From the IMG/VR virus record IMGVR_UViG_3300026484_000515, positions 1-64,000 of that record: a stretch of DNA of 64,000 nucleotides; one strand, written 5' to 3'. Every line of letters starts with the position of its first letter. Positions within the stretch are counted from its first letter, which is position 1. Positions 1 through 64,000 of this stretch are shown piece after piece. The notes under the pieces are model-generated. The model had not been told where the DNA came from. It worked only from the letters and a program-made list of their open reading frames with translations, and made no database searches. The DNA comes from a virus. Made by a program: the position numbers and the translations under genes.

Positions 1-104
1 TTTAATCTCACAACATCTTTTTCTATCTCAACAACTACATCTCCTTTTTTCAAATCTTTAAAACCATTTTTTCTTGCAAACCTTTCAGCTTCTTTTGACC
101 ACAT
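1..104 (-). CDS. partial hypothetical protein (N-terminus only)
   Basis: A leftward gene starts at ATG 104-102 behind a strong AGGAGG ribosome-binding site and runs off the left edge of the window. The visible 34 residues begin MWSKEAERFARKNGFKDLKK and continue with a hydrophobic/acidic stretch (VVVEIEKDVVRL). It lies just downstream of the ribonucleotide reductase in the same direction, so it is probably in the same operon. I do not recognise the family from this fragment. Confidence 0.6.
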   Translation of the reverse strand, partial: MWSKEAERFARKNGFKDLKKGDVVVEIEKDVVRL

Positions 105-124
105 TTTTAATCCTCCTTTTTTTT

Positions 125-2545
125 TTAATCGCATTTACTATAACCACAATTTAAACATTTATCACATCCCTGATATCTAATCAACTTATTTTCTCCACAA
201 GATGGACATTTTCTCCCCATTACTTCATGTCCTCTTTCCTCTTCCTCATCATCATCATCACCATTTAACTCTTCTAAAGGATATTTCTTCAAAACTCGTG
301 CTACAAGTCCAGGTAAATGTGCAATGTTAAATGTTGATTTTTCTAATTGCTCAATTACTTCTTCAAGAGGAATTCCATATCTTAACATTGTTGAAACCAA
401 TCTACAAACAGCAGTCCAATAACTCATTCTCTCAAGGAATAAATCTTCATACCATATTCCATCTTTTCCCATTCCTGCTTCAGGTGGTAATGTAAATGTT
501 ACTTCAAGAGGATATCCCTCTTCATCATGAACTACATTTAGATAAACTTTTATTCCTTTCCAATAAACAATATACCTTTTTGCATCTTCATCAGGTAATA
601 ATCCTTTTTTAATTAAAGGTCTAATTCCATTCTTCATCATTTTCAGAATCATTTCATTTATATCTTCTTTCTTTTTCTCTTCCTCTTCCTTTGTTTTAAG
701 AACATATCCTCTATAAGGATTTGGTCTATAAGTTGTGCATCCTTTCAAACCTTTTTTCCAGGCATATTCATAAACTTTTACAAAGTCTTCATATGAATAA
801 TCTTCAGGGATATTTATTGTTTTTGAAATACTTCCATCTATATACTTCTGAACTAATGCTTGCATATCTATGTGTTGATAAGGTGATAATTCAAAAGCAG
901 TAACAAAATAATCCGGTTTTTCACCATCAGGTTTACCTAATGATTTATAAATGTTCCATGCATAATCTTCAATTAATTCTTCTTTTTCATTCCCATCCAA
1001 ATCTCTTACTTTTCTATAATACTCAAGGGAAAAAATAGGTTCTATACCCGATGAAACATTGTTCATGAAAAGAGAAGTTGTTCCAGTTGGTGCAACCGTA
1101 AACAATCTTGAATTTCTTAAACCTTTTTTCTCTATAGTTTCCTGAACTGTCTTAGCCATTTCTTCCAAAGAAATGTTTTTATCAAACTTTATTTTGTCAC
1201 GTTTTTTGATTCCTTCCTTTGCTTTAGACAAAATAAACTGAATATACTTACATTTCAAATATTTCTTCCTTTTAGAAACATCATGAAAAATAGGTGCCTC
1301 ACCTTTTTCATTAGCAAGTAAAGCAGATTTGTAATAACATGTTATTGCAAAAGTTTTCATTATTTCTTCAACAATTTCAAATGATTCTTCTGAGGCATAA
1401 GGTATTTTTAACATAGCAAGCATATCTCCAAGACCAGTAAATCCGATTCCTATTATCCTGAAGTGTTTTGCTCCTTTATACATTTCAGGTAAAGGATAAT
1501 AATTCAGGTCTATAATCCTATCTGTTGCTTCTGTTAGTATCATTAAAGCATCTATAAATTCATCTAAATCAAAATATACATCATCCTTAAAAGGATTTTT
1601 TACAAAATTAGCAAGATTTACCATAGAAAGATTACATGAAAAATACATATTGTTTTTGGGATTTTCTTTATCTATTACAAAAGGTAGGGGTTGTTCACCG
1701 CATGGATTTGTAGTTTGAATAGGAACAAAGGAAGCAACAGGGTCGTATTTGTTCATCCTATCTATAAACAAGATTCCAGGTTCTGCATAATTGTAATTTG
1801 ATTCCATTATTTTTTGATAAAGTTCCCTTGCTTTTACAGTTTTATAAACTTTTACAGGATAACCTTTTTCTTTCCACTTCCTTATATTTCCATCCCACTC
1901 TTTTTCATAAGCAGGATGATTTATATCAGGAAAAATTAATTTCCAATCTTCATCTTTTTCAACCGCTTCCATAAATTCATCATCCATTTCAATAGAAATG
2001 TTCATATTTTTAAGTTTATCTTTTTCTCTTTTAGCAGAGATAAACTCTTCTATATCAGGATGCCATATTCCAAGAGAAGCAAGCATTGCACCTCTTCTAT
2101 TTCCACCAGCAGCTATTGTCTCACAAATAGAATTTGCTATTTCCATAAATGATACAGGTCCAGAAGATTTGGAATTTGTTGTTCTTATAACTTCACTTTT
2201 AGGTCTTAAAATAGAATAGCTCATTCCAACTCCACCACCGGATTTCATTGTTAAAGCAATTTCAGTAGCATGTTGCATTATTCCTTTCATAGAATCATCA
2301 GTTAAAGGAATAACATAACAATTTGATAAAGTTTGATTTTTTCTTTCTGTTCCAAGTGCATAAAGAACTCTACCACCCATGCAAATCTTATGTTCTTTGA
2401 AATACTTTAAAAATTTATTCTTTTTTTCTTCATCATCCGAAAAAAGCGTTTTGGCTATTCTTTCATAAAATTCATCTTCTGATTCATTGTTAAAACGATA
2501 CTTAAGATTCCATACCTCTTTGGAAATAGGCATAAAGATGGGCAT
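125..2545 (-). CDS. nrdJ: adenosylcobalamin-dependent (class II) ribonucleoside-diphosphate/triphosphate reductase
   Basis: The 806-residue protein reduces ribonucleotides to deoxyribonucleotides for phage DNA synthesis. It carries the RNR barrel hallmarks: an N-terminal cysteine in SNCYV, the NPCGEQPL active-site loop with the thiyl-radical Cys and Glu, the second redox cysteine in FSCNLSMVNL, and the APTGTTSLF-type loop near residue 490. The layout and loop wording match class II (B12-dependent) enzymes rather than NrdA. The C-terminus ends in a four-Cys zinc-ribbon-like segment (CPSCG...CLNCGYSKC), usual for NrdJ/NrdZ, preceded by an acidic linker. The ATG at 2545 follows AGGAGGT at good spacing. 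A B12-dependent enzyme needs no oxygen, so it works in anaerobic hosts. No small subunit gene is seen nearby, as expected for this class. Confidence 0.93.
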   Translation of the reverse strand: MPIFMPISKEVWNLKYRFNNESEDEFYERIAKTLFSDDEEKKNKFLKYFKEHKICMGGRVLYALGTERKNQTLSNCYVIPLTDDSMKGIMQHATEIALTMKSGGGVGMSYSILRPKSEVIRTTNSKSSGPVSFMEIANSICETIAAGGNRRGAMLASLGIWHPDIEEFISAKREKDKLKNMNISIEMDDEFMEAVEKDEDWKLIFPDINHPAYEKEWDGNIRKWKEKGYPVKVYKTVKARELYQKIMESNYNYAEPGILFIDRMNKYDPVASFVPIQTTNPCGEQPLPFVIDKENPKNNMYFSCNLSMVNLANFVKNPFKDDVYFDLDEFIDALMILTEATDRIIDLNYYPLPEMYKGAKHFRIIGIGFTGLGDMLAMLKIPYASEESFEIVEEIMKTFAITCYYKSALLANEKGEAPIFHDVSKRKKYLKCKYIQFILSKAKEGIKKRDKIKFDKNISLEEMAKTVQETIEKKGLRNSRLFTVAPTGTTSLFMNNVSSGIEPIFSLEYYRKVRDLDGNEKEELIEDYAWNIYKSLGKPDGEKPDYFVTAFELSPYQHIDMQALVQKYIDGSISKTINIPEDYSYEDFVKVYEYAWKKGLKGCTTYRPNPYRGYVLKTKEEEEKKKEDINEMILKMMKNGIRPLIKKGLLPDEDAKRYIVYWKGIKVYLNVVHDEEGYPLEVTFTLPPEAGMGKDGIWYEDLFLERMSYWTAVCRLVSTMLRYGIPLEEVIEQLEKSTFNIAHLPGLVARVLKKYPLEELNGDDDDEEEERGHEVMGRKCPSCGENKLIRYQGCDKCLNCGYSKCD

Positions 2546-2570
2546 TTATCAAACCTCCTAAAAATTTTTG

Positions 2571-3233
2571 TTATTTCCAAGGTTTTCCGTTAAAAAGAGT
2601 AGTTCCCAGGCAAATATTAGGATGTAAATCAGGAAAGTCAAGTAAAAATTCCAAAGTTTGATTTGACCAATTATGTTTCAATAAAATCCATCCCAGTTGA
2701 CAAACTTGAGGAGAAAAAGGAAAATTACATCCTTTTATTTTCTCACATTCAGGAAATAATCCAACTAAACAAGCAAGCATTAATGAGAAAGTTGAATAAG
2801 GTTTACCATTAACAATATTGTTTACAGAAACACAATTACCAGTTGTTGAAGAAATAATTATGGGAATTCTTTTATTCTGACATTCAAAAATCTTTCCAGA
2901 ATAACATGAATCTATCAAAAGAACATATGCATTCAAATTTTCCAAAATTTTACACCAATTTATTTTTTCAAGACCTCTTTTATCTAACCAAAAACCTTTT
3001 TCCGGTTGTCCATAACCAGCTATGTAAATTATTTTTGCATAAAATCTTTTTTCTTTTATTTCTGAAATATTTTTCATTTCAAAATCATCATGAGGAAACA
3101 TTCTTTCAAAAGTTTTCTTAACCAAAAGGCATGTATTTGTAGTTAATGAATCACCATAATTAAAACATAATATTTTCGCCTGCACTAAAGATACAAATCC
3201 TACGGCAATTAAAAATAATAATCCTTTTCTCAT
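2571..3233 (-). CDS. secreted caspase/legumain-like protein with altered catalytic histidine
   Basis: The 220-residue protein begins with a convincing Sec signal peptide (MRKGLLFLIAVGFVSLVQA, cleavage near 19/20), so it is probably exported to the periplasm. The mature part resembles the caspase-like (C13/C14 clan CD) fold. A hydrophobic strand is followed by YIAGYGQ (71-76), where family members have a His-Gly dyad. A second strand is followed by LLIDSCYSG (106-113), which matches the catalytic Cys motif (Cys110). The family histidine is replaced by Tyr74; the codon is TAT, one transition from CAT. Downstream ISSTTGNCVS resembles the substrate-pocket strand. It may be an inactive pseudoenzyme or use another residue. 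The neighbours are RNR downstream and a nuclease upstream. Function in infection is unknown. Confidence 0.6.
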   Translation of the reverse strand: MRKGLLFLIAVGFVSLVQAKILCFNYGDSLTTNTCLLVKKTFERMFPHDDFEMKNISEIKEKRFYAKIIYIAGYGQPEKGFWLDKRGLEKINWCKILENLNAYVLLIDSCYSGKIFECQNKRIPIIISSTTGNCVSVNNIVNGKPYSTFSLMLACLVGLFPECEKIKGCNFPFSPQVCQLGWILLKHNWSNQTLEFLLDFPDLHPNICLGTTLFNGKPWK

Positions 3234-3239
3234 GATTTG

Positions 3240-3770
3240 TCAAATAGAAATGTTTCTTATCTCATCAGGTGTAATTGTATTTAGGAAATCATCTAACAAA
3301 TAAAAATCCCAAACATGTGGCTTATATATTCTCAAAATTCTCTTTGAATGTAAATTGTTTACACTTGCAAGTTTTTTAGAAATAAAAACATCTATTGCAC
3401 ACATAATAGGATATCTGTCTAATTTGAAAATTAACCATCCATACTTTTTAAGAACACTTGCTTCAGATTTAAGTTTTTTAAGCCATTTTATAATTGGAAG
3501 TGATTTATCACCTGCAATTAATCCAAAAAGATTAAACCTCTTTGTTCTTTTACATTCTATAACAAAAATATCAATCAAAGGTTTTCCTTCAGGAAGGAGG
3601 AAGGTTATATCTCCAACCTGAGAACCAGAAATATGAGAAGCACCTCCCGATGAATGTGTTCTCCAGAAAACTAATTCTCCTTTTTTATACTTATTCTTGT
3701 CCCACCATTCAGATAAAATTTTTGCAACTTCCCGTTCAAACCCAGAACCCTTATTTTTTGGATTTTTCAT
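3240..3770 (-). CDS. PD-(D/E)XK-type nuclease, Holliday-junction-resolvase-like
   Basis: The 176-residue protein has the order of motifs typical of small phage PD-(D/E)XK nucleases. An N-terminal helix GSGFEREVAKIL carries the conserved Glu, then comes GDITFLL with the metal-binding Asp, then FVIECKR (Glu-x-Lys). A Ser/Gly-rich loop (SSGGASHISG) precedes the Asp strand. Members of this fold cleave or resolve branched DNA, or trim DNA during recombination and packaging. The exact substrate cannot be told. It overlaps the next upstream gene by one base, so the two are co-translated. Confidence 0.65.
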   Translation of the reverse strand: MKNPKNKGSGFEREVAKILSEWWDKNKYKKGELVFWRTHSSGGASHISGSQVGDITFLLPEGKPLIDIFVIECKRTKRFNLFGLIAGDKSLPIIKWLKKLKSEASVLKKYGWLIFKLDRYPIMCAIDVFISKKLASVNNLHSKRILRIYKPHVWDFYLLDDFLNTITPDEIRNISI

Positions 3771-3997
3771 TATTCTTCAACTATCACCTGTATCCTATTT
3801 GGATTCACGATTATAGTTGTTGGATTTTCAACCAATTTCTGTTTTACCTTTGTTTCCCCATTTTCAACATCAAAATATGTTCTTTCCTGAATAAATTTAC
3901 CTGTTATCTTCAACATTTTTATAGAAGTTCCAGGCAATACATAATCTTCCATAGAATCAACTTTTATAGGTGCATATCCATCAATCTTCACTATCAT
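3770..3997 (-). CDS. small hypothetical protein
   Basis: A 75-residue, mainly beta-type acidic/basic mixed protein that I do not recognise. It begins MIVKIDGYAPIKVDSMEDYV and ends in IIVNPNRIQVIVEE. The start is preceded by GGAG a few bases upstream. It sits between the nuclease gene and the 134-residue gene in the leftward operon. Confidence 0.7.
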   Translation of the reverse strand: MIVKIDGYAPIKVDSMEDYVLPGTSIKMLKITGKFIQERTYFDVENGETKVKQKLVENPTTIIVNPNRIQVIVEE

Positions 3998-4002
3998 TTA
4001 TC

Positions 4003-4407
4003 TTACTCCTTCATCTTTCTTCCAAGTTTTGCTGCTTTTGCTAAATCTTCAAAAAGAAGTGCCCATGCTTCCCTTTCCTCTTTCGTAAATCCTTCCTCAA
4101 CGTCAAGATACTTATCAGCTAATTTATCAAGTTTTTTAAGAAAATATCCAATAAGTTCTCTCATTTCGGGATCTTTTACACCTATATCACCAATTGCTTT
4201 TTCAATTTCCCTATGAAATTCCTCTTCTGTCAACTCTTCATTACTAACAAGTTTAGAAAGATATGTAAATGTAGCAGAAAGCTGATCTCCATATTCAGGT
4301 TTTGTCTTTACAAGAGCATACACAACTGTTGAAAGAGCAGCAGAAACTAAATCAACATCAATGTTCTTTACTACTCCTTTTGTTTTCTTGAAAACTTGTC
4401 CCATCAT
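4003..4407 (-). CDS. hypothetical helical protein
   Basis: A 134-residue, largely alpha-helical charged protein of unknown function. The N-terminus contains a short hydrophobic helix (VSAALSTVVYALV), followed by acidic helices and a basic C-terminus (KLGRKMKE). A strong GGAGGG site precedes the ATG pair at 4407/4404. It is separated by about 30 bases from the next upstream gene. Confidence 0.75.
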   Translation of the reverse strand: MMGQVFKKTKGVVKNIDVDLVSAALSTVVYALVKTKPEYGDQLSATFTYLSKLVSNEELTEEEFHREIEKAIGDIGVKDPEMRELIGYFLKKLDKLADKYLDVEEGFTKEEREAWALLFEDLAKAAKLGRKMKE

Positions 4408-4440
4408 ACCCTCCTTGATTATAATTTTTGCTATCTACTA

Positions 4441-5289
4441 TTAATAAGTTCTTTCTTCAAGTTTGCTTGTGTAAATAAAATATTTCTTAGATTGTATTCC
4501 TTTAGAAGACAAATTTCTTATTTTAACAAGTTGTTCAAAATCAAGAGAACTAAAACTTTCATTTGTCAATGAATCAACAGAACCTTTACTTAAAGATTGA
4601 GCAATATTTCTTATAACTGTTTCTTCATTTGAATCTGGAATAGGTTTCAATGAAAACCAATTTTTAAATCTATCGGAATCCAATATTCCAACAAAAACAG
4701 AAAAGTAATCTTTTCTTAAAACTAAGAATATATCATCTTTAACATCAATCCACGGATTCTTTCCTTTCATTTTAAAAATGATTCTATCCGCTGAACTATA
4801 ATAAAATACTATATCTTTGAATTCAATATCTCCAAAAAGCATTCCAAGAAAAACAAAATTTGGAACATAATAATTTCTTTTTACCTGAAAAATAAGTTTA
4901 GCTTTTAAAGGTTCATTAAGTTGTTCAAATAATACATATCTTCCATTGTTAAAAAATGATGGTGCTTCCGATAATTCTTCTTGAAATTCCATCATAAAGG
5001 CATTTTTATCAATTTCAACTTCAACATCCAAAATTAACTTGTCTTCATAAACAATTTTATCTTTAATTTGAACAAATCTAAAAATTTCTTTCTCAAAATC
5101 CAAATATTTTACATCTTGTATTCTAAAATACCTGTCAAAATGAATTCTAATTATTGAAGAACTAAAATATTTTGTTTTAAATGAACTTCCATTTTGAAAC
5201 AAAAATATATAAAATTCCTGGTCAGAATTAAATGGTGTTACAATAGGTGTTTCTCTACACCAATAACATCCACTAAAATAAACATTCAT
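4441..5289 (-). CDS. hypothetical protein, probable virion or adhesin component
   Basis: A 282-residue protein rich in aromatic residues and beta-strand patterns, with a Cys pair near the N-terminus (GCYWC). No family is recognised. It is the last of six closely spaced leftward genes (4441-8523) that share beta-rich composition, and the first gene of that set has PKD/Ig-like sequence. I therefore infer a structural or host-surface role, with low certainty. Confidence 0.7.
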   Translation of the reverse strand: MNVYFSGCYWCRETPIVTPFNSDQEFYIFLFQNGSSFKTKYFSSSIIRIHFDRYFRIQDVKYLDFEKEIFRFVQIKDKIVYEDKLILDVEVEIDKNAFMMEFQEELSEAPSFFNNGRYVLFEQLNEPLKAKLIFQVKRNYYVPNFVFLGMLFGDIEFKDIVFYYSSADRIIFKMKGKNPWIDVKDDIFLVLRKDYFSVFVGILDSDRFKNWFSLKPIPDSNEETVIRNIAQSLSKGSVDSLTNESFSSLDFEQLVKIRNLSSKGIQSKKYFIYTSKLEERTY

Positions 5290-5291
5290 CT

Positions 5292-5705
5292 CTACACTAT
5301 CCTTGACATTAAACTTCCAAAATGCAATTTTCTAATTGAACCATCTTTTTCGAAAAACAAATACAAATCATATCTTTTTCTTGCAATTTTGTAATCCTTT
5401 CCTTGTAAGAAATTCAATTTAGCTACACCAAGTTCTCCCCATCTTGATAGAACAACAAGATATGGAATATCTGCTTTATAAATTAAAGCAAACCGATGAC
5501 TTACATGAGCAATTTGAACTTCTGAAAAATTTTCTACTTCATTTAAAGGATATTCATATAAAACACCAATTCCATAATAATTGTTGATAACCCTTAAAGG
5601 TTTAAAGGATAAAAATACCCATTCTCCAAAGCAAAATAGATAATCCTGTTCTTCTCCTATCCGAACTATAAATGGCTTCTCAAAAATTACATCATAAGTA
5701 ATCAT
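5292..5705 (-). CDS. hypothetical beta-rich protein
   Basis: A 137-residue protein of unknown family with alternating hydrophobic strands (for example YLFCFGEWVFLSF and YLVVLSRWGELG). It overlaps the upstream gene by 4 bases and is 2 bases from the downstream gene, so the cluster is translationally coupled. A virion role is inferred only from its neighbours. Confidence 0.7.
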   Translation of the reverse strand: MITYDVIFEKPFIVRIGEEQDYLFCFGEWVFLSFKPLRVINNYYGIGVLYEYPLNEVENFSEVQIAHVSHRFALIYKADIPYLVVLSRWGELGVAKLNFLQGKDYKIARKRYDLYLFFEKDGSIRKLHFGSLMSRIV

Positions 5706-5971
5706 TTTACTAAATTAACCACAAATCCTTGATTTGATATAACTAAAATTTTTTCATCATAAACATCATCATACACTTTTACTCTTATGTATATTTCAAA
5801 TCCATCTTCAACTGTATCAGGTATCCGTATTTCTAAAAGATCTCCCCATCTACTCACATCTATTCCCCTTGCTTCACATTCCTCTTTATTAACAACTTCA
5901 ATTTTACTATAAACACATCCTGTAATAATCGGTGATATGTAAACACTTTTTCCTTTTTCAACAAAATACAT
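5702..5971 (-). CDS. small hypothetical beta-rich protein
   Basis: An 89-residue protein (MYFVEKGKSVYISPIITGCV...) with several predicted strands and a DTVEDGFEIYIRVKVYDD segment suggestive of a single Ig-like or jelly-roll domain. The start overlaps the stop of the upstream gene by one base. The family is not recognised. Confidence 0.7.
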   Translation of the reverse strand: MYFVEKGKSVYISPIITGCVYSKIEVVNKEECEARGIDVSRWGDLLEIRIPDTVEDGFEIYIRVKVYDDVYDEKILVISNQGFVVNLVK

Positions 5972-6972
5972 TAATCTTCCTCAATTTTCAAACCTTTATA
6001 CTCATATTTCTGTGGAACAGTATCAATTTCCATTTTTTCAAAAGTAATTAAAGCATCTTCTTGAATATTTTCTACATTAAAAGTTAATGGTTTCCAGTTA
6101 ATATCCTTCACTTGCATATCAACTTCCACAAATGAATCAAAAAACTGTTCCCATGAAAAAATTGAATTAAATTCTTCAGTAATATCCACTTTCTTTAGCT
6201 TCAACAAATTCCTTATATTTTTACCATTCCTAAAAAGATAAAACTCTCCTTTATCCTTATATTGATACATCCAGCGATCCCCATCAACATTCTTAACTTC
6301 TATTTTTATTTCTGGATTTGACAATTCTTTATCCAATACAACAGAAAAACGATTCATAATTTCAGCTGGTAAAACTAAAATTCCAGTTTCATAAGGAAAA
6401 ACACTTATAACCCAATCTGTTATTTTCGAAAAGAAATATGTCTGTTCTATCTCCTCATCATCAAAAAATAAAACAATAGGTATTTCAAGATATGTATTTC
6501 TTGAGCGTTCTTTTGAGATTAATTTCAATTTTGACATTTCTTCATCAGCTTGTTCAGCAGTTTCAAATTTTACGTATAAAAAGAATTCAGCAAAAGGTAA
6601 ATTTTTACTACTATTAGCAAAACGATCTAATTCATCAACATAAATTTCATAATCAATGGAATTTTCTATCAATTCACCTTCTAAATCATAAGTAAAAACT
6701 TTAACATTTTTATTTTTATCAAAAACAAAATGAGCAACATTTAGATCTTTCTTATCACTTCCATTATTAAAAACCATATCTAAATCATCATAAAAATCAC
6801 CATCACCTATATAAAAACGTTCCAATTTCCAATCAATAGTTGAAATATCTACAATCCAATGTAACTTATTATTTGAAATCCATGAAAACGTAGGAATGCT
6901 TCTTCTTACTAAGAAGTCAGGAACTTTCATAGTATCCATTTCATAAAATTCTTTAAACTTAACCCAAATCAT
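5971..6972 (-). CDS. hypothetical protein, probable virion or adhesin component
   Basis: A 333-residue acidic, aromatic-rich protein with many short strands (for example KLHWIVDISTIDW and TYFFSKITDWVISVF). No recognised motif, signal peptide or membrane segment. It lies in the middle of the leftward beta-rich cluster, 7 bases downstream of the preceding gene and abutting the next. Confidence 0.72.
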   Translation of the reverse strand: MIWVKFKEFYEMDTMKVPDFLVRRSIPTFSWISNNKLHWIVDISTIDWKLERFYIGDGDFYDDLDMVFNNGSDKKDLNVAHFVFDKNKNVKVFTYDLEGELIENSIDYEIYVDELDRFANSSKNLPFAEFFLYVKFETAEQADEEMSKLKLISKERSRNTYLEIPIVLFFDDEEIEQTYFFSKITDWVISVFPYETGILVLPAEIMNRFSVVLDKELSNPEIKIEVKNVDGDRWMYQYKDKGEFYLFRNGKNIRNLLKLKKVDITEEFNSIFSWEQFFDSFVEVDMQVKDINWKPLTFNVENIQEDALITFEKMEIDTVPQKYEYKGLKIEED

Positions 6973-6979
6973 TTAAACC

Positions 6980-7561
6980 TCACACTTGAGGACCTTCTTC
7001 ATCAAAAGAATAAATTTTGTCTTTTTCATAATCATAAAATTCTACTTTAGTATTCCAATCTCTATCATAAGATAAGCAAACTTTCATATTTTCAGTTTTC
7101 CGTTTTCTATAAGCTGGAAATCCTTTTTCATAGAAAAACCCCATTTCACCACTTTTCAAATTATAGGAAAATTTCAACACAAAGAACTTCTTATATGGAT
7201 AACAAGTAATGTAAAAATTGATTTCATCACCTTTTTTTCTTGATTCTACAATAACCATATTTAAATCCCTCATTTCTCCATCTGCTATTTCCCTAAGAGA
7301 TTCCAAGGAAATTGAAATCTTTTTCATTAACTCAACTTTATTACCACTTACAACATAAAAGATAAATTCTCCATAGCATGACAAAGAAGCAAAAACATAT
7401 ATTTTACCTTCACATTTATCAATGTAAACCGAAACATTATAATTATTCATTGAATCTCTATCCCACTCATAAAAGAGGTCTAAATCGTAAACTAAATTTT
7501 CACCTCTTTTTTTACATGGACGACAATTAATACAAGGTTTATCCTCAGTAACGGGCGTCAT
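6980..7561 (-). CDS. hypothetical beta-rich protein with N-terminal Cys cluster
   Basis: I place the start at ATG 7561, giving 193 residues. It forms an ATGA overlap with the stop of the upstream gene and has GGAGGG about 11 bases before it. A GTG at 7573 in the same frame would add four residues and is less likely. The N-terminus has CINCRPC, a possible metal or disulfide site. The rest shows repeated strand patterns. Family unknown; a surface or virion role is inferred from the neighbouring PKD-like protein. Confidence 0.7.
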   Translation of the reverse strand: MTPVTEDKPCINCRPCKKRGENLVYDLDLFYEWDRDSMNNYNVSVYIDKCEGKIYVFASLSCYGEFIFYVVSGNKVELMKKISISLESLREIADGEMRDLNMVIVESRKKGDEINFYITCYPYKKFFVLKFSYNLKSGEMGFFYEKGFPAYRKRKTENMKVCLSYDRDWNTKVEFYDYEKDKIYSFDEEGPQV

Positions 7562-8523
7562 ACTGGTTCCCACCCTCCAGAATTATATCCTATCATAACA
7601 TAATTACCTAAAACAAAACCACCTTTCACATTCCTTACAATCACAGAACAATCATATGTTTTACCCTTCCCTGTAATCGTAAAATTGAAAGTTTTCTCAA
7701 AACCATCAAAATCAGGAAAAACTACATCAAATTCAAACTCTCCTACTTTATCAACTAAAACATTTTCAGAATCAAAAACAACTTCCAAATCAGAAGCATG
7801 ACCAGAAGCAATAACTTTCAATCTATATCTTTTACCAGGTATAAAAATACAATTGTCTTCAACTTCCCATTCACATCCATAAATTTTAAATGTATCCACC
7901 TTAAGAGATTTTACCTGCCAATCCCATAAACAATATTCATTTTCAATTCCAACTTCAATCCACCAGTAACCATCTTCAAGTTCAAGATTCAAATTATTGT
8001 GCTGCTCCTTCACAAGTTCCCATCTGTTATTGTAAACTCTTACTACAATATCAATTATTTCCCTTCCAGGATTATCATAAGAAAGCGTTATTGAATAATG
8101 ACCCTCATCATCAACTTTGTTAATCTGAAATAAAGTTATCTCAGGAGTTAATCCTTTTACACTACCATTTTCTATATCTATTGGAAAAGTTCTTTCTATT
8201 ACTTTACCAGATTCAGGAAGAATTTCAATGAAATGTATTGTATATTTGCCAGAATAATTGTAAATATGCTCAACTATTTCTTCAGGATTTGAAGTTACAT
8301 AAACATTTGGGTTATCTTTTGTAGCATAAGGGTCATCAAAATACCAGTAATAATACCTTTCTTCTCCATCATCACATTCTTCTGCACCAAACATGGATAC
8401 ATTTAGACGAACTTTAGTTGCAAATTTATCCTCTATTATTTCAAAACACTCATTCCTACCATTTACCGGAATTTCATTTATAGCATATCCACCAAGAGGA
8501 TATTTCTTTACCCTTTTTGCCAT
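7558..8523 (-). CDS. PKD/Ig-like domain protein, probable virion appendage
   Basis: A 321-residue protein, first gene of the leftward transcription unit. Residues about 55-110 resemble a PKD domain: a YYWYFDDP core (in place of the usual W-x-F-G-D), then a strand ending HIYNYSGKYTIHFIE, close to the family H-x-Y-x-x-x-G-x-Y-x-V pattern. Two further Ig-like stretches follow (around EITLFQINKVDDEGHYSITL and FEKTFNFTITGKG). Such domains occur on phage tail and capsid surfaces and bind sugars or proteins. The start ATG at 8523 follows GAGGT. It faces the divergent control region shared with the rightward genes. Confidence 0.6.
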   Translation of the reverse strand: MAKRVKKYPLGGYAINEIPVNGRNECFEIIEDKFATKVRLNVSMFGAEECDDGEERYYYWYFDDPYATKDNPNVYVTSNPEEIVEHIYNYSGKYTIHFIEILPESGKVIERTFPIDIENGSVKGLTPEITLFQINKVDDEGHYSITLSYDNPGREIIDIVVRVYNNRWELVKEQHNNLNLELEDGYWWIEVGIENEYCLWDWQVKSLKVDTFKIYGCEWEVEDNCIFIPGKRYRLKVIASGHASDLEVVFDSENVLVDKVGEFEFDVVFPDFDGFEKTFNFTITGKGKTYDCSVIVRNVKGGFVLGNYVMIGYNSGGWEPV

Positions 8524-8565
8524 TAAATAACCTCAAAGATTTTTCTCTTTTTCTATTAAAAGAAC

Positions 8566-8594
8566 TTGACAAAATTCAAACTGCATACTATAAA
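8566..8594 (+). promoter_or_regulatory. sigma-70-type promoter in divergent control region
   Basis: TTGACA at 8566-8571 is followed by exactly 17 bases and then TATAAA at 8589-8594, which is close to the ideal bacterial -35/-10 arrangement. It reads toward the 818-residue gene at 8626, and transcription would start near 8601. This is the only strand-switch point in the window, so it is the obvious entry for early rightward transcription. No equally good leftward promoter was seen in the same 102-base gap. Confidence 0.7.
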
Positions 8595-8596
8595 TA
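8589..8596 (+). promoter_or_regulatory. TATAAATA octamer matching the T4 late-promoter -10
   Basis: The eight bases TATAAATA equal the T4 late promoter consensus read by gp55-programmed RNA polymerase. They coincide with the -10 of the sigma-70-type promoter above. The window encodes gp55- and gp33-like proteins, so a late role is possible, but I found no other clear copy before the structural genes. It may be chance in AT-rich DNA. Confidence 0.3.
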
Positions 8597-8625
8597 CTAA
8601 TTGACTCTTCAGACGAGGAGCTAAT

Positions 8626-11082
8626 ATGCCAAAAACAAAGAATATAAAGTTAGAAATTTTACCTGAAGAATCAAAAGAATCTTTCCTTTTTAATCTTTTT
8701 CCAAATGAGCAATATGTTAAATTTCTTTTAGAAGAAGAGAATCTTTTTCTCATTTTCACCATCTTTAACAAAGACAAAGTTTCTAATATATATTACGTTT
8801 CTCCAAAAGAAATAGATGCTTTTTATCTTCAATACCTACCATATGAAGATAGACAAAGCAATGGCTATACATCTGTCCTTTATAAAACTTCCTATGTTTA
8901 CAACAAAAAGTTTGTTTCCATAAGAACAGCTAAAAGAGAATGGAAATCTCTTAAAAACAGGTCAAAAATAATAGCTATTGACATAGACGAACCTTTTAAG
9001 AAAGTTGGTTCAAAACTTAAAAAGAAATTTCAGGAAATTGATAAAAACCTTTACAATTCAAGTGCTTTCATTAAAACACATGGAAAGAATGTAAGAATAC
9101 TTATTTTTCTAAAAGAAGAGATAGATTTAGAAAGCAATGAATGGTCTATTTTAAAGCATTTTCTCATAAACATCATTTCTGACATAGCACCCATTGATAA
9201 AATCTCCCCAGTTTTGACTTTATGGGATACAAATGTCAAGACGCATTGGAAAAAGTTCAAAGAAAAAGGAAAAACAGATTTTCCAAAAATAGAAAAAGAA
9301 TCTACTGAATTCTGGAATTTCTCAAATGTTATACTAAAAGCATATAATGTTTCTAAACCAGACCTGAACTTTCTAAAAGAGCAAGAATATCCTTTAAACT
9401 TACCCATTCCTGAAGGATGTGAAACACTATTGAAAGAGGAAGATTTTGAAGACAACAAAAGAGAAAAAGTTTTGGAAGAGCATAGATATTACACTTCAGA
9501 TACTTTTATGGAAAGATTCAAATATCATTTTGAAAGAAAATTCCCAGGATACAAATATGATATCATAAGAATGCCTTCAGGAAAAGTTTATGTTCATTGT
9601 CCTGAGTTGAAAATGAGACTCAAAAAAACTTTAACTTTTGTTTTGCAGGAAAGACCACACGAATTGAATATGCAATTTAACTTTAGAAAACTAATTTCAA
9701 TCAACCACAAAGAAAAGAAAATAGTTCCACAAAAGAGAATTTCAAAACTTAAAAAATCCAATCCTTACAAGTTTACATTCATTTGTGATTCGAATATTCA
9801 AACATTAGCATCTTTCATTTGTTGTGTTTCTGAAACTAAAGAGGAATTCTTATACCTAAAAAATCTTTGTTTGAACCTTATTAGCAATGAATTAGATAAA
9901 TGGAAATTTGAAAATCTATACTACAAAAACATGAATCTTGTTGAATACAAATTTGAAAAAGAAGAAATTCTACAAGCAATAAGTAAAATGTTTGATTTCA
10001 TTTGGAATCATAACTTATACAATGAAGCAGGTGTAATTTACAATTTAATGAAAAATTATTCCCACATAATTACAAAATATCTAAATGACCCAAATAGACT
10101 TGAAAAGAAATCTTATGTTTCTCCCAAATCTTTAACATTTTTCTTCACAAAAGTTTACTCCATGTTAGCTTATCACCACAATTTCAAATGGTATAACAGA
10201 TATTACTCAAATCATAAAGGATATCTGGTTCCAGCAAGAGAAATTTCAAAGATTGTTAATCAAGCGTTGAGAAAAGTGTATGGATTAGGTTTTAGAATTT
10301 TACTTCCAGACGTTAAAGTTATCCTTGAAATGTTAGGAGTAGATTTTGAAATCAAAAAAGAAGGTTTTCATATCTACTTTGTTATCAAGAATTTTCCACA
10401 GTTGAAAGAAGAGGAAGTTGAAAGAAGATTAAGTAATGAAATCAAGAAGAGAATATACATCATTAAGAAGTTCTCAGATTTCAAGAAGTATTCTGTCAAA
10501 AGAGTTGTTGATTTCTTTTCTCTCGTTTTAAAAACAGAGGGAATTATATTAGGAAGGGAAGGATGTAGTCGTCTCTTATATTCTTTTGAAGGAAAAAGAT
10601 TATCAAATGAATTAACAGAATTAGAAACAGAAATCTGGATATTATGGAATTTTAACGATTATGCTCTACCTGATTTTAATTTGATTTTTGATATGATAAC
10701 AAAGAGAATGACTACATATGAAATTGCAAGATATTTAGGAGCTAAACATTATGGTTATCTTGATTTGAATGGATTTGCAAAAGTTGTTAATATAATACAG
10801 GAGAAACTTGGAATAGAGAATAGTTTAAGAGTTAATAAAGATGAAGAAATAGATGAAAATGAGATTTATGAGATTTTTCTTGAACAATGGAAAATGAAGA
10901 AACAAGGAAAAGATAAAATTGTTGAAATCTTTAATCCATTCTTTAGTGAATTTAATCCTGGAAAAAGGGTTGAACAGAAGATAAAGAGAGGAATAAAGAT
11001 TTTGAAAGAACTTGATAAGGGGTATTTGTTATGGGTAAAAGAAGAATGGGAAAAGATGAAATCAAATGCTATGTGTGCTTGA
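8626..11082 (+). CDS. large early protein, possible archaeo-eukaryotic-primase (PrimPol)-like
   Basis: An 818-residue protein, first gene of the rightward unit, with GAGGAG before its ATG. I do not recognise it as a whole. Around residues 118-155 a hydrophobic strand with IIAIDID (two acidic residues spaced as in primase motif I) is followed by FIKTHGKNVRILIFL, which resembles motif II (S/T-x-H-type strand) of AEP primases. A possible third acidic motif (LWDTN) lies near residue 204. Near the C-terminus, TTYEIARYLGAK looks like a helix-turn-helix. A separate T4-type primase is encoded at 52 kb, so this would be an additional activity. The assignment is tentative; the gene itself is certain. 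Confidence 0.4.
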   Translation: MPKTKNIKLEILPEESKESFLFNLFPNEQYVKFLLEEENLFLIFTIFNKDKVSNIYYVSPKEIDAFYLQYLPYEDRQSNGYTSVLYKTSYVYNKKFVSIRTAKREWKSLKNRSKIIAIDIDEPFKKVGSKLKKKFQEIDKNLYNSSAFIKTHGKNVRILIFLKEEIDLESNEWSILKHFLINIISDIAPIDKISPVLTLWDTNVKTHWKKFKEKGKTDFPKIEKESTEFWNFSNVILKAYNVSKPDLNFLKEQEYPLNLPIPEGCETLLKEEDFEDNKREKVLEEHRYYTSDTFMERFKYHFERKFPGYKYDIIRMPSGKVYVHCPELKMRLKKTLTFVLQERPHELNMQFNFRKLISINHKEKKIVPQKRISKLKKSNPYKFTFICDSNIQTLASFICCVSETKEEFLYLKNLCLNLISNELDKWKFENLYYKNMNLVEYKFEKEEILQAISKMFDFIWNHNLYNEAGVIYNLMKNYSHIITKYLNDPNRLEKKSYVSPKSLTFFFTKVYSMLAYHHNFKWYNRYYSNHKGYLVPAREISKIVNQALRKVYGLGFRILLPDVKVILEMLGVDFEIKKEGFHIYFVIKNFPQLKEEEVERRLSNEIKKRIYIIKKFSDFKKYSVKRVVDFFSLVLKTEGIILGREGCSRLLYSFEGKRLSNELTELETEIWILWNFNDYALPDFNLIFDMITKRMTTYEIARYLGAKHYGYLDLNGFAKVVNIIQEKLGIENSLRVNKDEEIDENEIYEIFLEQWKMKKQGKDKIVEIFNPFFSEFNPGKRVEQKIKRGIKILKELDKGYLLWVKEEWEKMKSNAMCA

Positions 11083-11243
11083 TGTTGAAAGATTATGGTT
11101 TTAATGGAAATGAATTTGAGGTTGAAAAAGAGAATGGAAGGTATATTTTAAAGATTAACAGGAAAGTTCCTTTATGTGTTATAGGAATGATAGAAAAGGG
11201 ATTGAAAGAAGAGAAAGTGAATTTTGGTATAATGCTGGAGTAG
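11031..11243 (+). CDS. small hypothetical protein overlapping tRNA-Thr
   Basis: A 70-residue basic protein (MGKRRMGKDEIKCYVCLML...) with a CYVC pair. It starts inside the end of the 818-residue gene, behind AAGGGG. Its TAG stop codon is formed by bases 8-10 of the following tRNA gene, so coding sequence and tRNA share 10 bases. A start at ATG 11046 is also possible. Function unknown. Confidence 0.6.
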   Translation: MGKRRMGKDEIKCYVCLMLKDYGFNGNEFEVEKENGRYILKINRKVPLCVIGMIEKGLKEEKVNFGIMLE

Positions 11244-11306
11244 CTCAACTGGAAGAGCAGCGGATTTGTAATCCGCAGGTTGGGGGTTCAAATCCCCCCT
11301 CCAGCT
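11234..11306 (+). tRNA. tRNA-Thr (anticodon TGT)
   Basis: The cloverleaf folds fully: acceptor GCTGGAG (11234-11240) pairs with CTCCAGC (11299-11305); D stem GCTC/GAGC; anticodon stem GCGGA/TCCGC around the loop TTTGTAA with anticodon TGT; variable loop AGGTT; T stem GGGGG/CCCCC around TTCAAAT. Discriminator base is T. It reads ACA, a threonine codon used heavily by these AT-rich genes. CCA is not encoded and would be added after transcription. A run of eleven T follows immediately. Confidence 0.95.
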
Positions 11307-11316
11307 TTTTTTTTTT
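11306..11316 (+). terminator. T-run after tRNA, possible intrinsic terminator or processing signal
   Basis: Eleven consecutive T directly follow the acceptor stem. The GC-rich T-arm and acceptor helices just before it could act as the hairpin of a terminator. Because uvsY follows within 25 bases and has no visible promoter of its own, termination is probably partial. Confidence 0.35.
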
Positions 11317-11328
11317 AGGAGGTGAATT

Positions 11329-11727
11329 TTGATAATACCTGAGAAATGGATAGAAGAAAGTAAAGAAGATTTGAAGTTTGATAGGGAGAATTTTGAAAAT
11401 AATTTTGGAATTGCAATGAAGATTGCAAAATGGTTGGAAAGAAGAGAAAAAGTTGTAAGTGAAATGATAGAATTGATGAAAAGAAAAAAGGAAGTTGAAA
11501 GGAAATTATTTGAGTATTACAAGACTGAGTATGATTTGGTGGTGAATACTAAAGAAGAGATAAAGTTGTTGATACAAAGTGATAGTGAATTTATGAAGAT
11601 AGATGAAGAAGTAATGAAATGTGAACAGAAATTGAAGTTTATAGATAAAATTCTTGATGCTTTGAAGTTAAAATCATGGGAAGTTAAATATTATCTGGAA
11701 TGGAAGAAATACTTTGAAGGGGTGTGA
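11329..11727 (+). CDS. uvsY: UvsY-like recombination mediator
   Basis: A 132-residue, highly charged helical protein close in length to T4 UvsY (137). It shares its pattern: an N-terminal acidic segment, then AMKIAKWLERREKV (compare T4 MLYSKWLNKH), a central K/R-rich helix, and a C-terminal hydrophobic helix. UvsY loads UvsX on gp32-coated ssDNA during recombination-dependent replication. The start is TTG at 11329, chosen because AGGAGGT precedes it by the right distance. It sits directly before uvsW, as expected for T4-type gene order. Confidence 0.75.
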   Translation: MIIPEKWIEESKEDLKFDRENFENNFGIAMKIAKWLERREKVVSEMIELMKRKKEVERKLFEYYKTEYDLVVNTKEEIKLLIQSDSEFMKIDEEVMKCEQKLKFIDKILDALKLKSWEVKYYLEWKKYFEGV

Positions 11728-11735
11728 ATTAACGA

Positions 11736-13361
11736 ATGGAATATGATGTTTTGATAGATAAGAAAGATGCTTCTTATTTTTATCTTGTTCCTTCCTATCA
11801 AACCTTAAAAGACTCATTTTATAAAGCATTTTCCTGGTATGTTGAAGGATATAAGTATATGCCTCAATACAAAAACACTCCGTGGGATGGGAAGATTTAT
11901 TTTTATAAAGCTGGAACATGTGAAATGCCTCTTGGTTTATGGGATATGGTTATTGAGAAATGTAAGAATGAAGGATTGAATGTTGGATTTAATTGGAAAT
12001 GGAAAGAAAGGAAAATAAGTAAAAGGGAGGTTAAGGATTTTATTAAAAGATTTTCTCCGTTTCCTTTGAGGGATTATCAGTTTAATGCGATTTATTGGGG
12101 TTTAAGGAAAAGGAGGTTGAGTATAGAAATTCCGACTTCTGGTGGAAAGACTGTTTTGATATATTTGTTTGCAAGGTGGTTTTATGAAAGCGGAAAAAAA
12201 GTTTTAATTATTGTTCCGAGAGTTCAATTAGTTGAACAGACTTATGAGGAATTTTATGAATGGGATAAAGAGTGGTGCGAGAAAAATGTTTTGAGGATAC
12301 ATGGAGGTGTAGATTGGAAAGGGAAAGAGAAGGAATATAAAGTAATAATTTCTACATGGCAAAGTTTACATGAAAAGAAAAAAGTGTTTTTCAAACAGTT
12401 TGATGCATTGATTGTAGATGAAGCACATAGCAGTAAGGCAAATGTTCTGAGAAAGATTTGTGAAAAATGTGTAAATGCATGGGATAGAATAGGATTATCG
12501 GGGACTTATCCAAGCAAAAAGTGGAGTGATTATTGGAGTATAGTGTCAAGCATAGGTCCTGTTAAGAGGTTTACTACATATAAGAAAATGGTTGAGAATG
12601 ATTGGATTGCTGATTTTGAAATTGTTTCCATTATTTTAAAATATCCGAAAAAGTTTTTACAGGTTGTTGAAAAGTTGTGGAAAGCGTATCAGGATATAAA
12701 AGGAATAGAATTTGATAATTATAGAAGCAGAATTATTAGATATAACTTTGAATGTGAAATTCAAATGTATTCTTATTTGAGGAATTTGTTTTTATTGGAA
12801 ATGGCTAAGAAAATGAAAAAGAATTCAATTTTTCTCTTTACAAGAAGGGAACATGGAAAGATTTTGTATGAACTTTTTAAAAATGAAATAAAGGATAAGG
12901 AGATTTATTATATAGATGGAACAGTAAAAGTTGAAGATAGAGAATTTTTTAAGCAAAGAATGGAAGAGAAGAACAATGTAATTATTGTAGCTTCTTATGG
13001 AACTTTTTCTGAAGGAATAAACATAAAAAATCTTCACAATATAGTTTTTTGTTCAAGTTATAAAAGTAAAATTAAAGTTTTACAAAGTATAGGTAGAGTT
13101 TTGAGAAAATTGGAAAATAAAGAAGCAAAAATATTTGATATTGTTGATTACTTTCCTTTTGGTGGAAATGAAGAGAATATTCTTGTAAGGCATTTTAAAA
13201 GAAGGGAAAGATATTATAAAATGTATGAGATGAAATATGAGGTGAAATGGGTAAATCTTACTAAATATGCAATTGAATTTGCTGACAAATTAGTTAAAAA
13301 CGGAAAACCGGTTTGGTTTATAAGAGGTGCTTCAGGTAAAGAGAGTGAAATATGGGTATGA
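11736..13361 (+). CDS. uvsW: UvsW-like SF2 DNA/RNA helicase
   Basis: A 541-residue superfamily 2 helicase. The N-terminal ~100 residues form a UvsW-type DNA-binding domain (MPQYKNTPWDGKIYFY). Motif I is IPTSGGKT (132-139), motif II is VDEAH (227-231), motif III is LSGTYP, and motif VI is QSIGRVLRK. UvsW unwinds R-loops and branched DNA, switching T4 from origin- to recombination-dependent replication. All helicase motifs look intact. It is placed between uvsY and the late sigma gene. Confidence 0.92.
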   Translation: MEYDVLIDKKDASYFYLVPSYQTLKDSFYKAFSWYVEGYKYMPQYKNTPWDGKIYFYKAGTCEMPLGLWDMVIEKCKNEGLNVGFNWKWKERKISKREVKDFIKRFSPFPLRDYQFNAIYWGLRKRRLSIEIPTSGGKTVLIYLFARWFYESGKKVLIIVPRVQLVEQTYEEFYEWDKEWCEKNVLRIHGGVDWKGKEKEYKVIISTWQSLHEKKKVFFKQFDALIVDEAHSSKANVLRKICEKCVNAWDRIGLSGTYPSKKWSDYWSIVSSIGPVKRFTTYKKMVENDWIADFEIVSIILKYPKKFLQVVEKLWKAYQDIKGIEFDNYRSRIIRYNFECEIQMYSYLRNLFLLEMAKKMKKNSIFLFTRREHGKILYELFKNEIKDKEIYYIDGTVKVEDREFFKQRMEEKNNVIIVASYGTFSEGINIKNLHNIVFCSSYKSKIKVLQSIGRVLRKLENKEAKIFDIVDYFPFGGNEENILVRHFKRRERYYKMYEMKYEVKWVNLTKYAIEFADKLVKNGKPVWFIRGASGKESEIWV

Positions 13362-13710
13362 GATAAAATTGTGTAATGAAGAAATTGCGAAAGTTTTTGG
13401 TGAATTTAAGTATGTTCCGAGTAGTGAAAGGATAGCAGTATTTAAATATGATAACCTTTTCATAAAAGTTAGTCTCTTTCTTGACAAATTGTATATCATA
13501 GCTGGTAATTCTTTTTTGAAAATTACGGATTCATATTTTGAAACTATTGGTGGTAATGTAAGATTTTTTAATGGTAATTTTGAATGGACTTTAAACTTGA
13601 CAAAAGGAAGAATAGAGGTTAACATAAGTAATGTTCAACGGTGTTTTGAAAGGAAAAGATTAGAAATAAGTAGAATGATGAAAAAATGGAGAGGATATAA
13701 AAATGAGTAA
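13327..13710 (+). CDS. hypothetical protein
   Basis: A 127-residue protein overlapping the end of uvsW. Its start is uncertain: GTG 13327 or GTG 13345 are the candidates, and no strong ribosome-binding site is visible, so it is probably translated by coupling to uvsW. The body is beta-rich (FIKVSLFLDKLYIIAG) and the last 25 residues are strongly basic. It overlaps gp55 by 8 bases. No family is recognised. Confidence 0.65.
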   Translation: MLQVKRVKYGYEIKLCNEEIAKVFGEFKYVPSSERIAVFKYDNLFIKVSLFLDKLYIIAGNSFLKITDSYFETIGGNVRFFNGNFEWTLNLTKGRIEVNISNVQRCFERKRLEISRMMKKWRGYKNE

Positions 13711-14152
13711 AAAACGGAAGCATTATCTTGATAATGAAGAGTTTAAACAAATGATATTAGAGTATAAAAAATTGAAAGAACAGAATCCTGATGCTGAAAT
13801 TCCTCCGAGATTATTGAAAGCATTGCAAAAATTGATAGATAAGGTAGCAAGACGAGCAAATTTCTGTGGATATCAGTTCTTAAGGGATATGAAACAGGAA
13901 GCAATGTATTATTGTTTGAGAGCACTTGAAAGATTTAATCCTACAAAATCAGATAATGCCTTTGCTTATTTCACTTCTGTTGTCTGGAATGCTTTTATTT
14001 CTGTGATTATGAAAGAAAAGGAATATGTGAAATTTAAATTTGAATATGCTCAATTCTTTATGACAGATAAAGAGAAAAAGCGAGATTATAGAGTAAATGA
14101 AGAGTATCTTGATGAAATGACGAGATATTATCTTGAGTTGGATGAGGAATAA
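13703..14152 (+). CDS. 55: late-transcription sigma factor gp55-like
   Basis: A 149-residue protein that aligns by eye with T4 gp55. The core reads ARRANFCGYQFLRDMKQEA (T4: KRFNFSGYTQSWKQEM), then ALERFNPTKSDNAFAYFT (T4: GLHNFDETKYKNPHAYIT) and VVWNAFISVIMKEKE (T4: QACFNAFVQRIKKER). This is the sigma region-2-like domain that recognises the TATAAATA late promoter on host RNA polymerase. T4 gp55 ends in a clamp-binding LDFLYE. Here the C-terminus is YYLELDEE, a plausible but diverged equivalent. Confidence 0.85.
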   Translation: MSKKRKHYLDNEEFKQMILEYKKLKEQNPDAEIPPRLLKALQKLIDKVARRANFCGYQFLRDMKQEAMYYCLRALERFNPTKSDNAFAYFTSVVWNAFISVIMKEKEYVKFKFEYAQFFMTDKEKKRDYRVNEEYLDEMTRYYLELDEE

Positions 14153-15235
14153 ATGAAGTATCTAATTGTTTCTGATACACATTTTGGAATCTCTTCTTTT
14201 AACAAAAAGAGATTTGAATATATGATAGCTTATTTCGAGAATGAAGTATTTCCATTTATTTTGGAAAATAAGATAAAACATGTTATTCATCTTGGTGATT
14301 TAGTGGATAAAAGGAATGTCATAGATTTTTACATTGATAATGGAGTGAAGAATAGATTTATAGATTGGTTTGAGCAAAATAAAGTTCATTTGTATTTGAT
14401 TGTTGGAAATCATGATATGTATTACAAGAATGAAAGAAGTATAAATTATTGCTCTATAAATTTTAAAGGAAGATTCAAATATGTGCATGTGATAGATGAG
14501 ATAATGAAAAAGAAAATAGGTAAATTGAACTTTTTGTTTGTTCCCTGGATTGTGAATGAAATAGAACTTGAGATGATAAAAGATTCAGATGCTGATATTT
14601 GCTGTGGACATTTTGAAATAAGTGGAGTTAAAATAGGAGAGAAAGTTTATCTTACACAGGGATTAAACCAATCAGTTTTTAAGAATTTCAAATTGACTTT
14701 AAGTGGACATATACATACAATTCAAAAACTTGGGAAAAATATTTTATATGTGGGAACTCCTTATCAATTAATGTGGGCGGATTATAATCAGGAAAAAGGA
14801 GTATGGCTTTTAAAAGATGATTTAAGTATAGAATTGATTGAAAATAAGATTTCTCCTAAATTTGTAAAGATTTTCTGTTATGAAAATTATTTTGAAATAG
14901 AAAATGAAAGATTTGAAAGAATAGATGAAATTAAAGAAGTTATAGAAAATAACTTTTTCAAATTCATTATTTTGGAAAAGAGAAAAGACTTAGATGAAAT
15001 ATATGAGTTCCTTTCAGAAAATGCACAGTTTAAGTATGAGATAATAACTGAAAGTGAAGTGAAAGCATATCAAATATTGAATGGAGAAATAGATGTAAAA
15101 GTAAAAAGTATAAACGAAATAATAGAGGAATCGCTTGAAGCAATGCAGATTGAAAGTGATAGAAAAGAGTTTATAGTAAGAGAATTTAATGAAATAATAA
15201 CAAATGTTGAAAAGGGATCAATGAATGAAGTTTAA
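14153..15235 (+). CDS. 47: recombination nuclease subunit gp47 (Mre11/SbcD-like)
   Basis: A 360-residue calcineurin-like phosphoesterase with the full Mre11 motif series: SDTHFG (residues 7-12), HLGDLVD, VGNHDMYY, a CGHFE histidine motif and LSGHIHT. With gp46 it resects DNA ends to create 3' tails for UvsX. The ATG abuts the gp55 stop codon. The C-terminus overlaps gp46 by 11 bases, consistent with stoichiometric co-translation. Confidence 0.93.
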   Translation: MKYLIVSDTHFGISSFNKKRFEYMIAYFENEVFPFILENKIKHVIHLGDLVDKRNVIDFYIDNGVKNRFIDWFEQNKVHLYLIVGNHDMYYKNERSINYCSINFKGRFKYVHVIDEIMKKKIGKLNFLFVPWIVNEIELEMIKDSDADICCGHFEISGVKIGEKVYLTQGLNQSVFKNFKLTLSGHIHTIQKLGKNILYVGTPYQLMWADYNQEKGVWLLKDDLSIELIENKISPKFVKIFCYENYFEIENERFERIDEIKEVIENNFFKFIILEKRKDLDEIYEFLSENAQFKYEIITESEVKAYQILNGEIDVKVKSINEIIEESLEAMQIESDRKEFIVREFNEIITNVEKGSMNEV

Positions 15236-16901
15236 AAGAGTTAAATGGAAGAATTTTTTATCATATCCGAATTCTTGGACAGAATATGAGTTCAAAAACG
15301 GATTAACTTTGATTCAGGGACCTATTGGTGCTGGTAAATCCACAATTATAGATGTTCTTAACTTTGCTCTTTTTGGAACACCTTACAGAAAAATAACTAT
15401 TCCAAGGTTAGTGAATTCAAAGAATAAGAAAAATTTGCTTGTTGAATTGGAAATTGAGAAGAATGGAAAAGAGATCTTAATTAAAAGAGGTATTTCGCCA
15501 AATGTTTTTGAAATTTATGTAAATGGAAATTTAATTCCTCTTGAATCAAAGAAAAAGAAATATCAGGAAGTGCTTGAAGAGGTTCTTGGAATTAATGAGA
15601 AATTGTTTAATCAGGTTCTGGTGAAATCTTTGGCTAAGGGTTCTTCATTTTTCACATTACCAAAGGGAGAGAAAAGAAAAATAATAGAATCTTTGTTTAA
15701 CATAGAAATATTTGGATTGGCAAATGAAGTTTTGAAAGAAAGAAAAAAGGAACTGGAAAAGGAATTAAACGATTTAAAACAGGAATTGTTTTTAGTAACA
15801 AGTTTGTTGAAGAGTGAAAGAGAAAAGATTTCAAAAATAGAGGAAATTTACAATCAGGAGATCTTTGAAGTTTACAACAGGAAAATTGATGAAATAGAAA
15901 GTGAAATAGAAAAAGAGAAGCAGAAATATGAAGAATTTTATGAGAAAAAGAAAAAGTATTTGAAATTCAAAGAGAAATTTGATAAGGTAAAAAATAAGCT
16001 GAGCAAAATAGAAAGGGAAATAGGAAAATACAAAGGTTCTGTTGAAACAATTGGAGTAATAAAGGAAATAATGGAAGAAATTTGTAATGAATGTGAAAAG
16101 AAGTGTGTGGTTATTTCAAAACTATATGATAAATGGAATTTGAATGAATTTGATAAGATGAAGAACAACAAAGAGAAATTTGAAGAGTGGCTAAAGGAAA
16201 AGGAAGGTATAGTAGATAAAATCTCAAGAATTGATGTGGAATTGAAAGCTATTAAAAAGAATATTCAAAAGTTGGAAAGAGAGAAAGATAAAATTCTTAG
16301 GGAAAGGGATAAGAAGTTAAAAATGAAGAATGAAGAGATAAATGATGAGAAAATAAAAGAGTATGAAGAAAGAATTAAAAACATTTCAAAGAAAATAAAA
16401 GAACTGAAATGGAAACTGGATAATTATGAAATAATGATTTTCATGTGTTCGGAAGATGGAATTAAAAAACAAATAATTAATCAGTATCTTCCTTTGTTAA
16501 ATGCAATACTTACGAAATATTTTGAGGAATTTGAAGTTAACTTTTCAATTCAATTAGATTCAGATTTCAATGAAATTGTAAATACAAGGTTTAGAGAAAA
16601 TTTTGTTTACTTTAACTTTTCTGAAGGTGAAAAAAGGATAATAGACTTGTCAATGCTATTTGCTTTTATTGAATTTGTTGAAAAGAAATCCAACCTGTCA
16701 GATTTAAATTTGTTAATACTTGATGAAATAACTACTGGATTGGATAGAGAAACAGATGAAATACTTTACAAGGTGTTAAGGAATATAGCAAAGAAAAAAG
16801 AAGTGATAATAATGTCTCATACAAATTGGGATATAACAAGATATGATAGAATTTTTGATGTGAAAGTTGAAAAAGGATTTTCACGTTTAAAGGAGGTTTA
16901 A
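15225..16901 (+). CDS. 46: recombination nuclease subunit gp46 (Rad50/SbcC-like ATPase)
   Basis: A 558-residue SMC-type ATPase. Walker A is GPIGAGKST (32-40). Long coiled coils flank a central zinc-hook candidate (CNEC near residue 288). The ABC signature is FSEGEKRII, followed by Walker B LLILDEITTGLD and a histidine switch (MSHTNWD). It partners gp47 in DNA-end resection for recombination-dependent replication. Length is close to T4 gp46 (560). Confidence 0.93.
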   Translation: MKFKRVKWKNFLSYPNSWTEYEFKNGLTLIQGPIGAGKSTIIDVLNFALFGTPYRKITIPRLVNSKNKKNLLVELEIEKNGKEILIKRGISPNVFEIYVNGNLIPLESKKKKYQEVLEEVLGINEKLFNQVLVKSLAKGSSFFTLPKGEKRKIIESLFNIEIFGLANEVLKERKKELEKELNDLKQELFLVTSLLKSEREKISKIEEIYNQEIFEVYNRKIDEIESEIEKEKQKYEEFYEKKKKYLKFKEKFDKVKNKLSKIEREIGKYKGSVETIGVIKEIMEEICNECEKKCVVISKLYDKWNLNEFDKMKNNKEKFEEWLKEKEGIVDKISRIDVELKAIKKNIQKLEREKDKILRERDKKLKMKNEEINDEKIKEYEERIKNISKKIKELKWKLDNYEIMIFMCSEDGIKKQIINQYLPLLNAILTKYFEEFEVNFSIQLDSDFNEIVNTRFRENFVYFNFSEGEKRIIDLSMLFAFIEFVEKKSNLSDLNLLILDEITTGLDRETDEILYKVLRNIAKKKEVIIMSHTNWDITRYDRIFDVKVEKGFSRLKEV

Positions 16902-16902
16902 A

Positions 16903-17175
16903 ATGAAAGTATCAAAGTTGAAGAAAGGAATTATTGAAACAATGGAATTGTTTGGTTTAAGTAAAGAATCGGCTAAATTAATTGCAAATGCAATGATACA
17001 AATGAAGGATGATGATGAGGTATCTTCAAAAGAAGCAGTAAAATTTGCTTTTATAAGTGGTTGGAATTTTGCTACTACGGTTTTAGAGATTGCAGAAAAA
17101 ATGAAACAAGGAAATCTGGAAATTAAAAATGGAAATGCACTTATAATAGAAGATGAAGAAGATAAAATGAATTAA
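16903..17175 (+). CDS. hypothetical helical protein
   Basis: A 90-residue protein preceded by GGAGG. It has helical segments, a KESAKLIANAMIQM stretch and an acidic tail (EDEEDK). It lies between gp46 and the gp33-like gene. Family not recognised. Confidence 0.75.
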   Translation: MKVSKLKKGIIETMELFGLSKESAKLIANAMIQMKDDDEVSSKEAVKFAFISGWNFATTVLEIAEKMKQGNLEIKNGNALIIEDEEDKMN

Positions 17176-17185
17176 GGGGAGAAAG

Positions 17186-17446
17186 ATGAGTCATGAACCG
17201 ATTTTTACAAGATTGGATAGAGAAGTTGTGGAACTTGCTAAAAAATGTGGAAGTTATCTGGATGCTATAAAAACTAAAATAGAAGAATTGGGATTAGATG
17301 TTTCAGAAGCAGATGAATTGTTCCATCCATTAATAATAAAGAAGTTAGAAGAGGAACTTTATGAGTTAAATCTTTTGAAAAAGGATAAAAATGATTCTGA
17401 GAGAAAGGCAAACTTGTTTATGTTTATACAGGACGATTCCACATAA
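17186..17446 (+). CDS. 33: gp33-like late transcription co-activator
   Basis: An 86-residue protein. The core SYLDAIKTKIEELGLDVSEA...KKLEEELYELNLL parallels T4 gp33 (SYLEATTAFLEENSIPETQF...EKIQSEAIDENLL) in order and spacing. gp33 bridges host RNA polymerase beta-flap and the sliding clamp. Its last residues form a hydrophobic clamp hook, and here NLFMFI sits near the C-terminus. It is shorter than T4 gp33 (112). A gp55-like gene upstream and a gp45 clamp elsewhere support this call. A GGGGAG site precedes the ATG. Confidence 0.6.
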   Translation: MSHEPIFTRLDREVVELAKKCGSYLDAIKTKIEELGLDVSEADELFHPLIIKKLEEELYELNLLKKDKNDSERKANLFMFIQDDST

Positions 17447-17924
17447 TTTAACAGCAATTCTACAGAAAGATTTTTATTATCCCATTGATAATGAAATTGT
17501 AATTTGTAAAGATCCATGTTGGTTTCCTGAAAGAGGAAATTTATATATCTGGGATGATGTAAAATATGAAGTGATACCGTATTTCAGGAAAAACGGAAAA
17601 TTATATGCTTCTTGTGGAAGTAATAGAGTATTCAGAAAAGGAAGTAAAATTTATTACTTACCTTCAGTAAATTTACTTGAATTTTTGAAGTTAAACAAAT
17701 TTTGTCAGATATTTTTCATCTTTTTTCAAACAATTCCCATGCCTGTTTGGGTTTTAGGAAAAATTAAAGAAAATTGTTGTATAACACTATTTTCAAAGGA
17801 CTTAAGATTACTGAAGCCAGAATCAATTAAATATGAAGAAGAAAAGCTAATCATAAAATTTGAAATACCAAGAAGTGGATATGCTGTTTTTGCTAATACA
17901 GGACAAATAAGAGTGGAGAGATAA
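17391..17924 (+). CDS. tail-fibre-like structural protein
   Basis: Up to 177 residues. The first 56 bases overlap the gp33-like gene. The real start may lie nearer 17436 (an ATT after ACAGGACG), because no good ribosome-binding site precedes ATG 17391. The C-terminal half (VWVLGKIKENC...PRSGYAVF) matches a small domain that recurs in the fibre proteins at 17930 and 58230, where the same strands end in SGYALL and AGKALVI. The N-terminal half contains GNLYIWDDVKYEVI. Inferred to be a host-recognition or adaptor protein of the tail. Confidence 0.55.
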   Translation: MILRERQTCLCLYRTIPHNLTAILQKDFYYPIDNEIVICKDPCWFPERGNLYIWDDVKYEVIPYFRKNGKLYASCGSNRVFRKGSKIYYLPSVNLLEFLKLNKFCQIFFIFFQTIPMPVWVLGKIKENCCITLFSKDLRLLKPESIKYEEEKLIIKFEIPRSGYAVFANTGQIRVER

Positions 17925-17929
17925 ATCAA

Positions 17930-19444
17930 ATGGAATGCAAATTTGATAGCAGATGCGGATTTTATCTATATGCTAATAATGCCAAATCAAAATTAGCAGA
18001 AGATTTATCATCAGATGATAATGTTTTGTATATAGATACAGTTGATTCACAATTGTTTCCGGATATAAAACCTGGAACAAAATATAATTTGTTGATAGTT
18101 AATCCAACAGATGAAACACAATATGAAATAGTAACAGCAGTTTCAAAAACAAGAAATGCTTTTACAATAGAAAGAGGGCAGGAAGGAACACTTCCTAAAT
18201 CTTTTCCTGCTGGTTCAAGAGTTGAATTAAGATTAACTTCTGAAATTCTTGAAAGTTTGAAAGTTGAAAACATTTATGATGTTTCTTATCTTCATGTTCA
18301 AGCAAAACCTGAAAAAATATGGTCTATTCCTCATAAGTTAAATTATTATCCAAACGTTTTAATCTTTGATGATAAATTCAACAGAATACTTGATGGTTTT
18401 AACATTTCTTATCCAGATGAAAATACTGTTGAAATTTTCTTTAATGAAGAGAAATCAGGTTATGCTTTGTTACTTTGCGACCCATTAAAAGTTTATGAAG
18501 AAATAGTTAAAGCTGAAAACATAGCAGATGAAATACAGAAACATAGATTATCTATAAATGAAGTTTTTTCTGAGTTGATAGAAGAGTTAATATCAAGATT
18601 GGTTAATTGTCAGATAAGAGATGCTGCTACATTACAGGGTTATGAACCAAGTGATTTTCTTAAAGTGGAAAATGGAAGAGTTGGAATAGATAGACCTATT
18701 GTTTTAGGTGATGGAAAACATAGATTGGCTGCTGTTTGGACAAGAGTTTTAATTGCAGATAGAGTAATTGGTTCTGTTGAATGTGCAGATAAATTGTGTC
18801 ATGATGTAACATTTGTTTTTAAAGGTGATACAGATGGAAATGTTTCAACGAATTTTGAAGATAGAGTAATAAATGTGAATTTAAAGGTTAAATCAGTTGA
18901 TGGACATATTCCATCTGTTACACCAAAACCTGGTGCAATTCCAGTAGCAGGTAATAATGGAAAGATTTCTTTAGATTGGTTAGATTTGCCACCTAAAGGA
19001 TTAATGTATTTTGCTTATGTTGATATTCCTGCTCAATCTTCTGGAAGTCCTGTAACATTTCATTTTGATTTTTCTGAATGGTATGAAGATTATTGCTCTA
19101 AGGTTAAGTATATAGAACCTAATGAATTTTTGGTTGTTCCTATTGCTACTTTTTCCATTTTCAGAGTTCCAAACCCACATCCCAAATATGAAAGTGGAAC
19201 TCCTTCTCTTGGTGATTATTACTATGTTGATTACAATTGTTCTGCTCCTGAATATATTGGAGGAACCAAATATAAATTCAAAATGAAGTTGGGTGCAACA
19301 GGAACATCTTCATCTGGAAAAACACATAGTTATTCAACAAAGGGGTATTGTGGTTTTAGAATTTACTTCTATGGTGGACCTATTGGCGTGCTTTATAAGT
19401 ATTATGGTGAATTGACAGAACATGATAATAGGATTGAGGTTTAA
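17930..19444 (+). CDS. tail fibre / adhesin protein
   Basis: A 504-residue protein built like a phage fibre. Residues about 20-105 form the common LYIDTVDSQLF...FTIERGQEGT...FPAGSRVEL domain found in many tail-fibre N-termini. Residues about 125-190 carry the IWSIPHKLNYYPNVLIFD...KSGYALL beta domain. Further on, VECADKLCHDVTFVFKGDTD-type repeats resemble the shaft segments of phage fibres. The C-terminal 130 residues are Gly/Tyr-rich and probably form the receptor-binding tip. It follows the related gene at 17391 by 5 bases. Confidence 0.78.
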   Translation: MECKFDSRCGFYLYANNAKSKLAEDLSSDDNVLYIDTVDSQLFPDIKPGTKYNLLIVNPTDETQYEIVTAVSKTRNAFTIERGQEGTLPKSFPAGSRVELRLTSEILESLKVENIYDVSYLHVQAKPEKIWSIPHKLNYYPNVLIFDDKFNRILDGFNISYPDENTVEIFFNEEKSGYALLLCDPLKVYEEIVKAENIADEIQKHRLSINEVFSELIEELISRLVNCQIRDAATLQGYEPSDFLKVENGRVGIDRPIVLGDGKHRLAAVWTRVLIADRVIGSVECADKLCHDVTFVFKGDTDGNVSTNFEDRVINVNLKVKSVDGHIPSVTPKPGAIPVAGNNGKISLDWLDLPPKGLMYFAYVDIPAQSSGSPVTFHFDFSEWYEDYCSKVKYIEPNEFLVVPIATFSIFRVPNPHPKYESGTPSLGDYYYVDYNCSAPEYIGGTKYKFKMKLGATGTSSSGKTHSYSTKGYCGFRIYFYGGPIGVLYKYYGELTEHDNRIEV

Positions 19445-19447
19445 AGA

Positions 19448-19996
19448 ATGATTGCATTTTTTGTTGACCCTGTATATTATATGATTGAAGGATTCATTCA
19501 AATAGGAAAAGTGAATAATTTAAGGAGTTTAACGGTAGAAGCACCTGTATCTTCAATAACAGGAAAACCTTGCAAAATAATAACAATGGAAGAAAAGGAT
19601 GTTCCATTTAATTACACAGTTTTATATGAAGTAGAAAAATATCTTTTATATCCCACAAAAAGATTTTATAGGAGACCTTATTTTAAAATAAAGGTTTTTG
19701 AAAACAATGAAGAAGTAAATCCGATGTTTCTTGAAGTTGAAAAGGAATATACAGTTGAAGTATCTTTGGAAAATCCGGATGGAATTTATTGGGGTGATAC
19801 AATTAAAACTGTAAAAATAAAGGATAGAACAGGATTTCTTAAAGAATTTAGAAAGTCAAAAGCGGTAGATTTGGATAGGAAAAAGAAGTTTAGGTTTAAG
19901 ATTTCTTCTAAATTTCCAGGAGTTTTTAAATTAAGAGTAAAGGACTTGAATTTTCTTGCTTATGTGTCTATATTAGAAGGTAAGTTTGTTCCATAA
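19448..19996 (+). CDS. hypothetical beta-rich protein, probable fibre accessory
   Basis: A 182-residue protein that starts 3 bases after the fibre stop codon. It has Ig-like strand patterns (EKEYTVEVSLENPDGIYW and FPGVFKLRVKDLNFLAYV). No recognised family. Gene position suggests a fibre-associated or structural role. Confidence 0.65.
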   Translation: MIAFFVDPVYYMIEGFIQIGKVNNLRSLTVEAPVSSITGKPCKIITMEEKDVPFNYTVLYEVEKYLLYPTKRFYRRPYFKIKVFENNEEVNPMFLEVEKEYTVEVSLENPDGIYWGDTIKTVKIKDRTGFLKEFRKSKAVDLDRKKKFRFKISSKFPGVFKLRVKDLNFLAYVSILEGKFVP

Positions 19997-20019
19997 CAAA
20001 AAGGCGGAGAAATGAAGCA

Positions 20020-21039
20020 ATGAAATTTGAAATTCCATTTAAGTTTTCAGAAAAATATCTTGAATTTGTAAATTCTAATGTAGAAAAAATATATTCTGTT
20101 TATTTTCCAGTCTTTTCTTTATTTCCTTTAACTGCAAGAATAGCATTTTACGAACAAAATGTGGATTTGTTAAAGAAAATTGATTTAAGAATCAAAAGGA
20201 AACTGCTTTTAAATGGAAAATTTATTCCTGAAAATTATTATTCTTCTTCTTTTCTAAAGAAGTTAAGAAGATTTATGAAGAAAAATGACATCTATTGTTG
20301 TGTAGTTGCGGATGGATATTTCGCAAAATTTTTAAATGATAATAAGATACCTATTCAATTATCTGTCAATTTTGGAATTTCTTCGCTAAAAGAGTTTAAA
20401 CACTATGAAATTTATTTTAGAGGACTTGTAAAAGATGTTTGTTTTGATAGGAAAATGAATCTTACAATGGAAATAAATGATGAAATCCAGAAAGCATTAG
20501 AGGAAGGTATAACTCCGATACTTGTTGCAAATGAAGGGTGTTTATATAATTGTCTTTTTAAAGATAGTCATGATTTCATAATTTCTTTGTTTAATAGACA
20601 ATTTGTTGACCATAGAGTTTTAGTTTCTTTTGATTTTAAAAAACTTTCTCAGAATCATTGTAATTATTCATGTATAAATGTATATTCTAAAAGACCATGG
20701 CTGATGATGACTTCACCTTTTATAAGACCTGAAGATTTGAAAAGTTATCCTGAAGGAGTAGTATTTAAAATAGCAAAAAGAGAATCAAATGAAGATGAAC
20801 TTATTGAAATTATTAAGTCTTATTTTAATGGAGAATATACTGGAAACTTAATAACTTTAATGGATACAACTTCTTTTCTAAATGAAAGGTATTGGGTTTT
20901 TAATGAGATAATCACTAAGAAATTTCCTGATTTTCACTTAGTAAGAAGAAAGTGCAATAAGTATTGTTTAAAATGCCCATACTGTAGAGAAGTATTTAGA
21001 AGGGCAAGCCAAAAACTAAAAGGAGGTTATAAAAGATGA
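20020..21039 (+). CDS. peptidase-U32-like (COG0826) Fe-S TIM-barrel protein
   Basis: A 339-residue protein. The N-terminus MKFEIPFKFSEKYLEFV matches the start of U32-like proteins. The middle has a VANEGCLYNC motif (family: NNxCLYxCP). The later part has FIRPEDLKSYPEGVVFKIAKR and YTGNLITLMD, strong signatures of the group (RPE-L-YY--FKI--R and Y-GNL). The C-terminus adds a cysteine cluster (CNKYCLKCPYC). Related UbiU/UbiV/TrhP proteins hold [4Fe-4S] clusters and act in hydroxylation of quinones or tRNA, not proteolysis. The role in a phage is unknown. SD GGCGGAG lies at 20003-20009. It overlaps the next gene by 4 bases. Confidence 0.65.
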   Translation: MKFEIPFKFSEKYLEFVNSNVEKIYSVYFPVFSLFPLTARIAFYEQNVDLLKKIDLRIKRKLLLNGKFIPENYYSSSFLKKLRRFMKKNDIYCCVVADGYFAKFLNDNKIPIQLSVNFGISSLKEFKHYEIYFRGLVKDVCFDRKMNLTMEINDEIQKALEEGITPILVANEGCLYNCLFKDSHDFIISLFNRQFVDHRVLVSFDFKKLSQNHCNYSCINVYSKRPWLMMTSPFIRPEDLKSYPEGVVFKIAKRESNEDELIEIIKSYFNGEYTGNLITLMDTTSFLNERYWVFNEIITKKFPDFHLVRRKCNKYCLKCPYCREVFRRASQKLKGGYKR

Positions 21040-21401
21040 AAAAATGGAGAAATGTTGAAAAATTTTTACTTACTGTTTCCTTGAAAGGTTCTGAAGTAGG
21101 TGAATTTCAGAAAGTTTATGGAATAATGAAATTAGTTGCTGAAAATCCAAATCATGCAACAGAATTGATTTCAAATGATATTGATACTCTTGAAATGATT
21201 TATGAAAAATTTATGGAATTTTTCAGAAGAGCAGAAGTAGGTGTTTCTGAAATAGGAGACTACATTACTTGTGAGAAATATCTTGAAGAATTGGTTGAAT
21301 CTGTAAAAGATATGATAATAGAAAAAACGAGAGAAAAGGAGGTGAAAGATGAAGTGCATAACATGTCAGAATCCAGTAGTAAAGGAGAGGGAGGAGAATA
21401 G
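21036..21401 (+). CDS. hypothetical helical protein
   Basis: A 121-residue helical protein with ATGA overlap to the U32-like gene and an AGGAGG site. Its last 53 bases overlap the following zinc-ribbon gene, giving a low-complexity C-terminus (SESSSKGEGGE). Function unknown. Confidence 0.68.
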   Translation: MKKWRNVEKFLLTVSLKGSEVGEFQKVYGIMKLVAENPNHATELISNDIDTLEMIYEKFMEFFRRAEVGVSEIGDYITCEKYLEELVESVKDMIIEKTREKEVKDEVHNMSESSSKGEGGE

Positions 21402-21546
21402 ACTCTTTGTTAAATGTGATAAATGTGGAAAAGTAGCTTTAGTGGAATTGAATTCCTGGGAATTAAAGAATCTCAATAAAATTGAATATGTTGATTTAGA
21501 TTTTGCAAAGTTAGTTTATAAAAAACCTAAAAGTTTGGGGAGATAG
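21349..21546 (+). CDS. small zinc-ribbon protein
   Basis: A 65-residue protein with two Cys pairs (CITC near residue 3 and CDKC near residue 23) forming a zinc ribbon. The ATG follows AGGAGGTG. It is followed directly by a second zinc-ribbon gene. No function can be assigned beyond metal binding. Confidence 0.72.
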   Translation: MKCITCQNPVVKEREENRLFVKCDKCGKVALVELNSWELKNLNKIEYVDLDFAKLVYKKPKSLGR

Positions 21547-21753
21547 ATGAAGTGTTTAAGATGTGATGAGAAACTTTTATACAGTAAGGTGGTAAATCCA
21601 TTGTATGGAGTTGATGATTATCTGTATGAGTTGAAATGTCCAAAATGTAAAAATATTTGTTATCTTCCTGTTACAGATGCTTATGAAAATTACCTTGAAA
21701 ATGAAACAGTCTATCTTGACATGGATTCTGGAATAATATATTTTGAAACCTGA
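21547..21753 (+). CDS. small zinc-ribbon protein
   Basis: A 68-residue protein with CLRC near the start and CPKC near residue 35, a four-Cys zinc ribbon. It begins one base after the previous stop codon and overlaps the next gene (TGATG). It may be a distant duplicate of its left neighbour, as both end in a short acidic/aromatic tail. Confidence 0.72.
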   Translation: MKCLRCDEKLLYSKVVNPLYGVDDYLYELKCPKCKNICYLPVTDAYENYLENETVYLDMDSGIIYFET

Positions 21754-22175
21754 TGGAAGCGAAAATAAGGAATATAGTCAAAAGAAATAAACATTTATTT
21801 TTGAATGAAGAACTTTATAAACTTTGCTGTAATTCAGGAGTTAATGAAGAAAAATTTAAGGAAATCTCAGAAAGTTTTGATGAAATCCTTTTGAAAAACC
21901 CTCTCATTTATGCATATTGTTTTGGATTCTCTTTAAATCCTGAAAAAGAAAATGATAAAACAGAAGATGTAAACTGGAATTCTACATTATCTTTAGAAGA
22001 TTTTAAACAGTTTATTGAAGAGTATTTTTCTGAAGATGACTTTTTTGGAATAATAAATTACTTGACACCAGAAGAGGAAAGAATCAGATTTCTCAAAGAA
22101 GGTCAAATTTACTTAGAGGAAGCTATTACATTGATGGTAAAATTAGGTTTTTTAGATGGACATTATGAAATTTAA
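21753..22175 (+). CDS. hypothetical protein, paralogue of the next gene
   Basis: A 140-residue acidic helical protein. Its second half (LEDFKQFIEEYFSEDDFF...EEAITLMVKLGFL) parallels the same region of the 167-residue protein at 22197 (LEEIKQIVDNFF...DEVVALFFKFGLL), suggesting an old tandem duplication. Function unknown. The two lie immediately upstream of uvsX. Confidence 0.7.
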   Translation: MEAKIRNIVKRNKHLFLNEELYKLCCNSGVNEEKFKEISESFDEILLKNPLIYAYCFGFSLNPEKENDKTEDVNWNSTLSLEDFKQFIEEYFSEDDFFGIINYLTPEEERIRFLKEGQIYLEEAITLMVKLGFLDGHYEI

Positions 22176-22196
22176 AAAAAAAAGGAGGAATAAAAG

Positions 22197-22700
22197 ATGT
22201 TGTCTAATGAAATGTTAACCACAGTTTACAAAAGTGTTGTTAGAGGTCAAAATGTAATCTTTGACAAACATAAATTTGAAGACAGATTCTTGAGAAGGTT
22301 GTTTGAAACGATAAACAAAGCAGAAGTGGAAAAATGTTTTGAAAAATTTGGAATTGATGAGGAATCTGTTAAGAATGTTTTTATAGCTTCATTTGTTATT
22401 GGTTATCTTGTAGGATTTCCTCAAGCGGATAATAAAACAGCAGAGATAAGGAATGAAGAAATAGAAATCTTTTCAAATGATGAATATACACTTGAAGAAA
22501 TTAAACAGATAGTGGATAATTTCTTTGTTTTTGATAAAGATGAAGAAAAATCAGTATTTGATGAAATGTTTGTTTATGTTTTGCCAAAGGATAAAAGTAA
22601 ATTTACTTTTGATGAAGTTGTAGCTTTGTTTTTTAAGTTTGGATTGTTGACGAGAATATTGTCTGAAAAAATGGTAAAATTGGAGGTGAATGAAGAATGA
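22197..22700 (+). CDS. hypothetical protein, paralogue of the preceding gene
   Basis: A 167-residue acidic helical protein preceded by AGGAGG. The C-terminal half resembles that of the 140-residue protein before it. It overlaps uvsX by 4 bases (ATGA), so the two are translationally coupled. A recombination accessory role is possible but only by position. Confidence 0.72.
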   Translation: MLSNEMLTTVYKSVVRGQNVIFDKHKFEDRFLRRLFETINKAEVEKCFEKFGIDEESVKNVFIASFVIGYLVGFPQADNKTAEIRNEEIEIFSNDEYTLEEIKQIVDNFFVFDKDEEKSVFDEMFVYVLPKDKSKFTFDEVVALFFKFGLLTRILSEKMVKLEVNEE

Positions 22701-23734
22701 GTTTAATGAAAGTTTTAGAGAAATTAGATGTAAATGTGATAACGAAAGAAAATGAAGCGAAATTTAAAACAAAAGAGTGGATAGATACAGGAAATTATGT
22801 TTTAAATGCTATTATATCAGGAGACCCATTTAAAGGAATTCCAAATAACAGGATAATTCAATTCGCTGGAATAGCATCAACAGGAAAATCCTTTCTTGTT
22901 CAGGAAATAGCAATAAATGCACAAAAACAGGGATATACTGTAATATATTTTGATTCTGAAGGTGCTTATGATTTTGAATCTCTTGTAAAAAGAGGATTTG
23001 ATGAAGAAAAATTAATTTATATTCCTGTTGGAACTGTTGAAGAGTTAAGAAAAGTAATGGTGAATATTGTAAAAGAGGTTTCTGAAGATGAAAAGGTTTT
23101 GTTATTGGTAGATTCTCTTGGTAATCTTGCAACAGAAAAAGAAGTTGAAGATGCTTTATCTGGAAAAGAAAAAGAAGATATGACCAGAGCAAGGAGATTG
23201 AAATCTTTATTCAGGTTAGTAGCTACTGATGCAGCTATAAAAGGAATTCCCATCTTACTTGTAAATCATGTTTATACATCAATTAATTCTTTTATACCAC
23301 AGAACATAACTTCTGGTGGTTCAGGGCAATTGTATAATTCATCTGTAATTCTTGAATTGACAAAAGCTAAAGATAAAGAGTCATCAGGTAAACAAATAGG
23401 AGTTATAATAACTGCTAAAATTCTTAAATCCAGATTTGTAAAAGAAGGTGTAAAAGCAAAATTAACAATCAATTTTAAAAAAGGATTGAACAGGTATTCA
23501 GGAATTTTGGATGTAGCATTAGAAGCAGGGTTGATACAAAAGAGTGGAAGGAGTATAATATCACCTAATGGTGAAAAGGTATCTAAGCAAAAACTAACGA
23601 AAGAATTCTTTGAGCAATTCTTAAAGGATTATCTGTATGAGTATTTTGAAAATGAATGGAAATTGAAGGTTGAAAGAGATGAAAATCTTGTTACTGAAGA
23701 GGTAGAGGATGGAGAAGCAGAAGAAGTGCAGTAA
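22697..23734 (+). CDS. uvsX: UvsX-like RecA-family recombinase
   Basis: A 345-residue RecA-fold strand-exchange protein. Walker A is GIASTGKS (58-65). YFDSEGAYD follows on the second strand. Walker B is VLLLVDSLG. The L2-type region contains NITSGGSGQLYNSS. The acidic C-terminus (EEVEDGEAEEVQ) resembles that of T4 UvsX, which binds gp32/UvsY surfaces. It catalyses strand invasion for recombination-dependent replication and repair. Confidence 0.93.
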   Translation: MSLMKVLEKLDVNVITKENEAKFKTKEWIDTGNYVLNAIISGDPFKGIPNNRIIQFAGIASTGKSFLVQEIAINAQKQGYTVIYFDSEGAYDFESLVKRGFDEEKLIYIPVGTVEELRKVMVNIVKEVSEDEKVLLLVDSLGNLATEKEVEDALSGKEKEDMTRARRLKSLFRLVATDAAIKGIPILLVNHVYTSINSFIPQNITSGGSGQLYNSSVILELTKAKDKESSGKQIGVIITAKILKSRFVKEGVKAKLTINFKKGLNRYSGILDVALEAGLIQKSGRSIISPNGEKVSKQKLTKEFFEQFLKDYLYEYFENEWKLKVERDENLVTEEVEDGEAEEVQ

Positions 23735-23867
23735 ATGTAATAGTGAAATGCTGAGAATGATAATTTCAACGAAAGATCCTGAGATAAAAGAAGTATGGGA
23801 ATGTCCAAACTGTGGGTTAAGAGAAGCTATAATTGAAGATAAAAAGAAAAAATTGTTGAAAGGATAA
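23709..23867 (+). CDS. small zinc-ribbon protein (52 residues)
   Basis: A short gene overlapping the 3' end of uvsX. It encodes MEKQKKCSKC then ECPNCG, four cysteines spaced as a zinc ribbon, ending in a Lys-rich tail. The overlap suggests translational coupling to uvsX. Another of the many small metal-binding proteins of this genome; function unknown. Confidence 0.6.
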   Translation: MEKQKKCSKCNSEMLRMIISTKDPEIKEVWECPNCGLREAIIEDKKKKLLKG

Positions 23868-23887
23868 AAAAAAAAGGGAGGGAAGAA

Positions 23888-24895
23888 ATGAGAGAAATGA
23901 TTGAACTATCAATTTTTGTTTTGGTTTTGTTTGCAATTATTCCTATACTTGCAAAATATGCAATGCCTGTCTTTTCCTCAATTTTGAAGTATATCAAAAA
24001 AGGAAAACTCGGATTGATATGGACTTCCATGGCACTTGGTTTCTTGCCTGTTCATGAAAGAATTTATGCTACTTCCGGAGTATTGAAATCCATGATTGAT
24101 GGACACATATTTGAATTTGAAACTGAGGAAGAAAAAAGAAATGCAGGAATTCTTATGTATATCTGGACTCATCATTTTTATCTTTGGTCTTTAATGGAAA
24201 AAACAATCTTAATTCCTATGACTTATTTTGGTTTATCTTATTATCACATGTTGAAAATTAACATATTGCCTTTAATAGGATACTTAATAGTTGGTCTTAT
24301 AGCTTCTGTGTTGCTAATACCAAACGAGGTTGAAATAAACGTAAAACCAGAAGAAATTCCTCTTGAAAAGAAGAAAAATGGATTTATTATGTATGGTTTG
24401 TTAGCACTTACACTAATTGCCATGATAAAATATGGGTTCCTTGCGTTTATAATAGGTGGTCTTTTGATTTTCCTTATGTTTATAGATGATTTTGATTATA
24501 GAGAAGTTAGATGGAAACACGCTTTAATGTTGCTCTTGATAGTCTGGATAGGTTTCTTTATAAGAACTCAAATAGATGTTCAGCAGGTAGCAAAATCCAT
24601 TCAGACTTCATTGCCTGTTGCTTTGTTGCTTGCATTTTGTATAGCATTTATACTTGGTTCATCTTCAAGGTATTCACTTGTTGCCGTAATTCTTACAAGT
24701 GTATATGGTTTAAAAACTTTGCCTTTGTTCTTGACTTTTGAATTTCTTGGGTATTTAATATCTCCGTTCCATCAATGCACATTGGTTCCTCAGTTTTTGT
24801 TTGGGTGTGATAGGAAAAAGTTTTACATTACAGCATCAGCTTTGGGTATAGCATCTGTAATAGGAGGAATACTTACTTACCTTTTTGTAGTTTAA
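23888..24895 (+). CDS. DUF401 (COG1906)-like integral membrane protein
   Basis: A 335-residue protein with about ten predicted membrane segments (for example SIFVLVLFAIIPILAKYA, ILPLIGYLIVGLIASVLL and VALLLAFCIAFIL). The segment YLISPFHQCTLVPQFLF resembles the conserved LSP-H-C motif of DUF401 permease-like proteins. It would sit in the host inner membrane. The transported substrate is unknown. A GGGAGGG site precedes the ATG. It is out of place between uvsX and the replicative helicase, so it is likely a captured host gene. Confidence 0.6.
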   Translation: MREMIELSIFVLVLFAIIPILAKYAMPVFSSILKYIKKGKLGLIWTSMALGFLPVHERIYATSGVLKSMIDGHIFEFETEEEKRNAGILMYIWTHHFYLWSLMEKTILIPMTYFGLSYYHMLKINILPLIGYLIVGLIASVLLIPNEVEINVKPEEIPLEKKKNGFIMYGLLALTLIAMIKYGFLAFIIGGLLIFLMFIDDFDYREVRWKHALMLLLIVWIGFFIRTQIDVQQVAKSIQTSLPVALLLAFCIAFILGSSSRYSLVAVILTSVYGLKTLPLFLTFEFLGYLISPFHQCTLVPQFLFGCDRKKFYITASALGIASVIGGILTYLFVV

Positions 24896-24920
24896 CAAAA
24901 ATCTGAATCGGAGGTGTAAA

Positions 24921-25325
24921 ATGAAAGATTTAGTAATGGATTTTATAAGAGAAAATAAGAATGACTTCATTGAAGAAATAACAGAAAGATGGAAAGAAAA
25001 TGACTTTTATCTTGATTGGGATTTAATTAGATTTGAATTTGAGAATTATGGAAGTTGTCAGGTCAGATATTTTAAAATAGAAGATTTTGAGGTGGATGAT
25101 TTCATTTCCTGGATATGGATAGTTTTTCCGTGGTTGAAAGAAGATGAAATAAAAGAGACCCTTATTGAAATTGAGGAAGAGAATCCGGAATTAGGTTTCT
25201 TCTCTATTGTTTCAGAATTGATAGAAAGATTAAATGTTGAATTGATTAAAATATTGACAGAAGAATTGGGAACTTCTAAATTTTCCTTTAAAGGAAATAC
25301 TATTATCTTTGAGAAAGAGGTTTAA
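24921..25325 (+). CDS. hypothetical acidic protein
   Basis: A 134-residue, Trp- and Glu-rich protein behind GGAGGTG. It is immediately upstream of the helicase gene (stop and start codons abut). No family recognised. Position would fit a helicase accessory, but nothing in the sequence proves it. Confidence 0.7.
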   Translation: MKDLVMDFIRENKNDFIEEITERWKENDFYLDWDLIRFEFENYGSCQVRYFKIEDFEVDDFISWIWIVFPWLKEDEIKETLIEIEEENPELGFFSIVSELIERLNVELIKILTEELGTSKFSFKGNTIIFEKEV

Positions 25326-26735
25326 ATGGAGACAATAGAACCTACTATTGTATCTCTTCTTTTATTTTCAGACAAATTTTTTTCAAAAGTAATACCATTT
25401 CTTGATTCATCAATTTTCATTGATGAAAATCTGGCTACTTTTGTGAAATACTATGTCAAATATACAGGTAAAGAAAAGCGATTGAAGTTGGTGGATGTGA
25501 TAGAGAAAATAAAGAACGATGAGAAAATTTCAAAAGCAGAAAAAGAAAGAATAAAAGAAGCAATAAAGATTATAAAGGAGAAGGTAAAGGAATTAAAAGA
25601 GTATAAAGACCTTGGACAAGAAATTAATATAGATGAATTTGTAAAAGAAACTGAAAAATATTTTAAAACCCGAAAACTTGAAAATGCTATAATTGAGTCT
25701 GCTCAAAGATTAGAAGAGGGAAAAGGAATAAACTTAAAAAAGATAGAAGAAGCAATTGGATTTTCCTTTGATTCTTCCCTTGGATTGATATATTCTGATG
25801 TGGAAAGTAAATTGAAATACTACAATGAAAAAGAAACATTCTTTCCTACAAATGTTAAAACTCTTGATGAAATGCTTGGTGGTGGATTTGTTAAGCACGC
25901 ATTGTATGTCTTCACAGGAAAAACAAATATAGGTAAATCACTTCTCCTTTGTTCAATAGCTGTTGATTTAGTGAAACAGGGATACAATGTTTTATACATT
26001 TCAGGTGAATTATCAGAAAGAATGGTTTTAATGAGAATAGATGCAAATGTTTATGATGTTTCAATTAAGCAATTAATGAACATGGATTTGGAAAGTTTGA
26101 GGGAATTGTTTGAGCAAAAGAAATTAAAAGGAGAATTAATTATAAAGGATTTTCCAACTTCTTCAACAAATACTGCTCAAATAAGAAGTTATCTTGACGA
26201 TTTGAAAATGAAAATGAATTTTCAGCCAGATTTTATCATTGTAGATTACATTACGATATTTCTTTCTTCAAGACTTCCAATGTCTGCTATGAGAGATTCA
26301 TATTCATATTTCAAAGCAGTAGCTGAGGAGTTTAGAGGTTTGGCAGGAGAATATGATTGTTGTGTAATAACAGCAACGCAGTTGAATAGAGAAGGAGCAA
26401 AGAAGAAAAAAATAGGTTCTCTTGATACAACATATATATCAGAATCATTTGGAGTTGCTTTTACTGCTGATTTTCAGGCTATTCTTTTCCAAACGGATGC
26501 ATTAAGGGAACAAAATATTATGCTAATGAAAGTGGTAAAATCAAGATTTGACTCAAATGTTGGAATGACATATAATTTTCATGTGGATTATGAAAAGATG
26601 AGGATAAAAGATGTAGATGAAAATCTTTCTGATGAGGCAATAAATGAAATTGAAAGAGCAAAATATGAGATAGAATTTTCTGACGAAAAACCGTCTTTGG
26701 GTAATATAGATGATTTGGAGTTTGAGGAGGTTTAG
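25326..26735 (+). CDS. 41: replicative DNA helicase gp41 (DnaB-like)
   Basis: A 469-residue hexameric helicase. An N-terminal helical domain (about 1-165) is followed by the RecA-like domain: LDEMLGGGF, Walker A GKTNIGKS (198-205), a YISGELSERM strand (motif H1a), Walker B FIIVDYITIF, and the ATATQLNREG motif. It unwinds DNA ahead of the fork with primase gp61. Length matches T4 gp41 (475). Confidence 0.92.
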   Translation: METIEPTIVSLLLFSDKFFSKVIPFLDSSIFIDENLATFVKYYVKYTGKEKRLKLVDVIEKIKNDEKISKAEKERIKEAIKIIKEKVKELKEYKDLGQEINIDEFVKETEKYFKTRKLENAIIESAQRLEEGKGINLKKIEEAIGFSFDSSLGLIYSDVESKLKYYNEKETFFPTNVKTLDEMLGGGFVKHALYVFTGKTNIGKSLLLCSIAVDLVKQGYNVLYISGELSERMVLMRIDANVYDVSIKQLMNMDLESLRELFEQKKLKGELIIKDFPTSSTNTAQIRSYLDDLKMKMNFQPDFIIVDYITIFLSSRLPMSAMRDSYSYFKAVAEEFRGLAGEYDCCVITATQLNREGAKKKKIGSLDTTYISESFGVAFTADFQAILFQTDALREQNIMLMKVVKSRFDSNVGMTYNFHVDYEKMRIKDVDENLSDEAINEIERAKYEIEFSDEKPSLGNIDDLEFEEV

Positions 26736-27347
26736 ATGATACAATGTTGGACAGCTGATTTTGTAAGATTATATGAGAAAAATCAGATAGAAAATATAAC
26801 TGAAGAAACAGGAATAATATTTGTGGGAGCAAGTGATATAAAGGATAAGGAAAATGAAATTGAGGAAATATTATGTAAAGAAATGAGAGAATACAAAAGA
26901 GACATTGTTCTTCCGTTTTATGGATTTAGAGAAGTTTCACAATTTAGAAAGATAGAACCTGTTGTAAATGTTTTAAAGTATATAGAATCTGGGAAGAGTC
27001 TGGTTAAAGATGTAAAAGTAAAAGTGAGTGAAAGAACAGCAATGTTGTTGAAGGATGTTGTTATTTTGATGCAATCTTTGGACTTGTTAAAAGAAAGAGG
27101 AAAATTTTTAGATTTCCTTGAAAAATTAAAAGAAGAGAATATAATTAAAGATTACGGAATAAATGAAAGGGATAGTGTTTTGTCTATCCATTCTGAAAAA
27201 CATGTTATGAGGATTTTCTTTCATTCTCAAGAATTAATTGAAAGGAGTTTGCTTTCTTTGATAAATTTGACTTCAAAGAAATTTTATGAAGCTATGATAA
27301 GAGAAATAGAAGAATTCAAAACAAAAAAGGAGGAGAATGAAGAATGA
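26736..27347 (+). CDS. hypothetical protein between helicase and dUTPase
   Basis: A 203-residue, mainly helical protein whose ATG abuts the gp41 stop codon after GAGGAGG. I do not recognise it. The size and location next to gp41 would allow a helicase-loader (gp59-like) role, but I could not align it with T4 gp59. It overlaps the dUTPase by 4 bases. Confidence 0.65.
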   Translation: MIQCWTADFVRLYEKNQIENITEETGIIFVGASDIKDKENEIEEILCKEMREYKRDIVLPFYGFREVSQFRKIEPVVNVLKYIESGKSLVKDVKVKVSERTAMLLKDVVILMQSLDLLKERGKFLDFLEKLKEENIIKDYGINERDSVLSIHSEKHVMRIFFHSQELIERSLLSLINLTSKKFYEAMIREIEEFKTKKEENEE

Positions 27348-27868
27348 AATTAACATCAAATCATCACAATTATTTTCTTTTTACGAAAATCAGAAACGTA
27401 AAAACACCTTCAAGAGCACATTTTGATGATGCAGGAATTGATTTGTTTCTCCCTGAAATAGATGAACAGTTTATAGAAGATTTCAAAAAATTAAATCCCT
27501 ATAATTACAGAATAGAAAAAGATGAAATAATTATTTTTCCGCATTCTTCTGTGAAAATACCATCTGGTTTAAAAGTTGTTGTTCCAAAAGGTTATGCTTT
27601 ACTTGTTTGTAATCGCTCAGGTTTAGCATCAAGAACCGGATTGATATTTGGTGCTCATGTAATAGATTCCTCATATAGAGGTGAAGTAATCATAAATCTT
27701 ATAAACACATCGTATGAAATGAGAAAACTTAAAGGAGGTGATAAAATTGTTCAGTTGCTTTTGGTTCCAGTAGCTTTAATTGACTTTGTTGAAATTGATA
27801 ATGAAGAGTATGAAAGAGTTTTTACAAATGCTGAGAGAGGTGAAAAAGGATTTGGTTCAACAGGTTGA
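27344..27868 (+). CDS. dut: dUTP diphosphatase (trimeric dUTPase)
   Basis: A 174-residue dUTPase that hydrolyses dUTP to dUMP, keeping uracil out of DNA. The motifs are in order: DAGIDL (29-34), NRSGLA (90-95), VIDSSYRGEV (106-115, with the catalytic Asp in motif 3), a GDKIVQLLLVP strand, and the C-terminal P-loop-like ERGEKGFGSTG (164-174). A roughly 25-residue insertion after motif 1 (36-62) makes it longer than the usual 150. It complements the RNR for nucleotide supply. Confidence 0.95.
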   Translation: MKLTSNHHNYFLFTKIRNVKTPSRAHFDDAGIDLFLPEIDEQFIEDFKKLNPYNYRIEKDEIIIFPHSSVKIPSGLKVVVPKGYALLVCNRSGLASRTGLIFGAHVIDSSYRGEVIINLINTSYEMRKLKGGDKIVQLLLVPVALIDFVEIDNEEYERVFTNAERGEKGFGSTG

Positions 27869-27893
27869 CAAGAAAAATAAAAGGGTTTTTTTA
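27865..27893 (+). promoter_or_regulatory. possible promoter upstream of gp32
   Basis: TTGACA at 27865-27870 overlaps the dUTPase stop codon. At 17-19 bases downstream there is only a T-rich stretch turning into TTTAAAA, a weak -10. The 60-base gap before gp32 is the longest in this part of the operon, and gp32 is normally made in large amounts. Confidence 0.3.
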
Positions 27894-27927
27894 AAAACAA
27901 ATAAAAAACTTTAAAGGAGGTTTTGAA

Positions 27928-28824
27928 ATGCTTAATTTGAACCTTAACATTGGAGAAGTAATTAAGAAAATGAAACCCACAAACTTTGAAAGAGATGAAA
28001 GGTATTGGGTTCCACAAGTAAAGAAAGGAGAAAGATATGAAGCAGTAATAAGATTCCTTCCTGATAAGACTTTGAAAAATGTAGTTGAGAAATTTTATGA
28101 ACACATTTTCCAGGTTCCTCCAAGAATGTTTTATTGTGTTTGTCCGACAACTTTTGGTGAATATTGTCCTCTTTGTGAACATGTAGCTGATTTGTTTGAA
28201 AAAGGAAAAACAAATGAGAATATAAGGAAAGTAGCTTCTGAAAGAAAAAGAATTCTAAGATTTGTATCAAATATCTATGTTGTAAATGATTCTACAAATC
28301 CGGAAAATAATGGAAAAGTATTTCTTTTCAAATATGGGAAAAAGATAAATCAGATGCTTCAGGAAATGGCAGAAGGATTTGAAGAAGCAGAAAAGAAAGG
28401 AAAAGATTTCATTGAAGAGGAGGTTTGTTTCCCATGGTATCCGGATGAAAGAGGTGGTTTCTTCAAATTAATAATAGATACTTCTGGTGGATTCTATGAT
28501 TATTCAGCATCAAGATTTTTCAAGATAGGAAGACCTCTCTTTGATGATGAAGAGAAGATTATGGAGATTTTGAAACAGACTTATTCTCTTGATGAAATAA
28601 TGGAAGAAATGAGAAATGAAGCAAGAAAGATTGAAGCAAAAATGAAAGAATTTAATCTTCTTAAGCTGGATATAGAACTCGGAAAGGATGAGAAAGAGTT
28701 GGAAGTGAAGGAAGAAAAGAAAATAAAGAAAATTGATGTTTCTGATGTTGAGATAGATGATGATTTAGATCTTGATGAACTTGATGAAGTGGATGATTTG
28801 GATGAACTTTTAGATGATGAATAA
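27928..28824 (+). CDS. 32: single-stranded DNA-binding protein gp32
   Basis: A 298-residue ssDNA-binding protein. The zinc site has the T4 order His59, Cys72, Cys80, Cys83 within CPTTFGEYCPLC (T4: CPTTFGKYCPVC-like). The N-terminal basic segment serves cooperativity and the last ~35 residues form an Asp/Glu-rich tail (DDDLDLDELDEVDDLDELL) that recruits UvsY, gp41-loading and polymerase partners. An AGGAGG site precedes the ATG. A hairpin lies just after the stop codon. Confidence 0.95.
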   Translation: MLNLNLNIGEVIKKMKPTNFERDERYWVPQVKKGERYEAVIRFLPDKTLKNVVEKFYEHIFQVPPRMFYCVCPTTFGEYCPLCEHVADLFEKGKTNENIRKVASERKRILRFVSNIYVVNDSTNPENNGKVFLFKYGKKINQMLQEMAEGFEEAEKKGKDFIEEEVCFPWYPDERGGFFKLIIDTSGGFYDYSASRFFKIGRPLFDDEEKIMEILKQTYSLDEIMEEMRNEARKIEAKMKEFNLLKLDIELGKDEKELEVKEEKKIKKIDVSDVEIDDDLDLDELDEVDDLDELLDDE

Positions 28825-28827
28825 AAA

Positions 28828-28860
28828 GAGGGGGGAAATTCCCCCCTTCATTCCTTTTTT
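28828..28860 (+). terminator. intrinsic terminator after gp32
   Basis: The palindrome AGGGGGGAAATTCCCCCCT (centre at 28838) forms a very stable GC stem in otherwise AT-rich DNA and is followed by TTCATTCC and six T (28855-28860). The T-run is about 8 bases from the stem, so termination may be partial. Confidence 0.6.
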
Positions 28861-28874
28861 GAGGGGGAAAGGTT

Positions 28875-29438
28875 ATGTTGGATGAGAAAATTATGAAGTA
28901 TATTCTGGAAGTAGAAGGAGGATTTGTAAATCATCCAGCTGATAAGGGTGGACCTACAAAATATGGAATAACACAGAAAACATTACAGGATGCTTTTAAG
29001 AGAAAAATCGTAAATCATACAAATGTTAAAGAATTGTCAGAAGATGAGGCTAATTTGATTTACTATAAAATGTATTATATTCCATCTGAAGCTGAATGGA
29101 TTGAAAAACATTTTGGAAAGAAATTAGCTTTGATACATCTGGATGCAGCTATTAATCATGGGGTAAGGAATGCAGAAAAGTTTTTCCAGAAAGTAGTAAA
29201 TCATATTGCTGAAAAGAATATTTTGAAGGTAGATGGATTTATAGGACCTGTTACAAAAAGAGTTTCTTTAGAAGTATTAGATTCAGTTTCTAAAATAAAC
29301 TATGCTTGTTATGTGTATCTCTGGAAAAGATTGGAGTTTTATAGAGATATTGTTATGAGAAATTATAAACAAAGAGTGTTTTTTGTAGGTTGGGTAAACA
29401 GGTTAATAAAATTAGAAGACTATATAAGGAGAATGTAA
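28875..29438 (+). CDS. GH108-family endolysin (peptidoglycan hydrolase)
   Basis: A 187-residue lysozyme of glycoside hydrolase family 108. The N-terminus has the hallmark EGGFVNHPADKGGPTKYGIT with catalytic Glu14, followed by the second domain with HLDAAINHG and DGFIGPVT (peptidoglycan-binding part). It cleaves the host cell wall at lysis. There is no signal peptide, so a holin is needed, and none was identified with confidence here. The gene starts just after the gp32 terminator and leads the tail gene block. Confidence 0.9.
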   Translation: MLDEKIMKYILEVEGGFVNHPADKGGPTKYGITQKTLQDAFKRKIVNHTNVKELSEDEANLIYYKMYYIPSEAEWIEKHFGKKLALIHLDAAINHGVRNAEKFFQKVVNHIAEKNILKVDGFIGPVTKRVSLEVLDSVSKINYACYVYLWKRLEFYRDIVMRNYKQRVFFVGWVNRLIKLEDYIRRM

Positions 29439-29439
29439 A

Positions 29440-30168
29440 ATGAGTATAATTCCTTTCTGGGAAGAAGAGGATGAATTTAAAGATGAATTTATTGAAGAAG
29501 AAGATGAAATATTCAACTGCATAGAAGATAGATGGGAATATATATTTGTTTATGATACGCCTTCTTATATGGGAATGGTTCTTGATGATGAAGTAGAAAT
29601 GGGATGGGTTTATGGATTTAACCATGATTTTACAGGGGTGGTAATTAGCAATAAGGTAAAAAATTATACAAGAATAGCTTTAATGCCATTAGAATTTGTT
29701 TACCAAACTTTCATAATACCATTTTTGATGGCTGGTTCATATAGATGGAGAAAAAGTGGAAAGTTTAGAAATAATCCTATAGTTAAGATATTTTCAAAGT
29801 TGTTTTATTATCAATATTTCAACCTTCTAAATTTGAGAATATGGAGTTTCATAAATTACTTATATGAATTTGAATTGAATCGCTATGTTCCGATAGAAAG
29901 AATAGGTTCTCAACCTGAATTTTATTTGTTTACGAAGAAGAAATTAGAAGCTGGAAAAATGATTCCTTATTATATAGCTTTTGATAAAGCTAATGATTCG
30001 GAGTCAATATATTTCAAGATAATGGATGGATTAACATTTATGGAAGTGCAGTTGAGCATTTATTCTCATATTTTTGAAGTGGTATTAGATGGATTTGAGA
30101 AAATGAAAATGGATTTTGAAGCAGAATTAGAATCAATGGGAATTGACTTAAAAGGAGGAGAAGAATGA
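29440..30168 (+). CDS. hypothetical tail-block protein
   Basis: A 242-residue acidic protein, unrecognised, between the endolysin and the gp26-like gene. The N-terminal 25 residues are almost entirely Glu/Asp/Phe. A hydrophobic stretch (ALMPLEFVYQTFIIPFLMAG) lies near residue 90. It overlaps the next gene by 4 bases. Baseplate or tail assembly is likely from context. Confidence 0.65.
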   Translation: MSIIPFWEEEDEFKDEFIEEEDEIFNCIEDRWEYIFVYDTPSYMGMVLDDEVEMGWVYGFNHDFTGVVISNKVKNYTRIALMPLEFVYQTFIIPFLMAGSYRWRKSGKFRNNPIVKIFSKLFYYQYFNLLNLRIWSFINYLYEFELNRYVPIERIGSQPEFYLFTKKKLEAGKMIPYYIAFDKANDSESIYFKIMDGLTFMEVQLSIYSHIFEVVLDGFEKMKMDFEAELESMGIDLKGGEE

Positions 30169-30881
30169 GTTTACTAAAAGAAAAATTGGAACAAATACAA
30201 AAGAATGAGTATATCTATCCGGTTGAGTTGCCATCTGGAAGGAAAGTATCTTTAAGGAAATTGAAAGTTAAGGATTTGAAAGAAGCACTTTCCTTGCAAG
30301 GAAAAGTTCAACCTTATTATATTGCAATTCAGATACTTGAAAAATGTGTAGATAAAAGTGATATTGTTCCAAGATTGCCTAAGATAGATGTTTTAAAACT
30401 TTTAACTGAATTGAAAAAGATTTCCTATGGTGAAACAATAGAATTGGTTTATCAATGTCCTAAATGTAATAGAGAAGGAACAATAGAAGTTAATCTTAGT
30501 GAAGATGTAAAGTTTAAACCGTTTGATACCAGACCGATAGAAATTAATCCGAAGATAAAGATAGAATGTTATCCTTTGCCTTTTGAAACGGAAATACAGC
30601 TTGAAGAAAGGTATTCGGACGATATTGTAGAATTTAATTTTAATTATTTGATTAAGAGCATTGTGAAAATAGAGATAGATGGTGAGGAAATAGAAGATTT
30701 TACTGAGGAAGAAGTTAGAGAATTTCTTGAAAATCTTAATGCTGAAGATTTTGAAAGATTGATAGAGGAATTTACTGAAAGAATAGGATATTTTACATTA
30801 GAAAAACAAGTGAAATGTGAATATTGTGGTCATGAATTTAAAGCTGAAGTGGCAAGGTTTGAAGATTTTTTACCTATGTGA
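30165..30881 (+). CDS. 26: baseplate hub assembly protein gp26-like / tail assembly chaperone
   Basis: A 238-residue protein resembling the T4_baseplate (gp26) family: an N-terminal segment with LPSGRKVSLRKLKVKDLKEAL, a CPKC pair midway and a CEYCG pair near the C-terminus (probable zinc site). It lies immediately upstream of the tape-measure gene, where phages encode assembly chaperones. Its 3' end contains T-TTT-TTA in the correct frame for a -1 slip into the next 60-codon frame, which would give a roughly 298-residue fusion. The zero-frame stop is 9 bases beyond. Confidence 0.65.
   Translation: MSLLKEKLEQIQKNEYIYPVELPSGRKVSLRKLKVKDLKEALSLQGKVQPYYIAIQILEKCVDKSDIVPRLPKIDVLKLLTELKKISYGETIELVYQCPKCNREGTIEVNLSEDVKFKPFDTRPIEINPKIKIECYPLPFETEIQLEERYSDDIVEFNFNYLIKSIVKIEIDGEEIEDFTEEEVREFLENLNAEDFERLIEEFTERIGYFTLEKQVKCEYCGHEFKAEVARFEDFLPM
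30866..30872 (+). promoter_or_regulatory. candidate programmed -1 ribosomal frameshift site (T TTT TTA)
   Basis: The heptamer T-TTT-TTA is the canonical X-XXY-YYZ slippery sequence, in the zero frame of the gp26-like gene (codons GAT TTT TTA), three codons before its TGA. A -1 slip enters the frame of the 60-residue gene without meeting a stop codon. The same arrangement (G/GT) precedes tape-measure genes in many phages. No strong downstream stem-loop was visible. Confidence 0.65.
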
Positions 30882-31060
30882 TAATTGGCATAAGAATAGA
30901 TGATTTTTATTTGGTAAATAGATTTTTAATGAAATATGGAAATTTTTCATTAGTTGAAATTGAGAATATGTATCCTTATGAATATGAAATATACATGTAT
31001 CTTGTAATGAAGGAAATCAAGGAGGAAATAGAAGCGAGAAAACAGGCAAGGCAGGGATAA
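30878..31060 (+). CDS. tail assembly chaperone extension (frameshift product) / small gene
   Basis: A 60-residue frame between the gp26-like and tape-measure genes. It starts with GTG at 30878, with no strong ribosome-binding site, so it is more likely translated as a -1 frameshift extension of gp26 than alone. The protein is helical, with a charged C-terminus (KEIKEEIEARKQARQG). It overlaps the next ATG by one base. In position it matches gpT of lambda-type G/GT, or T4 gp51. Confidence 0.6.
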   Translation: MIIGIRIDDFYLVNRFLMKYGNFSLVEIENMYPYEYEIYMYLVMKEIKEEIEARKQARQG

Positions 31061-33834
31061 TGGATAAGAATAAGAGAGAAATACTTGAGAATGCCAGGTT
31101 TAAAAGAGATGAGAATGTTAATGTTAGGACTAAAGTTGATATAAGGAATATTTCTAAGGAAATACTTTCAATATTAGAAGTTGAAAGAAAGTTGACAATT
31201 GATGAAATAGTAGAAATAGAGAAAAAATTTGCTGATTTAATCTCTTTACTTGGTGAATTTTCAAAAACTTCTCAAAATTTATCTGAGGAAGACCACAGAA
31301 TTTTATATGATTTACTAAAAGAAATTTCTAATCTTAAGAAAGATTTTGAAGGTTTGGAAAAACCTTTAGATGAAATTTCAAAAGAAATAAAGAGAGCGGA
31401 TTTACCTGAAAACATTAAAAAGATTTATGAAAAACTTGATGAAGATATTAAGAAATTCAAATCTTATGTTCAACCTGAAGAAAGGGGAACATTTAAGGGA
31501 ATTTTCAAAGCATTTACAAGGAAATATTCAGAACAAAGGGAAGCAGGAGAAGGAAGGGTTTCTGCATTTTTAAAAGGAGCTAAGGTTTCTATAAAAGAAG
31601 GTGTTTTTGGTTTAAAAGAACATGAGAAAATACTTTCCAAGGAAGGATTAAAGAAAGCAGCATTAGGTGGAAGTGGTGTTTTCTTAAAATCTTTTGGAAT
31701 GATAACAGGTGATTTACCATTAATTTTTGGAGGTGAATATCTTCATAAGAAAGCATTTGAAAGAAAACCTTTAAAAGAATCTGTAAAGTCTGATGTTAAA
31801 GAAGCTGTTAGTAGAATAACAGAAAAAATTGATGTAATAGGTGAAAAAGTAGGAATAAAACCTTCTGAGTTTGTGAAAAAAGAACCTGTAAAACTTGAAA
31901 GTAAAGAAAGTGAAGTCAAAGAGATAGCTGGTGAATTGAAAGTAGGTTCTGAGGAAGTTGTTCAAAAATTAGATTCAATAGAGAAAAAACTTGATGAGCA
32001 AAATAAAATCCTAAAAGATACATTATCTTTTGAAAAAGAAGTTCAGCAAGATAAAGAATTAGCTTTTAAGAAAGAACTTAAGGCAAAAGAAGGAAAAGAA
32101 ATTAAAAAAGAAGAACTGGAAAAAGGAATTTTGAAAACTCCAGAATCATCAGGAACAAGTTTATTTGATGAATTTGATTTCCTTAAAAAAGGATGGAATT
32201 GGTTTAAAAATACCCGTTTAGGACAAAGATTAACACAATCAAGAGTTTTCCAGAAATTAGTTTCAATGAAAGATAGTTTAATGGGTAAATTATTTCAGGG
32301 TAAAGAAAAACTATTTGAATTTGGTGGAAAATTTCTGGAAAGAGGAAAAGGTCTTTTTGGAAATCTTTTATCAAAAGGAACAGGATTTTTAAGAGAAGGC
32401 AGATTAGGTTCTGTTATAGGAAGAGGATTATCTTTTGTAAAAGGTGGTAGAATTGCTGGTTTACTTTCAAAAGGTGGTTCTTTATTTTCAAAAATTCCTG
32501 GAATTGGTTCAAAATTGTTATCTTTTGGTGGAAGAGCAGGTTCACTTTTAGCTGGTGCTGAAGGAGCAGCTACAACAGGAACATTATTAGGTTCTGGTGC
32601 TTTGGCAAGTGCAGGTTCGGTTGCTTTAGGTGCTTTATCAAAAATAGCATTGCCATTAATGATAGCTAAAGGTGCTTTTGATGCATTTAAAGGATGGAAA
32701 CATGCAGCTGAAATTACAGGAAAGAAAGAAGGAGAATTAAAATGGTATCATAAAGCAGGTGCAGCTGCATCATCTGTCCTTTCAGGATTAACTTTAGGAT
32801 TGATAGGTCCAAAATCAATTTATAAATTTGGTGAGAAAACAGTAGGTGTTCTCAAAAAAGCATGGGAATATTCACCTATGGGTTTAATGTTTAAAGGAGG
32901 AAAAAAACTTTTTGGATGGTTATTTGGAAAGAAAAAAGAAGAAAAAGCAGAAAAAGCAGAATTAAAAAGTAAAAAACCTGAAATGACAAAGATAGGAGAA
33001 AAGAAGGAAGAAGTTAAACTTGAAAAGAGTGAAGTGGAAGTTAAAAAACCTGAAATAATGAAAAAAGAAAAGAAGAGAGAAAAAGCTAAATTAGAAAAGG
33101 GTGAGGCAGAAATTAAGAAACCTGAAGAAAAGGAAGAATCAGTTATATCAAAAGTGTTTAAAAAGTCTTTGATGTTGACACCTATTGGATTAACAATTGC
33201 AGGTTTAAAGAAAATAACAGATAAAACAGATGTTGGTGAAAAGTTAAAGGCAACATTTGAGAAAACCAAAGAATATCTGAAAGAGGGTATAAAAACTTCT
33301 CCGATTTTGGCTGGTTTTAAAGTTTTGAAAGAAAAAGTCTTTAGTTCTGATGCCATTTTAAAAGCAAAAGATGTAATTAAGGAAAAAATGGTTTCTTTAG
33401 GTTCTAAATTATCTTTCCCATTTAGAAAAATTGGAACATTTGTTAAAGAGCATGATACGTTAAAAACTGTTTTAAAAACAGCATTACCTTTAGGTGCTTT
33501 TGCTTCATTAGCAGCAAAAATAGGATTAAAACCAAAAACAGAAGAAATAAAGAAAACTGAAGCAGAATTAAAAACAACTTTAAAAACAGAAGCAGAACCT
33601 ATGAAAACAGAAGAAATAAAACAAAAAGTTATGGAGAAATTCCCATTTTCTCCTACTGCTGTTACAATAAAAGAAAAAGCACAGTTAGAAGAAGCAAAAG
33701 GTAAGAAAAAGGAAGAACAACAATTCTTCCCTGCTTATTATACAACAGATAGAGAAAAATATCATCCAGAAGTAATAGTTGGTGATACAAGTTTCTTATC
33801 AATTTTAGGAAAAATGATAGCAATTTCGGTGTGA
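31060..33834 (+). CDS. 29: tape measure protein (gp29-like)
   Basis: A 924-residue protein, the longest in the window, with the composition of a tail tape measure. It has Lys/Glu-rich coiled coils (1-130 and 260-350), then a Gly/Ala/Leu-rich hydrophobic region (about 440-560, for example LLGSGALASAGSVALGALSK) and several further amphipathic helices with repeated KKPE/KEE linkers. Length would suggest a tail of roughly 0.14 micrometre at ~0.15 nm per residue. It follows the chaperone frameshift unit and precedes baseplate genes. Confidence 0.72.
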   Translation: MDKNKREILENARFKRDENVNVRTKVDIRNISKEILSILEVERKLTIDEIVEIEKKFADLISLLGEFSKTSQNLSEEDHRILYDLLKEISNLKKDFEGLEKPLDEISKEIKRADLPENIKKIYEKLDEDIKKFKSYVQPEERGTFKGIFKAFTRKYSEQREAGEGRVSAFLKGAKVSIKEGVFGLKEHEKILSKEGLKKAALGGSGVFLKSFGMITGDLPLIFGGEYLHKKAFERKPLKESVKSDVKEAVSRITEKIDVIGEKVGIKPSEFVKKEPVKLESKESEVKEIAGELKVGSEEVVQKLDSIEKKLDEQNKILKDTLSFEKEVQQDKELAFKKELKAKEGKEIKKEELEKGILKTPESSGTSLFDEFDFLKKGWNWFKNTRLGQRLTQSRVFQKLVSMKDSLMGKLFQGKEKLFEFGGKFLERGKGLFGNLLSKGTGFLREGRLGSVIGRGLSFVKGGRIAGLLSKGGSLFSKIPGIGSKLLSFGGRAGSLLAGAEGAATTGTLLGSGALASAGSVALGALSKIALPLMIAKGAFDAFKGWKHAAEITGKKEGELKWYHKAGAAASSVLSGLTLGLIGPKSIYKFGEKTVGVLKKAWEYSPMGLMFKGGKKLFGWLFGKKKEEKAEKAELKSKKPEMTKIGEKKEEVKLEKSEVEVKKPEIMKKEKKREKAKLEKGEAEIKKPEEKEESVISKVFKKSLMLTPIGLTIAGLKKITDKTDVGEKLKATFEKTKEYLKEGIKTSPILAGFKVLKEKVFSSDAILKAKDVIKEKMVSLGSKLSFPFRKIGTFVKEHDTLKTVLKTALPLGAFASLAAKIGLKPKTEEIKKTEAELKTTLKTEAEPMKTEEIKQKVMEKFPFSPTAVTIKEKAQLEEAKGKKKEEQQFFPAYYTTDREKYHPEVIVGDTSFLSILGKMIAISV

Positions 33835-33841
33835 GGCAAAA

Positions 33842-34525
33842 ATGGCTAATTTTCCTTTGGATGTAACAAGAGGACCTTACATAAATTTTAAAGCATTTGA
33901 AGTGAGTTATCTTGGGCATAATCTAACTTCTGCTTATAAACTTAAAAAAGGCAGTTTATTATGGGAATGTAATTTATATGCACCTGGTGGATTTAATGAT
34001 ACTGTGAGAACAAGGTGGGATTCTGAGAATGTTTCATTGTTAGGAAAAGTTTCTTCAGGACTTGGAAGTAGATTACCAAATTTAAAGAGAATGATAGAAA
34101 CTTCAATGGGACATGTTGTTGCTCCGAATGAAATTTTACTATTTCATTCATCTGAACCGATTTCAATAAGTTTGTCTTTTAAATTGTTACCAAAAAATTC
34201 AGCAGAAGCACAACAGGTAAATGAAATTGTTGCAAAATTTAAGTCATTTAATACACCAAAATTAAAAGGTGGAATGTTTAAAATTCCTCCATTATGGACA
34301 ATAACAGTAGTAACACAAACAGGAGATATTTCATCAAGAAATCTTGTAAGATATGATTATATGGCACTTAATACTGTTTCGGTAACATATTCAGAAGGAA
34401 GTGATAGTTTGTTATATTTTGAAAATGGGTTGCCGGTTGGAATAAACCTATCACTTGAATTTACATGTGTATTTCCTGCTTTTAGAAGAGATTCTGAATC
34501 AGCACAAGGAACACCTGAGAGGTAA
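33842..34525 (+). CDS. baseplate tail-tube junction protein (gp48/gp54-like)
   Basis: A 227-residue protein. The segment SEPISISLSFKLLPKNSAEAQQVNEIVAKFK resembles the conserved core shared by T4 gp48 and gp54, tail-tube-like proteins that cap the hub and start tube polymerisation. The next part (PPLWTITVVTQTG...YDYMALNTVSVTYSEG) matches their beta-barrel strands. I cannot decide between gp48 and gp54. Confidence 0.6.
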   Translation: MANFPLDVTRGPYINFKAFEVSYLGHNLTSAYKLKKGSLLWECNLYAPGGFNDTVRTRWDSENVSLLGKVSSGLGSRLPNLKRMIETSMGHVVAPNEILLFHSSEPISISLSFKLLPKNSAEAQQVNEIVAKFKSFNTPKLKGGMFKIPPLWTITVVTQTGDISSRNLVRYDYMALNTVSVTYSEGSDSLLYFENGLPVGINLSLEFTCVFPAFRRDSESAQGTPER

Positions 34526-34528
34526 AAA

Positions 34529-35077
34529 ATGGTTGAACAGGTGGAATATAAACATCCATTTCATTATTTTGACCAATTTCTTGATGTAGAAGTGGATTTA
34601 AAACCATACCAGAATTATATGTTGAAATTTGATAAAAAATTTCAATTTTCAAACTGGCAACCTCTTAAAACTAAGTTAAAGAATTTGTTCTATCAGCATC
34701 AAATTATAAACAATTATGCAAGAAACAAAACCTTCTTTATAAGGTATCAGGTAAAAGATTATGAAACAATGGAATATGTAGCTTATAAATTTTATGAAGA
34801 TGTAGAATTTTGGTGGGTTATAGCTGTATTCAATAACATAAAAAATCCTTTCAATGATTGGATTTTAACGAATGAACAGTTACAAATGATTGCTTTATGG
34901 TTAACTGAGAAGGAAGGAAAATATCCTTATGAGGTTTATTATAAATTGCTCTTTGAAAGGAATGAGGAAAAGAGAAATATAATTATTTTGAGACCTGAAG
35001 AATTGAATAATCTTGTATGGGAATTTATTCAAAAAATTAGAGAAACACAAGTTCAAAATTCTATATTTGAGGATTAG
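34529..35077 (+). CDS. 53: baseplate wedge protein gp53-like
   Basis: A 182-residue protein with the gp53/LysM-like hallmark: YQVKDYETMEYVAYKFYED, then FWWVIAVFNNIKNPFNDW. In T4 gp53 locks baseplate wedges together around the hub. It lies in the baseplate gene run between gp48/54-like and gp27-like genes. Confidence 0.82.
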   Translation: MVEQVEYKHPFHYFDQFLDVEVDLKPYQNYMLKFDKKFQFSNWQPLKTKLKNLFYQHQIINNYARNKTFFIRYQVKDYETMEYVAYKFYEDVEFWWVIAVFNNIKNPFNDWILTNEQLQMIALWLTEKEGKYPYEVYYKLLFERNEEKRNIIILRPEELNNLVWEFIQKIRETQVQNSIFED

Positions 35078-35079
35078 GA

Positions 35080-36378
35080 ATGGATTTAACAAAGCAATTT
35101 ACAAAAGGTATTCTTGAAAAAGTTGTCTTTAAATTAAAATGTGGTGCAACAATAGATTTAGATCCTTCTTTTGTATCAAAATTAGTTATCTATGAATCTA
35201 TGAGTCAACCTGGGGTAACAGGATTAATTGAAATAACGGATTATCAACAATTAGTTTCTTATGATGGAAGTGGATGTGGTGGAATTGCAGTTGGAGATGA
35301 AGTTCAAATTGCTTATAGAAGTGGAGATGAAACAGGACAGGACCCAAGAATAGCTAAGAATTTTTTGATATATCATGTTCAGGATTATGGACTTGATGAA
35401 AGATATGAATTTAACAAAGTTACTATTAGATTTTGTTCAAAATGGTTAATTCCTGCTTTATGTGGTGGCTGTCCTCCAAAATATTGGAAGAATAAAAGAG
35501 CATCTGATGCCATAATAGATGTTTTATCTTCTTGTGGTTGTCCTTTTGGAAAGACAGATAAAACAAAAATTAAACATGAAATAATAGTGGCACCTACCTG
35601 TTGGAGTCCTTTAGCTTTTGCTTGGTATTATTTGTCCAGGGAAGAATCTGAAAGTTTTCATGCAAAGAATTGGGTTCTTTATGAATCACTTCATGTTGGC
35701 GTTATAATGTGCACAAAGAAAGAAATAATTCAAAGAAATGCTGAAATTTTTGGTGTTTTAAGTGATGATTTTATAGAATTGAATTTCAAGAATACTTTTT
35801 GGAAGGGAAATGCAGTTTTAATGGAATATAAATCCTTGCTTGATGCAACAACACTATTCCATGGTCTTTTCAATTCTTATGCACAGGGTTTATGGTATGA
35901 TACAGATGAATTATGGGAAGTGGGAATAAAAGCAGTTTCAGAATGTGATGATAGGCATGTTACAGAAGCATTTCCTATGAATTCTGGTTTAGGTATGAGT
36001 ATTCCCAAATCAATTAAACAAGTTGGTGCATATCCTCAAAAAACTAAAAAATTAACTTTTGAAGAATTTCATAAGCCATTAATATCTTATGTAGAACATA
36101 CAGCAGGGAAAACATATTCCGATGTTGTGAAGTTAGTTGTTCAAGTTCCTCTTTCTACAAAAAGAAAATGTGGACAATTCATTCATGTAAATGTTTTAAG
36201 ACCTAATAAGAAAAAACCAACTTATGATATGCGTTTGACTGGATGTTATTATATGCATACTATAATGACAGTTTTTGAAGCACAGAAGGCATATCAGTTT
36301 ATAGTTTTAACACAAGATGGATACCATAAAGCAAGACCTGATATGGTTACATGGAAAAATTGGTTCTGTCCTGTTTAG
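35080..36378 (+). CDS. 27: baseplate hub protein gp27-like
   Basis: A 432-residue protein. The N-terminus SKLVIYESMSQPGVTGLIEITD is the typical first strand set of gp27 and VgrG-like hub domains. A later FNKVTIRFCSKW follows. Its cysteine content is unusual (CGGCPP, SSCGCPFG near residues 125-165), probably a bound metal or disulfides. gp27 forms the trimeric torus joining the spike (gp5) to the tube. The spike genes follow directly. Confidence 0.7.
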   Translation: MDLTKQFTKGILEKVVFKLKCGATIDLDPSFVSKLVIYESMSQPGVTGLIEITDYQQLVSYDGSGCGGIAVGDEVQIAYRSGDETGQDPRIAKNFLIYHVQDYGLDERYEFNKVTIRFCSKWLIPALCGGCPPKYWKNKRASDAIIDVLSSCGCPFGKTDKTKIKHEIIVAPTCWSPLAFAWYYLSREESESFHAKNWVLYESLHVGVIMCTKKEIIQRNAEIFGVLSDDFIELNFKNTFWKGNAVLMEYKSLLDATTLFHGLFNSYAQGLWYDTDELWEVGIKAVSECDDRHVTEAFPMNSGLGMSIPKSIKQVGAYPQKTKKLTFEEFHKPLISYVEHTAGKTYSDVVKLVVQVPLSTKRKCGQFIHVNVLRPNKKKPTYDMRLTGCYYMHTIMTVFEAQKAYQFIVLTQDGYHKARPDMVTWKNWFCPV

Positions 36379-36390
36379 TGAGGTGTTAAA

Positions 36391-36576
36391 ATGAGTTTGA
36401 AATGTAAAAAGTGTAATAAAGAAGTGACGTGTTTTAAACTTCTTTCAAAGAAAGATAGTAAAAAAGTATATTTTTGTCCAAATTGTAAAGAGTTTTTTTC
36501 AAAAACAGTTGATGATGACGAGGAAACTTTATATGTAGTTGATTTTGAAAATAAAATAATTGAAGAGGTAAAATAA
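36391..36576 (+). CDS. small zinc-ribbon protein
   Basis: A 61-residue protein with CKKC near the start and CPNC near residue 29, a zinc ribbon, preceded by GAGGTG. It sits between the hub and spike genes. Function unknown. Confidence 0.72.
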   Translation: MSLKCKKCNKEVTCFKLLSKKDSKKVYFCPNCKEFFSKTVDDDEETLYVVDFENKIIEEVK

Positions 36577-36577
36577 A

Positions 36578-36898
36578 ATGTATGGATATGAGCATTATCC
36601 ATTTAATGAGAAAATACCTAAAAAGTTAAATGGGTTATATCTTGCTCAGGTTGTAGAGAATAGAGACCCTCTTGGTCTTGAAAGGATAAGGGTGAGAATT
36701 ATAGGAATTCATGATATGAGTAATCAGGATAAAGAATATTCAGTATGGGCGAGAAGATGTGTGCCTTCAAAATATTTGAATAATGGTGATTTGCCAGAAA
36801 TAGGAGATTGGGTATATGTAATGTTTTTAAATGGTGATTATCAGAATCCTGTATGGTTGGGATGGGCGAGAACAATAGCAAAGGAAGAGGAAGGATAA
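36578..36898 (+). CDS. 5: central spike OB-fold domain (gp5 N-terminal domain, stand-alone)
   Basis: A 106-residue protein containing only the gp5 OB-fold: LNGLYLAQVVENRDPLGLERIRVRIIGIH, SVWARRCVPS, LPEIGDWVYVMFLNGDYQNPVWLGW. In T4 this domain is the first third of gp5 and sits on gp27. Here it is a separate gene, and the lysozyme domain is absent. Confidence 0.8.
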   Translation: MYGYEHYPFNEKIPKKLNGLYLAQVVENRDPLGLERIRVRIIGIHDMSNQDKEYSVWARRCVPSKYLNNGDLPEIGDWVYVMFLNGDYQNPVWLGWARTIAKEEEG

Positions 36899-36899
36899 A

Positions 36900-37601
36900 A
36901 TGCAAAAGAAAAAGATAGAATATAAAAAGGAAAGGAAGAAATATTTTAAAAGAAAACCAGATGAATCAACGATTTCAAGGTTTTTGCAGTTTAAATTACC
37001 TGAGAGGAAATCATTAAAATGTTCAGTTTGTAAAACAGAAGAAAAAAGGACAATAGCTTATCCGATTAATCAATCAAGATATAAAAACATAAAAATGTCA
37101 GCTTGTGGCGATTCTCATGAATGGGAAGAAAAAAGATGGGATGTTGAAAAAATTGAATATTGTAAATGCCAAGTAATGAAATCAGGAACAGGACATTATA
37201 TTATATGGGATTCTACAAAAGACCATGTTGAATTCTGGATAATTCATCCTAAATTGTCTTATGTTTCCTGGAGAAATAAAGGTGAAAAGTATGAGAGAAA
37301 TAGAGAAAAAGTTTATTCATTTAATGATAAATGTGTTTACATTTACATTGGAAAAGATAGAATAACTTTAATAAAAGGTGATGAAAAAATAGAAATAGAT
37401 GGTGAAATGAAAATGGAAGTTCATGGAAATATTTGTGTGAAATCTCATAAATCTATAAATGTGGAAGCAGCAGATTCTATTACATTGAAAGCACCTGAAA
37501 TCAAACTTGATGGTGAAACAACAATAACAAAGAACTTGCATGTAGAAAAGAATGTTTACGTAAAGAAGGATGTTTATGCAGAGGATTGTCATTGTGATTA
37601 A
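36900..37601 (+). CDS. central spike beta-helix (gp5 C-terminal domain-like)
   Basis: A 233-residue protein. The first 90 residues are basic with Cys pairs (CSVC and CKC). The C-terminal ~90 residues show a repeating strand pattern (EIDGEMKMEVHG, NICVKSHKSINVEA, ADSITLKAPEIKLDGE, TTITKNLHVEKNVYVKKDVY) like the triple-stranded beta-helix needle of gp5 and VgrG. It ends in AEDCHCD, a candidate tip metal site. It likely assembles with the OB-fold protein before it. Confidence 0.7.
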   Translation: MQKKKIEYKKERKKYFKRKPDESTISRFLQFKLPERKSLKCSVCKTEEKRTIAYPINQSRYKNIKMSACGDSHEWEEKRWDVEKIEYCKCQVMKSGTGHYIIWDSTKDHVEFWIIHPKLSYVSWRNKGEKYERNREKVYSFNDKCVYIYIGKDRITLIKGDEKIEIDGEMKMEVHGNICVKSHKSINVEAADSITLKAPEIKLDGETTITKNLHVEKNVYVKKDVYAEDCHCD

Positions 37602-37639
37602 AGAGAGTTCCAAAATTTTCAAGTTGAGGAAAAAGAACC

Positions 37640-38755
37640 ATGATATCATTTAAAACTTTTCTTTTAGAAGGCGGCAATGTAAAAGTAGGAGAAAAACAGG
37701 CAGATACAATTGAATTAACGAAGATTCAGAGGAAGAAGTTTGTAAAAGATTTAATTGATTTTCTATGGAATTTGAATTTAGAATTTGAGAAAAAATATGG
37801 TGTAAGGATATGGATTGAAAAATCTCTTCTTGAAAATGGAGATGTATTTTCAGGTTCATCGGAGCATTTTGTTAAAGTAGAAGAAATACCAGATGAGGAA
37901 TTTGCAAAATATAAACCTCAAGTAGGAGATATAGATGTTCAGGTTCCAAAAACTTTAGAAGAGGAAATACAGGAATTTTTAAAACCAGGATTAAAAATAA
38001 AAGGATGGGAATATATAGGAAAAAGCGATACATCAATAGGACAGATTTCAACATTGTGGTATTCTGAAAAGTGGAAATTATACCCTCAAATAGATTTTGA
38101 ATTTGTTGATTTTATAGAAGAAGGATTACCATCTCCCTGGGATAAATTTGCTCATTCTTCTGACTGGAATGATATCAAAAAAGGAATAAAAGGAGTATTT
38201 CACAAATGGTTGCTTGCTTGTGTTGATTATGCGTTTCCCAAACAGATTTGGTTAATGAAAGGAAAAAGAAATCCCAAGATAGTGAGAGTCATGATTCATG
38301 AACATGCTTTTTCTGTTTTTAAAGGTTTAAGGAAAAAATATGATTTTGCAAGAGATGAAAATGGAGAAATAATAAAATACAAAGGAGAACCTGTTTATGT
38401 AGAAATTCCATCTAAAAAAGCATCTTATACAAAAGATTTAGAAACAATTTTCAAACTTCTCTTTAGAAGAGAACCACAACCCGGTGATATTCAGAAGATG
38501 AAATCTTTCACAGGTCTAATAGATTTGATAAGAAGGTATATAAAAGACTATGAACAGATAAAAATGATTGTAAATGCTTTTGTTGATTATTGTTTTTCAC
38601 CAAAATCTCAAGTTTTGTATAGAAATGATTTGTTGAAAGATATAAAAGTTAAAGCAACTGCTCTTAATATCTTATCAGAAGAATTGGGTGTTCCATTGGA
38701 TATAGAAAAAATAATAGCAGATTATAAAAGAGCAAAAGAGCAAAAATTGAGGTAA
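37640..38755 (+). CDS. nucleotidyltransferase-fold protein with capsid-targeting-like N-terminus
   Basis: A 371-residue protein. Residues 72-99 carry a polymerase-beta-like NTase signature: SGSSEHF (Gly72-Ser73) and, after an insertion, GDIDV (Asp97, Asp99), with a possible third acidic residue in YPQIDFEFVDF (Asp152-Asp157). The N-terminus MISFKTFLLEGG is shared with the ligase at 50230 (MISFKGFLFEQF). It resembles the T4 capsid-targeting sequence of internal proteins (MKTYQEFIAEA), cleaved after Glu. It might be packaged in the head and injected. Substrate unknown. GAGG precedes the ATG. Confidence 0.55.
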   Translation: MISFKTFLLEGGNVKVGEKQADTIELTKIQRKKFVKDLIDFLWNLNLEFEKKYGVRIWIEKSLLENGDVFSGSSEHFVKVEEIPDEEFAKYKPQVGDIDVQVPKTLEEEIQEFLKPGLKIKGWEYIGKSDTSIGQISTLWYSEKWKLYPQIDFEFVDFIEEGLPSPWDKFAHSSDWNDIKKGIKGVFHKWLLACVDYAFPKQIWLMKGKRNPKIVRVMIHEHAFSVFKGLRKKYDFARDENGEIIKYKGEPVYVEIPSKKASYTKDLETIFKLLFRREPQPGDIQKMKSFTGLIDLIRRYIKDYEQIKMIVNAFVDYCFSPKSQVLYRNDLLKDIKVKATALNILSEELGVPLDIEKIIADYKRAKEQKLR

Positions 38756-38757
38756 AA

Positions 38758-39621
38758 ATGCTAAGCAGAATTTTAAAACATCGTAAGAGAATTTTAGGAA
38801 ATCAATTTCAGTCAAAAATAATTGATTTATTTCCATCTTTTAAAATCTTTTTAGCAGAAGGAGATATATACATAGATTTTTATGCTGGGAATGATAATAA
38901 TTCGGGAAGGACAAAAGACAAACCTATAAAGACACATCATAGGTTATTAGAAATAATGAATGAGATGAAAAACAATGGTGCTACAAGGATTGTTGTTTCA
39001 GTTATTCCAAGATGGTATCAAGTGGATTTTGGTGTTGATTATAGGGACCATACAGGTTGGTTGCCTGTATTAGATATACAAGAAACAGTTTATGAATTTA
39101 ATGGAGCAATAATTGATGGAACTGGATATAAATTTGGTGCAAGAGTAATTTATATGCAAAATAGGAATAGTTCAATTATAAGAAAATGTTATGTAAAGAA
39201 TTGTATGATAATTAATACAGTTGGTGGTGCTTTTGCAACCGGATTTAATACAGTAGCATTTCCTAATTATTATCAGGGAGATTATGATACTGCTCCTTGT
39301 GAATTACATTTGGAAAATATAAAGGCATTTAATCGTCATGTGGGGTATACTAATAGTTATGCTGATAAAATAATTGTGGAAAAGGAAGTAGAACATTATT
39401 ATTCAGAAACTTCAGCTTTTATTTACTGTAATGAAATAGATTATGTGAATTTTAAATCTAAAACGATTGTTCCTGGGGTTATTTTCAGACGTAATTCAGG
39501 TGGTATATATGGTTCTGAAAATGTTGATACAAATGGAATTTGCACATTGGATGAATTTAAATCAAAGTATTCAAGTTGGTTTGAAAGTGCAGGAGAACCA
39601 GTTTATGTAAAAATATCATGA
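38758..39621 (+). CDS. beta-helix tail-spike-like protein
   Basis: A 287-residue protein with the start of a pectate-lyase-type right-handed beta-helix: GDIYIDFYAGNDNNSGRTKDKPIKTHHRLLEIM (residues 36-68) matches the DUF1565-like pattern. After that come repeated strands (NSSIIRKCYVKNCMIINT). It is followed by a paralogue. It is a candidate receptor-binding or polysaccharide-degrading spike. The segment SFKIFLAEG just before the helix resembles the targeting sequence of the preceding protein but lies 27 residues in. Confidence 0.62.
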   Translation: MLSRILKHRKRILGNQFQSKIIDLFPSFKIFLAEGDIYIDFYAGNDNNSGRTKDKPIKTHHRLLEIMNEMKNNGATRIVVSVIPRWYQVDFGVDYRDHTGWLPVLDIQETVYEFNGAIIDGTGYKFGARVIYMQNRNSSIIRKCYVKNCMIINTVGGAFATGFNTVAFPNYYQGDYDTAPCELHLENIKAFNRHVGYTNSYADKIIVEKEVEHYYSETSAFIYCNEIDYVNFKSKTIVPGVIFRRNSGGIYGSENVDTNGICTLDEFKSKYSSWFESAGEPVYVKIS

Positions 39622-39629
39622 GGTGAAAA

Positions 39630-40571
39630 ATGAGATTTTTGAACAGAATAAAGTTTGTAAAGGATAATAAAAAGAGATTTTTTAATTATCATTTGCATTT
39701 TACAAAAGCTGAATTGTTTAAAACCAACATTTTAAAATGGAGTGATGGTGATATATATGTAGATTTCATAGAAGGTTCTGATGCTAATGATGGTTTTTCT
39801 AAAAATAGACCGATAAAAACTCATTTGAAGTTATTTGATACAATAAAGAATCTTTTAACTCAAGGAGTGAGAAATATAACAGTTTCATTTAAACCAGGAT
39901 GGTATAGAATAAAAGGTGATTCTGTAAATGGTGATTGCTGTTGGTTAGGAATACCATATGTGAATCAGAAATATAATATAACTTTTGAGTTTAATGATTC
40001 TATTTTAGAGTTTATAAGTGGTGTTCCTGTAAGATTGTTTGGTTGTCCTGATAAGGGAAGTAATGTTTCATATACTCTTGCTCCTGATGTTACAGTTCAA
40101 AATGCTATTTTTTCATATGCAACAGAAAGCACTATAAGGGGTGGAAGTTATTTTTCTGCTGGCTATAAAGTTGATTTATATCCTTCTACACATCATGGTT
40201 GGTATGATGACAATACACTTACTTATCATGTAAAAAATGTGAAATGTTTTGAACATGGTGATGCTTTTTATTTGAATTCATCACAAGATATTGTTGAGGT
40301 AGAAGACTTTGAAATATACTCTACAGGTGAATATGAAGGAAATTATTGGTATAAAGTGTTTTATGTTAATAGATGCAAGTATGTGAAAATTCTTAACACA
40401 ATGTATTATTCTTGTCCTGACCTTTATAGAAATGCACAACCTATAAATGCTCATTTGGCTATAAAAGTTCCATATATGACTTATGAAGAATTTAGACAAA
40501 AATTTAAATCTTGGTATGATAAATTTAAAACATATAAATTGTTCAAAATGGCAACATCTTATGAGAATTAG
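39630..40571 (+). CDS. beta-helix tail-spike-like protein, paralogue of the preceding
   Basis: A 313-residue protein, tandem relative of the gene before it: both have GDIY(I/V)DF, then G(N/S)D-N--S--(D/N)-(K/R)PIKTH, and close with a short helix (YEEFRQKFKSWY versus LDEFKSKYSSWF). Probably a second spike with a different receptor range. No catalytic residues can be assigned. Confidence 0.62.
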   Translation: MRFLNRIKFVKDNKKRFFNYHLHFTKAELFKTNILKWSDGDIYVDFIEGSDANDGFSKNRPIKTHLKLFDTIKNLLTQGVRNITVSFKPGWYRIKGDSVNGDCCWLGIPYVNQKYNITFEFNDSILEFISGVPVRLFGCPDKGSNVSYTLAPDVTVQNAIFSYATESTIRGGSYFSAGYKVDLYPSTHHGWYDDNTLTYHVKNVKCFEHGDAFYLNSSQDIVEVEDFEIYSTGEYEGNYWYKVFYVNRCKYVKILNTMYYSCPDLYRNAQPINAHLAIKVPYMTYEEFRQKFKSWYDKFKTYKLFKMATSYEN

Positions 40572-40580
40572 GAGTAGAAA

Positions 40581-40814
40581 ATGACTTCAACAGGAGATAT
40601 AGCAAAAGCTGATTTTGTAATTTCAGATTTATTAACAAGAGACAATCAGTTATTGACACTTGCTGTAAGAAGTGCTAAAAATACAAAATATCTTCCAGAT
40701 TTGTATCAGCATTTAAAGAAATACTATAAGGATTTAATTCAGGAAATGGAATATACGGTGGATGATTTTGTAGTTGAATTAATAGGATTTGTGAATTCTC
40801 ATTTAGAGAGGTAA
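40581..40814 (+). CDS. small hypothetical protein
   Basis: A 77-residue helical protein (MTSTGDIAKADFVISDLL...) behind GGAG. It follows the spikes and precedes a 167-residue acidic protein. Family not recognised. Confidence 0.68.
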   Translation: MTSTGDIAKADFVISDLLTRDNQLLTLAVRSAKNTKYLPDLYQHLKKYYKDLIQEMEYTVDDFVVELIGFVNSHLER

Positions 40815-40819
40815 GAAAG

Positions 40820-41323
40820 ATGGCAAAGATGACACAGTTAGAAAAAGAAGTTTATAAAATATTTTCTGGCAATACAGATATAATAAATCTTGCAAAAGAG
40901 ATAAATTCAACAAAAGATACAGAAAAATTTGAAAGGTTGGTAAAAGAAATAAGCAATAATAAGAAAGTTAAACAAATGAAAATGAATCCTGAAGAAATTG
41001 CTTTGATAATACTTGATTTAGTTGATAGGAAGATTTTAAAAGAAAAGTTTTCTTATGTAGATTACTTTGTAAATGTTTTAGTAGAAGAACAGGATGAGGA
41101 GGGAGAAGAAGAAATGAATTTAGATGTTTTTCTTGATGATTTAAACTATCTTTTGGAAAATGCAGATACGGATTTGGAAATTGCATTAATTGAATTTATA
41201 AGAGAACTCGCTTATGATGAAGTTATTAGTGATGAATGGATAGAAAGATTTTATGAAATTTTGGAAGAAGTAGCTGCTGAATTGGTTGATAATCTTGAAG
41301 GTGAAGAAGAAAATGAAGAATGA
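40820..41323 (+). CDS. hypothetical acidic protein
   Basis: A 167-residue helical protein with an acidic stretch (EEQDEEGEEEMN) midway and acidic C-terminus. No recognised domain. Its end overlaps the short gene at 41313. Confidence 0.7.
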   Translation: MAKMTQLEKEVYKIFSGNTDIINLAKEINSTKDTEKFERLVKEISNNKKVKQMKMNPEEIALIILDLVDRKILKEKFSYVDYFVNVLVEEQDEEGEEEMNLDVFLDDLNYLLENADTDLEIALIEFIRELAYDEVISDEWIERFYEILEEVAAELVDNLEGEEENEE

Positions 41324-41456
41324 GGAAATTGATGAAATTCTGGAAACTGTTAAAGAATTGAAGGAAAAATTTGGAAAAAATGATGAAACATTGAAATTTG
41401 TGGAGGAATATTTAAAATCCTTAAAAGAGGAAGAAGATGGAAAAGAAGATTTTTAG
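41313..41456 (+). CDS. short hypothetical protein (47 residues)
   Basis: A 47-codon gene overlapping both neighbours: it starts inside the end of the acidic protein gene and ends inside the zinc-ribbon gene. It encodes a charged single helix (MKNEEIDEILETVKELKEKF...). The GAAG upstream is a weak ribosome site, so translation would rely on coupling. Confidence 0.5.
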   Translation: MKNEEIDEILETVKELKEKFGKNDETLKFVEEYLKSLKEEEDGKEDF

Positions 41457-41871
41457 TGGGTATTTTATTTGTCCTGTTTGTAATCAGGTAAAAGAAATTC
41501 CATGGTTGATTACGGAAGAGCAAGATGTTGTTATTCAGTTTACTCCATCTGGAATTAAAAAGATGAAATTTGAATGTGATTGTGGAGCAAGATGGGAAGT
41601 AGGAATAATGGAACAGAATGAGTTAGAAGAACAAAGAAAAATTAAATGGGTAGTAAGACATGGAAAGAAAGTGAGGAAAATAGAATGTCCTCCTGGATAT
41701 AAGGTGGTTGATGGACAATGTAGAAGAATGACTGCTCAAGAAAGGATAAAGAGAAAGAAAGCAGCTAAAAAGAGATTAAGAAAAATAAGACCTAAATTGA
41801 GATTGATTTTAAGGAAGAGGAGATTCTCTTTAAAGAAGAGAAAGACTTTAGGATTAGATAAAAGGAAGTAA
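41437..41871 (+). CDS. zinc-ribbon protein with basic C-terminus
   Basis: A 144-residue protein. An N-terminal ribbon has CPVC (12-15) and CDCG (48-51). The middle has VVRHGKKVRKIECPPGYKVVDGQCRRM, a segment I have seen repeatedly in phage proteins of unknown role. The last 40 residues are almost all Lys/Arg, suited to nucleic-acid binding. It may be a DNA-associated head or internal protein, from composition only. Confidence 0.6.
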   Translation: MEKKIFSGYFICPVCNQVKEIPWLITEEQDVVIQFTPSGIKKMKFECDCGARWEVGIMEQNELEEQRKIKWVVRHGKKVRKIECPPGYKVVDGQCRRMTAQERIKRKKAAKKRLRKIRPKLRLILRKRRFSLKKRKTLGLDKRK

Positions 41872-42282
41872 ATGATAGAATTTGAAACAAGATTCTACAT
41901 AACAAATTTAAACAAATTTGTTGATTTTATCTTCCTTCCTACCTTTGAAACTGGTTGTCAAATCTTTCTTTCTAAAGAATTAGGTAAAGTTCTTTACTGG
42001 TTTGATTCATGGGAATTAGATGGATATGAAATTTATTTTGCTATTGACATCCAGGATAGAATTTCCTATCTTAATCCAAGAGGTTTGTTTTTAATGTATG
42101 ATGTAGAGTTTGCAATTTTAGATGGTGATAAAATGACTTTCTTTGATGCAGATTGGATAAAAGAAAAGGTGTTAAAAGAAGAAATTGATGATGAATTGTT
42201 GACAAGTTATATTGTTCTTGAATATTTTAGAAAACAAGTAAAAACAAAAAAAGGAGGACAGGAATGGGAAAATTGGTTTTGA
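41872..42282 (+). CDS. hypothetical protein
   Basis: A 136-residue aromatic-rich protein of unknown family, abutting the previous stop codon. It overlaps the sliding clamp start by 19 bases. Its final segment contains the AGGAGG that serves gp45. Confidence 0.65.
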   Translation: MIEFETRFYITNLNKFVDFIFLPTFETGCQIFLSKELGKVLYWFDSWELDGYEIYFAIDIQDRISYLNPRGLFLMYDVEFAILDGDKMTFFDADWIKEKVLKEEIDDELLTSYIVLEYFRKQVKTKKGGQEWENWF

Positions 42283-43013
42283 CAGATACTGATGTTAGTT
42301 TCCTTTCAACAATAGCTACTCTTGATTCTGTAATCTTCCATCCGGAGAAAAAAGCATTTTTTGCTGTTGATAATGAAGGTTCTATGTGTGTAAAAATAGT
42401 CCCTGAGAAATCCAATGAAATAGAAGTTGATAACATAATTTATCTAATTAACATTCGCCAGATTGCGAATATCTTAAAGAGGTTCCTTTCAAAGAGAAAG
42501 GAAGTTCCGAATATTGTTGAATTGAAAGTGGAAAATACAAGGATTATTTTCAAGGATAATGAATCAAATATAACTTACAGATTCATACTTGGAAATGAAA
42601 CTCTTGTGGAGGATTTTATCAAATTTGTAGAAAAATTTGATTCATGGCTGGATTCATTTGAATCTATTTGTTCATTCACATTGACTTCAGATAAGAGAAA
42701 AGAATTACTTTATGCCCTTTCATCTTATAAGGATGGAAAAATAGGATTTGAATCCAGGGATGGAAAGATATATGTTGTGATATTTTCTGGTTCATCTTCT
42801 CTTGAAGAGAAAGAGTATTTCTTTGAAATGGAATTGCCTACATTAAAGAATATATCTAAGGAAATTTTTGTTGTTATAGAACCCAAATTCCTGAAATATC
42901 TTTATGATGTGGAATATGATGTTGAAATTCTTGAAAATGAAAAGAATGTAAAGATTATAAAGATGCAGAAAAACAATTTAATGTATGTTGCTGTTGAACA
43001 GTTTCTTGAATAG
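42264..43013 (+). CDS. 45: sliding clamp gp45-like
   Basis: A 249-residue protein with clamp-like alternating strands: SFLSTIATLDSVIFHPEKKAFFAV, VNNI-type helices and an IKIIKMQKNNLMYVAVEQFLE C-terminus. Low sequence conservation is usual for gp45. The assignment relies on length (T4: 228) and on the T4 order clamp, gp44, gp62, gp43 that follows. The clamp tethers polymerase and couples late transcription through gp33/gp55. Confidence 0.75.
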   Translation: MGKLVLTDTDVSFLSTIATLDSVIFHPEKKAFFAVDNEGSMCVKIVPEKSNEIEVDNIIYLINIRQIANILKRFLSKRKEVPNIVELKVENTRIIFKDNESNITYRFILGNETLVEDFIKFVEKFDSWLDSFESICSFTLTSDKRKELLYALSSYKDGKIGFESRDGKIYVVIFSGSSSLEEKEYFFEMELPTLKNISKEIFVVIEPKFLKYLYDVEYDVEILENEKNVKIIKMQKNNLMYVAVEQFLE

Positions 43014-43038
43014 AAGTGAAAAAAATCGGAGGTTGTAA

Positions 43039-43992
43039 ATGGATATTTGGGCGGAAAAGTATAGACCAAAGAAATTTGAAGATTTGATACTTCCTTCAAC
43101 AGTTGAAAATCTTTACAAGAAAATTCTTGAAACAAAAGAAATTCCTAATTTACTTTTGTATTCTTCACCTGGAACAGGAAAAACATCGTCTGTAAAGGTT
43201 CTTGCAAAAGAATTAGATTATGAAGTTTTATATATCAATGCTTCTCTTGAAAACACAATAGATGTAATAAGAACAAAAGTTCAAACTTTTGCTGCTTCTA
43301 AATCATTCTTTGGAAAAAGGAAACTATGTTTTCTTGATGAGGCAGATAGAATTTCAATAGATGGTTTAAATTCACTAAAAGTGTTGATAGAACAGTTTTC
43401 TTCTAATTGTTCATTTGTAATAGCAACTAATTACATTGCAAAATTTCCTGAACCAATTATTTCAAGATTCCAAGTGGTCAATTTTGAAGAATATGATGAG
43501 GAAGAGGAAAGAGAATTACAGAAAAAATATGCTGGAAGATTGTTAAAAATTCTGAAAAATGAAGGTGTAAAAAATGTTGATAAGGAATTAAAAAGAGCAC
43601 TTATAAGACTTGTTCAAAAAACTTTTCCTGACTTAAGAAAAGCAATTGTAGAGTTGCAAAGATTGTATTATTCTTATGGAGAAAATATTACAGTAGAAGC
43701 AGTTGATAAACATGTGAAGGATTTTATTGAAGAAACTATCAAAAAGATTTATCAAGGAAAGTATAGAGAAGTGGTCAAAGAAATTCTTTCTAAACTTACT
43801 CCTGAACAATTTTATGTGGAAGTTTATCGGAAAATGAAGAAAGCAGTAAACGTTTCTGATGAAGATTTAATGGGTGTAATGATGATTCTTGCCAAGTATG
43901 CTCACCAGCATTATATTACAGTTGATAGAGAATTAAATCTTGCTGCTTGTATAGCTGAGTTAATTACATTCCTTATGAAGGAGAAAAAATGA
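43039..43992 (+). CDS. 44: clamp loader large subunit gp44 (AAA+)
   Basis: A 317-residue RFC/DnaX-type ATPase. WAEKYRPKKFEDL is the family start, Walker A SSPGTGKT (42-49), Walker B LCFLDEADR, sensor-1 VIATN, and SRC-like PIISRFQVV. It loads gp45 onto primer-template junctions using ATP. Overlaps gp62 by 4 bases. Confidence 0.95.
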   Translation: MDIWAEKYRPKKFEDLILPSTVENLYKKILETKEIPNLLLYSSPGTGKTSSVKVLAKELDYEVLYINASLENTIDVIRTKVQTFAASKSFFGKRKLCFLDEADRISIDGLNSLKVLIEQFSSNCSFVIATNYIAKFPEPIISRFQVVNFEEYDEEEERELQKKYAGRLLKILKNEGVKNVDKELKRALIRLVQKTFPDLRKAIVELQRLYYSYGENITVEAVDKHVKDFIEETIKKIYQGKYREVVKEILSKLTPEQFYVEVYRKMKKAVNVSDEDLMGVMMILAKYAHQHYITVDRELNLAACIAELITFLMKEKK

Positions 43993-44402
43993 ATCCTTTT
44001 GAACTTGCAAAGAAATTAATGAAAGGTGAAGCAATTACAGATGATGAATACCGTTTAATTCAGAAACATTACTATCTTTTAAGGCGGATATTTGCTTCCA
44101 GAATGTATTTTGCATATGTTTTGAATAATACTAACATTTACACATTTACACCAGAAATGATAGCAGATTATATGAAGTATGTAATTCCATATGTGGTTTA
44201 TCATTATCGTTTGAAAAAAGAGCAATATCTCAAAAATATCTTTCCTAAAAAGAAAGATAAAGAGGAAAAGAAAGAATTTTATGAGTATCTTACAAGACTT
44301 GGATATGATTATAAAACTTATGAAATGGCAAAAGAAATGAGTGAAGAATATAAGGAAATAGAAAAAGAATTCAAAAAAGTTAAAAAGGAGTTAAAGAAGT
44401 GA
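43989..44402 (+). CDS. 62: clamp loader small subunit gp62-like
   Basis: A 137-residue helical protein placed exactly where gp62 lies, between gp44 and polymerase, with ATGA overlap to gp44. T4 gp62 is 187 residues, so this one is short. The sequence similarity is weak by eye; position is the main evidence. Confidence 0.65.
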   Translation: MNPFELAKKLMKGEAITDDEYRLIQKHYYLLRRIFASRMYFAYVLNNTNIYTFTPEMIADYMKYVIPYVVYHYRLKKEQYLKNIFPKKKDKEEKKEFYEYLTRLGYDYKTYEMAKEMSEEYKEIEKEFKKVKKELKK

Positions 44403-45523
44403 AAGATGCTTTTTATTTGAGAATTTTGAAAATACCTTTTAAAGAAAGGATATATCATCGTTTTTATGAGAATGGTAAGAGAAAAGAGGAAATTTTTGAT
44501 TTTCCTGTTTCATTTGTTATCAAAAACAATGCTTCATTAAATGACTATCCGGAACATTGGGGAGTTTATAAGAAATTCATTAGCAATGAAGAGTATTTGT
44601 TAGTAAAAGATAAGAAGATTGATACAGATTCTTATAAAGTTGAAAAACCTGATATAAAAACTCTTTTTACAATTTTAAAATATCCAGAACCTATTAGATA
44701 TGATAAATCAAAAATTCGGATTTTAAACATAGATATAGAAGTTCATTCGGAAAAAGAATTTCCAAAACCAGAAATTGCAAAACATCCGATTGTGTCTATT
44801 ACATGTCAGGATATGGTAGAGAATAAATTTTGGGTTTTTGCTTTAGGAAAAGAAGTGGAAATAAAACAACCAAATGTGAAAGCATTCTTTTTTGATTCAG
44901 AAAAAGAATTGATTGTTAAATTCTTAAAATTTTATCAAAAATTCCATCCGGATATCATAACAGGATGGTATATAAGTGGATTTGATATCCCTTATATTCA
45001 AAATAGAATTGTCAATCTTTTCCAGAATTCTGAAAAAAGATTAATTGCTCTTGCTACATTTTCTTTAATTTCAAAAAAGTTAATGAAAGAAGTTATAGAT
45101 GTATATCTATCTAAGAGACCTTTGAAAGATTTAGAAGATTACCTAAAAACAAAAATCCATGGTGCAGCTGTTCTTGATTACATAGACCTTTATAAAAAAT
45201 TTCAACTTAAAAAGTTATCATCTTATTCTCTTGATTCTGTTGCTTCATTTGAATTAGGGGAGCATAAGATTGATTATTCGGAATATCTTTCTCTTAAAAA
45301 TTTGTATAAGGAAAACTTTCAAAAGTTTATAGAGTATAACATACGAGATGTTGAGTTGGTCTATCTTATAGACAAAAAAGTAAAGTTTATTGACTTGACG
45401 TTGCTTATGAGTTATGCTGCAAGAAGTGATTTTGAAGATGTTCTTGGTGTAGTTAAAAGATGGGAAAAGAAAATATTCTATTATTTGATGACTGAGTATA
45501 AAACATTTATTTGCAAAAATTAA
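44399..45523 (+). CDS. 43A: DNA polymerase gp43, N-terminal (3'-5' exonuclease) part
   Basis: A 374-residue protein with the family B exonuclease half only. Exo I is LNIDIEV (Asp112, Glu114), Exo II is TGWYISGFDIPYI (Asp196; the usual Asn before it is Tyr191), Exo III is YNIRDVEL (Tyr313, Asp317). It ends at KTFICKN, just before the segment where the palm begins. It starts at GTG 44399, overlapping the gp62 stop. The polymerase domain is a separate gene at 47684, 2.16 kb on, with a methyltransferase between. Split gp43 is known in some Aeromonas T4-like phages. Confidence 0.92.
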   Translation: MKDAFYLRILKIPFKERIYHRFYENGKRKEEIFDFPVSFVIKNNASLNDYPEHWGVYKKFISNEEYLLVKDKKIDTDSYKVEKPDIKTLFTILKYPEPIRYDKSKIRILNIDIEVHSEKEFPKPEIAKHPIVSITCQDMVENKFWVFALGKEVEIKQPNVKAFFFDSEKELIVKFLKFYQKFHPDIITGWYISGFDIPYIQNRIVNLFQNSEKRLIALATFSLISKKLMKEVIDVYLSKRPLKDLEDYLKTKIHGAAVLDYIDLYKKFQLKKLSSYSLDSVASFELGEHKIDYSEYLSLKNLYKENFQKFIEYNIRDVELVYLIDKKVKFIDLTLLMSYAARSDFEDVLGVVKRWEKKIFYYLMTEYKTFICKN

Positions 45524-45542
45524 ATTTTTGATGGTGAAAATT

Positions 45543-47672
45543 ATGATGTCCCTTATTAAAATTTCTGAAATATCAGAAAAAGATTTAAATTTATTGAAGA
45601 TAAAAGATTTAGTTGAAATAAAAGAAGCTAATCAGTTTAAAAAACTTTTAATTAATGATTTGTATTATTATTTGAGAAATCATGGAATAGAAGAAGATGA
45701 AGTTTTTGAAATTATCATGAATCTGTTTCTTATGAAAATTTATGATGAATTAAAACATATCGATAAGCCAGAAGAAGAACTGGATTTTCAAATAAAACCA
45801 GAAGATTATTTTAATCCTGATAATTTTTATAAGAGAATGAAAAAATTGTTATTTGAAGTTTATACTGAATTGTTTTATGAAGATGTTGAAATAGCAAGAA
45901 AAAAAGAAATTTTAAAACATAAGGAAAAAGAAAAAATTCTTTTAGAAATTGTTTTTCATCTTCAAAAATTTAAATTTAGAAGTTTAAGGTTTTTGGATGA
46001 GGATATTATTGGAGATATTTTTCTTAATTTTTTACATTCTATTTTCAGACAAAATAAAGGTCTTTTCTTTACTCATCCTAATATATGTCAATTTGTATGT
46101 AAATCTTTAGGTATAGAGAAAGTTAAAGATGATTTAATTGAAAAACAGTCTTGTAAATTTATACTTGATCCATCTTGTGGTTCAGGTGCTTTTTTAATAT
46201 CAGCTTTGCGTTTATTGTTTTTGAATTGTAGTGAAGTAGATAAAAGAAAATTTGCATCTAAAATTTTATACGGAATTGATAGTGATCCTAAGAACGTAAT
46301 TTTATGTAAAGTGAATATGTTTGTTCATGGTGATTGTTTTGGAAATATCTACAAAGGAGATGCTTTAGAACCTCTTATTGATTTACCATTTCCTTTTGTA
46401 AAAGAAGAGAATATTGAAAGATTTGATAATGGAGTAACTAAAGAAAGTTTAAAGGGAGGAAATGGAGTAGATTTCATTATTTCTAATCCTCCATTTAGTT
46501 TAAAGAAGAAATTTAAAGAATGTGAACATTTTAGAATGAAAGATTTTATTCCTTTTAAGAATGGTGTTACTAATGCTTCAGAATGTCTTTTTATTGAAAG
46601 ATGGTTTCAACTTCTTAAACCGAAAGGTCGTTTGGGTGTTGTTTTACCTTGTGCATTATTTGATAGTAAGGAATATTTAGAAGCAAAACTATTATTTTCA
46701 TGTTATTTTAAAATTGTGGCAATTATAAGTCTTCCTGAACATGTTTTCTTTCCTTATGCGCAACAGAAAACGGTTTTAGTTTTTGCAGAGAGAAGGGATA
46801 TTAAGGAAAGTAATGAACTTTATAATGTTTTACTAAAAAACGGAAAGGAAGGATTAGTAAAAAGAATAGGAACAGAAAAGATTATCTGTTTTAATGTTGA
46901 AAATATAGGTTATAGAAGGTTAAAAAGACAAAGAAATATCATTACAGAAAAAGTGGATAAAAATGATCTTACAGATGATTTAGCAAAAATAATACTTGAC
47001 GCATTTGAAGGGAATTTTACTGAATCTTCTAAAGTAATTGTAAAAAGTTTAAAAGATTTTTGGCAAAATCAAAATTTGCATGTTTCTTCTTTCAAGAAAG
47101 ATAGAGAAACTATTACACTTAAGGAAATGGGTTGGAAAATAGTAGCTGTTGAAAAAATAGAATATGAAGAATTGAAGGATATAGATGTTGAAAATTTATT
47201 TTTGTGCGAAACAGGTGACATAGTTTCTGGCGGAGCAGGTATTATAACGCCCAAAAAACTTAGTGCCACTACTTCGTCCAATAGAGAAAGAATTTTAAAG
47301 AAAATAAAAAGCGGAAAATTCGGTCGTCTTAAGGAAGGGGATGTAATTATAGCGCCTGTTAGAGTTTATCAAGGCAAGATAGCTGTTGTGCTGGGGGAAG
47401 CGTCTAATTTTCTCTTTTCCAAGGACTTTATAGTTCTCAGAAAGGAAGATATTACTGATCCCCTGGAGTCTCTTTTTGTGTTCAAAGTTTTAACTGAAAA
47501 GGAAAATCTTGATAGACTTATGGAACTTTCATCTACGGGGAAAAGTGGGTATCCTAAAATAAAAGACAAGGAGAAAATTTTGGAAATTGGATTTTTTAAA
47601 CTTGAAATTGAAAAGAAAGAACTTAAGGAACTTAAAAGTCTTTATGAAACAATTTATAAGAAACTTTTTTAA
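45543..47672 (+). CDS. type I-like N6-adenine DNA methyltransferase with specificity domain
   Basis: About 709 residues. Likely start is ATG 45543 or 45546, after GGTG; a TTG at 45528 would add five residues. N-terminal helical region, then the HsdM-like core: FFTHPNICQFVCKSL, motif I DPSCGSGAFL (near 210), motif IV SNPPF (near 315). The last ~190 residues resemble an HsdS-type target-recognition domain (LFLCETGDIVSGG, LKEGDVIIAPVRVYQGK, then a coiled coil). There is one TRD only, and no nuclease or HsdR domain was seen. It lies between the two DNA polymerase pieces. It likely methylates phage DNA against host restriction or marks replication state. Confidence 0.85.
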   Translation: MMSLIKISEISEKDLNLLKIKDLVEIKEANQFKKLLINDLYYYLRNHGIEEDEVFEIIMNLFLMKIYDELKHIDKPEEELDFQIKPEDYFNPDNFYKRMKKLLFEVYTELFYEDVEIARKKEILKHKEKEKILLEIVFHLQKFKFRSLRFLDEDIIGDIFLNFLHSIFRQNKGLFFTHPNICQFVCKSLGIEKVKDDLIEKQSCKFILDPSCGSGAFLISALRLLFLNCSEVDKRKFASKILYGIDSDPKNVILCKVNMFVHGDCFGNIYKGDALEPLIDLPFPFVKEENIERFDNGVTKESLKGGNGVDFIISNPPFSLKKKFKECEHFRMKDFIPFKNGVTNASECLFIERWFQLLKPKGRLGVVLPCALFDSKEYLEAKLLFSCYFKIVAIISLPEHVFFPYAQQKTVLVFAERRDIKESNELYNVLLKNGKEGLVKRIGTEKIICFNVENIGYRRLKRQRNIITEKVDKNDLTDDLAKIILDAFEGNFTESSKVIVKSLKDFWQNQNLHVSSFKKDRETITLKEMGWKIVAVEKIEYEELKDIDVENLFLCETGDIVSGGAGIITPKKLSATTSSNRERILKKIKSGKFGRLKEGDVIIAPVRVYQGKIAVVLGEASNFLFSKDFIVLRKEDITDPLESLFVFKVLTEKENLDRLMELSSTGKSGYPKIKDKEKILEIGFFKLEIEKKELKELKSLYETIYKKLF

Positions 47673-47683
47673 AAGGAGGGAAC

Positions 47684-49288
47684 ATGTCAGACAAAAAAAT
47701 AATAGGTGCTTATGTAAAAGATATAAATCCTGGTGTTTATAAGAATGTATGTGTCTTTGATATAACATCTTCTTATCCTAATCAAATAATTCATTGTAAC
47801 ATTTCACCAGAAACTTATATTCCGGAAATTCCTGAAGATTTGAGATACATTTTAACAGAAAGACTTGAAGATCACTTAATAAGACCACCTAAAATTCAAT
47901 CAGAATTAGATGATATTTTGAGGAAAGTTTTCTTTGATTTGGATTGGTTTGAAGAGAAAGTAACACCATATTTGAAAGCAAATGATTTAATCCTTACAGC
48001 AAATTTAACTCTTTTTAGGAAAGATAAAATAGGTTCATTTGCAAGATTGACAAAGATAACTTTTGAAAACAGAAAAAAGTGGAAGAGAATTTATCAAGCG
48101 CTTGAGAGATTATACGGTTTACTTGAAAAAGGTGAAATTTCTCAAGAGAATTTGAAGAATGAAATAAAAAAGCTAATTGAAACATATCAGGAGAATTTTG
48201 AAATTGTAGCTTTCTTGAAAGAACTTTTGAGTAATGAAAGAATAACAAAAGAAAAATTGCATGATTTTATGACAACTGCTGATTTGATTCAGTATGCTCT
48301 TAAAGTTGAAATCAATGCATTTTATGGTGCTTTTTCTAATACAGGGTTTATGTTCTTTGAGAAAAATATGGCACAGACCATTACAGCTATGGGACAGTTA
48401 TGTATAAGAGGAGTTGCTAATGAAATAGAAAAAAGAATTAAGGGTTGTGTTAACATATACAATGATACAGATTCTTGTTTCCTCATGTTTCCTGAAATAG
48501 AAAACCCTTATGATATTCTGAAAAAAGAAGAGGAAATTAACAAAGTAATTAATGATTATTTTGATAGACTGACAGAAGTTTTAAATTTAACTGAAAGAAG
48601 AATTTTTATGGAAATGGAAACAGTTTCTGATATTTCAATTTTCATGGCTAAAAAGAAATACATAATGAAATTGATTTGGAAAGAAGGTGTTGAATATGAT
48701 AAAGATGAAAAGCCATATCACTATAAGATAAAAGGATTTGATGTAATAAAATCTTCTACGCCAGAATTTGCAAGGGAAAGACTTGAAAAGGTTATAGATA
48801 TGACGTTTGATTACTTGATGGGTAAAAGTGATTTGAATATTATAAGGAAATATTTGCAAGATGAATACAGAAACTTTCTTAAAGCACCTGTTGAAGATAT
48901 TGCTTTTGCAAGACAGGTGAACAATATTGGTAAGTTTTTGTCAAATTCAGGACTTTACAAAAAAGGAACTCCTGTTCATGTTAAAGGAGCAATCATTTAC
49001 AATCGGTTGGTAGATATTCTGAATTTGCCTGTTGATAAGATATATGATGGTGATAAAATAAAGTGGTTATATGTTCATGAAGATGGGAAGTATAAGACAA
49101 ATTCTATTGCCTTTAAACATTTTATGCCGAAAGAAATATTAAGAGAATTTAAGATAGATTATGAGAAGCAATATCAAATGGGAATGCTTGCACCTCTTGA
49201 ACCTTTATTCAAGGCAGTTGGTTGTTTGGATAAGATAAGTCTTGAAACTGAAAAACTGATGAGTCAAAAGAGAAATAGATTATTTTGA
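47684..49288 (+). CDS. 43B: DNA polymerase gp43, C-terminal (polymerase) part
   Basis: A 534-residue protein that continues family B polymerase: motif A DITSSYP (26-32), motif B KVEINAFYG (207-215), motif C YNDTDS (259-264), then a KKYIMK (KxY) motif and thumb. GAYVKDINPGVYKNV precedes motif A, which is normally internal to gp43. The ATG follows AAAGGAGGG, so it has its own ribosome-binding site. All polymerase motifs are present, so the split enzyme is probably functional as a heterodimer with the 374-residue part. Confidence 0.95.
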   Translation: MSDKKIIGAYVKDINPGVYKNVCVFDITSSYPNQIIHCNISPETYIPEIPEDLRYILTERLEDHLIRPPKIQSELDDILRKVFFDLDWFEEKVTPYLKANDLILTANLTLFRKDKIGSFARLTKITFENRKKWKRIYQALERLYGLLEKGEISQENLKNEIKKLIETYQENFEIVAFLKELLSNERITKEKLHDFMTTADLIQYALKVEINAFYGAFSNTGFMFFEKNMAQTITAMGQLCIRGVANEIEKRIKGCVNIYNDTDSCFLMFPEIENPYDILKKEEEINKVINDYFDRLTEVLNLTERRIFMEMETVSDISIFMAKKKYIMKLIWKEGVEYDKDEKPYHYKIKGFDVIKSSTPEFARERLEKVIDMTFDYLMGKSDLNIIRKYLQDEYRNFLKAPVEDIAFARQVNNIGKFLSNSGLYKKGTPVHVKGAIIYNRLVDILNLPVDKIYDGDKIKWLYVHEDGKYKTNSIAFKHFMPKEILREFKIDYEKQYQMGMLAPLEPLFKAVGCLDKISLETEKLMSQKRNRLF

Positions 49289-49298
49289 GGGGTGAATA

Positions 49299-50219
49299 AT
49301 GATACTAATTGATTTTACTCACTTGTTTTATAGGAATTTGTTTATGAACATTGATAAAATTGCAGCGAATGAAAACTTTTTATATCATGTAATTTTACAG
49401 GATTTGGTATTTTATGGAAAGAAATTTAATCACAATAAAAGAAATAGATTAGTAATTGCTTGTGATAATGGTTCATGGAGAAGAAAATTTTTTAAGGAAA
49501 ACAAAGATAGATTTCCAGAATATCAGCAACAGGATATAGGAAAATACAAGGGGACAAGAAAAAGACAGGAAATTCCTTTTTCTTATGAAAGAGCATATGA
49601 GATTATGGATGATACTATTGAAAAAATGGATAAATGGACAAATTTTGTGGTAATGAAAGTGAAAGATGCAGAAGCTGATGATATAATAGCAGTTTTAACA
49701 AAGAATTTAAAAGATGAACCTGTTGTAATTGTATCTTCGGATAAAGACTTTAAACAATTATTCAGATATAGAGATGATTTAATTATTTTTGACCCGATAA
49801 AGAAAAAAGAAATAAGAAGAAGAGATGTGATTAATCCTGACTTTTTCTTAAAAAAGCATATTATTATGGGTGATAGAATAGACGGAATACTTCCGATTAA
49901 GAAGAGATGTGGAGAGAAGACAGCTGAAAAAATGGCAAAAGAAATTGATAAATTACTCGCTTTAAACCCTGAAATGAAAGAAAGGTATGAGTTTAATGAA
50001 GTGTTAATATCTTTTGATAAAATACCTGAAGAAATTGAAAGGAAAATAATGGATGAGTGGGAAAAGAAAAAAGATGAATATAATTACAATGAAATAGAAT
50101 TGATGAGATGGCTGAATTCAAAATCCTTGAAACAACATTCAAGAAACATAAAGTTGTTTAAGGAAAATAGAGAAACGGATATAATGAAAAGGACATATTC
50201 ATTATCAGATTTACTTTAG
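49299..50219 (+). CDS. rnh: RNase H (FEN-1-like 5'-3' nuclease, T4 Rnh)
   Basis: A 306-residue flap-type nuclease that removes RNA primers. IDFTHLFYRN (active-site Asp), CDNGSWRRK, KGTRK, VMKVKDAEADDIIAVL (acidic cluster), IVSSDKDFKQL, and DRIDGILPIKKRCGEKTA (helix-hairpin-helix) match T4 RNase H (305 residues). GAGGGG precedes the ATG. Confidence 0.93.
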   Translation: MILIDFTHLFYRNLFMNIDKIAANENFLYHVILQDLVFYGKKFNHNKRNRLVIACDNGSWRRKFFKENKDRFPEYQQQDIGKYKGTRKRQEIPFSYERAYEIMDDTIEKMDKWTNFVVMKVKDAEADDIIAVLTKNLKDEPVVIVSSDKDFKQLFRYRDDLIIFDPIKKKEIRRRDVINPDFFLKKHIIMGDRIDGILPIKKRCGEKTAEKMAKEIDKLLALNPEMKERYEFNEVLISFDKIPEEIERKIMDEWEKKKDEYNYNEIELMRWLNSKSLKQHSRNIKLFKENRETDIMKRTYSLSDLL

Positions 50220-50229
50220 AGGTAGGAAA

Positions 50230-51132
50230 ATGATTTCGTTTAAGGGATTTCTATTTGAACAATTTAAAAGGGGAAAAGGAATTCAACATTTAATTGGAAT
50301 GAAACCTCTGGATTTTCTTCAACTATTACAAAAAATAGAAAAAGAATTGCCTAATGTAAAAGTTAAAATAACGGAAAAAGTGGATGGTGCTGCACTTACA
50401 ATAGGATTGGATAATGAAGGAAAATTCTTTATTCAGACAGCAAGAAGTGATAGAATTTATCATGGTAGTGAATTTGTAAAATTTGCTAAAGAAAGAAATA
50501 AACCATTAGATATAGCAAAAGCATATGAAAATCTGTTTAATTTTCTAAAGAATTATCAACCTTTACAAAAAGTTTTACGGAAGTATTTTAATGGAAAAGG
50601 ATATGGAATACGAGGAGAAGTTTTATGGATTGAACTTGCACAGGAAATAAAGGAAAAAGGAATTAGATTTGTTGCTATTGAATATGATAAAAACAAAATA
50701 GGACAGAAATTAACTTTTGTTCCTTTTAAAGTTCTTTATCTTGATGGAACAGAATTTGAAAAAGAAAAAGAATTGATAGAAGATTTGAAAAAGATAAGCA
50801 ATAGGGAAGTGAAAATAGAAACTCCAGATTTGGAAGTGGGAGATTTAAATTTTGAAATAGTTTTAAGAGATTACAGGGAGTTGTTAAAGAAGTATAAAGA
50901 CATTGAAAAAATTTTGAAGTCAAGAAAAAAGAAAGATAAAGAGGTAAAAGAAGTTCTGAAAAAGTTGATTCAGGAGTTGCAAAGAAAGTTGGCAAATGAA
51001 ATTATGCAGAAAGTTAAACATGGAAAGTTTGGAGATGAAATTGAAGGATTGGTTATTGACTTTTGTGGTGTTCAATGCAAAATTCAGTCTGAAACATTTA
51101 AAAAGAAAAAATTTGGTGAGGGTAAAGAATGA
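50230..51132 (+). CDS. RNA/DNA ligase-family nucleotidyltransferase with capsid-targeting-like N-terminus
   Basis: A 300-residue protein with covalent nucleotidyltransferase motifs: motif I EKVDGAAL (catalytic Lys50), motif III GIRGEVLWIEL, motif IV EIEGLVIDF, and a possible motif V VQCKIQS. It would join nicked RNA or DNA. The N-terminus MISFKGFLFEQF closely matches the NTase-like protein at 37640 (MISFKTFLLEGG) although the rest is unrelated. That signal-like start resembles T4 head-internal proteins. It overlaps the following kinase-like gene by 4 bases. Confidence 0.65.
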   Translation: MISFKGFLFEQFKRGKGIQHLIGMKPLDFLQLLQKIEKELPNVKVKITEKVDGAALTIGLDNEGKFFIQTARSDRIYHGSEFVKFAKERNKPLDIAKAYENLFNFLKNYQPLQKVLRKYFNGKGYGIRGEVLWIELAQEIKEKGIRFVAIEYDKNKIGQKLTFVPFKVLYLDGTEFEKEKELIEDLKKISNREVKIETPDLEVGDLNFEIVLRDYRELLKKYKDIEKILKSRKKKDKEVKEVLKKLIQELQRKLANEIMQKVKHGKFGDEIEGLVIDFCGVQCKIQSETFKKKKFGEGKE

Positions 51133-51791
51133 AGATAGTTACTTTTTCTGGATTTGCTTGTAATGGAAAAAGCACAATGATAGATGTTTTTTCAAAAATA
51201 TTTGGAAATGAATATAACGTCTGGATTTTTAAAGAAACAGCAAGATTAGTAGATGATACAATGGCTTATTTTGAGGAGAATTTAGAAATTGGAGATTTTG
51301 AAAAGAATATTCTTTGTTCAGAAGTATTTTGCCATGATATAATGTTTGAAATGAAAAAGAAAAATGAAGATGGATTGATATTGAAAGACAGAAGCATCTT
51401 TGATGTTCTTGCATTCATGGTTTTGAGAAATGAAACTGATATATGCAATGTTTTGGATTTTTTAAGAGAAAATTATGATGGTGAAAAGCATTTATCAAAC
51501 TTGTATGATGAAATCCTTTTTATAAGAGGAACAAGTGATGAGAATTTTATAAGTTCCATTTTAGAAGAAGATGAATTGCGAAAAAAGACTATATCAAATT
51601 TCTTTTCTTTACAGGATAAGTTTGAGGAGGTATGGAAAAGAATAGTAAAAACATATGAAGAGGAAACAGAAAAGTCATTAAATGTAAAAGTATTTTCTCA
51701 TCCCCATGAGTCTAATTTGACAATGTGGTTAATATATGCTAATATATGTTCCCTTTTGGGAAAGAAAAGTAATTTTGTAAAGGAGTTTTAA
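51129..51791 (+). CDS. P-loop kinase-like NTPase (AAA_28/NadR-kinase type)
   Basis: A 220-residue protein with an N-terminal P-loop (SGFACNGKST, 7-16), then KETARLVDDT, and DRSIFDVLAFMVL, as in NadR/Ttd14-type kinases. It likely phosphorylates a nucleotide or related small molecule, substrate undetermined. It is next to the ligase, which might share a repair pathway (compare T4 Pnk with RNA ligase), though it does not resemble Pnk in sequence. Confidence 0.55.
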   Translation: MKIVTFSGFACNGKSTMIDVFSKIFGNEYNVWIFKETARLVDDTMAYFEENLEIGDFEKNILCSEVFCHDIMFEMKKKNEDGLILKDRSIFDVLAFMVLRNETDICNVLDFLRENYDGEKHLSNLYDEILFIRGTSDENFISSILEEDELRKKTISNFFSLQDKFEEVWKRIVKTYEEETEKSLNVKVFSHPHESNLTMWLIYANICSLLGKKSNFVKEF

Positions 51792-51792
51792 A

Positions 51793-51936
51793 ATGGCTGA
51801 TAGGAAAAATAAATGGGATATGTGGGTATATACGGTTTCTAAAACCAAGGCAAGAAGAAGAGTGAAAAGATTGAGAAATAAAGCAAATAGAAGGATAACC
51901 AAGAGACAGATACGAGAGGAGTTAGAGGATTACTAA
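51793..51936 (+). CDS. small basic hypothetical protein (47 residues)
   Basis: A 47-codon gene behind AAGGAG, in the 150-base gap between the kinase-like and Cys-rich genes. It encodes a very Arg/Lys-rich protein (KARRRVKRLRNKANRRI...), suited to nucleic-acid binding. It overlaps the next ATG by one base. Confidence 0.6.
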   Translation: MADRKNKWDMWVYTVSKTKARRRVKRLRNKANRRITKRQIREELEDY

Positions 51937-52121
51937 TGAAAAGGAGATTTGATGGATATTTCTGTTATTATAGGGAAAAATGGAAAGGATGTAAGAAACA
52001 CAACAATATATGTTGCTATGTATGTGAATATTTCAATGAATGCAAAAAGGAATTAGAATTTAGAAAGTGGATGAATAAACATTGTGAATTTGAAAAAACT
52101 TATTGTCCAAACATGGTGTGA
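51936..52121 (+). CDS. cysteine-rich small protein
   Basis: A 61-residue protein with eight cysteines including CCYVC (26-30), probably metal-binding. It starts at the TAATG junction and overlaps the primase start (TGATG). Function unknown. Confidence 0.65.
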   Translation: MKRRFDGYFCYYREKWKGCKKHNNICCYVCEYFNECKKELEFRKWMNKHCEFEKTYCPNMV

Positions 52122-53113
52122 TGAAATACCTTCCTAAACATGAAGAAGAACAGATAGTCTGGTTGCTTCCATTAGATTTATTAGAACAGAAACCAGCAGG
52201 GTTTTGGTTTAGATGTCCCGTTTGTGGTGATTCAAAAATTTCGTATAAAAAGAAAAGAGGATGGATTCTAACAGGAAGAGAACATTTAGTTTATTATTGT
52301 TTTAATTGTGGCTATACTGCTTCATTTAAGAGATTTCTTAGAGAATATTTTCCGGAAATATACAAGGAATATTATGAAAAGAAACTGAAGGAGTATTGGA
52401 AAGAAGTAAAGAAAGAAAAAACAATTGTTTATAAGAAAAAAAGTGAAATAAAAGTAGAAAAAGAAGAAACAGAAAATGAAATTAAACTAATTTCAATTGA
52501 TAAGTTTAAGTGGATAAATGTGGAAAATTCACTTGAAGCATCAAATTTTCTTAAAAAAAGGAAAATACCAGAAGAGAAGTGGAATTTCTTTAGATATTCC
52601 TTGGATGAAGAAAATGATAAAGGATTTTTGATAATTCCTTTCTTTTATAAGAATGAAAGTCAGATTTATGGTTATCAAATTCGTTCTTTAGTAGATAAAG
52701 TTTTCAAGATTAGAATTCCGGAAGGAAATCCAAAAGTTTGGAATTTGTTCAATGTTGATTGGAATAGAGAAGTCTTTGTTTTTGAAGGTGTATTTGATGC
52801 TATTTTTGTTGAAAATTCAATAGCTTTACTTGGTGCGGATATTCCTAAGTATCTTGAAGGGAAATTGAAAAATTGTATTTTTGTTTTTGATAATGATTTA
52901 ACAGGTCTGGAAAAAACTGAAAAATATCTTAAAAAAGGATTAAAATGTGTAATCTTCCCTTTGAATTTTTATTATAAGGATATAAATGATTGGGTAAAAG
53001 AGGAAAATCCTGAAGGTATTGAAGAATTTTTGAAAAATCATATCTATGAAGATTGGAGAAAAGCTAAAGTTTTAATAGGAATGAAAAAGAAAATTCTAAA
53101 AAGAGGTTTATAA
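52121..53113 (+). CDS. 61: DNA primase gp61-like
   Basis: About 330 residues, matching T4 gp61 (342). I choose ATG 52121 (MKYLPKHEEEQ) over TTG 52103 because it forms the usual TGATG overlap. N-terminal zinc finger FRCPVCGDSK...YYCFNCGY, a Lys/Glu linker, then Toprim motifs VFVFEGVFDAIF (Glu) and CIFVFDNDLTG (Asp-x-Asp). It synthesises RNA primers with gp41. Confidence 0.9.
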   Translation: MKYLPKHEEEQIVWLLPLDLLEQKPAGFWFRCPVCGDSKISYKKKRGWILTGREHLVYYCFNCGYTASFKRFLREYFPEIYKEYYEKKLKEYWKEVKKEKTIVYKKKSEIKVEKEETENEIKLISIDKFKWINVENSLEASNFLKKRKIPEEKWNFFRYSLDEENDKGFLIIPFFYKNESQIYGYQIRSLVDKVFKIRIPEGNPKVWNLFNVDWNREVFVFEGVFDAIFVENSIALLGADIPKYLEGKLKNCIFVFDNDLTGLEKTEKYLKKGLKCVIFPLNFYYKDINDWVKEENPEGIEEFLKNHIYEDWRKAKVLIGMKKKILKRGL

Positions 53114-53652
53114 TGGATAAATTGAAAGCACTTGAAGAAAAGTTGAATTTAGCAAAAGAAGCGGTAAAGGAAACAAAATTAATTAAAAAGCAGGTTAAAG
53201 AGGATATGGAGGAAATAATACATGAACAAAGTGTTGATGCTCAAGAACAATATTTGAATAGATTGAGAACTGATTTGGAAATTATAAGGAACAATTTAAT
53301 TAAGTTAATAGATTATGGACAAAATCTTTTGAGAGAATTGCAAACATTACCTGCAATAGATTTAAAAGCATCACAATTAATGGCAATATCTGACTTACAA
53401 AAAACAATCGGTCAGAATACAAAACTGTTATGGGATTTGTATAAGGAATTATCAGAATTGGAAAATATGAAAAAGAGAACTGAATTGAGGGAAAGGGAAA
53501 TTGAAATAAAAGAAAAAGAAATTGAAATTAAATCAAGACAGGTGGAAGGGAAATTAAATGTGGAAAAGGCAGAAAAAGTCCAGAATATCTTTGTTGGAAC
53601 AACAGCAGAATTGTTAAAATTATTGCAAGAGGCAAAAGATAAAGATGTATGA
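53113..53652 (+). CDS. 16: small terminase subunit gp16-like
   Basis: A 179-residue coiled-coil protein directly before the large terminase, overlapping it by 8 bases. T4 gp16 is a coiled-coil of 164 residues forming rings that recognise DNA for packaging. The sequence itself is low in specificity (Lys/Glu helices such as EIEIKEKEIEIK), so the call depends on position. Confidence 0.68.
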   Translation: MDKLKALEEKLNLAKEAVKETKLIKKQVKEDMEEIIHEQSVDAQEQYLNRLRTDLEIIRNNLIKLIDYGQNLLRELQTLPAIDLKASQLMAISDLQKTIGQNTKLLWDLYKELSELENMKKRTELREREIEIKEKEIEIKSRQVEGKLNVEKAEKVQNIFVGTTAELLKLLQEAKDKDV

Positions 53653-55315
53653 ATCTTATAAGATTTCTGATGGATTTAGAGGAAATCCAAAATTAAAACC
53701 GGCAGGAGTTGCTCTTGAATATACAAAAGAACAAGTTGAAGAGATTTTGAAGTGTAAAAATGATATTATCTATTTTGCTGAAAATTATTATCATATAATA
53801 ACACTTGATAAAGGTCTTCAAAAGATAAAACTTTATGACTTTCAAAAGGATTTACTTAAAACTATTCAAAATGAAAACAGAATAATAGTTTTAGCTTCAA
53901 GACAAGTTGGTAAAACTACTACTTATGCAATATTCTGTTTGTGGTATATTCTTTTTTATCCAGAAAAATCAATTGCGATTACTGCTAATAAAGAAAGAAC
54001 AGCGATAGAAATCTTGGATAGAATTAAAACAGCTTATCAAGAATTGCCCTGGTGGTTACAACAGGGAATAGTTAATTGGGGGAGAAGGGAATTAAGGTTA
54101 GAAAATGAATCCAAAATAATAGCAGTATCAACATCTTCAACAGCCATTCGTGGTTTCTCTATGAATGTTCTCATAATAGACGAGATGGCTTTTATACCAA
54201 GGAATATTTTCAATGATTTCTGGAATTCAGTTTATCCTGTTATATCATCCGGTAGAGATTCAAAGATAATAATTGTTTCTACACCTAACAAGAAAAATCA
54301 TTTTTATAAGTTTTGGATAGATGCTAAGGAAGGAAGAAATGGATTTAAACCTATATTTGTGCATTGGTCTCAAGTTCCAGGAAGAGATGAAGAATGGGTT
54401 CAAAAAACAAAACAAGCTGTGGGTGAATTAACATGGATGCAAGAATTTGAATGTAGATTTATAGGAGCATCGGATACACTAATAGACCCTTCAGTTTTGG
54501 AACAATTACAATACAAAAAACCTTTAGATTATACAAAACTGCATGAAAGGATATCTGATTTCAATGAATACTTATTTGTTTATGAAGAACCAAAACCTAA
54601 TCACATGTATGTCATAGGAGTTGATAGTTCAAAAATAAAATCAGGAGAAACAACAGGAGATGGTGTATCTATACAAGTTCTGGATGTAACTGATATTCCT
54701 TTTAAACAGGTTTGTCATTTCTATACTGAACCACCAACAAAGTTTCATTATCTTGATACAATTCCGGTAGCTTATGAAATAGCAAAATATTACAATAATG
54801 CTTTAATTTTTGTAGAAAACAATGATATAGGGCAGGAAATTGCAGATGGAATAGCTTTTGATTATGAGTATGAGAATGTTTATTTCCAGAAACCAAATTT
54901 ACCTGGATATAGACAAACAACAAAGACAAGACATATAGGGATAATGAATTTGAAGACTCTCATAGAAAAATTTGAATTGATAATAAATGATTGGATTACG
55001 CTTGAGCAATTAGCAGCATTTGTTAAAAAAGGAAAGAAATTTCAAGCAGCACCGGGAAATTATGATGATGCCGTAATGGCTTTAGTTCATGCTTTATTTT
55101 TCTTACAAACACCAGAATTTGATTGGATAGTAACTAAAAGAGAATTAGTTCAAAAGCAAAAAATAAAGGAAAGAATGGAACAGTTTAAGAAAAAGTTAAA
55201 GGAAAATATTCAGGAAACCATGGAAGATTTGCCATGGTTAAAAGAAGCAGAAGAAGAGAAAATAGTTGATGGTTATTTAGTTTGGGAAGAGGTTTTGTAT
55301 AAGGGTTTTATGTAA
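53645..55315 (+). CDS. 17: large terminase subunit gp17 (packaging ATPase/nuclease)
   Basis: A 556-residue motor protein that translocates DNA into the prohead. Walker A is SRQVGKTT (85-92), Walker B LIIDEMAF (176-183), a C-motif VSTPN. The C-terminal nuclease domain has YVIGVDSSK, LIFVENNDIG and DDAVMALVHALFFL. It aligns well with T4 gp17 (610) but is shorter. Confidence 0.95.
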   Translation: MYESYKISDGFRGNPKLKPAGVALEYTKEQVEEILKCKNDIIYFAENYYHIITLDKGLQKIKLYDFQKDLLKTIQNENRIIVLASRQVGKTTTYAIFCLWYILFYPEKSIAITANKERTAIEILDRIKTAYQELPWWLQQGIVNWGRRELRLENESKIIAVSTSSTAIRGFSMNVLIIDEMAFIPRNIFNDFWNSVYPVISSGRDSKIIIVSTPNKKNHFYKFWIDAKEGRNGFKPIFVHWSQVPGRDEEWVQKTKQAVGELTWMQEFECRFIGASDTLIDPSVLEQLQYKKPLDYTKLHERISDFNEYLFVYEEPKPNHMYVIGVDSSKIKSGETTGDGVSIQVLDVTDIPFKQVCHFYTEPPTKFHYLDTIPVAYEIAKYYNNALIFVENNDIGQEIADGIAFDYEYENVYFQKPNLPGYRQTTKTRHIGIMNLKTLIEKFELIINDWITLEQLAAFVKKGKKFQAAPGNYDDAVMALVHALFFLQTPEFDWIVTKRELVQKQKIKERMEQFKKKLKENIQETMEDLPWLKEAEEEKIVDGYLVWEEVLYKGFM

Positions 55316-55351
55316 ATAATTGTTGAAATTTCCTAATTGAGGAGGATTATG

Positions 55352-55630
55352 ATGGAATTTGAAAAGATGGTTGAAAAAGTTTTTAAAGTGGAAAAACTTG
55401 AGGAAAGTGTTAAAGAATTTCCTCTTGGAATAATGGTAAAAAATGCTTTGTATGCTGAATGGGATGGCTCAAAACTTTCAATTAAAATAGCAGGTATAGA
55501 ACTTGTTCAGTTTAATTTTGATGATGATATGAATCTTGAATCATTTACTACAATTCAGGATGAAGCTGATAAGTTTGAAAAGTGGGTCAAAAAGAATTTC
55601 AAAGAGTGGAAAAAAGAACAGGAGGGATAG
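55352..55630 (+). CDS. hypothetical protein
   Basis: About 92 residues. ATG 55352 is preferred because GGAGG at 55341 lies 6 bases before it. In-frame ATGs at 55337 and 55349 are badly spaced. The protein is acidic with alternating strands (LSIKIAGIELVQFNFDDDMN). Between terminase and the spanin genes. Family unknown. Confidence 0.66.
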   Translation: MEFEKMVEKVFKVEKLEESVKEFPLGIMVKNALYAEWDGSKLSIKIAGIELVQFNFDDDMNLESFTTIQDEADKFEKWVKKNFKEWKKEQEG

Positions 55631-55933
55631 ATGGAATTTATTTTAAAATTTTTAAAATCTATTGATCCTGCTATTATTTTAGGTGGATTAGCGGGTGTTT
55701 TAGCTTTTCTTTTTGGTCAACAGAAAATGAAAAATAAACAATTAAAAGAAACCATTAAAGCAAATGAACAGGTTAGACAGGAAGAGAAAAAGTATGAGAA
55801 AAAGAGTGTTGATTTTGAGGAAGAAATTGTGGATTTGAAGGATAATTTAAAAGAAAACGATGATGAAAAGAAAAAAATAGTTCAAGCTATTGAAAATAAT
55901 GAGGAGATAGTGATAGATGAGGAAGAGATTTAG
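55631..55933 (+). CDS. i-spanin-like inner-membrane lysis protein
   Basis: A 100-residue protein with one N-terminal membrane segment (IILGGLAGVLAFLFG, about 16-30), then a long charged coiled coil, as in Rz-type i-spanins. The following gene encodes a lipoprotein overlapping it by 17 bases, the usual spanin arrangement. A holin would have more membrane segments. With the o-spanin it would fuse inner and outer membranes at lysis. Confidence 0.68.
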   Translation: MEFILKFLKSIDPAIILGGLAGVLAFLFGQQKMKNKQLKETIKANEQVRQEEKKYEKKSVDFEEEIVDLKDNLKENDDEKKKIVQAIENNEEIVIDEEEI

Positions 55934-56225
55934 TATTCTTTTTCTTGTATTGTTTTTGTTTGCTTGTTCACAACCTGTAAGATATAAAATTGTTAAACCA
56001 CAAATTCCTGAGTTAAAAAAGTATGGACGGGTTCAAATCCCGAAAACAAAATGGAAACCGATAAATTACAATGGCACATTGTTATATTGCACTTCTAAAG
56101 AAGAACTGATAAAGTTTATGAATGCTTTTATTGAATTGAAAAAAGCAAAGAAGTTTTGTGATACAGAAATTGACAAGTATAATGAATTCAGGAAAGAATA
56201 TATAAAAGATGTAGAGGTAAAATAA
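55917..56225 (+). CDS. o-spanin-like outer-membrane lipoprotein
   Basis: A 102-residue protein with signal sequence and lipobox (SILFLVLFLFACS, Cys17), so a lipoprotein. It overlaps the i-spanin-like gene and would span the periplasm. It is longer than typical Rz1 and not very Pro-rich, so it is a less classic o-spanin. The pair implies an outer membrane in the host. Confidence 0.7.
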   Translation: MRKRFSILFLVLFLFACSQPVRYKIVKPQIPELKKYGRVQIPKTKWKPINYNGTLLYCTSKEELIKFMNAFIELKKAKKFCDTEIDKYNEFRKEYIKDVEVK

Positions 56226-56278
56226 GTTTGCCTACTATAAAATCTTTGATACAAAATACTAAAAAGAGGAGGAAAAGA

Positions 56279-56617
56279 ATGAATGTAAAATTTTTGCATT
56301 TAATCACAGGAATGAAAATAATAGGAGATGTAGAAGAAAGAGAAGAAACTTATCTAATCAAAAAGGGTGTAATAGTGGATTTTGTTCCCGTTGCTCCTGG
56401 TAAGATGGGCATGGTAGTTATACCTGTTTCTATGAAAGAACCTTTGATTAGGGATAAAGAAATAAGGAAGGATTTTGTTTTATGTTGTGAAGAAGATTCT
56501 GAATATGAAAGGATGCTAATGGAAATATCTTTACAATCTTCAGGTTTAACAGTAGCAACTAACATTCCTGAAGAGGAAGACAAATCAATAATTGATATAA
56601 CAAAACTTAGACAGTAA
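56279..56617 (+). CDS. Sm/LSm-like small protein
   Basis: About 112 residues from ATG 56279, chosen because GAGGAGG lies just upstream; a TTG at 56228 would add 17 basic residues and lacks a good site. The segment VKFLHLITGMKIIGDVEEREETYLIKKGVIVDFVP resembles small phage proteins I recall as Sm-like (TGEEIIG-VEE--D-Y-IKNP). The C-terminus (SLQSSGLTVATNIPEEED) is not part of the fold. Possible RNA or protein-binding ring; low certainty. Confidence 0.5.
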   Translation: MNVKFLHLITGMKIIGDVEEREETYLIKKGVIVDFVPVAPGKMGMVVIPVSMKEPLIRDKEIRKDFVLCCEEDSEYERMLMEISLQSSGLTVATNIPEEEDKSIIDITKLRQ

Positions 56618-56629
56618 AAGGAGGATATT

Positions 56630-56911
56630 ATGAAGTATGTTGTAATAGCACCTAATGGATTTGATGTTTCTCTTTCATTGAAAAGTGGAGTATATAGATT
56701 TTTTAATGGTGATGTTATAGATGATGAAAAATATCCAAAAGAAATGTTTGAATTGTTTCCTGAGATTTTTAGACCATTGCCTGAAGAGAAAAAAGTGGAA
56801 GTGAAAAAGAAAGCTAATAAGGAAGAGCAGAAGAAAGAGGAGAAAGTAGAGGAAAAGAAATTGGAAAAGAAGTCAAAAAGAGTTCAGAAAAAGGATGCTA
56901 AAGAAGAATAA
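56630..56911 (+). CDS. hypothetical protein with Lys/Glu-rich tail
   Basis: A 93-residue protein. The first 55 residues form a compact beta/helix module (VIAPNGFDVSLSLKSGVYRFFNGDVID), and the rest is Lys/Glu repeats. AGGAGG precedes it. It overlaps the gp13-like start by one base. Unknown function. Confidence 0.68.
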   Translation: MKYVVIAPNGFDVSLSLKSGVYRFFNGDVIDDEKYPKEMFELFPEIFRPLPEEKKVEVKKKANKEEQKKEEKVEEKKLEKKSKRVQKKDAKEE

Positions 56912-57651
56912 TGGGAGCTAAGGTTCCTTACATAAAGTCAAAAAATGAGTTAAAAGAATATATAAAAAGAAGATTGGGTTATCCTGTTGTAAATGTAGAA
57001 ATAACAGATGAACAGTTAGAAGATGTAATAAATGAAACAATAGAAAAGTTTATAGAAGTAGCTTATCCTGGTATTCAATTACGACTTGGAAGATTACGAA
57101 CAGAAAATGAGAAAATGGAATATGAATTGCCTTATGAAGTTGCTGCTGTTGTAAAAGTGTTTGCACCGGGAGAAGGTGGTGGTGGGATGATGGCTGCTCC
57201 TTTTGGAATGGCAGCTACAATGGCACAATCATTGGAAAATGTGTATTTCCAGAAATTGGATTTAGTTTCAATTGAATTAATGATGGAATACATAGAAACA
57301 TTAAGTGTTATGTTTTATCGTGGAACTGAATTTGATTTCAATACAATGACTAAGAAATTGTATCTTTTCAAAAATCCTGGTGATGGAGAATTGGGTCTTC
57401 TGTTTTATGAATATGTTTCAGAAAATGATTCTCTTTATATCTATGACCATAGATGGGTTAAAAAATATGCAACAGAATTGGCAAGATTACAATGGGGAAG
57501 AAATCTGATAAAATATGCAGGTTCAATGTTGCCTTCCGGATTACAGATGAATGCTGAAGCGTTAATTTCTGAAGCAAAAGAGGAACTGGCTAAATTAGAA
57601 GAAGAGTTAGAAGATAAGTATCAATTACCTATTGACTTCTTTATAGGTTAA
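56911..57651 (+). CDS. 13: neck protein gp13-like
   Basis: A 246-residue protein. ELKEYIKRRLGYPVVNVEITDEQLEDVINETIEKF is the conserved N-terminus of the T4-type neck/head-completion protein. A Gly/Met-rich loop (GEGGGGMMAAPFGMAATM) near residue 90 is unusual. The C-terminal region (RWVKKYATELARLQWGRNL) is typical. gp13 closes the head after packaging and joins the tail. Confidence 0.8.
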   Translation: MGAKVPYIKSKNELKEYIKRRLGYPVVNVEITDEQLEDVINETIEKFIEVAYPGIQLRLGRLRTENEKMEYELPYEVAAVVKVFAPGEGGGGMMAAPFGMAATMAQSLENVYFQKLDLVSIELMMEYIETLSVMFYRGTEFDFNTMTKKLYLFKNPGDGELGLLFYEYVSENDSLYIYDHRWVKKYATELARLQWGRNLIKYAGSMLPSGLQMNAEALISEAKEELAKLEEELEDKYQLPIDFFIG

Positions 57652-57652
57652 G

Positions 57653-58195
57653 ATGAAAGAGAAGACTAAAGAACTAATAAAACCTTTTCTGAATCAAATT
57701 TCTTCGGAAATACAAATTTTAGCTAATCAAACTAAGAGTTTAGTTGATTTAAAAACATATCTGGAAATTGGATATACTGTTAATGAAAATATTGAATATG
57801 AACAAATTCCTGTTTTTGCTGATGATTTTGAAAAAAGATTTATGAAATTTTTCTTTTTGAAAATTTACAAAACAAATGAAAAAATCATATCTGCAAATTT
57901 AAAACTTGTGAATCATTTTCAGAAAAGAAGTAAAATTGAAATACAAATTCCCATTAACCTTGAAGTGGTGCAGAATTTAATCAACCAAAACATTTCTTAC
58001 ATTTATGAATTTTCCTTTGAGGAAAAAGAAAATGAAATAAGAAAAAGGTTAGAAGATAAGAAAAATTTGATACAAGCAATTCAAAAGATGATTCAGGAAC
58101 TTCCTTTTCATGAGAAAGAATTAGAATGGTTAATAGAGGAATTAGAAGATTTTCTGAGAAAGAAGGAAGAATTCTTTAAAAAACCACAAGTTTAA
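57653..58195 (+). CDS. hypothetical protein
   Basis: A 180-residue Lys/Glu/Ile-rich helical protein one codon after gp13. No family recognised. Likely a virion or assembly component because of its neck-gene neighbours. Confidence 0.65.
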   Translation: MKEKTKELIKPFLNQISSEIQILANQTKSLVDLKTYLEIGYTVNENIEYEQIPVFADDFEKRFMKFFFLKIYKTNEKIISANLKLVNHFQKRSKIEIQIPINLEVVQNLINQNISYIYEFSFEEKENEIRKRLEDKKNLIQAIQKMIQELPFHEKELEWLIEELEDFLRKKEEFFKKPQV

Positions 58196-58229
58196 ATAGA
58201 TAGAGAAAATTTATTGGGAGGAGAAAAGT

Positions 58230-58916
58230 ATGAAAGTTTTTGGTAAAATGGATTTCAATCTTAACGAAGTTTATAAATTTGTAGTAGAACCTTATGATGG
58301 TTCTGCTAATCCTGATAAACCTTTCCCTGATTATGCAAAACAGGGTCTTCTACTCTTCAGAACAGATGAACAGATGCTTTATATTTGTGTTTCTGAAAAC
58401 CCTGCTGTTTGGATTCCTCTTATAAAGCTAAATGCTTCTTATGTTCATAATCAGGATTCGGTTGCTTCTGAATGGAATATAGTTCACAACCTTGAAACAC
58501 AGAATGTAATGGTTCAGGTTTTTGATGTAAGTGGAAATAAATTTGTTCCTGAAGATATACAGATTGTGGATAACAATACAATAAAAGTTGTAGTTAATCC
58601 TCCATCTGCTGGAAAAGCATTGGTAATAGCTCTTGATGCTCAGGTTGGTCTTTTTGTTCAGCATAATCAGCTATCTCTTGATATTCTAAAATCCAGACAG
58701 GAAATAACTCAGGTAGATTATGATGAAAATGATAATCCTGTTAAGGTTTATTATGGTGATGGAACAATCTGTGAAATAACTTATAGAACTTCTGATCCTG
58801 CTGTTGGTGAAATTGATACAATAACATTCTATTCTTCTGGTGGAACTATCCTTGAACAATGGCAGTATATCTATGATGACCAGGGAAGAATTTCTCAGTT
58901 GAGGAGATTAGCTTAA
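58230..58916 (+). CDS. fibre/adhesin protein
   Basis: A 228-residue protein behind GGGAGGAG. The middle (ASEWNIVHNLETQNVMVQVFD...IKVVVNPPSAGKALVI) is the same small fibre domain seen at 17391 and 17930. The C-terminus has an RHS-like short repeat (VKVYYGDGTICEITY, WQYIYDDQGRISQLRRL). Probable tail or neck fibre. Confidence 0.7.
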   Translation: MKVFGKMDFNLNEVYKFVVEPYDGSANPDKPFPDYAKQGLLLFRTDEQMLYICVSENPAVWIPLIKLNASYVHNQDSVASEWNIVHNLETQNVMVQVFDVSGNKFVPEDIQIVDNNTIKVVVNPPSAGKALVIALDAQVGLFVQHNQLSLDILKSRQEITQVDYDENDNPVKVYYGDGTICEITYRTSDPAVGEIDTITFYSSGGTILEQWQYIYDDQGRISQLRRLA

Positions 58917-58923
58917 AGTAGCG

Positions 58924-60516
58924 ATGAAAATAGATTGGGTGATAAAGCGATTTAGTAAAAACGAAGTGGTTCCATCTTGGAACGATGAAAGAAATATATG
59001 GTTTAATGTTTCAAATAGAGGTGCAAAATTTGAAATTTATCATGGTTTAGAGTTACCAGAAGACCCTTTAGGAGACGGAAGTGAAATAGCATTTTTCCCT
59101 TTGAATGGAGTGTTAGAAGATAAACATGGAAATTATTCTCTAATTCCATCAACAAGTTTTTCTTATGAAAAATCACCTTGGGACGTGGCTGTAAATTATA
59201 GGAATAAGGACAATTCTTATTATTTGAAAACTTCTGAAAAGATAAGAAGAAATGAGAAAAAAGAAATAACTATTTCGGGTTGGATATATTTGGTTAGTGG
59301 TTGTTATGAATGGAATTCAATTTGGCATTTATCACCAGATGATAATGATAATACAGGAAATTCAAGACAACCTGCTTTATGGCTTCATATGACTTATCAA
59401 AGAAACTTTCATATTTGTTGTGATTGTGAAAAATATAAGAACTATAGAATAGAAATTTCTTCAGGAAAATTACATTATAATAGGTGGTCATTTATTGTTC
59501 AAACGGTTTCTCTAACTTCAATGAAATTATATATCAATGGTATTTTAACTGATGTTTTGAACACAAATAGTTCAACAGGTAATTTTCTTTTCAATGATGG
59601 TTATTTTTATATAGGTGATAAGTGGTATAATAAAAGTCTTTTGATAGCAAATGTTAGAGTTTTCCTTAAAGAACTATCTTCTGAAGAAATTTCATATCTT
59701 TACGAGTTAGAAAAACCTTTTAAAGCAGAAGATGAAGGTAAAAAGGTATTTGTGTTCTTTAATGATTTTGAAAAAATGGATAATTGGTTAGTTGATTATG
59801 CTGGAAATGGTGTTTCAGTAAAAGATTCACTTTTAGAAGCAAAAACAGATGGGCAATCAAGAGTTATCCTTAAAAATTCAAATGATTTGAATATTACTTC
59901 TCCTTTTTTGGTTTTTGGAAAGTTTTCAACGGAAGAATGTAATGATATTTCAACATTTTTAGATATATCAACAACAGATAACTTTACAAATTCAATTGCT
60001 TCAATTTATTGGGGATGGAAAAATGAAAAACATGGAACGTATAAGAATTTAAATGGAAAAGTTTCTTTTAATGAAGGTGCTTACAGAGATTTTTATTCTC
60101 CTGAATTTGGAAAATTCTATTATTATGGGTTGTTGTATGAAAATGACTATCAATACCATCTTTTTCCTCAAGAATTTTTTGAATTAAATTTTGACAATTA
60201 TATCCCTAATCAATCTTTTAGAAATGAGATTTTCAAAAAAGTTATTTTAGCTTTTTCTTATAATTGTTCCTCAACTTTTAATGTTGAATTTGTTGCAGTT
60301 GCTAAATTTTCAAAAGATTTTGATTATGTTATTCTTGATGAAGAATCAGGAAATTATGAATTAAATGGAAAGATTTTCAAAAAGAAGACTAAGATTAAAA
60401 TTACAAAATTACCATTAAATACTCAAACTGTTTTTGTTTCATTGAATAATGGTGCTTTTGGTGAAGTTAAGCAGGTTTCTGGACAAATACCATTTTTTGT
60501 TAAAAAGAGGATATAA
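58924..60516 (+). CDS. LamG/concanavalin-A-like lectin adhesin
   Basis: A 530-residue protein. Residues about 55-260 form a LamG (concanavalin A-like) jelly roll: ITISGWIYLVSGCYEWNSIWHL, YNRWSFIVQTVSLTSMKLYING, YFYIGDKWYNKSLLIANVRVFLKELSSEEI. A second beta-rich domain (FFNDFEKMDNWLVDYAGN onward) may bind sugar too. Likely a host-surface-binding appendage. It shares its operon with gp14. Confidence 0.72.
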   Translation: MKIDWVIKRFSKNEVVPSWNDERNIWFNVSNRGAKFEIYHGLELPEDPLGDGSEIAFFPLNGVLEDKHGNYSLIPSTSFSYEKSPWDVAVNYRNKDNSYYLKTSEKIRRNEKKEITISGWIYLVSGCYEWNSIWHLSPDDNDNTGNSRQPALWLHMTYQRNFHICCDCEKYKNYRIEISSGKLHYNRWSFIVQTVSLTSMKLYINGILTDVLNTNSSTGNFLFNDGYFYIGDKWYNKSLLIANVRVFLKELSSEEISYLYELEKPFKAEDEGKKVFVFFNDFEKMDNWLVDYAGNGVSVKDSLLEAKTDGQSRVILKNSNDLNITSPFLVFGKFSTEECNDISTFLDISTTDNFTNSIASIYWGWKNEKHGTYKNLNGKVSFNEGAYRDFYSPEFGKFYYYGLLYENDYQYHLFPQEFFELNFDNYIPNQSFRNEIFKKVILAFSYNCSSTFNVEFVAVAKFSKDFDYVILDEESGNYELNGKIFKKKTKIKITKLPLNTQTVFVSLNNGAFGEVKQVSGQIPFFVKKRI

Positions 60517-61217
60517 TGGCAAGAGATTATCCATTTTATTTTAACAACAATATAGATAATCCGGAAGCAGATACATTAGAAGAGATATATGATGAAGCAA
60601 TAGCATTACATTCTTATCAGGTTTATTACATTGTAAGAGAATTTGCAGGGGAAATTGTTGGATTTGGTGAATTTCAAACTAAAGTAATGAAAAAAGCGAT
60701 TCCGGTAAGAATGTATATAGAAGAAATAGATGATTTTGGTGGACCTGGAGAATTATTTTCCAAATTTGGTTATGTTTTAAGGGAATCAATTACTCTTTAT
60801 GTTTCAAAGAAAGAACTTGAAAGATGTAAAATAGTGCCTAAAGTTCAGGATTTAATATTTGTTCCTGTTATGAACAATAAGGTTTTTGAAATACAATTTG
60901 TTGATGATGATTCAAGGACAGGTTCATTTTATACTTTAGGTAGATGTTTTGGATATAAATTAATTGCTAATTTGTTTAATTTTGATTATTCTGAAATCTG
61001 TGATGATATTTCTGAATGTAAACATCCTGAATGTCTTATGAGAACAAATGAAGAAAGAATGAAGCAGGATATAGAAAAACTTGAAAGATTACTTGACATT
61101 GAAATACAAAATTATGATGGAATTGTAAATGAATTAATTGATGAAAATGAAGCACCAGAATCTGCTGATGAAATTGTTGATGATACAGAAAAACACAAAT
61201 TGGGGTTGTTAGACTAA
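60516..61217 (+). CDS. 14: neck protein gp14-like
   Basis: A 233-residue protein. The pattern GDLIFVPVMNNKVFEIQFVDD--FYTLGRCFGYKLIANLFNFDYSEI (wording approximate: QDLIFVPVMNNKVFEIQF) is the gp14 core, which forms the neck with gp13 and contacts the tail completion protein. An acidic tail follows. Directly followed by gp15, as in T4. Confidence 0.82.
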   Translation: MARDYPFYFNNNIDNPEADTLEEIYDEAIALHSYQVYYIVREFAGEIVGFGEFQTKVMKKAIPVRMYIEEIDDFGGPGELFSKFGYVLRESITLYVSKKELERCKIVPKVQDLIFVPVMNNKVFEIQFVDDDSRTGSFYTLGRCFGYKLIANLFNFDYSEICDDISECKHPECLMRTNEERMKQDIEKLERLLDIEIQNYDGIVNELIDENEAPESADEIVDDTEKHKLGLLD

Positions 61218-61218
61218 A

Positions 61219-62016
61219 ATGATTTTCCATTATCCTAAAAATATAACGTTAAAATCGCTTATAGCGTTTATGGATTTGTTTAACAACATTCAAATTGCAA
61301 AATGGGATGAACATGGGAATATAACAAGAATTTTTAGAGTTCCTATAAATTTTGCTTCAAGGGAAAAAATATTAGCAATTCTTGAAAATCCTGCTTTATT
61401 AGAACCATTGAATTTACAAGAAGGAACACCTATGGAAGTGAATCTAAATTTAATTCTTCCGAGGATAGCAGTTTCTTTAAATGGAATTTCTTATGATTCT
61501 TCAAGGAAAGTCAACAAGTTGAATAAGTTTTATGATAAAGAAGGGCATCAGTATTTATATATGCCTGTTCCTTATAATATAGAAATATCAATGTTTATCA
61601 TCTCAAAAACAATTTATGATTTATTCCAGATAATAGAACAAATTTTGCCTTTCTTTTCACCTGAATACACAATAGATATCAAATTTCTTGGTGATGAATT
61701 TCCTTCTGAATCTGTTCCGATTGTTTTGACAGGTGTTAATTTGGATATTCCGCCTGAATTAGGACCTGAAGAGGAAAGGATAATTAATGCTGAATTAAAC
61801 TTTATTATGAAAGTAAATTATCACTTCTTTAAACTTGATGCTAAGAAGATACTCAAAATTGATACAAACTTCCTTGATTTAGATACATACAAAAAATTTG
61901 AAACTTATCGTTTGAAAGCATTAAATACTGAACCGCTATATCCTAAAGAAGAAAGAGATAAAGAACCGGTAAAAGAGGAAATTATTAATTGGATAGAGGA
62001 TGAAGAAAATGACTAA
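61219..62016 (+). CDS. 15: tail sheath stabiliser gp15-like
   Basis: A 265-residue protein matching T4 gp15 in order: LMDLFNNIQIAKW-type start (T4: LMGDLFSNIQIKR), FRVPINFASREKI (T4: FIRVPITYASKEHF), LILPRIAVSLNGISYDSSRKVNKLNK (T4: ILPRINLHLVDFSYNAPFKTN), and LFQIIEQILPFFSP (T4: MFQIVEQILPYFQP). It caps the tail and joins it to the neck. Overlaps the next small gene. Confidence 0.93.
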   Translation: MIFHYPKNITLKSLIAFMDLFNNIQIAKWDEHGNITRIFRVPINFASREKILAILENPALLEPLNLQEGTPMEVNLNLILPRIAVSLNGISYDSSRKVNKLNKFYDKEGHQYLYMPVPYNIEISMFIISKTIYDLFQIIEQILPFFSPEYTIDIKFLGDEFPSESVPIVLTGVNLDIPPELGPEEERIINAELNFIMKVNYHFFKLDAKKILKIDTNFLDLDTYKKFETYRLKALNTEPLYPKEERDKEPVKEEIINWIEDEEND

Positions 62017-62167
62017 TTGGTATGAAATAGAAGATTTGTTTGAAAGATTTGAGGAATTAGTTGAAAAATACAAAAAGGTTAAAGAAAAGGATAAAGATGA
62101 AGATGAGAAAAAAGAAAGAGAATTTTTTATAAAACTTCCTAAAAAGGAAAGAAGGAGGAGGAAATGA
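62009..62167 (+). CDS. small charged hypothetical protein (52 residues)
   Basis: A 52-codon gene starting inside the end of gp15 (ATG 62009) and overlapping the next ATG by 4 bases. It encodes MTNWYEIEDLFERFEELVEK followed by Lys/Glu/Arg runs. The run GGAGGAGG near its end serves the next gene. Real by tight packing; function unknown. Confidence 0.55.
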   Translation: MTNWYEIEDLFERFEELVEKYKKVKEKDKDEDEKKEREFFIKLPKKERRRRK

Positions 62168-62454
62168 AGTATCTATTTCGCTGTGAAAAATGTGGAATAG
62201 AAAGAGAATATGAAATGAGTATTTCTGAATATGAAGAGAAAAAGAACAATCTTTTTTGTGAATGTGGTGGTAAAATGAAAAGAGTTTATCATGTTGTGAA
62301 TTTTATTCTCAAAGGAAGTGGATGGTATAGAGATCATCTTTATGGAATAACAGATAGAGAAATGCAAAGAAATAGAGATGAAGATATGAAACTTGAGGAG
62401 CAAGTAAATTCTGGAAAACTAAAAAGAGAAGAGGCACTCTTAGAGAGGAAATAA
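62164..62454 (+). CDS. FmdB-like zinc-ribbon protein
   Basis: A 96-residue protein with an FmdB-family N-terminal ribbon (FRCEKCG...FCECGGKMKRVYH), then FILKGSGWYRDH. Such small proteins are common in phages; their role is unknown. A strong GGAGG site precedes it. Confidence 0.75.
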   Translation: MKYLFRCEKCGIEREYEMSISEYEEKKNNLFCECGGKMKRVYHVVNFILKGSGWYRDHLYGITDREMQRNRDEDMKLEEQVNSGKLKREEALLERK

Positions 62455-62765
62455 TGAAAAGAAAGGAAAAGATTAAATTAGCAAACATCTATAAAAGATC
62501 TTTTTCAACGACAAGAAAATTTGAAGAAGACGTAAAAAATTTTCACAGGTTAAATTACTATCTGGTAAAATACATTCAATTTAGAAAGCAATCATTAAAG
62601 AATGAATTGATTTCCATTTTAAAATATCTTAACAACATTTTTGGTTTAAAAGAAATAATTGAATTAGGTATTTTTCATAACGTAATAAAAAAGGACTATT
62701 TTCCTCTATTGAAAGAAATTATTGAAATCTACTTTAATTTGGAGATACAAGATGATTCTAAGTGA
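62454..62765 (+). CDS. hypothetical basic helical protein
   Basis: A 103-residue protein (MKRKEKIKLANIYKRSF...) with basic N-terminus and hydrophobic helices. Unrecognised. Overlaps the FmdB-like stop by one base and the next gene by 14 bases. Confidence 0.65.
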   Translation: MKRKEKIKLANIYKRSFSTTRKFEEDVKNFHRLNYYLVKYIQFRKQSLKNELISILKYLNNIFGLKEIIELGIFHNVIKKDYFPLLKEIIEIYFNLEIQDDSK

Positions 62766-63279
62766 ATCATTAACAGATACATACATCGTTTATCTTATAG
62801 TTAAAAAACTCCTTAAACCATGGAAAGAATGGGATGCATATAAACTTGGTATAATAGACGAAAATGGAAATAAGATTAAAAAACCTAAAACTCCTGAAGA
62901 GAAAAAAGCATGGACAATTCTTGATCGTTTAATTTGGAAAGTAAAAAGATTACTTGAAAAATTTGTTGGAAAGAATAAACTTATTCAATACTTTGCTATA
63001 GCATATCTTTTAAAAGAGGATTTTAAAGTTATTGCTCGTGCTAATTCTAAATATCTTCAATTACTAGAAGAAACTATAAAAAACGAAAATCCTCAAGTTA
63101 TATTATATTCGTATAAACTATTAAAGGAAATTGAACCTATTCTTAAAGAAAAAGTTAGACCTGTTTACGACATAAATGAAGGTGAATTCTTAGCAGTTTT
63201 AACTGAAATAGACACTATTGAAGATCTATTTGAAGAAAATGAATATCTTAAAATGTTAGAAAAAGAATCATTTAGATAA
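62752..63279 (+). CDS. conserved phage structural-type protein
   Basis: About 175 residues from ATG 62752, which has GGAG upstream; an earlier in-frame ATG (62722) would add ten residues out of context. The motif WKEWDAYKLGIIDENGNKIKKPKTPEEKKAW...LDRLIWKVKRLLEK is a recurring phage pattern (AYKLGIID--G---K--KT--E), from memory in T4-like cyanophage proteins of unknown role. A structural role is inferred. Confidence 0.6.
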   Translation: MILSESLTDTYIVYLIVKKLLKPWKEWDAYKLGIIDENGNKIKKPKTPEEKKAWTILDRLIWKVKRLLEKFVGKNKLIQYFAIAYLLKEDFKVIARANSKYLQLLEETIKNENPQVILYSYKLLKEIEPILKEKVRPVYDINEGEFLAVLTEIDTIEDLFEENEYLKMLEKESFR

Positions 63280-63314
63280 ATAAAAATGAATTCAAAAACT
63301 TGGAGAGGTAGATA

Positions 63315-63941
63315 ATGGCTGAAAACGTAAATATAACTTCTGCTTCATCTGTTACTGATATGGGCGGTTCTGATGATTGTTTAGATCCTAAATTCTGGAA
63401 AGGTGATCCTTATATGGACGTTGAAAAATGGGAAAATCCTCTTCCTAAACAAATTAAAAAAGCTAAAAAGATCGTAATAGACGATACAAATAAACCAGAT
63501 GAGTTTATTTTTGGAGAGCCTTGTTTTATAATAGAAGACGACGAACTTTGTAACTTTTTAACAGGTAGAAAAGTTCATTGGAGATGGTTAAAACAAACAA
63601 AAAATGAAAGGTTAAGAAATTTTGCTAAAAAGAATCCTGGAATTTCTTTCTTTATTAAGACCAAAAATGGTGAATATTATAAAGTATATTATCCAAAATC
63701 ATTTAAGGGGTCTAAGATGATAGAGAGAAAGTTTATAAACGTATTAAAAGATGGTAACAAGTTAATAATTGAATTCAAAGAAAGAGAAGGTTTTAATGCT
63801 TTTATGAAAGGATTAAAAGAAAATAAGAACTTCTGGATGATGCATCCTCATACAAAAGAAATGGTAGAAGAAATTAAAAGTGACGTAAAACATAGATATA
63901 TTTTCGTAAAATATGGAGACTTTTATACCCAAATCAAATAA
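63315..63941 (+). CDS. hypothetical protein
   Basis: A 208-residue protein of unknown family behind GAGAGG. It begins MAENVNITSASSVTDMGG, a Ser/Thr-rich leader, with later basic/aromatic segments (KVHWRWLKQTKNERLRNF). Followed 21 bases later by the truncated gene at the right edge. Confidence 0.68.
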   Translation: MAENVNITSASSVTDMGGSDDCLDPKFWKGDPYMDVEKWENPLPKQIKKAKKIVIDDTNKPDEFIFGEPCFIIEDDELCNFLTGRKVHWRWLKQTKNERLRNFAKKNPGISFFIKTKNGEYYKVYYPKSFKGSKMIERKFINVLKDGNKLIIEFKEREGFNAFMKGLKENKNFWMMHPHTKEMVEEIKSDVKHRYIFVKYGDFYTQIK

Positions 63942-63962
63942 CTTTAGAAGGAGGAATCTATA

Positions 63963-64000
63963 ATGAGAGTAATTGAAGAAGCTAAGAAAACCCTAATCAA
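63963..64000 (+). CDS. partial gene at right edge
   Basis: An ATG at 63963 follows AAGGAGGAAT. The visible codons read MRVIEEAKKTLI before the window ends. The family cannot be identified. Confidence 0.55.
   Translation, partial: MRVIEEAKKTLI

Follow-up and report, generated by a model that had tools for sequence, protein, structure and literature searches.

A family B DNA polymerase gene in two parts, with a predicted adenine methyltransferase gene between them, in a T4-type phage

Results and Discussion

In the replication operon of an AT-rich (29% GC) T4-type phage, the family B DNA polymerase gp43 appears from its sequence to be encoded as two intact proteins, an exonuclease half and a polymerase half, with nothing measurable missing and with a predicted N6-adenine DNA methyltransferase gene between them. 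We consider it probable that these halves form a two-subunit polymerase, and that the methyltransferase is an orphan protective enzyme, co-expressed with replication and carried as cargo in the gap. We analyzed 64 kb (the window) out of a linear virus record of 65,710 bases, which is itself probably a fragment. The original prediction had named all three genes and a separation of 2.16 kb; Pfam and PHROG matches bear out both halves and the middle gene at the coordinates given below, and the gap measures 2,160 nt.

The split gene and its operon

All genes described here lie on the plus strand, in the T4 order 45-44-62-43N-methyltransferase-43C-RNase H. A gp45-like sliding clamp (42264-43013, phrog_223) is followed by the clamp loader large subunit gp44 (43039-43992; PF21328, PF00004) and by an ORF (43989-44402) that is assigned to gp62 by position only, from synteny with T4 and 44RR, and that has zero Pfam or PHROG profile matches. 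These three precede the gp43 N-half, and the locus sits in the 45-44-62-43 cluster. The N-half (44399-45523, 374 aa), which comprises the N-terminal domain and 3'-5' exonuclease, starts with GTG in a 4-nt overlap with gp62 and matches DNA_pol_B_exo1 (PF03104, E=4.8e-25). The C-half (47684-49288, 534 aa), comprising palm, fingers and thumb, matches DNA_pol_B (PF00136, E=2.8e-20), begins 7 aa ahead of a conserved GAYVK motif, and has its own strong Shine-Dalgarno sequence, AAGGAGG (47673-47679). A T4-type RNase H / 5'-3' exonuclease gene (49299-50219; PF02739, PF09293, phrog_107) starts 10 nt downstream of it. Both gp43 halves and the methyltransferase share one operon: the two junctions of the methyltransferase gene are 19 and 11 nt, and neighboring junctions range from -4 to 25 nt. 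Most of the replication proteins tested have charged residues in large excess over polar ones (CvP about 10-27), a composition that suggests the host may be thermophilic. Elsewhere in the window, two adjacent, paralogous-looking ORFs (38758-39621 and 39630-40571) have a common motif resembling GDIYVDF..G.D.N.G...PIKTH and no Pfam matches.

The original prediction that Exo I-III and motifs A-C are intact holds, every catalytic residue being found in the alignments. Exo I (D112-I-E114, 44732-44740), the Exo II aspartate (D196, 44984-44986) and Exo III (Y313-NIR-D317, 45335-45349) are invariant in alignment A3; motif A (D26-ITSSYPN, 47759-47782) and motif B (K207...NAFYG215, including N211; 48302-48328) were located by alignment of relatives, and motif C (D261-TD-S264, 48464-48475) is invariant in alignment A4. 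Across both halves nearly all of these catalytic positions, D263 included, are invariant alignment columns. Retention of all catalytic residues in an otherwise divergent protein argues for selection on both halves. Modeled with AlphaFold (mean pLDDT 71.5), the N-half matches RB69 gp43 and the free-standing T4 gp43 N-terminal structure 1noy_A (TM 0.66/0.66 by either length), the latter of which we take to be a fragment of 388 residues that is an active exonuclease in the absence of the remainder of the protein. For the C-half the model is poorer (pTM 0.53, TM 0.38), backing the fold family only.

Two further features of the C-half are recorded here as side observations. In motif A (DITSSYP) the Leu of SLYP is replaced by Ser, at the position of T4 L412 / RB69 L415, a fidelity determinant; this Leu is kept in Rhodothermus phage RM378 and in the aligned relatives that cover motif A. 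The motif by which gp43 typically binds the clamp at its C-terminus (PIP motif, with an LExFF end) is unrecognizable at 49230-49288 as well as in the related locus L003, and the clamp gene of the window is likewise divergent.

Alignment to the PHROG gp43 profile (phrog_262, 856 positions) places the N-half at 9-368 and the C-half at 380-851; the halves are therefore adjacent and complementary, about 11 of the 856 positions fall between them, and a comparison with gp43 for lost residues finds nothing measurable absent. The frames flanking the break are closed, with stops after the N-half and before the ATG of the C-half. By multiple alignment, the N-half ends on T4 residue 381. Since the N-terminal domain of RB69 gp43 consists of residues 1-102 and 340-380, and its polymerase domain begins at 381 (PMC3012046), the break coincides with a domain boundary to within a few residues. 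The protein is thus two ORFs instead of the single polypeptide of gp43, which is not a strict requirement, as split members are known. Within the 65,710-base linear, probably fragmentary record, neither the PolB exonuclease domain nor the polymerase domain occurs a second time.

The methyltransferase gene

The only ORF of note on the plus strand of the gap encodes a protein of 709 aa (45543-47672), for which the ATG at 45543 is a likelier start than the listed TTG at 45528. It matches N6_Mtase (PF02384, E=1.8e-25), with SAM motif I (DPSCGSG) at residue 209 and catalytic motif IV (NPPF) at 315, features by which it is classified as a predicted gamma-class N6-adenine DNA methyltransferase, HsdM / type IIB-IIG like. 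Its closest solved relative is the type IIB restriction-modification enzyme BsaXI (RM.BsaXI, E=1.1e-43), with residues 47-437 (45681-46853) aligned to BsaXI 228-641. BsaXI is organized as nuclease (1-192), connector (193-348) and methyltransferase (363-625) (PMC11997821). Because the alignment begins at BsaXI 228, past the nuclease, the phage protein consists of helical connector and methyltransferase domain, followed by the probable TRD described below, and, unlike BsaXI, is nuclease-free; a nuclease motif scan of the protein gave zero matches.

The C-terminal 210 residues (500-709, 47040-47669) are a probable single target-recognition domain (TRD), based on composition and on a weak, marginal match to S.BsaXI 71-193 (E=0.018), so that the original reading of the gap gene as HsdM plus TRD agrees with the N6_Mtase and BsaXI matches. 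Whereas BsaXI has a separate S subunit with two TRDs, the phage protein would have one, fused to the methyltransferase. The TRD stretch has a GC content mostly of 0.33-0.39, versus 0.19-0.30 upstream of it, and a codon-use ratio of 3.35, compared with a phage-like 1.2 in the methyltransferase domain. These differences suggest that the TRD has an ancestry separate from that of the methyltransferase domain, as if exchanged; codon-use ratios above 3, taken as a possible mark of recent acquisition, also occur in gp45 and two other phage genes.

Pattern scans of IMG/VR and GTDB genomes, which reach close relatives only, returned no relatives of the methyltransferase, and those in phages and plasmids are only 22-26% identical, with nothing closer anywhere searched. 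Two defense-system families were considered and rejected, with scores below the family cut-offs: MADS Mad2 (109 versus 720 bits) and BREX PglX (22 versus 500 bits). Separately, in Vibrio phage EniLVp02 the gene immediately 3' of an intact gp43 is annotated as a DNA methyltransferase (L167, 4051-4800).

Break sites and gap genes in other polymerase loci

The only close relative of the window locus is L003, 54% identical in the C-half and 61% in RNase H, which begins inside the C-half, i.e. downstream of the junction, and keeps all C-half catalytic residues; queries with RNase H and with the RM378 polymerase yielded no other close relatives. All 20 of the gp43 loci first checked read through at the break site of the window. 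Another scan sought C-halves whose ATG, with a ribosome site, lies shortly ahead of GAYVK. It gave at least 119 viral contigs, and among the matches listed the frame is always open upstream (for at least 360 codons or as far as the contig end); a single archaeal contig also matched, and its polymerase is intact. Of 139 polymerase loci surveyed in IMG/VR, all carrying the motif, none is split at this site, and 13 end early at the site known from Aeromonas phages. Among everything examined, the break position of the window is rare, shared with RM378 only.

Genes other than a methyltransferase occupy the gaps of several such loci. The gap at the Aeromonas-type site is about 60-80 nt in L068, L071, L081 and L113, while in L078 (4779-8101, minus strand) the gp43 halves flank a gene for a DUF559/Vsr-like nuclease of homing type, 259 aa long. 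In L125 (422-6168) and L141 (1-6702) a gap of 4-5 kb holds the small and large subunits of ribonucleotide reductase, along with an ORF that looks clamp-like by eye, without a convincing profile match; L086, L100, L127, L137 and L142, which have the same early end, probably share this arrangement. Outside the 13, gp43 of L022 (7926-11232; IMGVR_UViG_3300037488_002148) is also interrupted in the fingers region, and the gap there is occupied by a gene for a deoxynucleoside monophosphate kinase (9428-10132, phrog_139, 5e-36). As in the window, an unrelated gene parts the gp43 halves in L022, L078, L125 and L141, but these break in the fingers region and lack a methyltransferase, in contrast to the domain-boundary break of the window. 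The kinase, homing-type nuclease and ribonucleotide reductase genes show that foreign genes recur in the gaps of split gp43, and the methyltransferase fits this pattern of cargo genes. A methyltransferase in the gap had been called unusual, which stands across all that was searched; a gap gene not of the homing type is not unique to the window, given L022, L125 and L141.

The original prediction had pointed to split gp43 of Aeromonas phages for comparison, and there the break does not coincide. The 43A/43B genes of Aeromonas phages 44RR and 25 resemble the window in that gp43 forms two adjacent cistrons of the same operon; however, the 44RR break is near T4 residue 510, in the fingers, and that of the window near 381, at the boundary between the N-terminal/exonuclease region and the polymerase domain. 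The gap also differs, being a short spacer in 44RR, a Seg-type homing endonuclease in phage 25 and the methyltransferase in the window. In Pseudomonas phage MIJ3 and in L036, PolB is likewise in two ORFs with a gene between, but there a split intein is predicted to splice the two products together again, and the window has no intein motifs.

Two inteins were noted in passing. In L036 (16552-20612; IMGVR_UViG_3300026484_000284), which comes from the same metagenome as L003, polB is broken at DTD/S, seemingly by an intein that is split in an atypical way. Its N-intein has 13 residues (SVLGNTEIYLKSA) and ends in a stop; a 194-aa ORF follows, and the last ORF carries the remaining intein (PF14890, 7e-14; ...SHN/S) and the C-extein. 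In L045 (4114-7377) polB carries, at motif A, a large intein that keeps the reading frame (DLG/CYSEDTE...ISGN/SAYP).

The break most like that of the window is in Rhodothermus phage RM378, whose exonuclease (Rm378p024) and polymerase (Rm378p092) are divided near T4 residue 380, and whose C-protein, like that of the window, starts 7-10 aa ahead of GAY(V/I). In RM378 the two genes are separated by 57 kb and have no link to a methyltransferase, whereas the halves of the window lie in one operon, and sequence identity between the two phages is about 23%. In the best tree RM378 groups with L044, apart from window plus L003 (98/96), on long branches; a clade of window, L003 and RM378 is not rejected by the AU test (p=0.114). 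We lean towards independent splits at a permissive boundary.

Origin and function of the arrangement

One possible origin, raised in the original prediction and doubtful in our view, is mobile: a homing endonuclease or intron would have split the gene at the domain boundary and the methyltransferase later replaced it. Homing-type nucleases do occupy the gaps of split gp43 in L078 and Aeromonas phage 25, and MIJ3 is a further precedent for a split polB; the L078 gap and the metabolic genes in the gaps of L022, L125 and L141 make such a history conceivable. These cases sit at other break sites, however, and the window retains no endonuclease, intron or flanking repeat. The junction has zero Rfam matches at E<=1, group I introns included, and intein blocks are absent from the termini of the N-half and C-half when read by eye, in keeping with the initial impression that neither signature is present. 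No homing endonuclease family or motif (HNH, GIY-YIG, LAGLIDADG, Vsr-like) was found in the gap, nor any such enzyme fused or adjacent to the methyltransferase; a search for target-site duplications and flanking repeats met only AT-rich, chance-like repeats at the site, and a search for an empty-site relative found none. Codon use in the methyltransferase domain, moreover, matches the phage. Separate trees of the N-half and C-half, weakly resolved, show no strong conflict.

We regard it as improbable that the halves act separately, as a free 3'-5' exonuclease and a polymerase core without proofreading, even though RM378 keeps the two as distant genes and the N-half is close to the T4 gp43 N-terminal fragment that was solved alone (1noy_A). 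In the window the genes are in one operon and in gp43 order, the N-half retains the second segment of the N-terminal domain (RB69 340-380) that leads to the palm, and the other split gp43 that has been studied works as a complex, with Aeromonas 43A and 43B forming an active polymerase (PMC2988022).

Two readings would make the locus itself misleading. If a methyltransferase contig had been wrongly assembled into an intact gp43, two false joins would be required, each exactly at a gene edge and with normal operon spacing, as well as a fresh stop codon ending the N-half and a fresh start with ribosome site opening the C-half, all without loss or duplication; we consider this very unlikely, even with a single metagenomic record whose junctions appear in no independent locus. 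Still harder to credit is a pseudogenized polymerase, in which insertion destroyed gp43 and replication relies on a different polymerase: although the record is possibly incomplete, both halves have every catalytic residue and clean ends across deep divergence, with no frameshifts, and the C-half is 54% identical to that of L003 with its catalytic residues all kept.

The two-subunit polymerase with a cargo methyltransferase is thus the reading we prefer. By analogy with Aeromonas 43A/43B, where the split is differently placed, the halves would associate non-covalently into a proofreading polymerase. The methyltransferase would be an orphan modification enzyme and cargo, not a part of the polymerase, translated from the message of the replication proteins, and new phage DNA may be methylated during synthesis and so protected against host restriction. 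Cargo may be tolerated in the gap because the break falls between domains. A tighter connection, in which the methyltransferase is fixed in a core replication gene, co-translated and perhaps physically coupled, such that methylation accompanies replication, strikes us as a long shot.

Conclusions

Split phage polymerases are already known; a methyltransferase of restriction-enzyme type in the gap is new among everything searched. The locus adds a candidate natural two-subunit family B polymerase with a domain-boundary break in a normal replication operon. If it is active, its exonuclease and polymerase could be separately purified, mixed and swapped, which would make the role of the covalent link in proofreading testable, and its protein composition hints that the enzyme may be heat-stable. 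The gaps of split polymerases collect cargo beyond homing endonucleases: here a candidate for anti-restriction, elsewhere genes of nucleotide metabolism.
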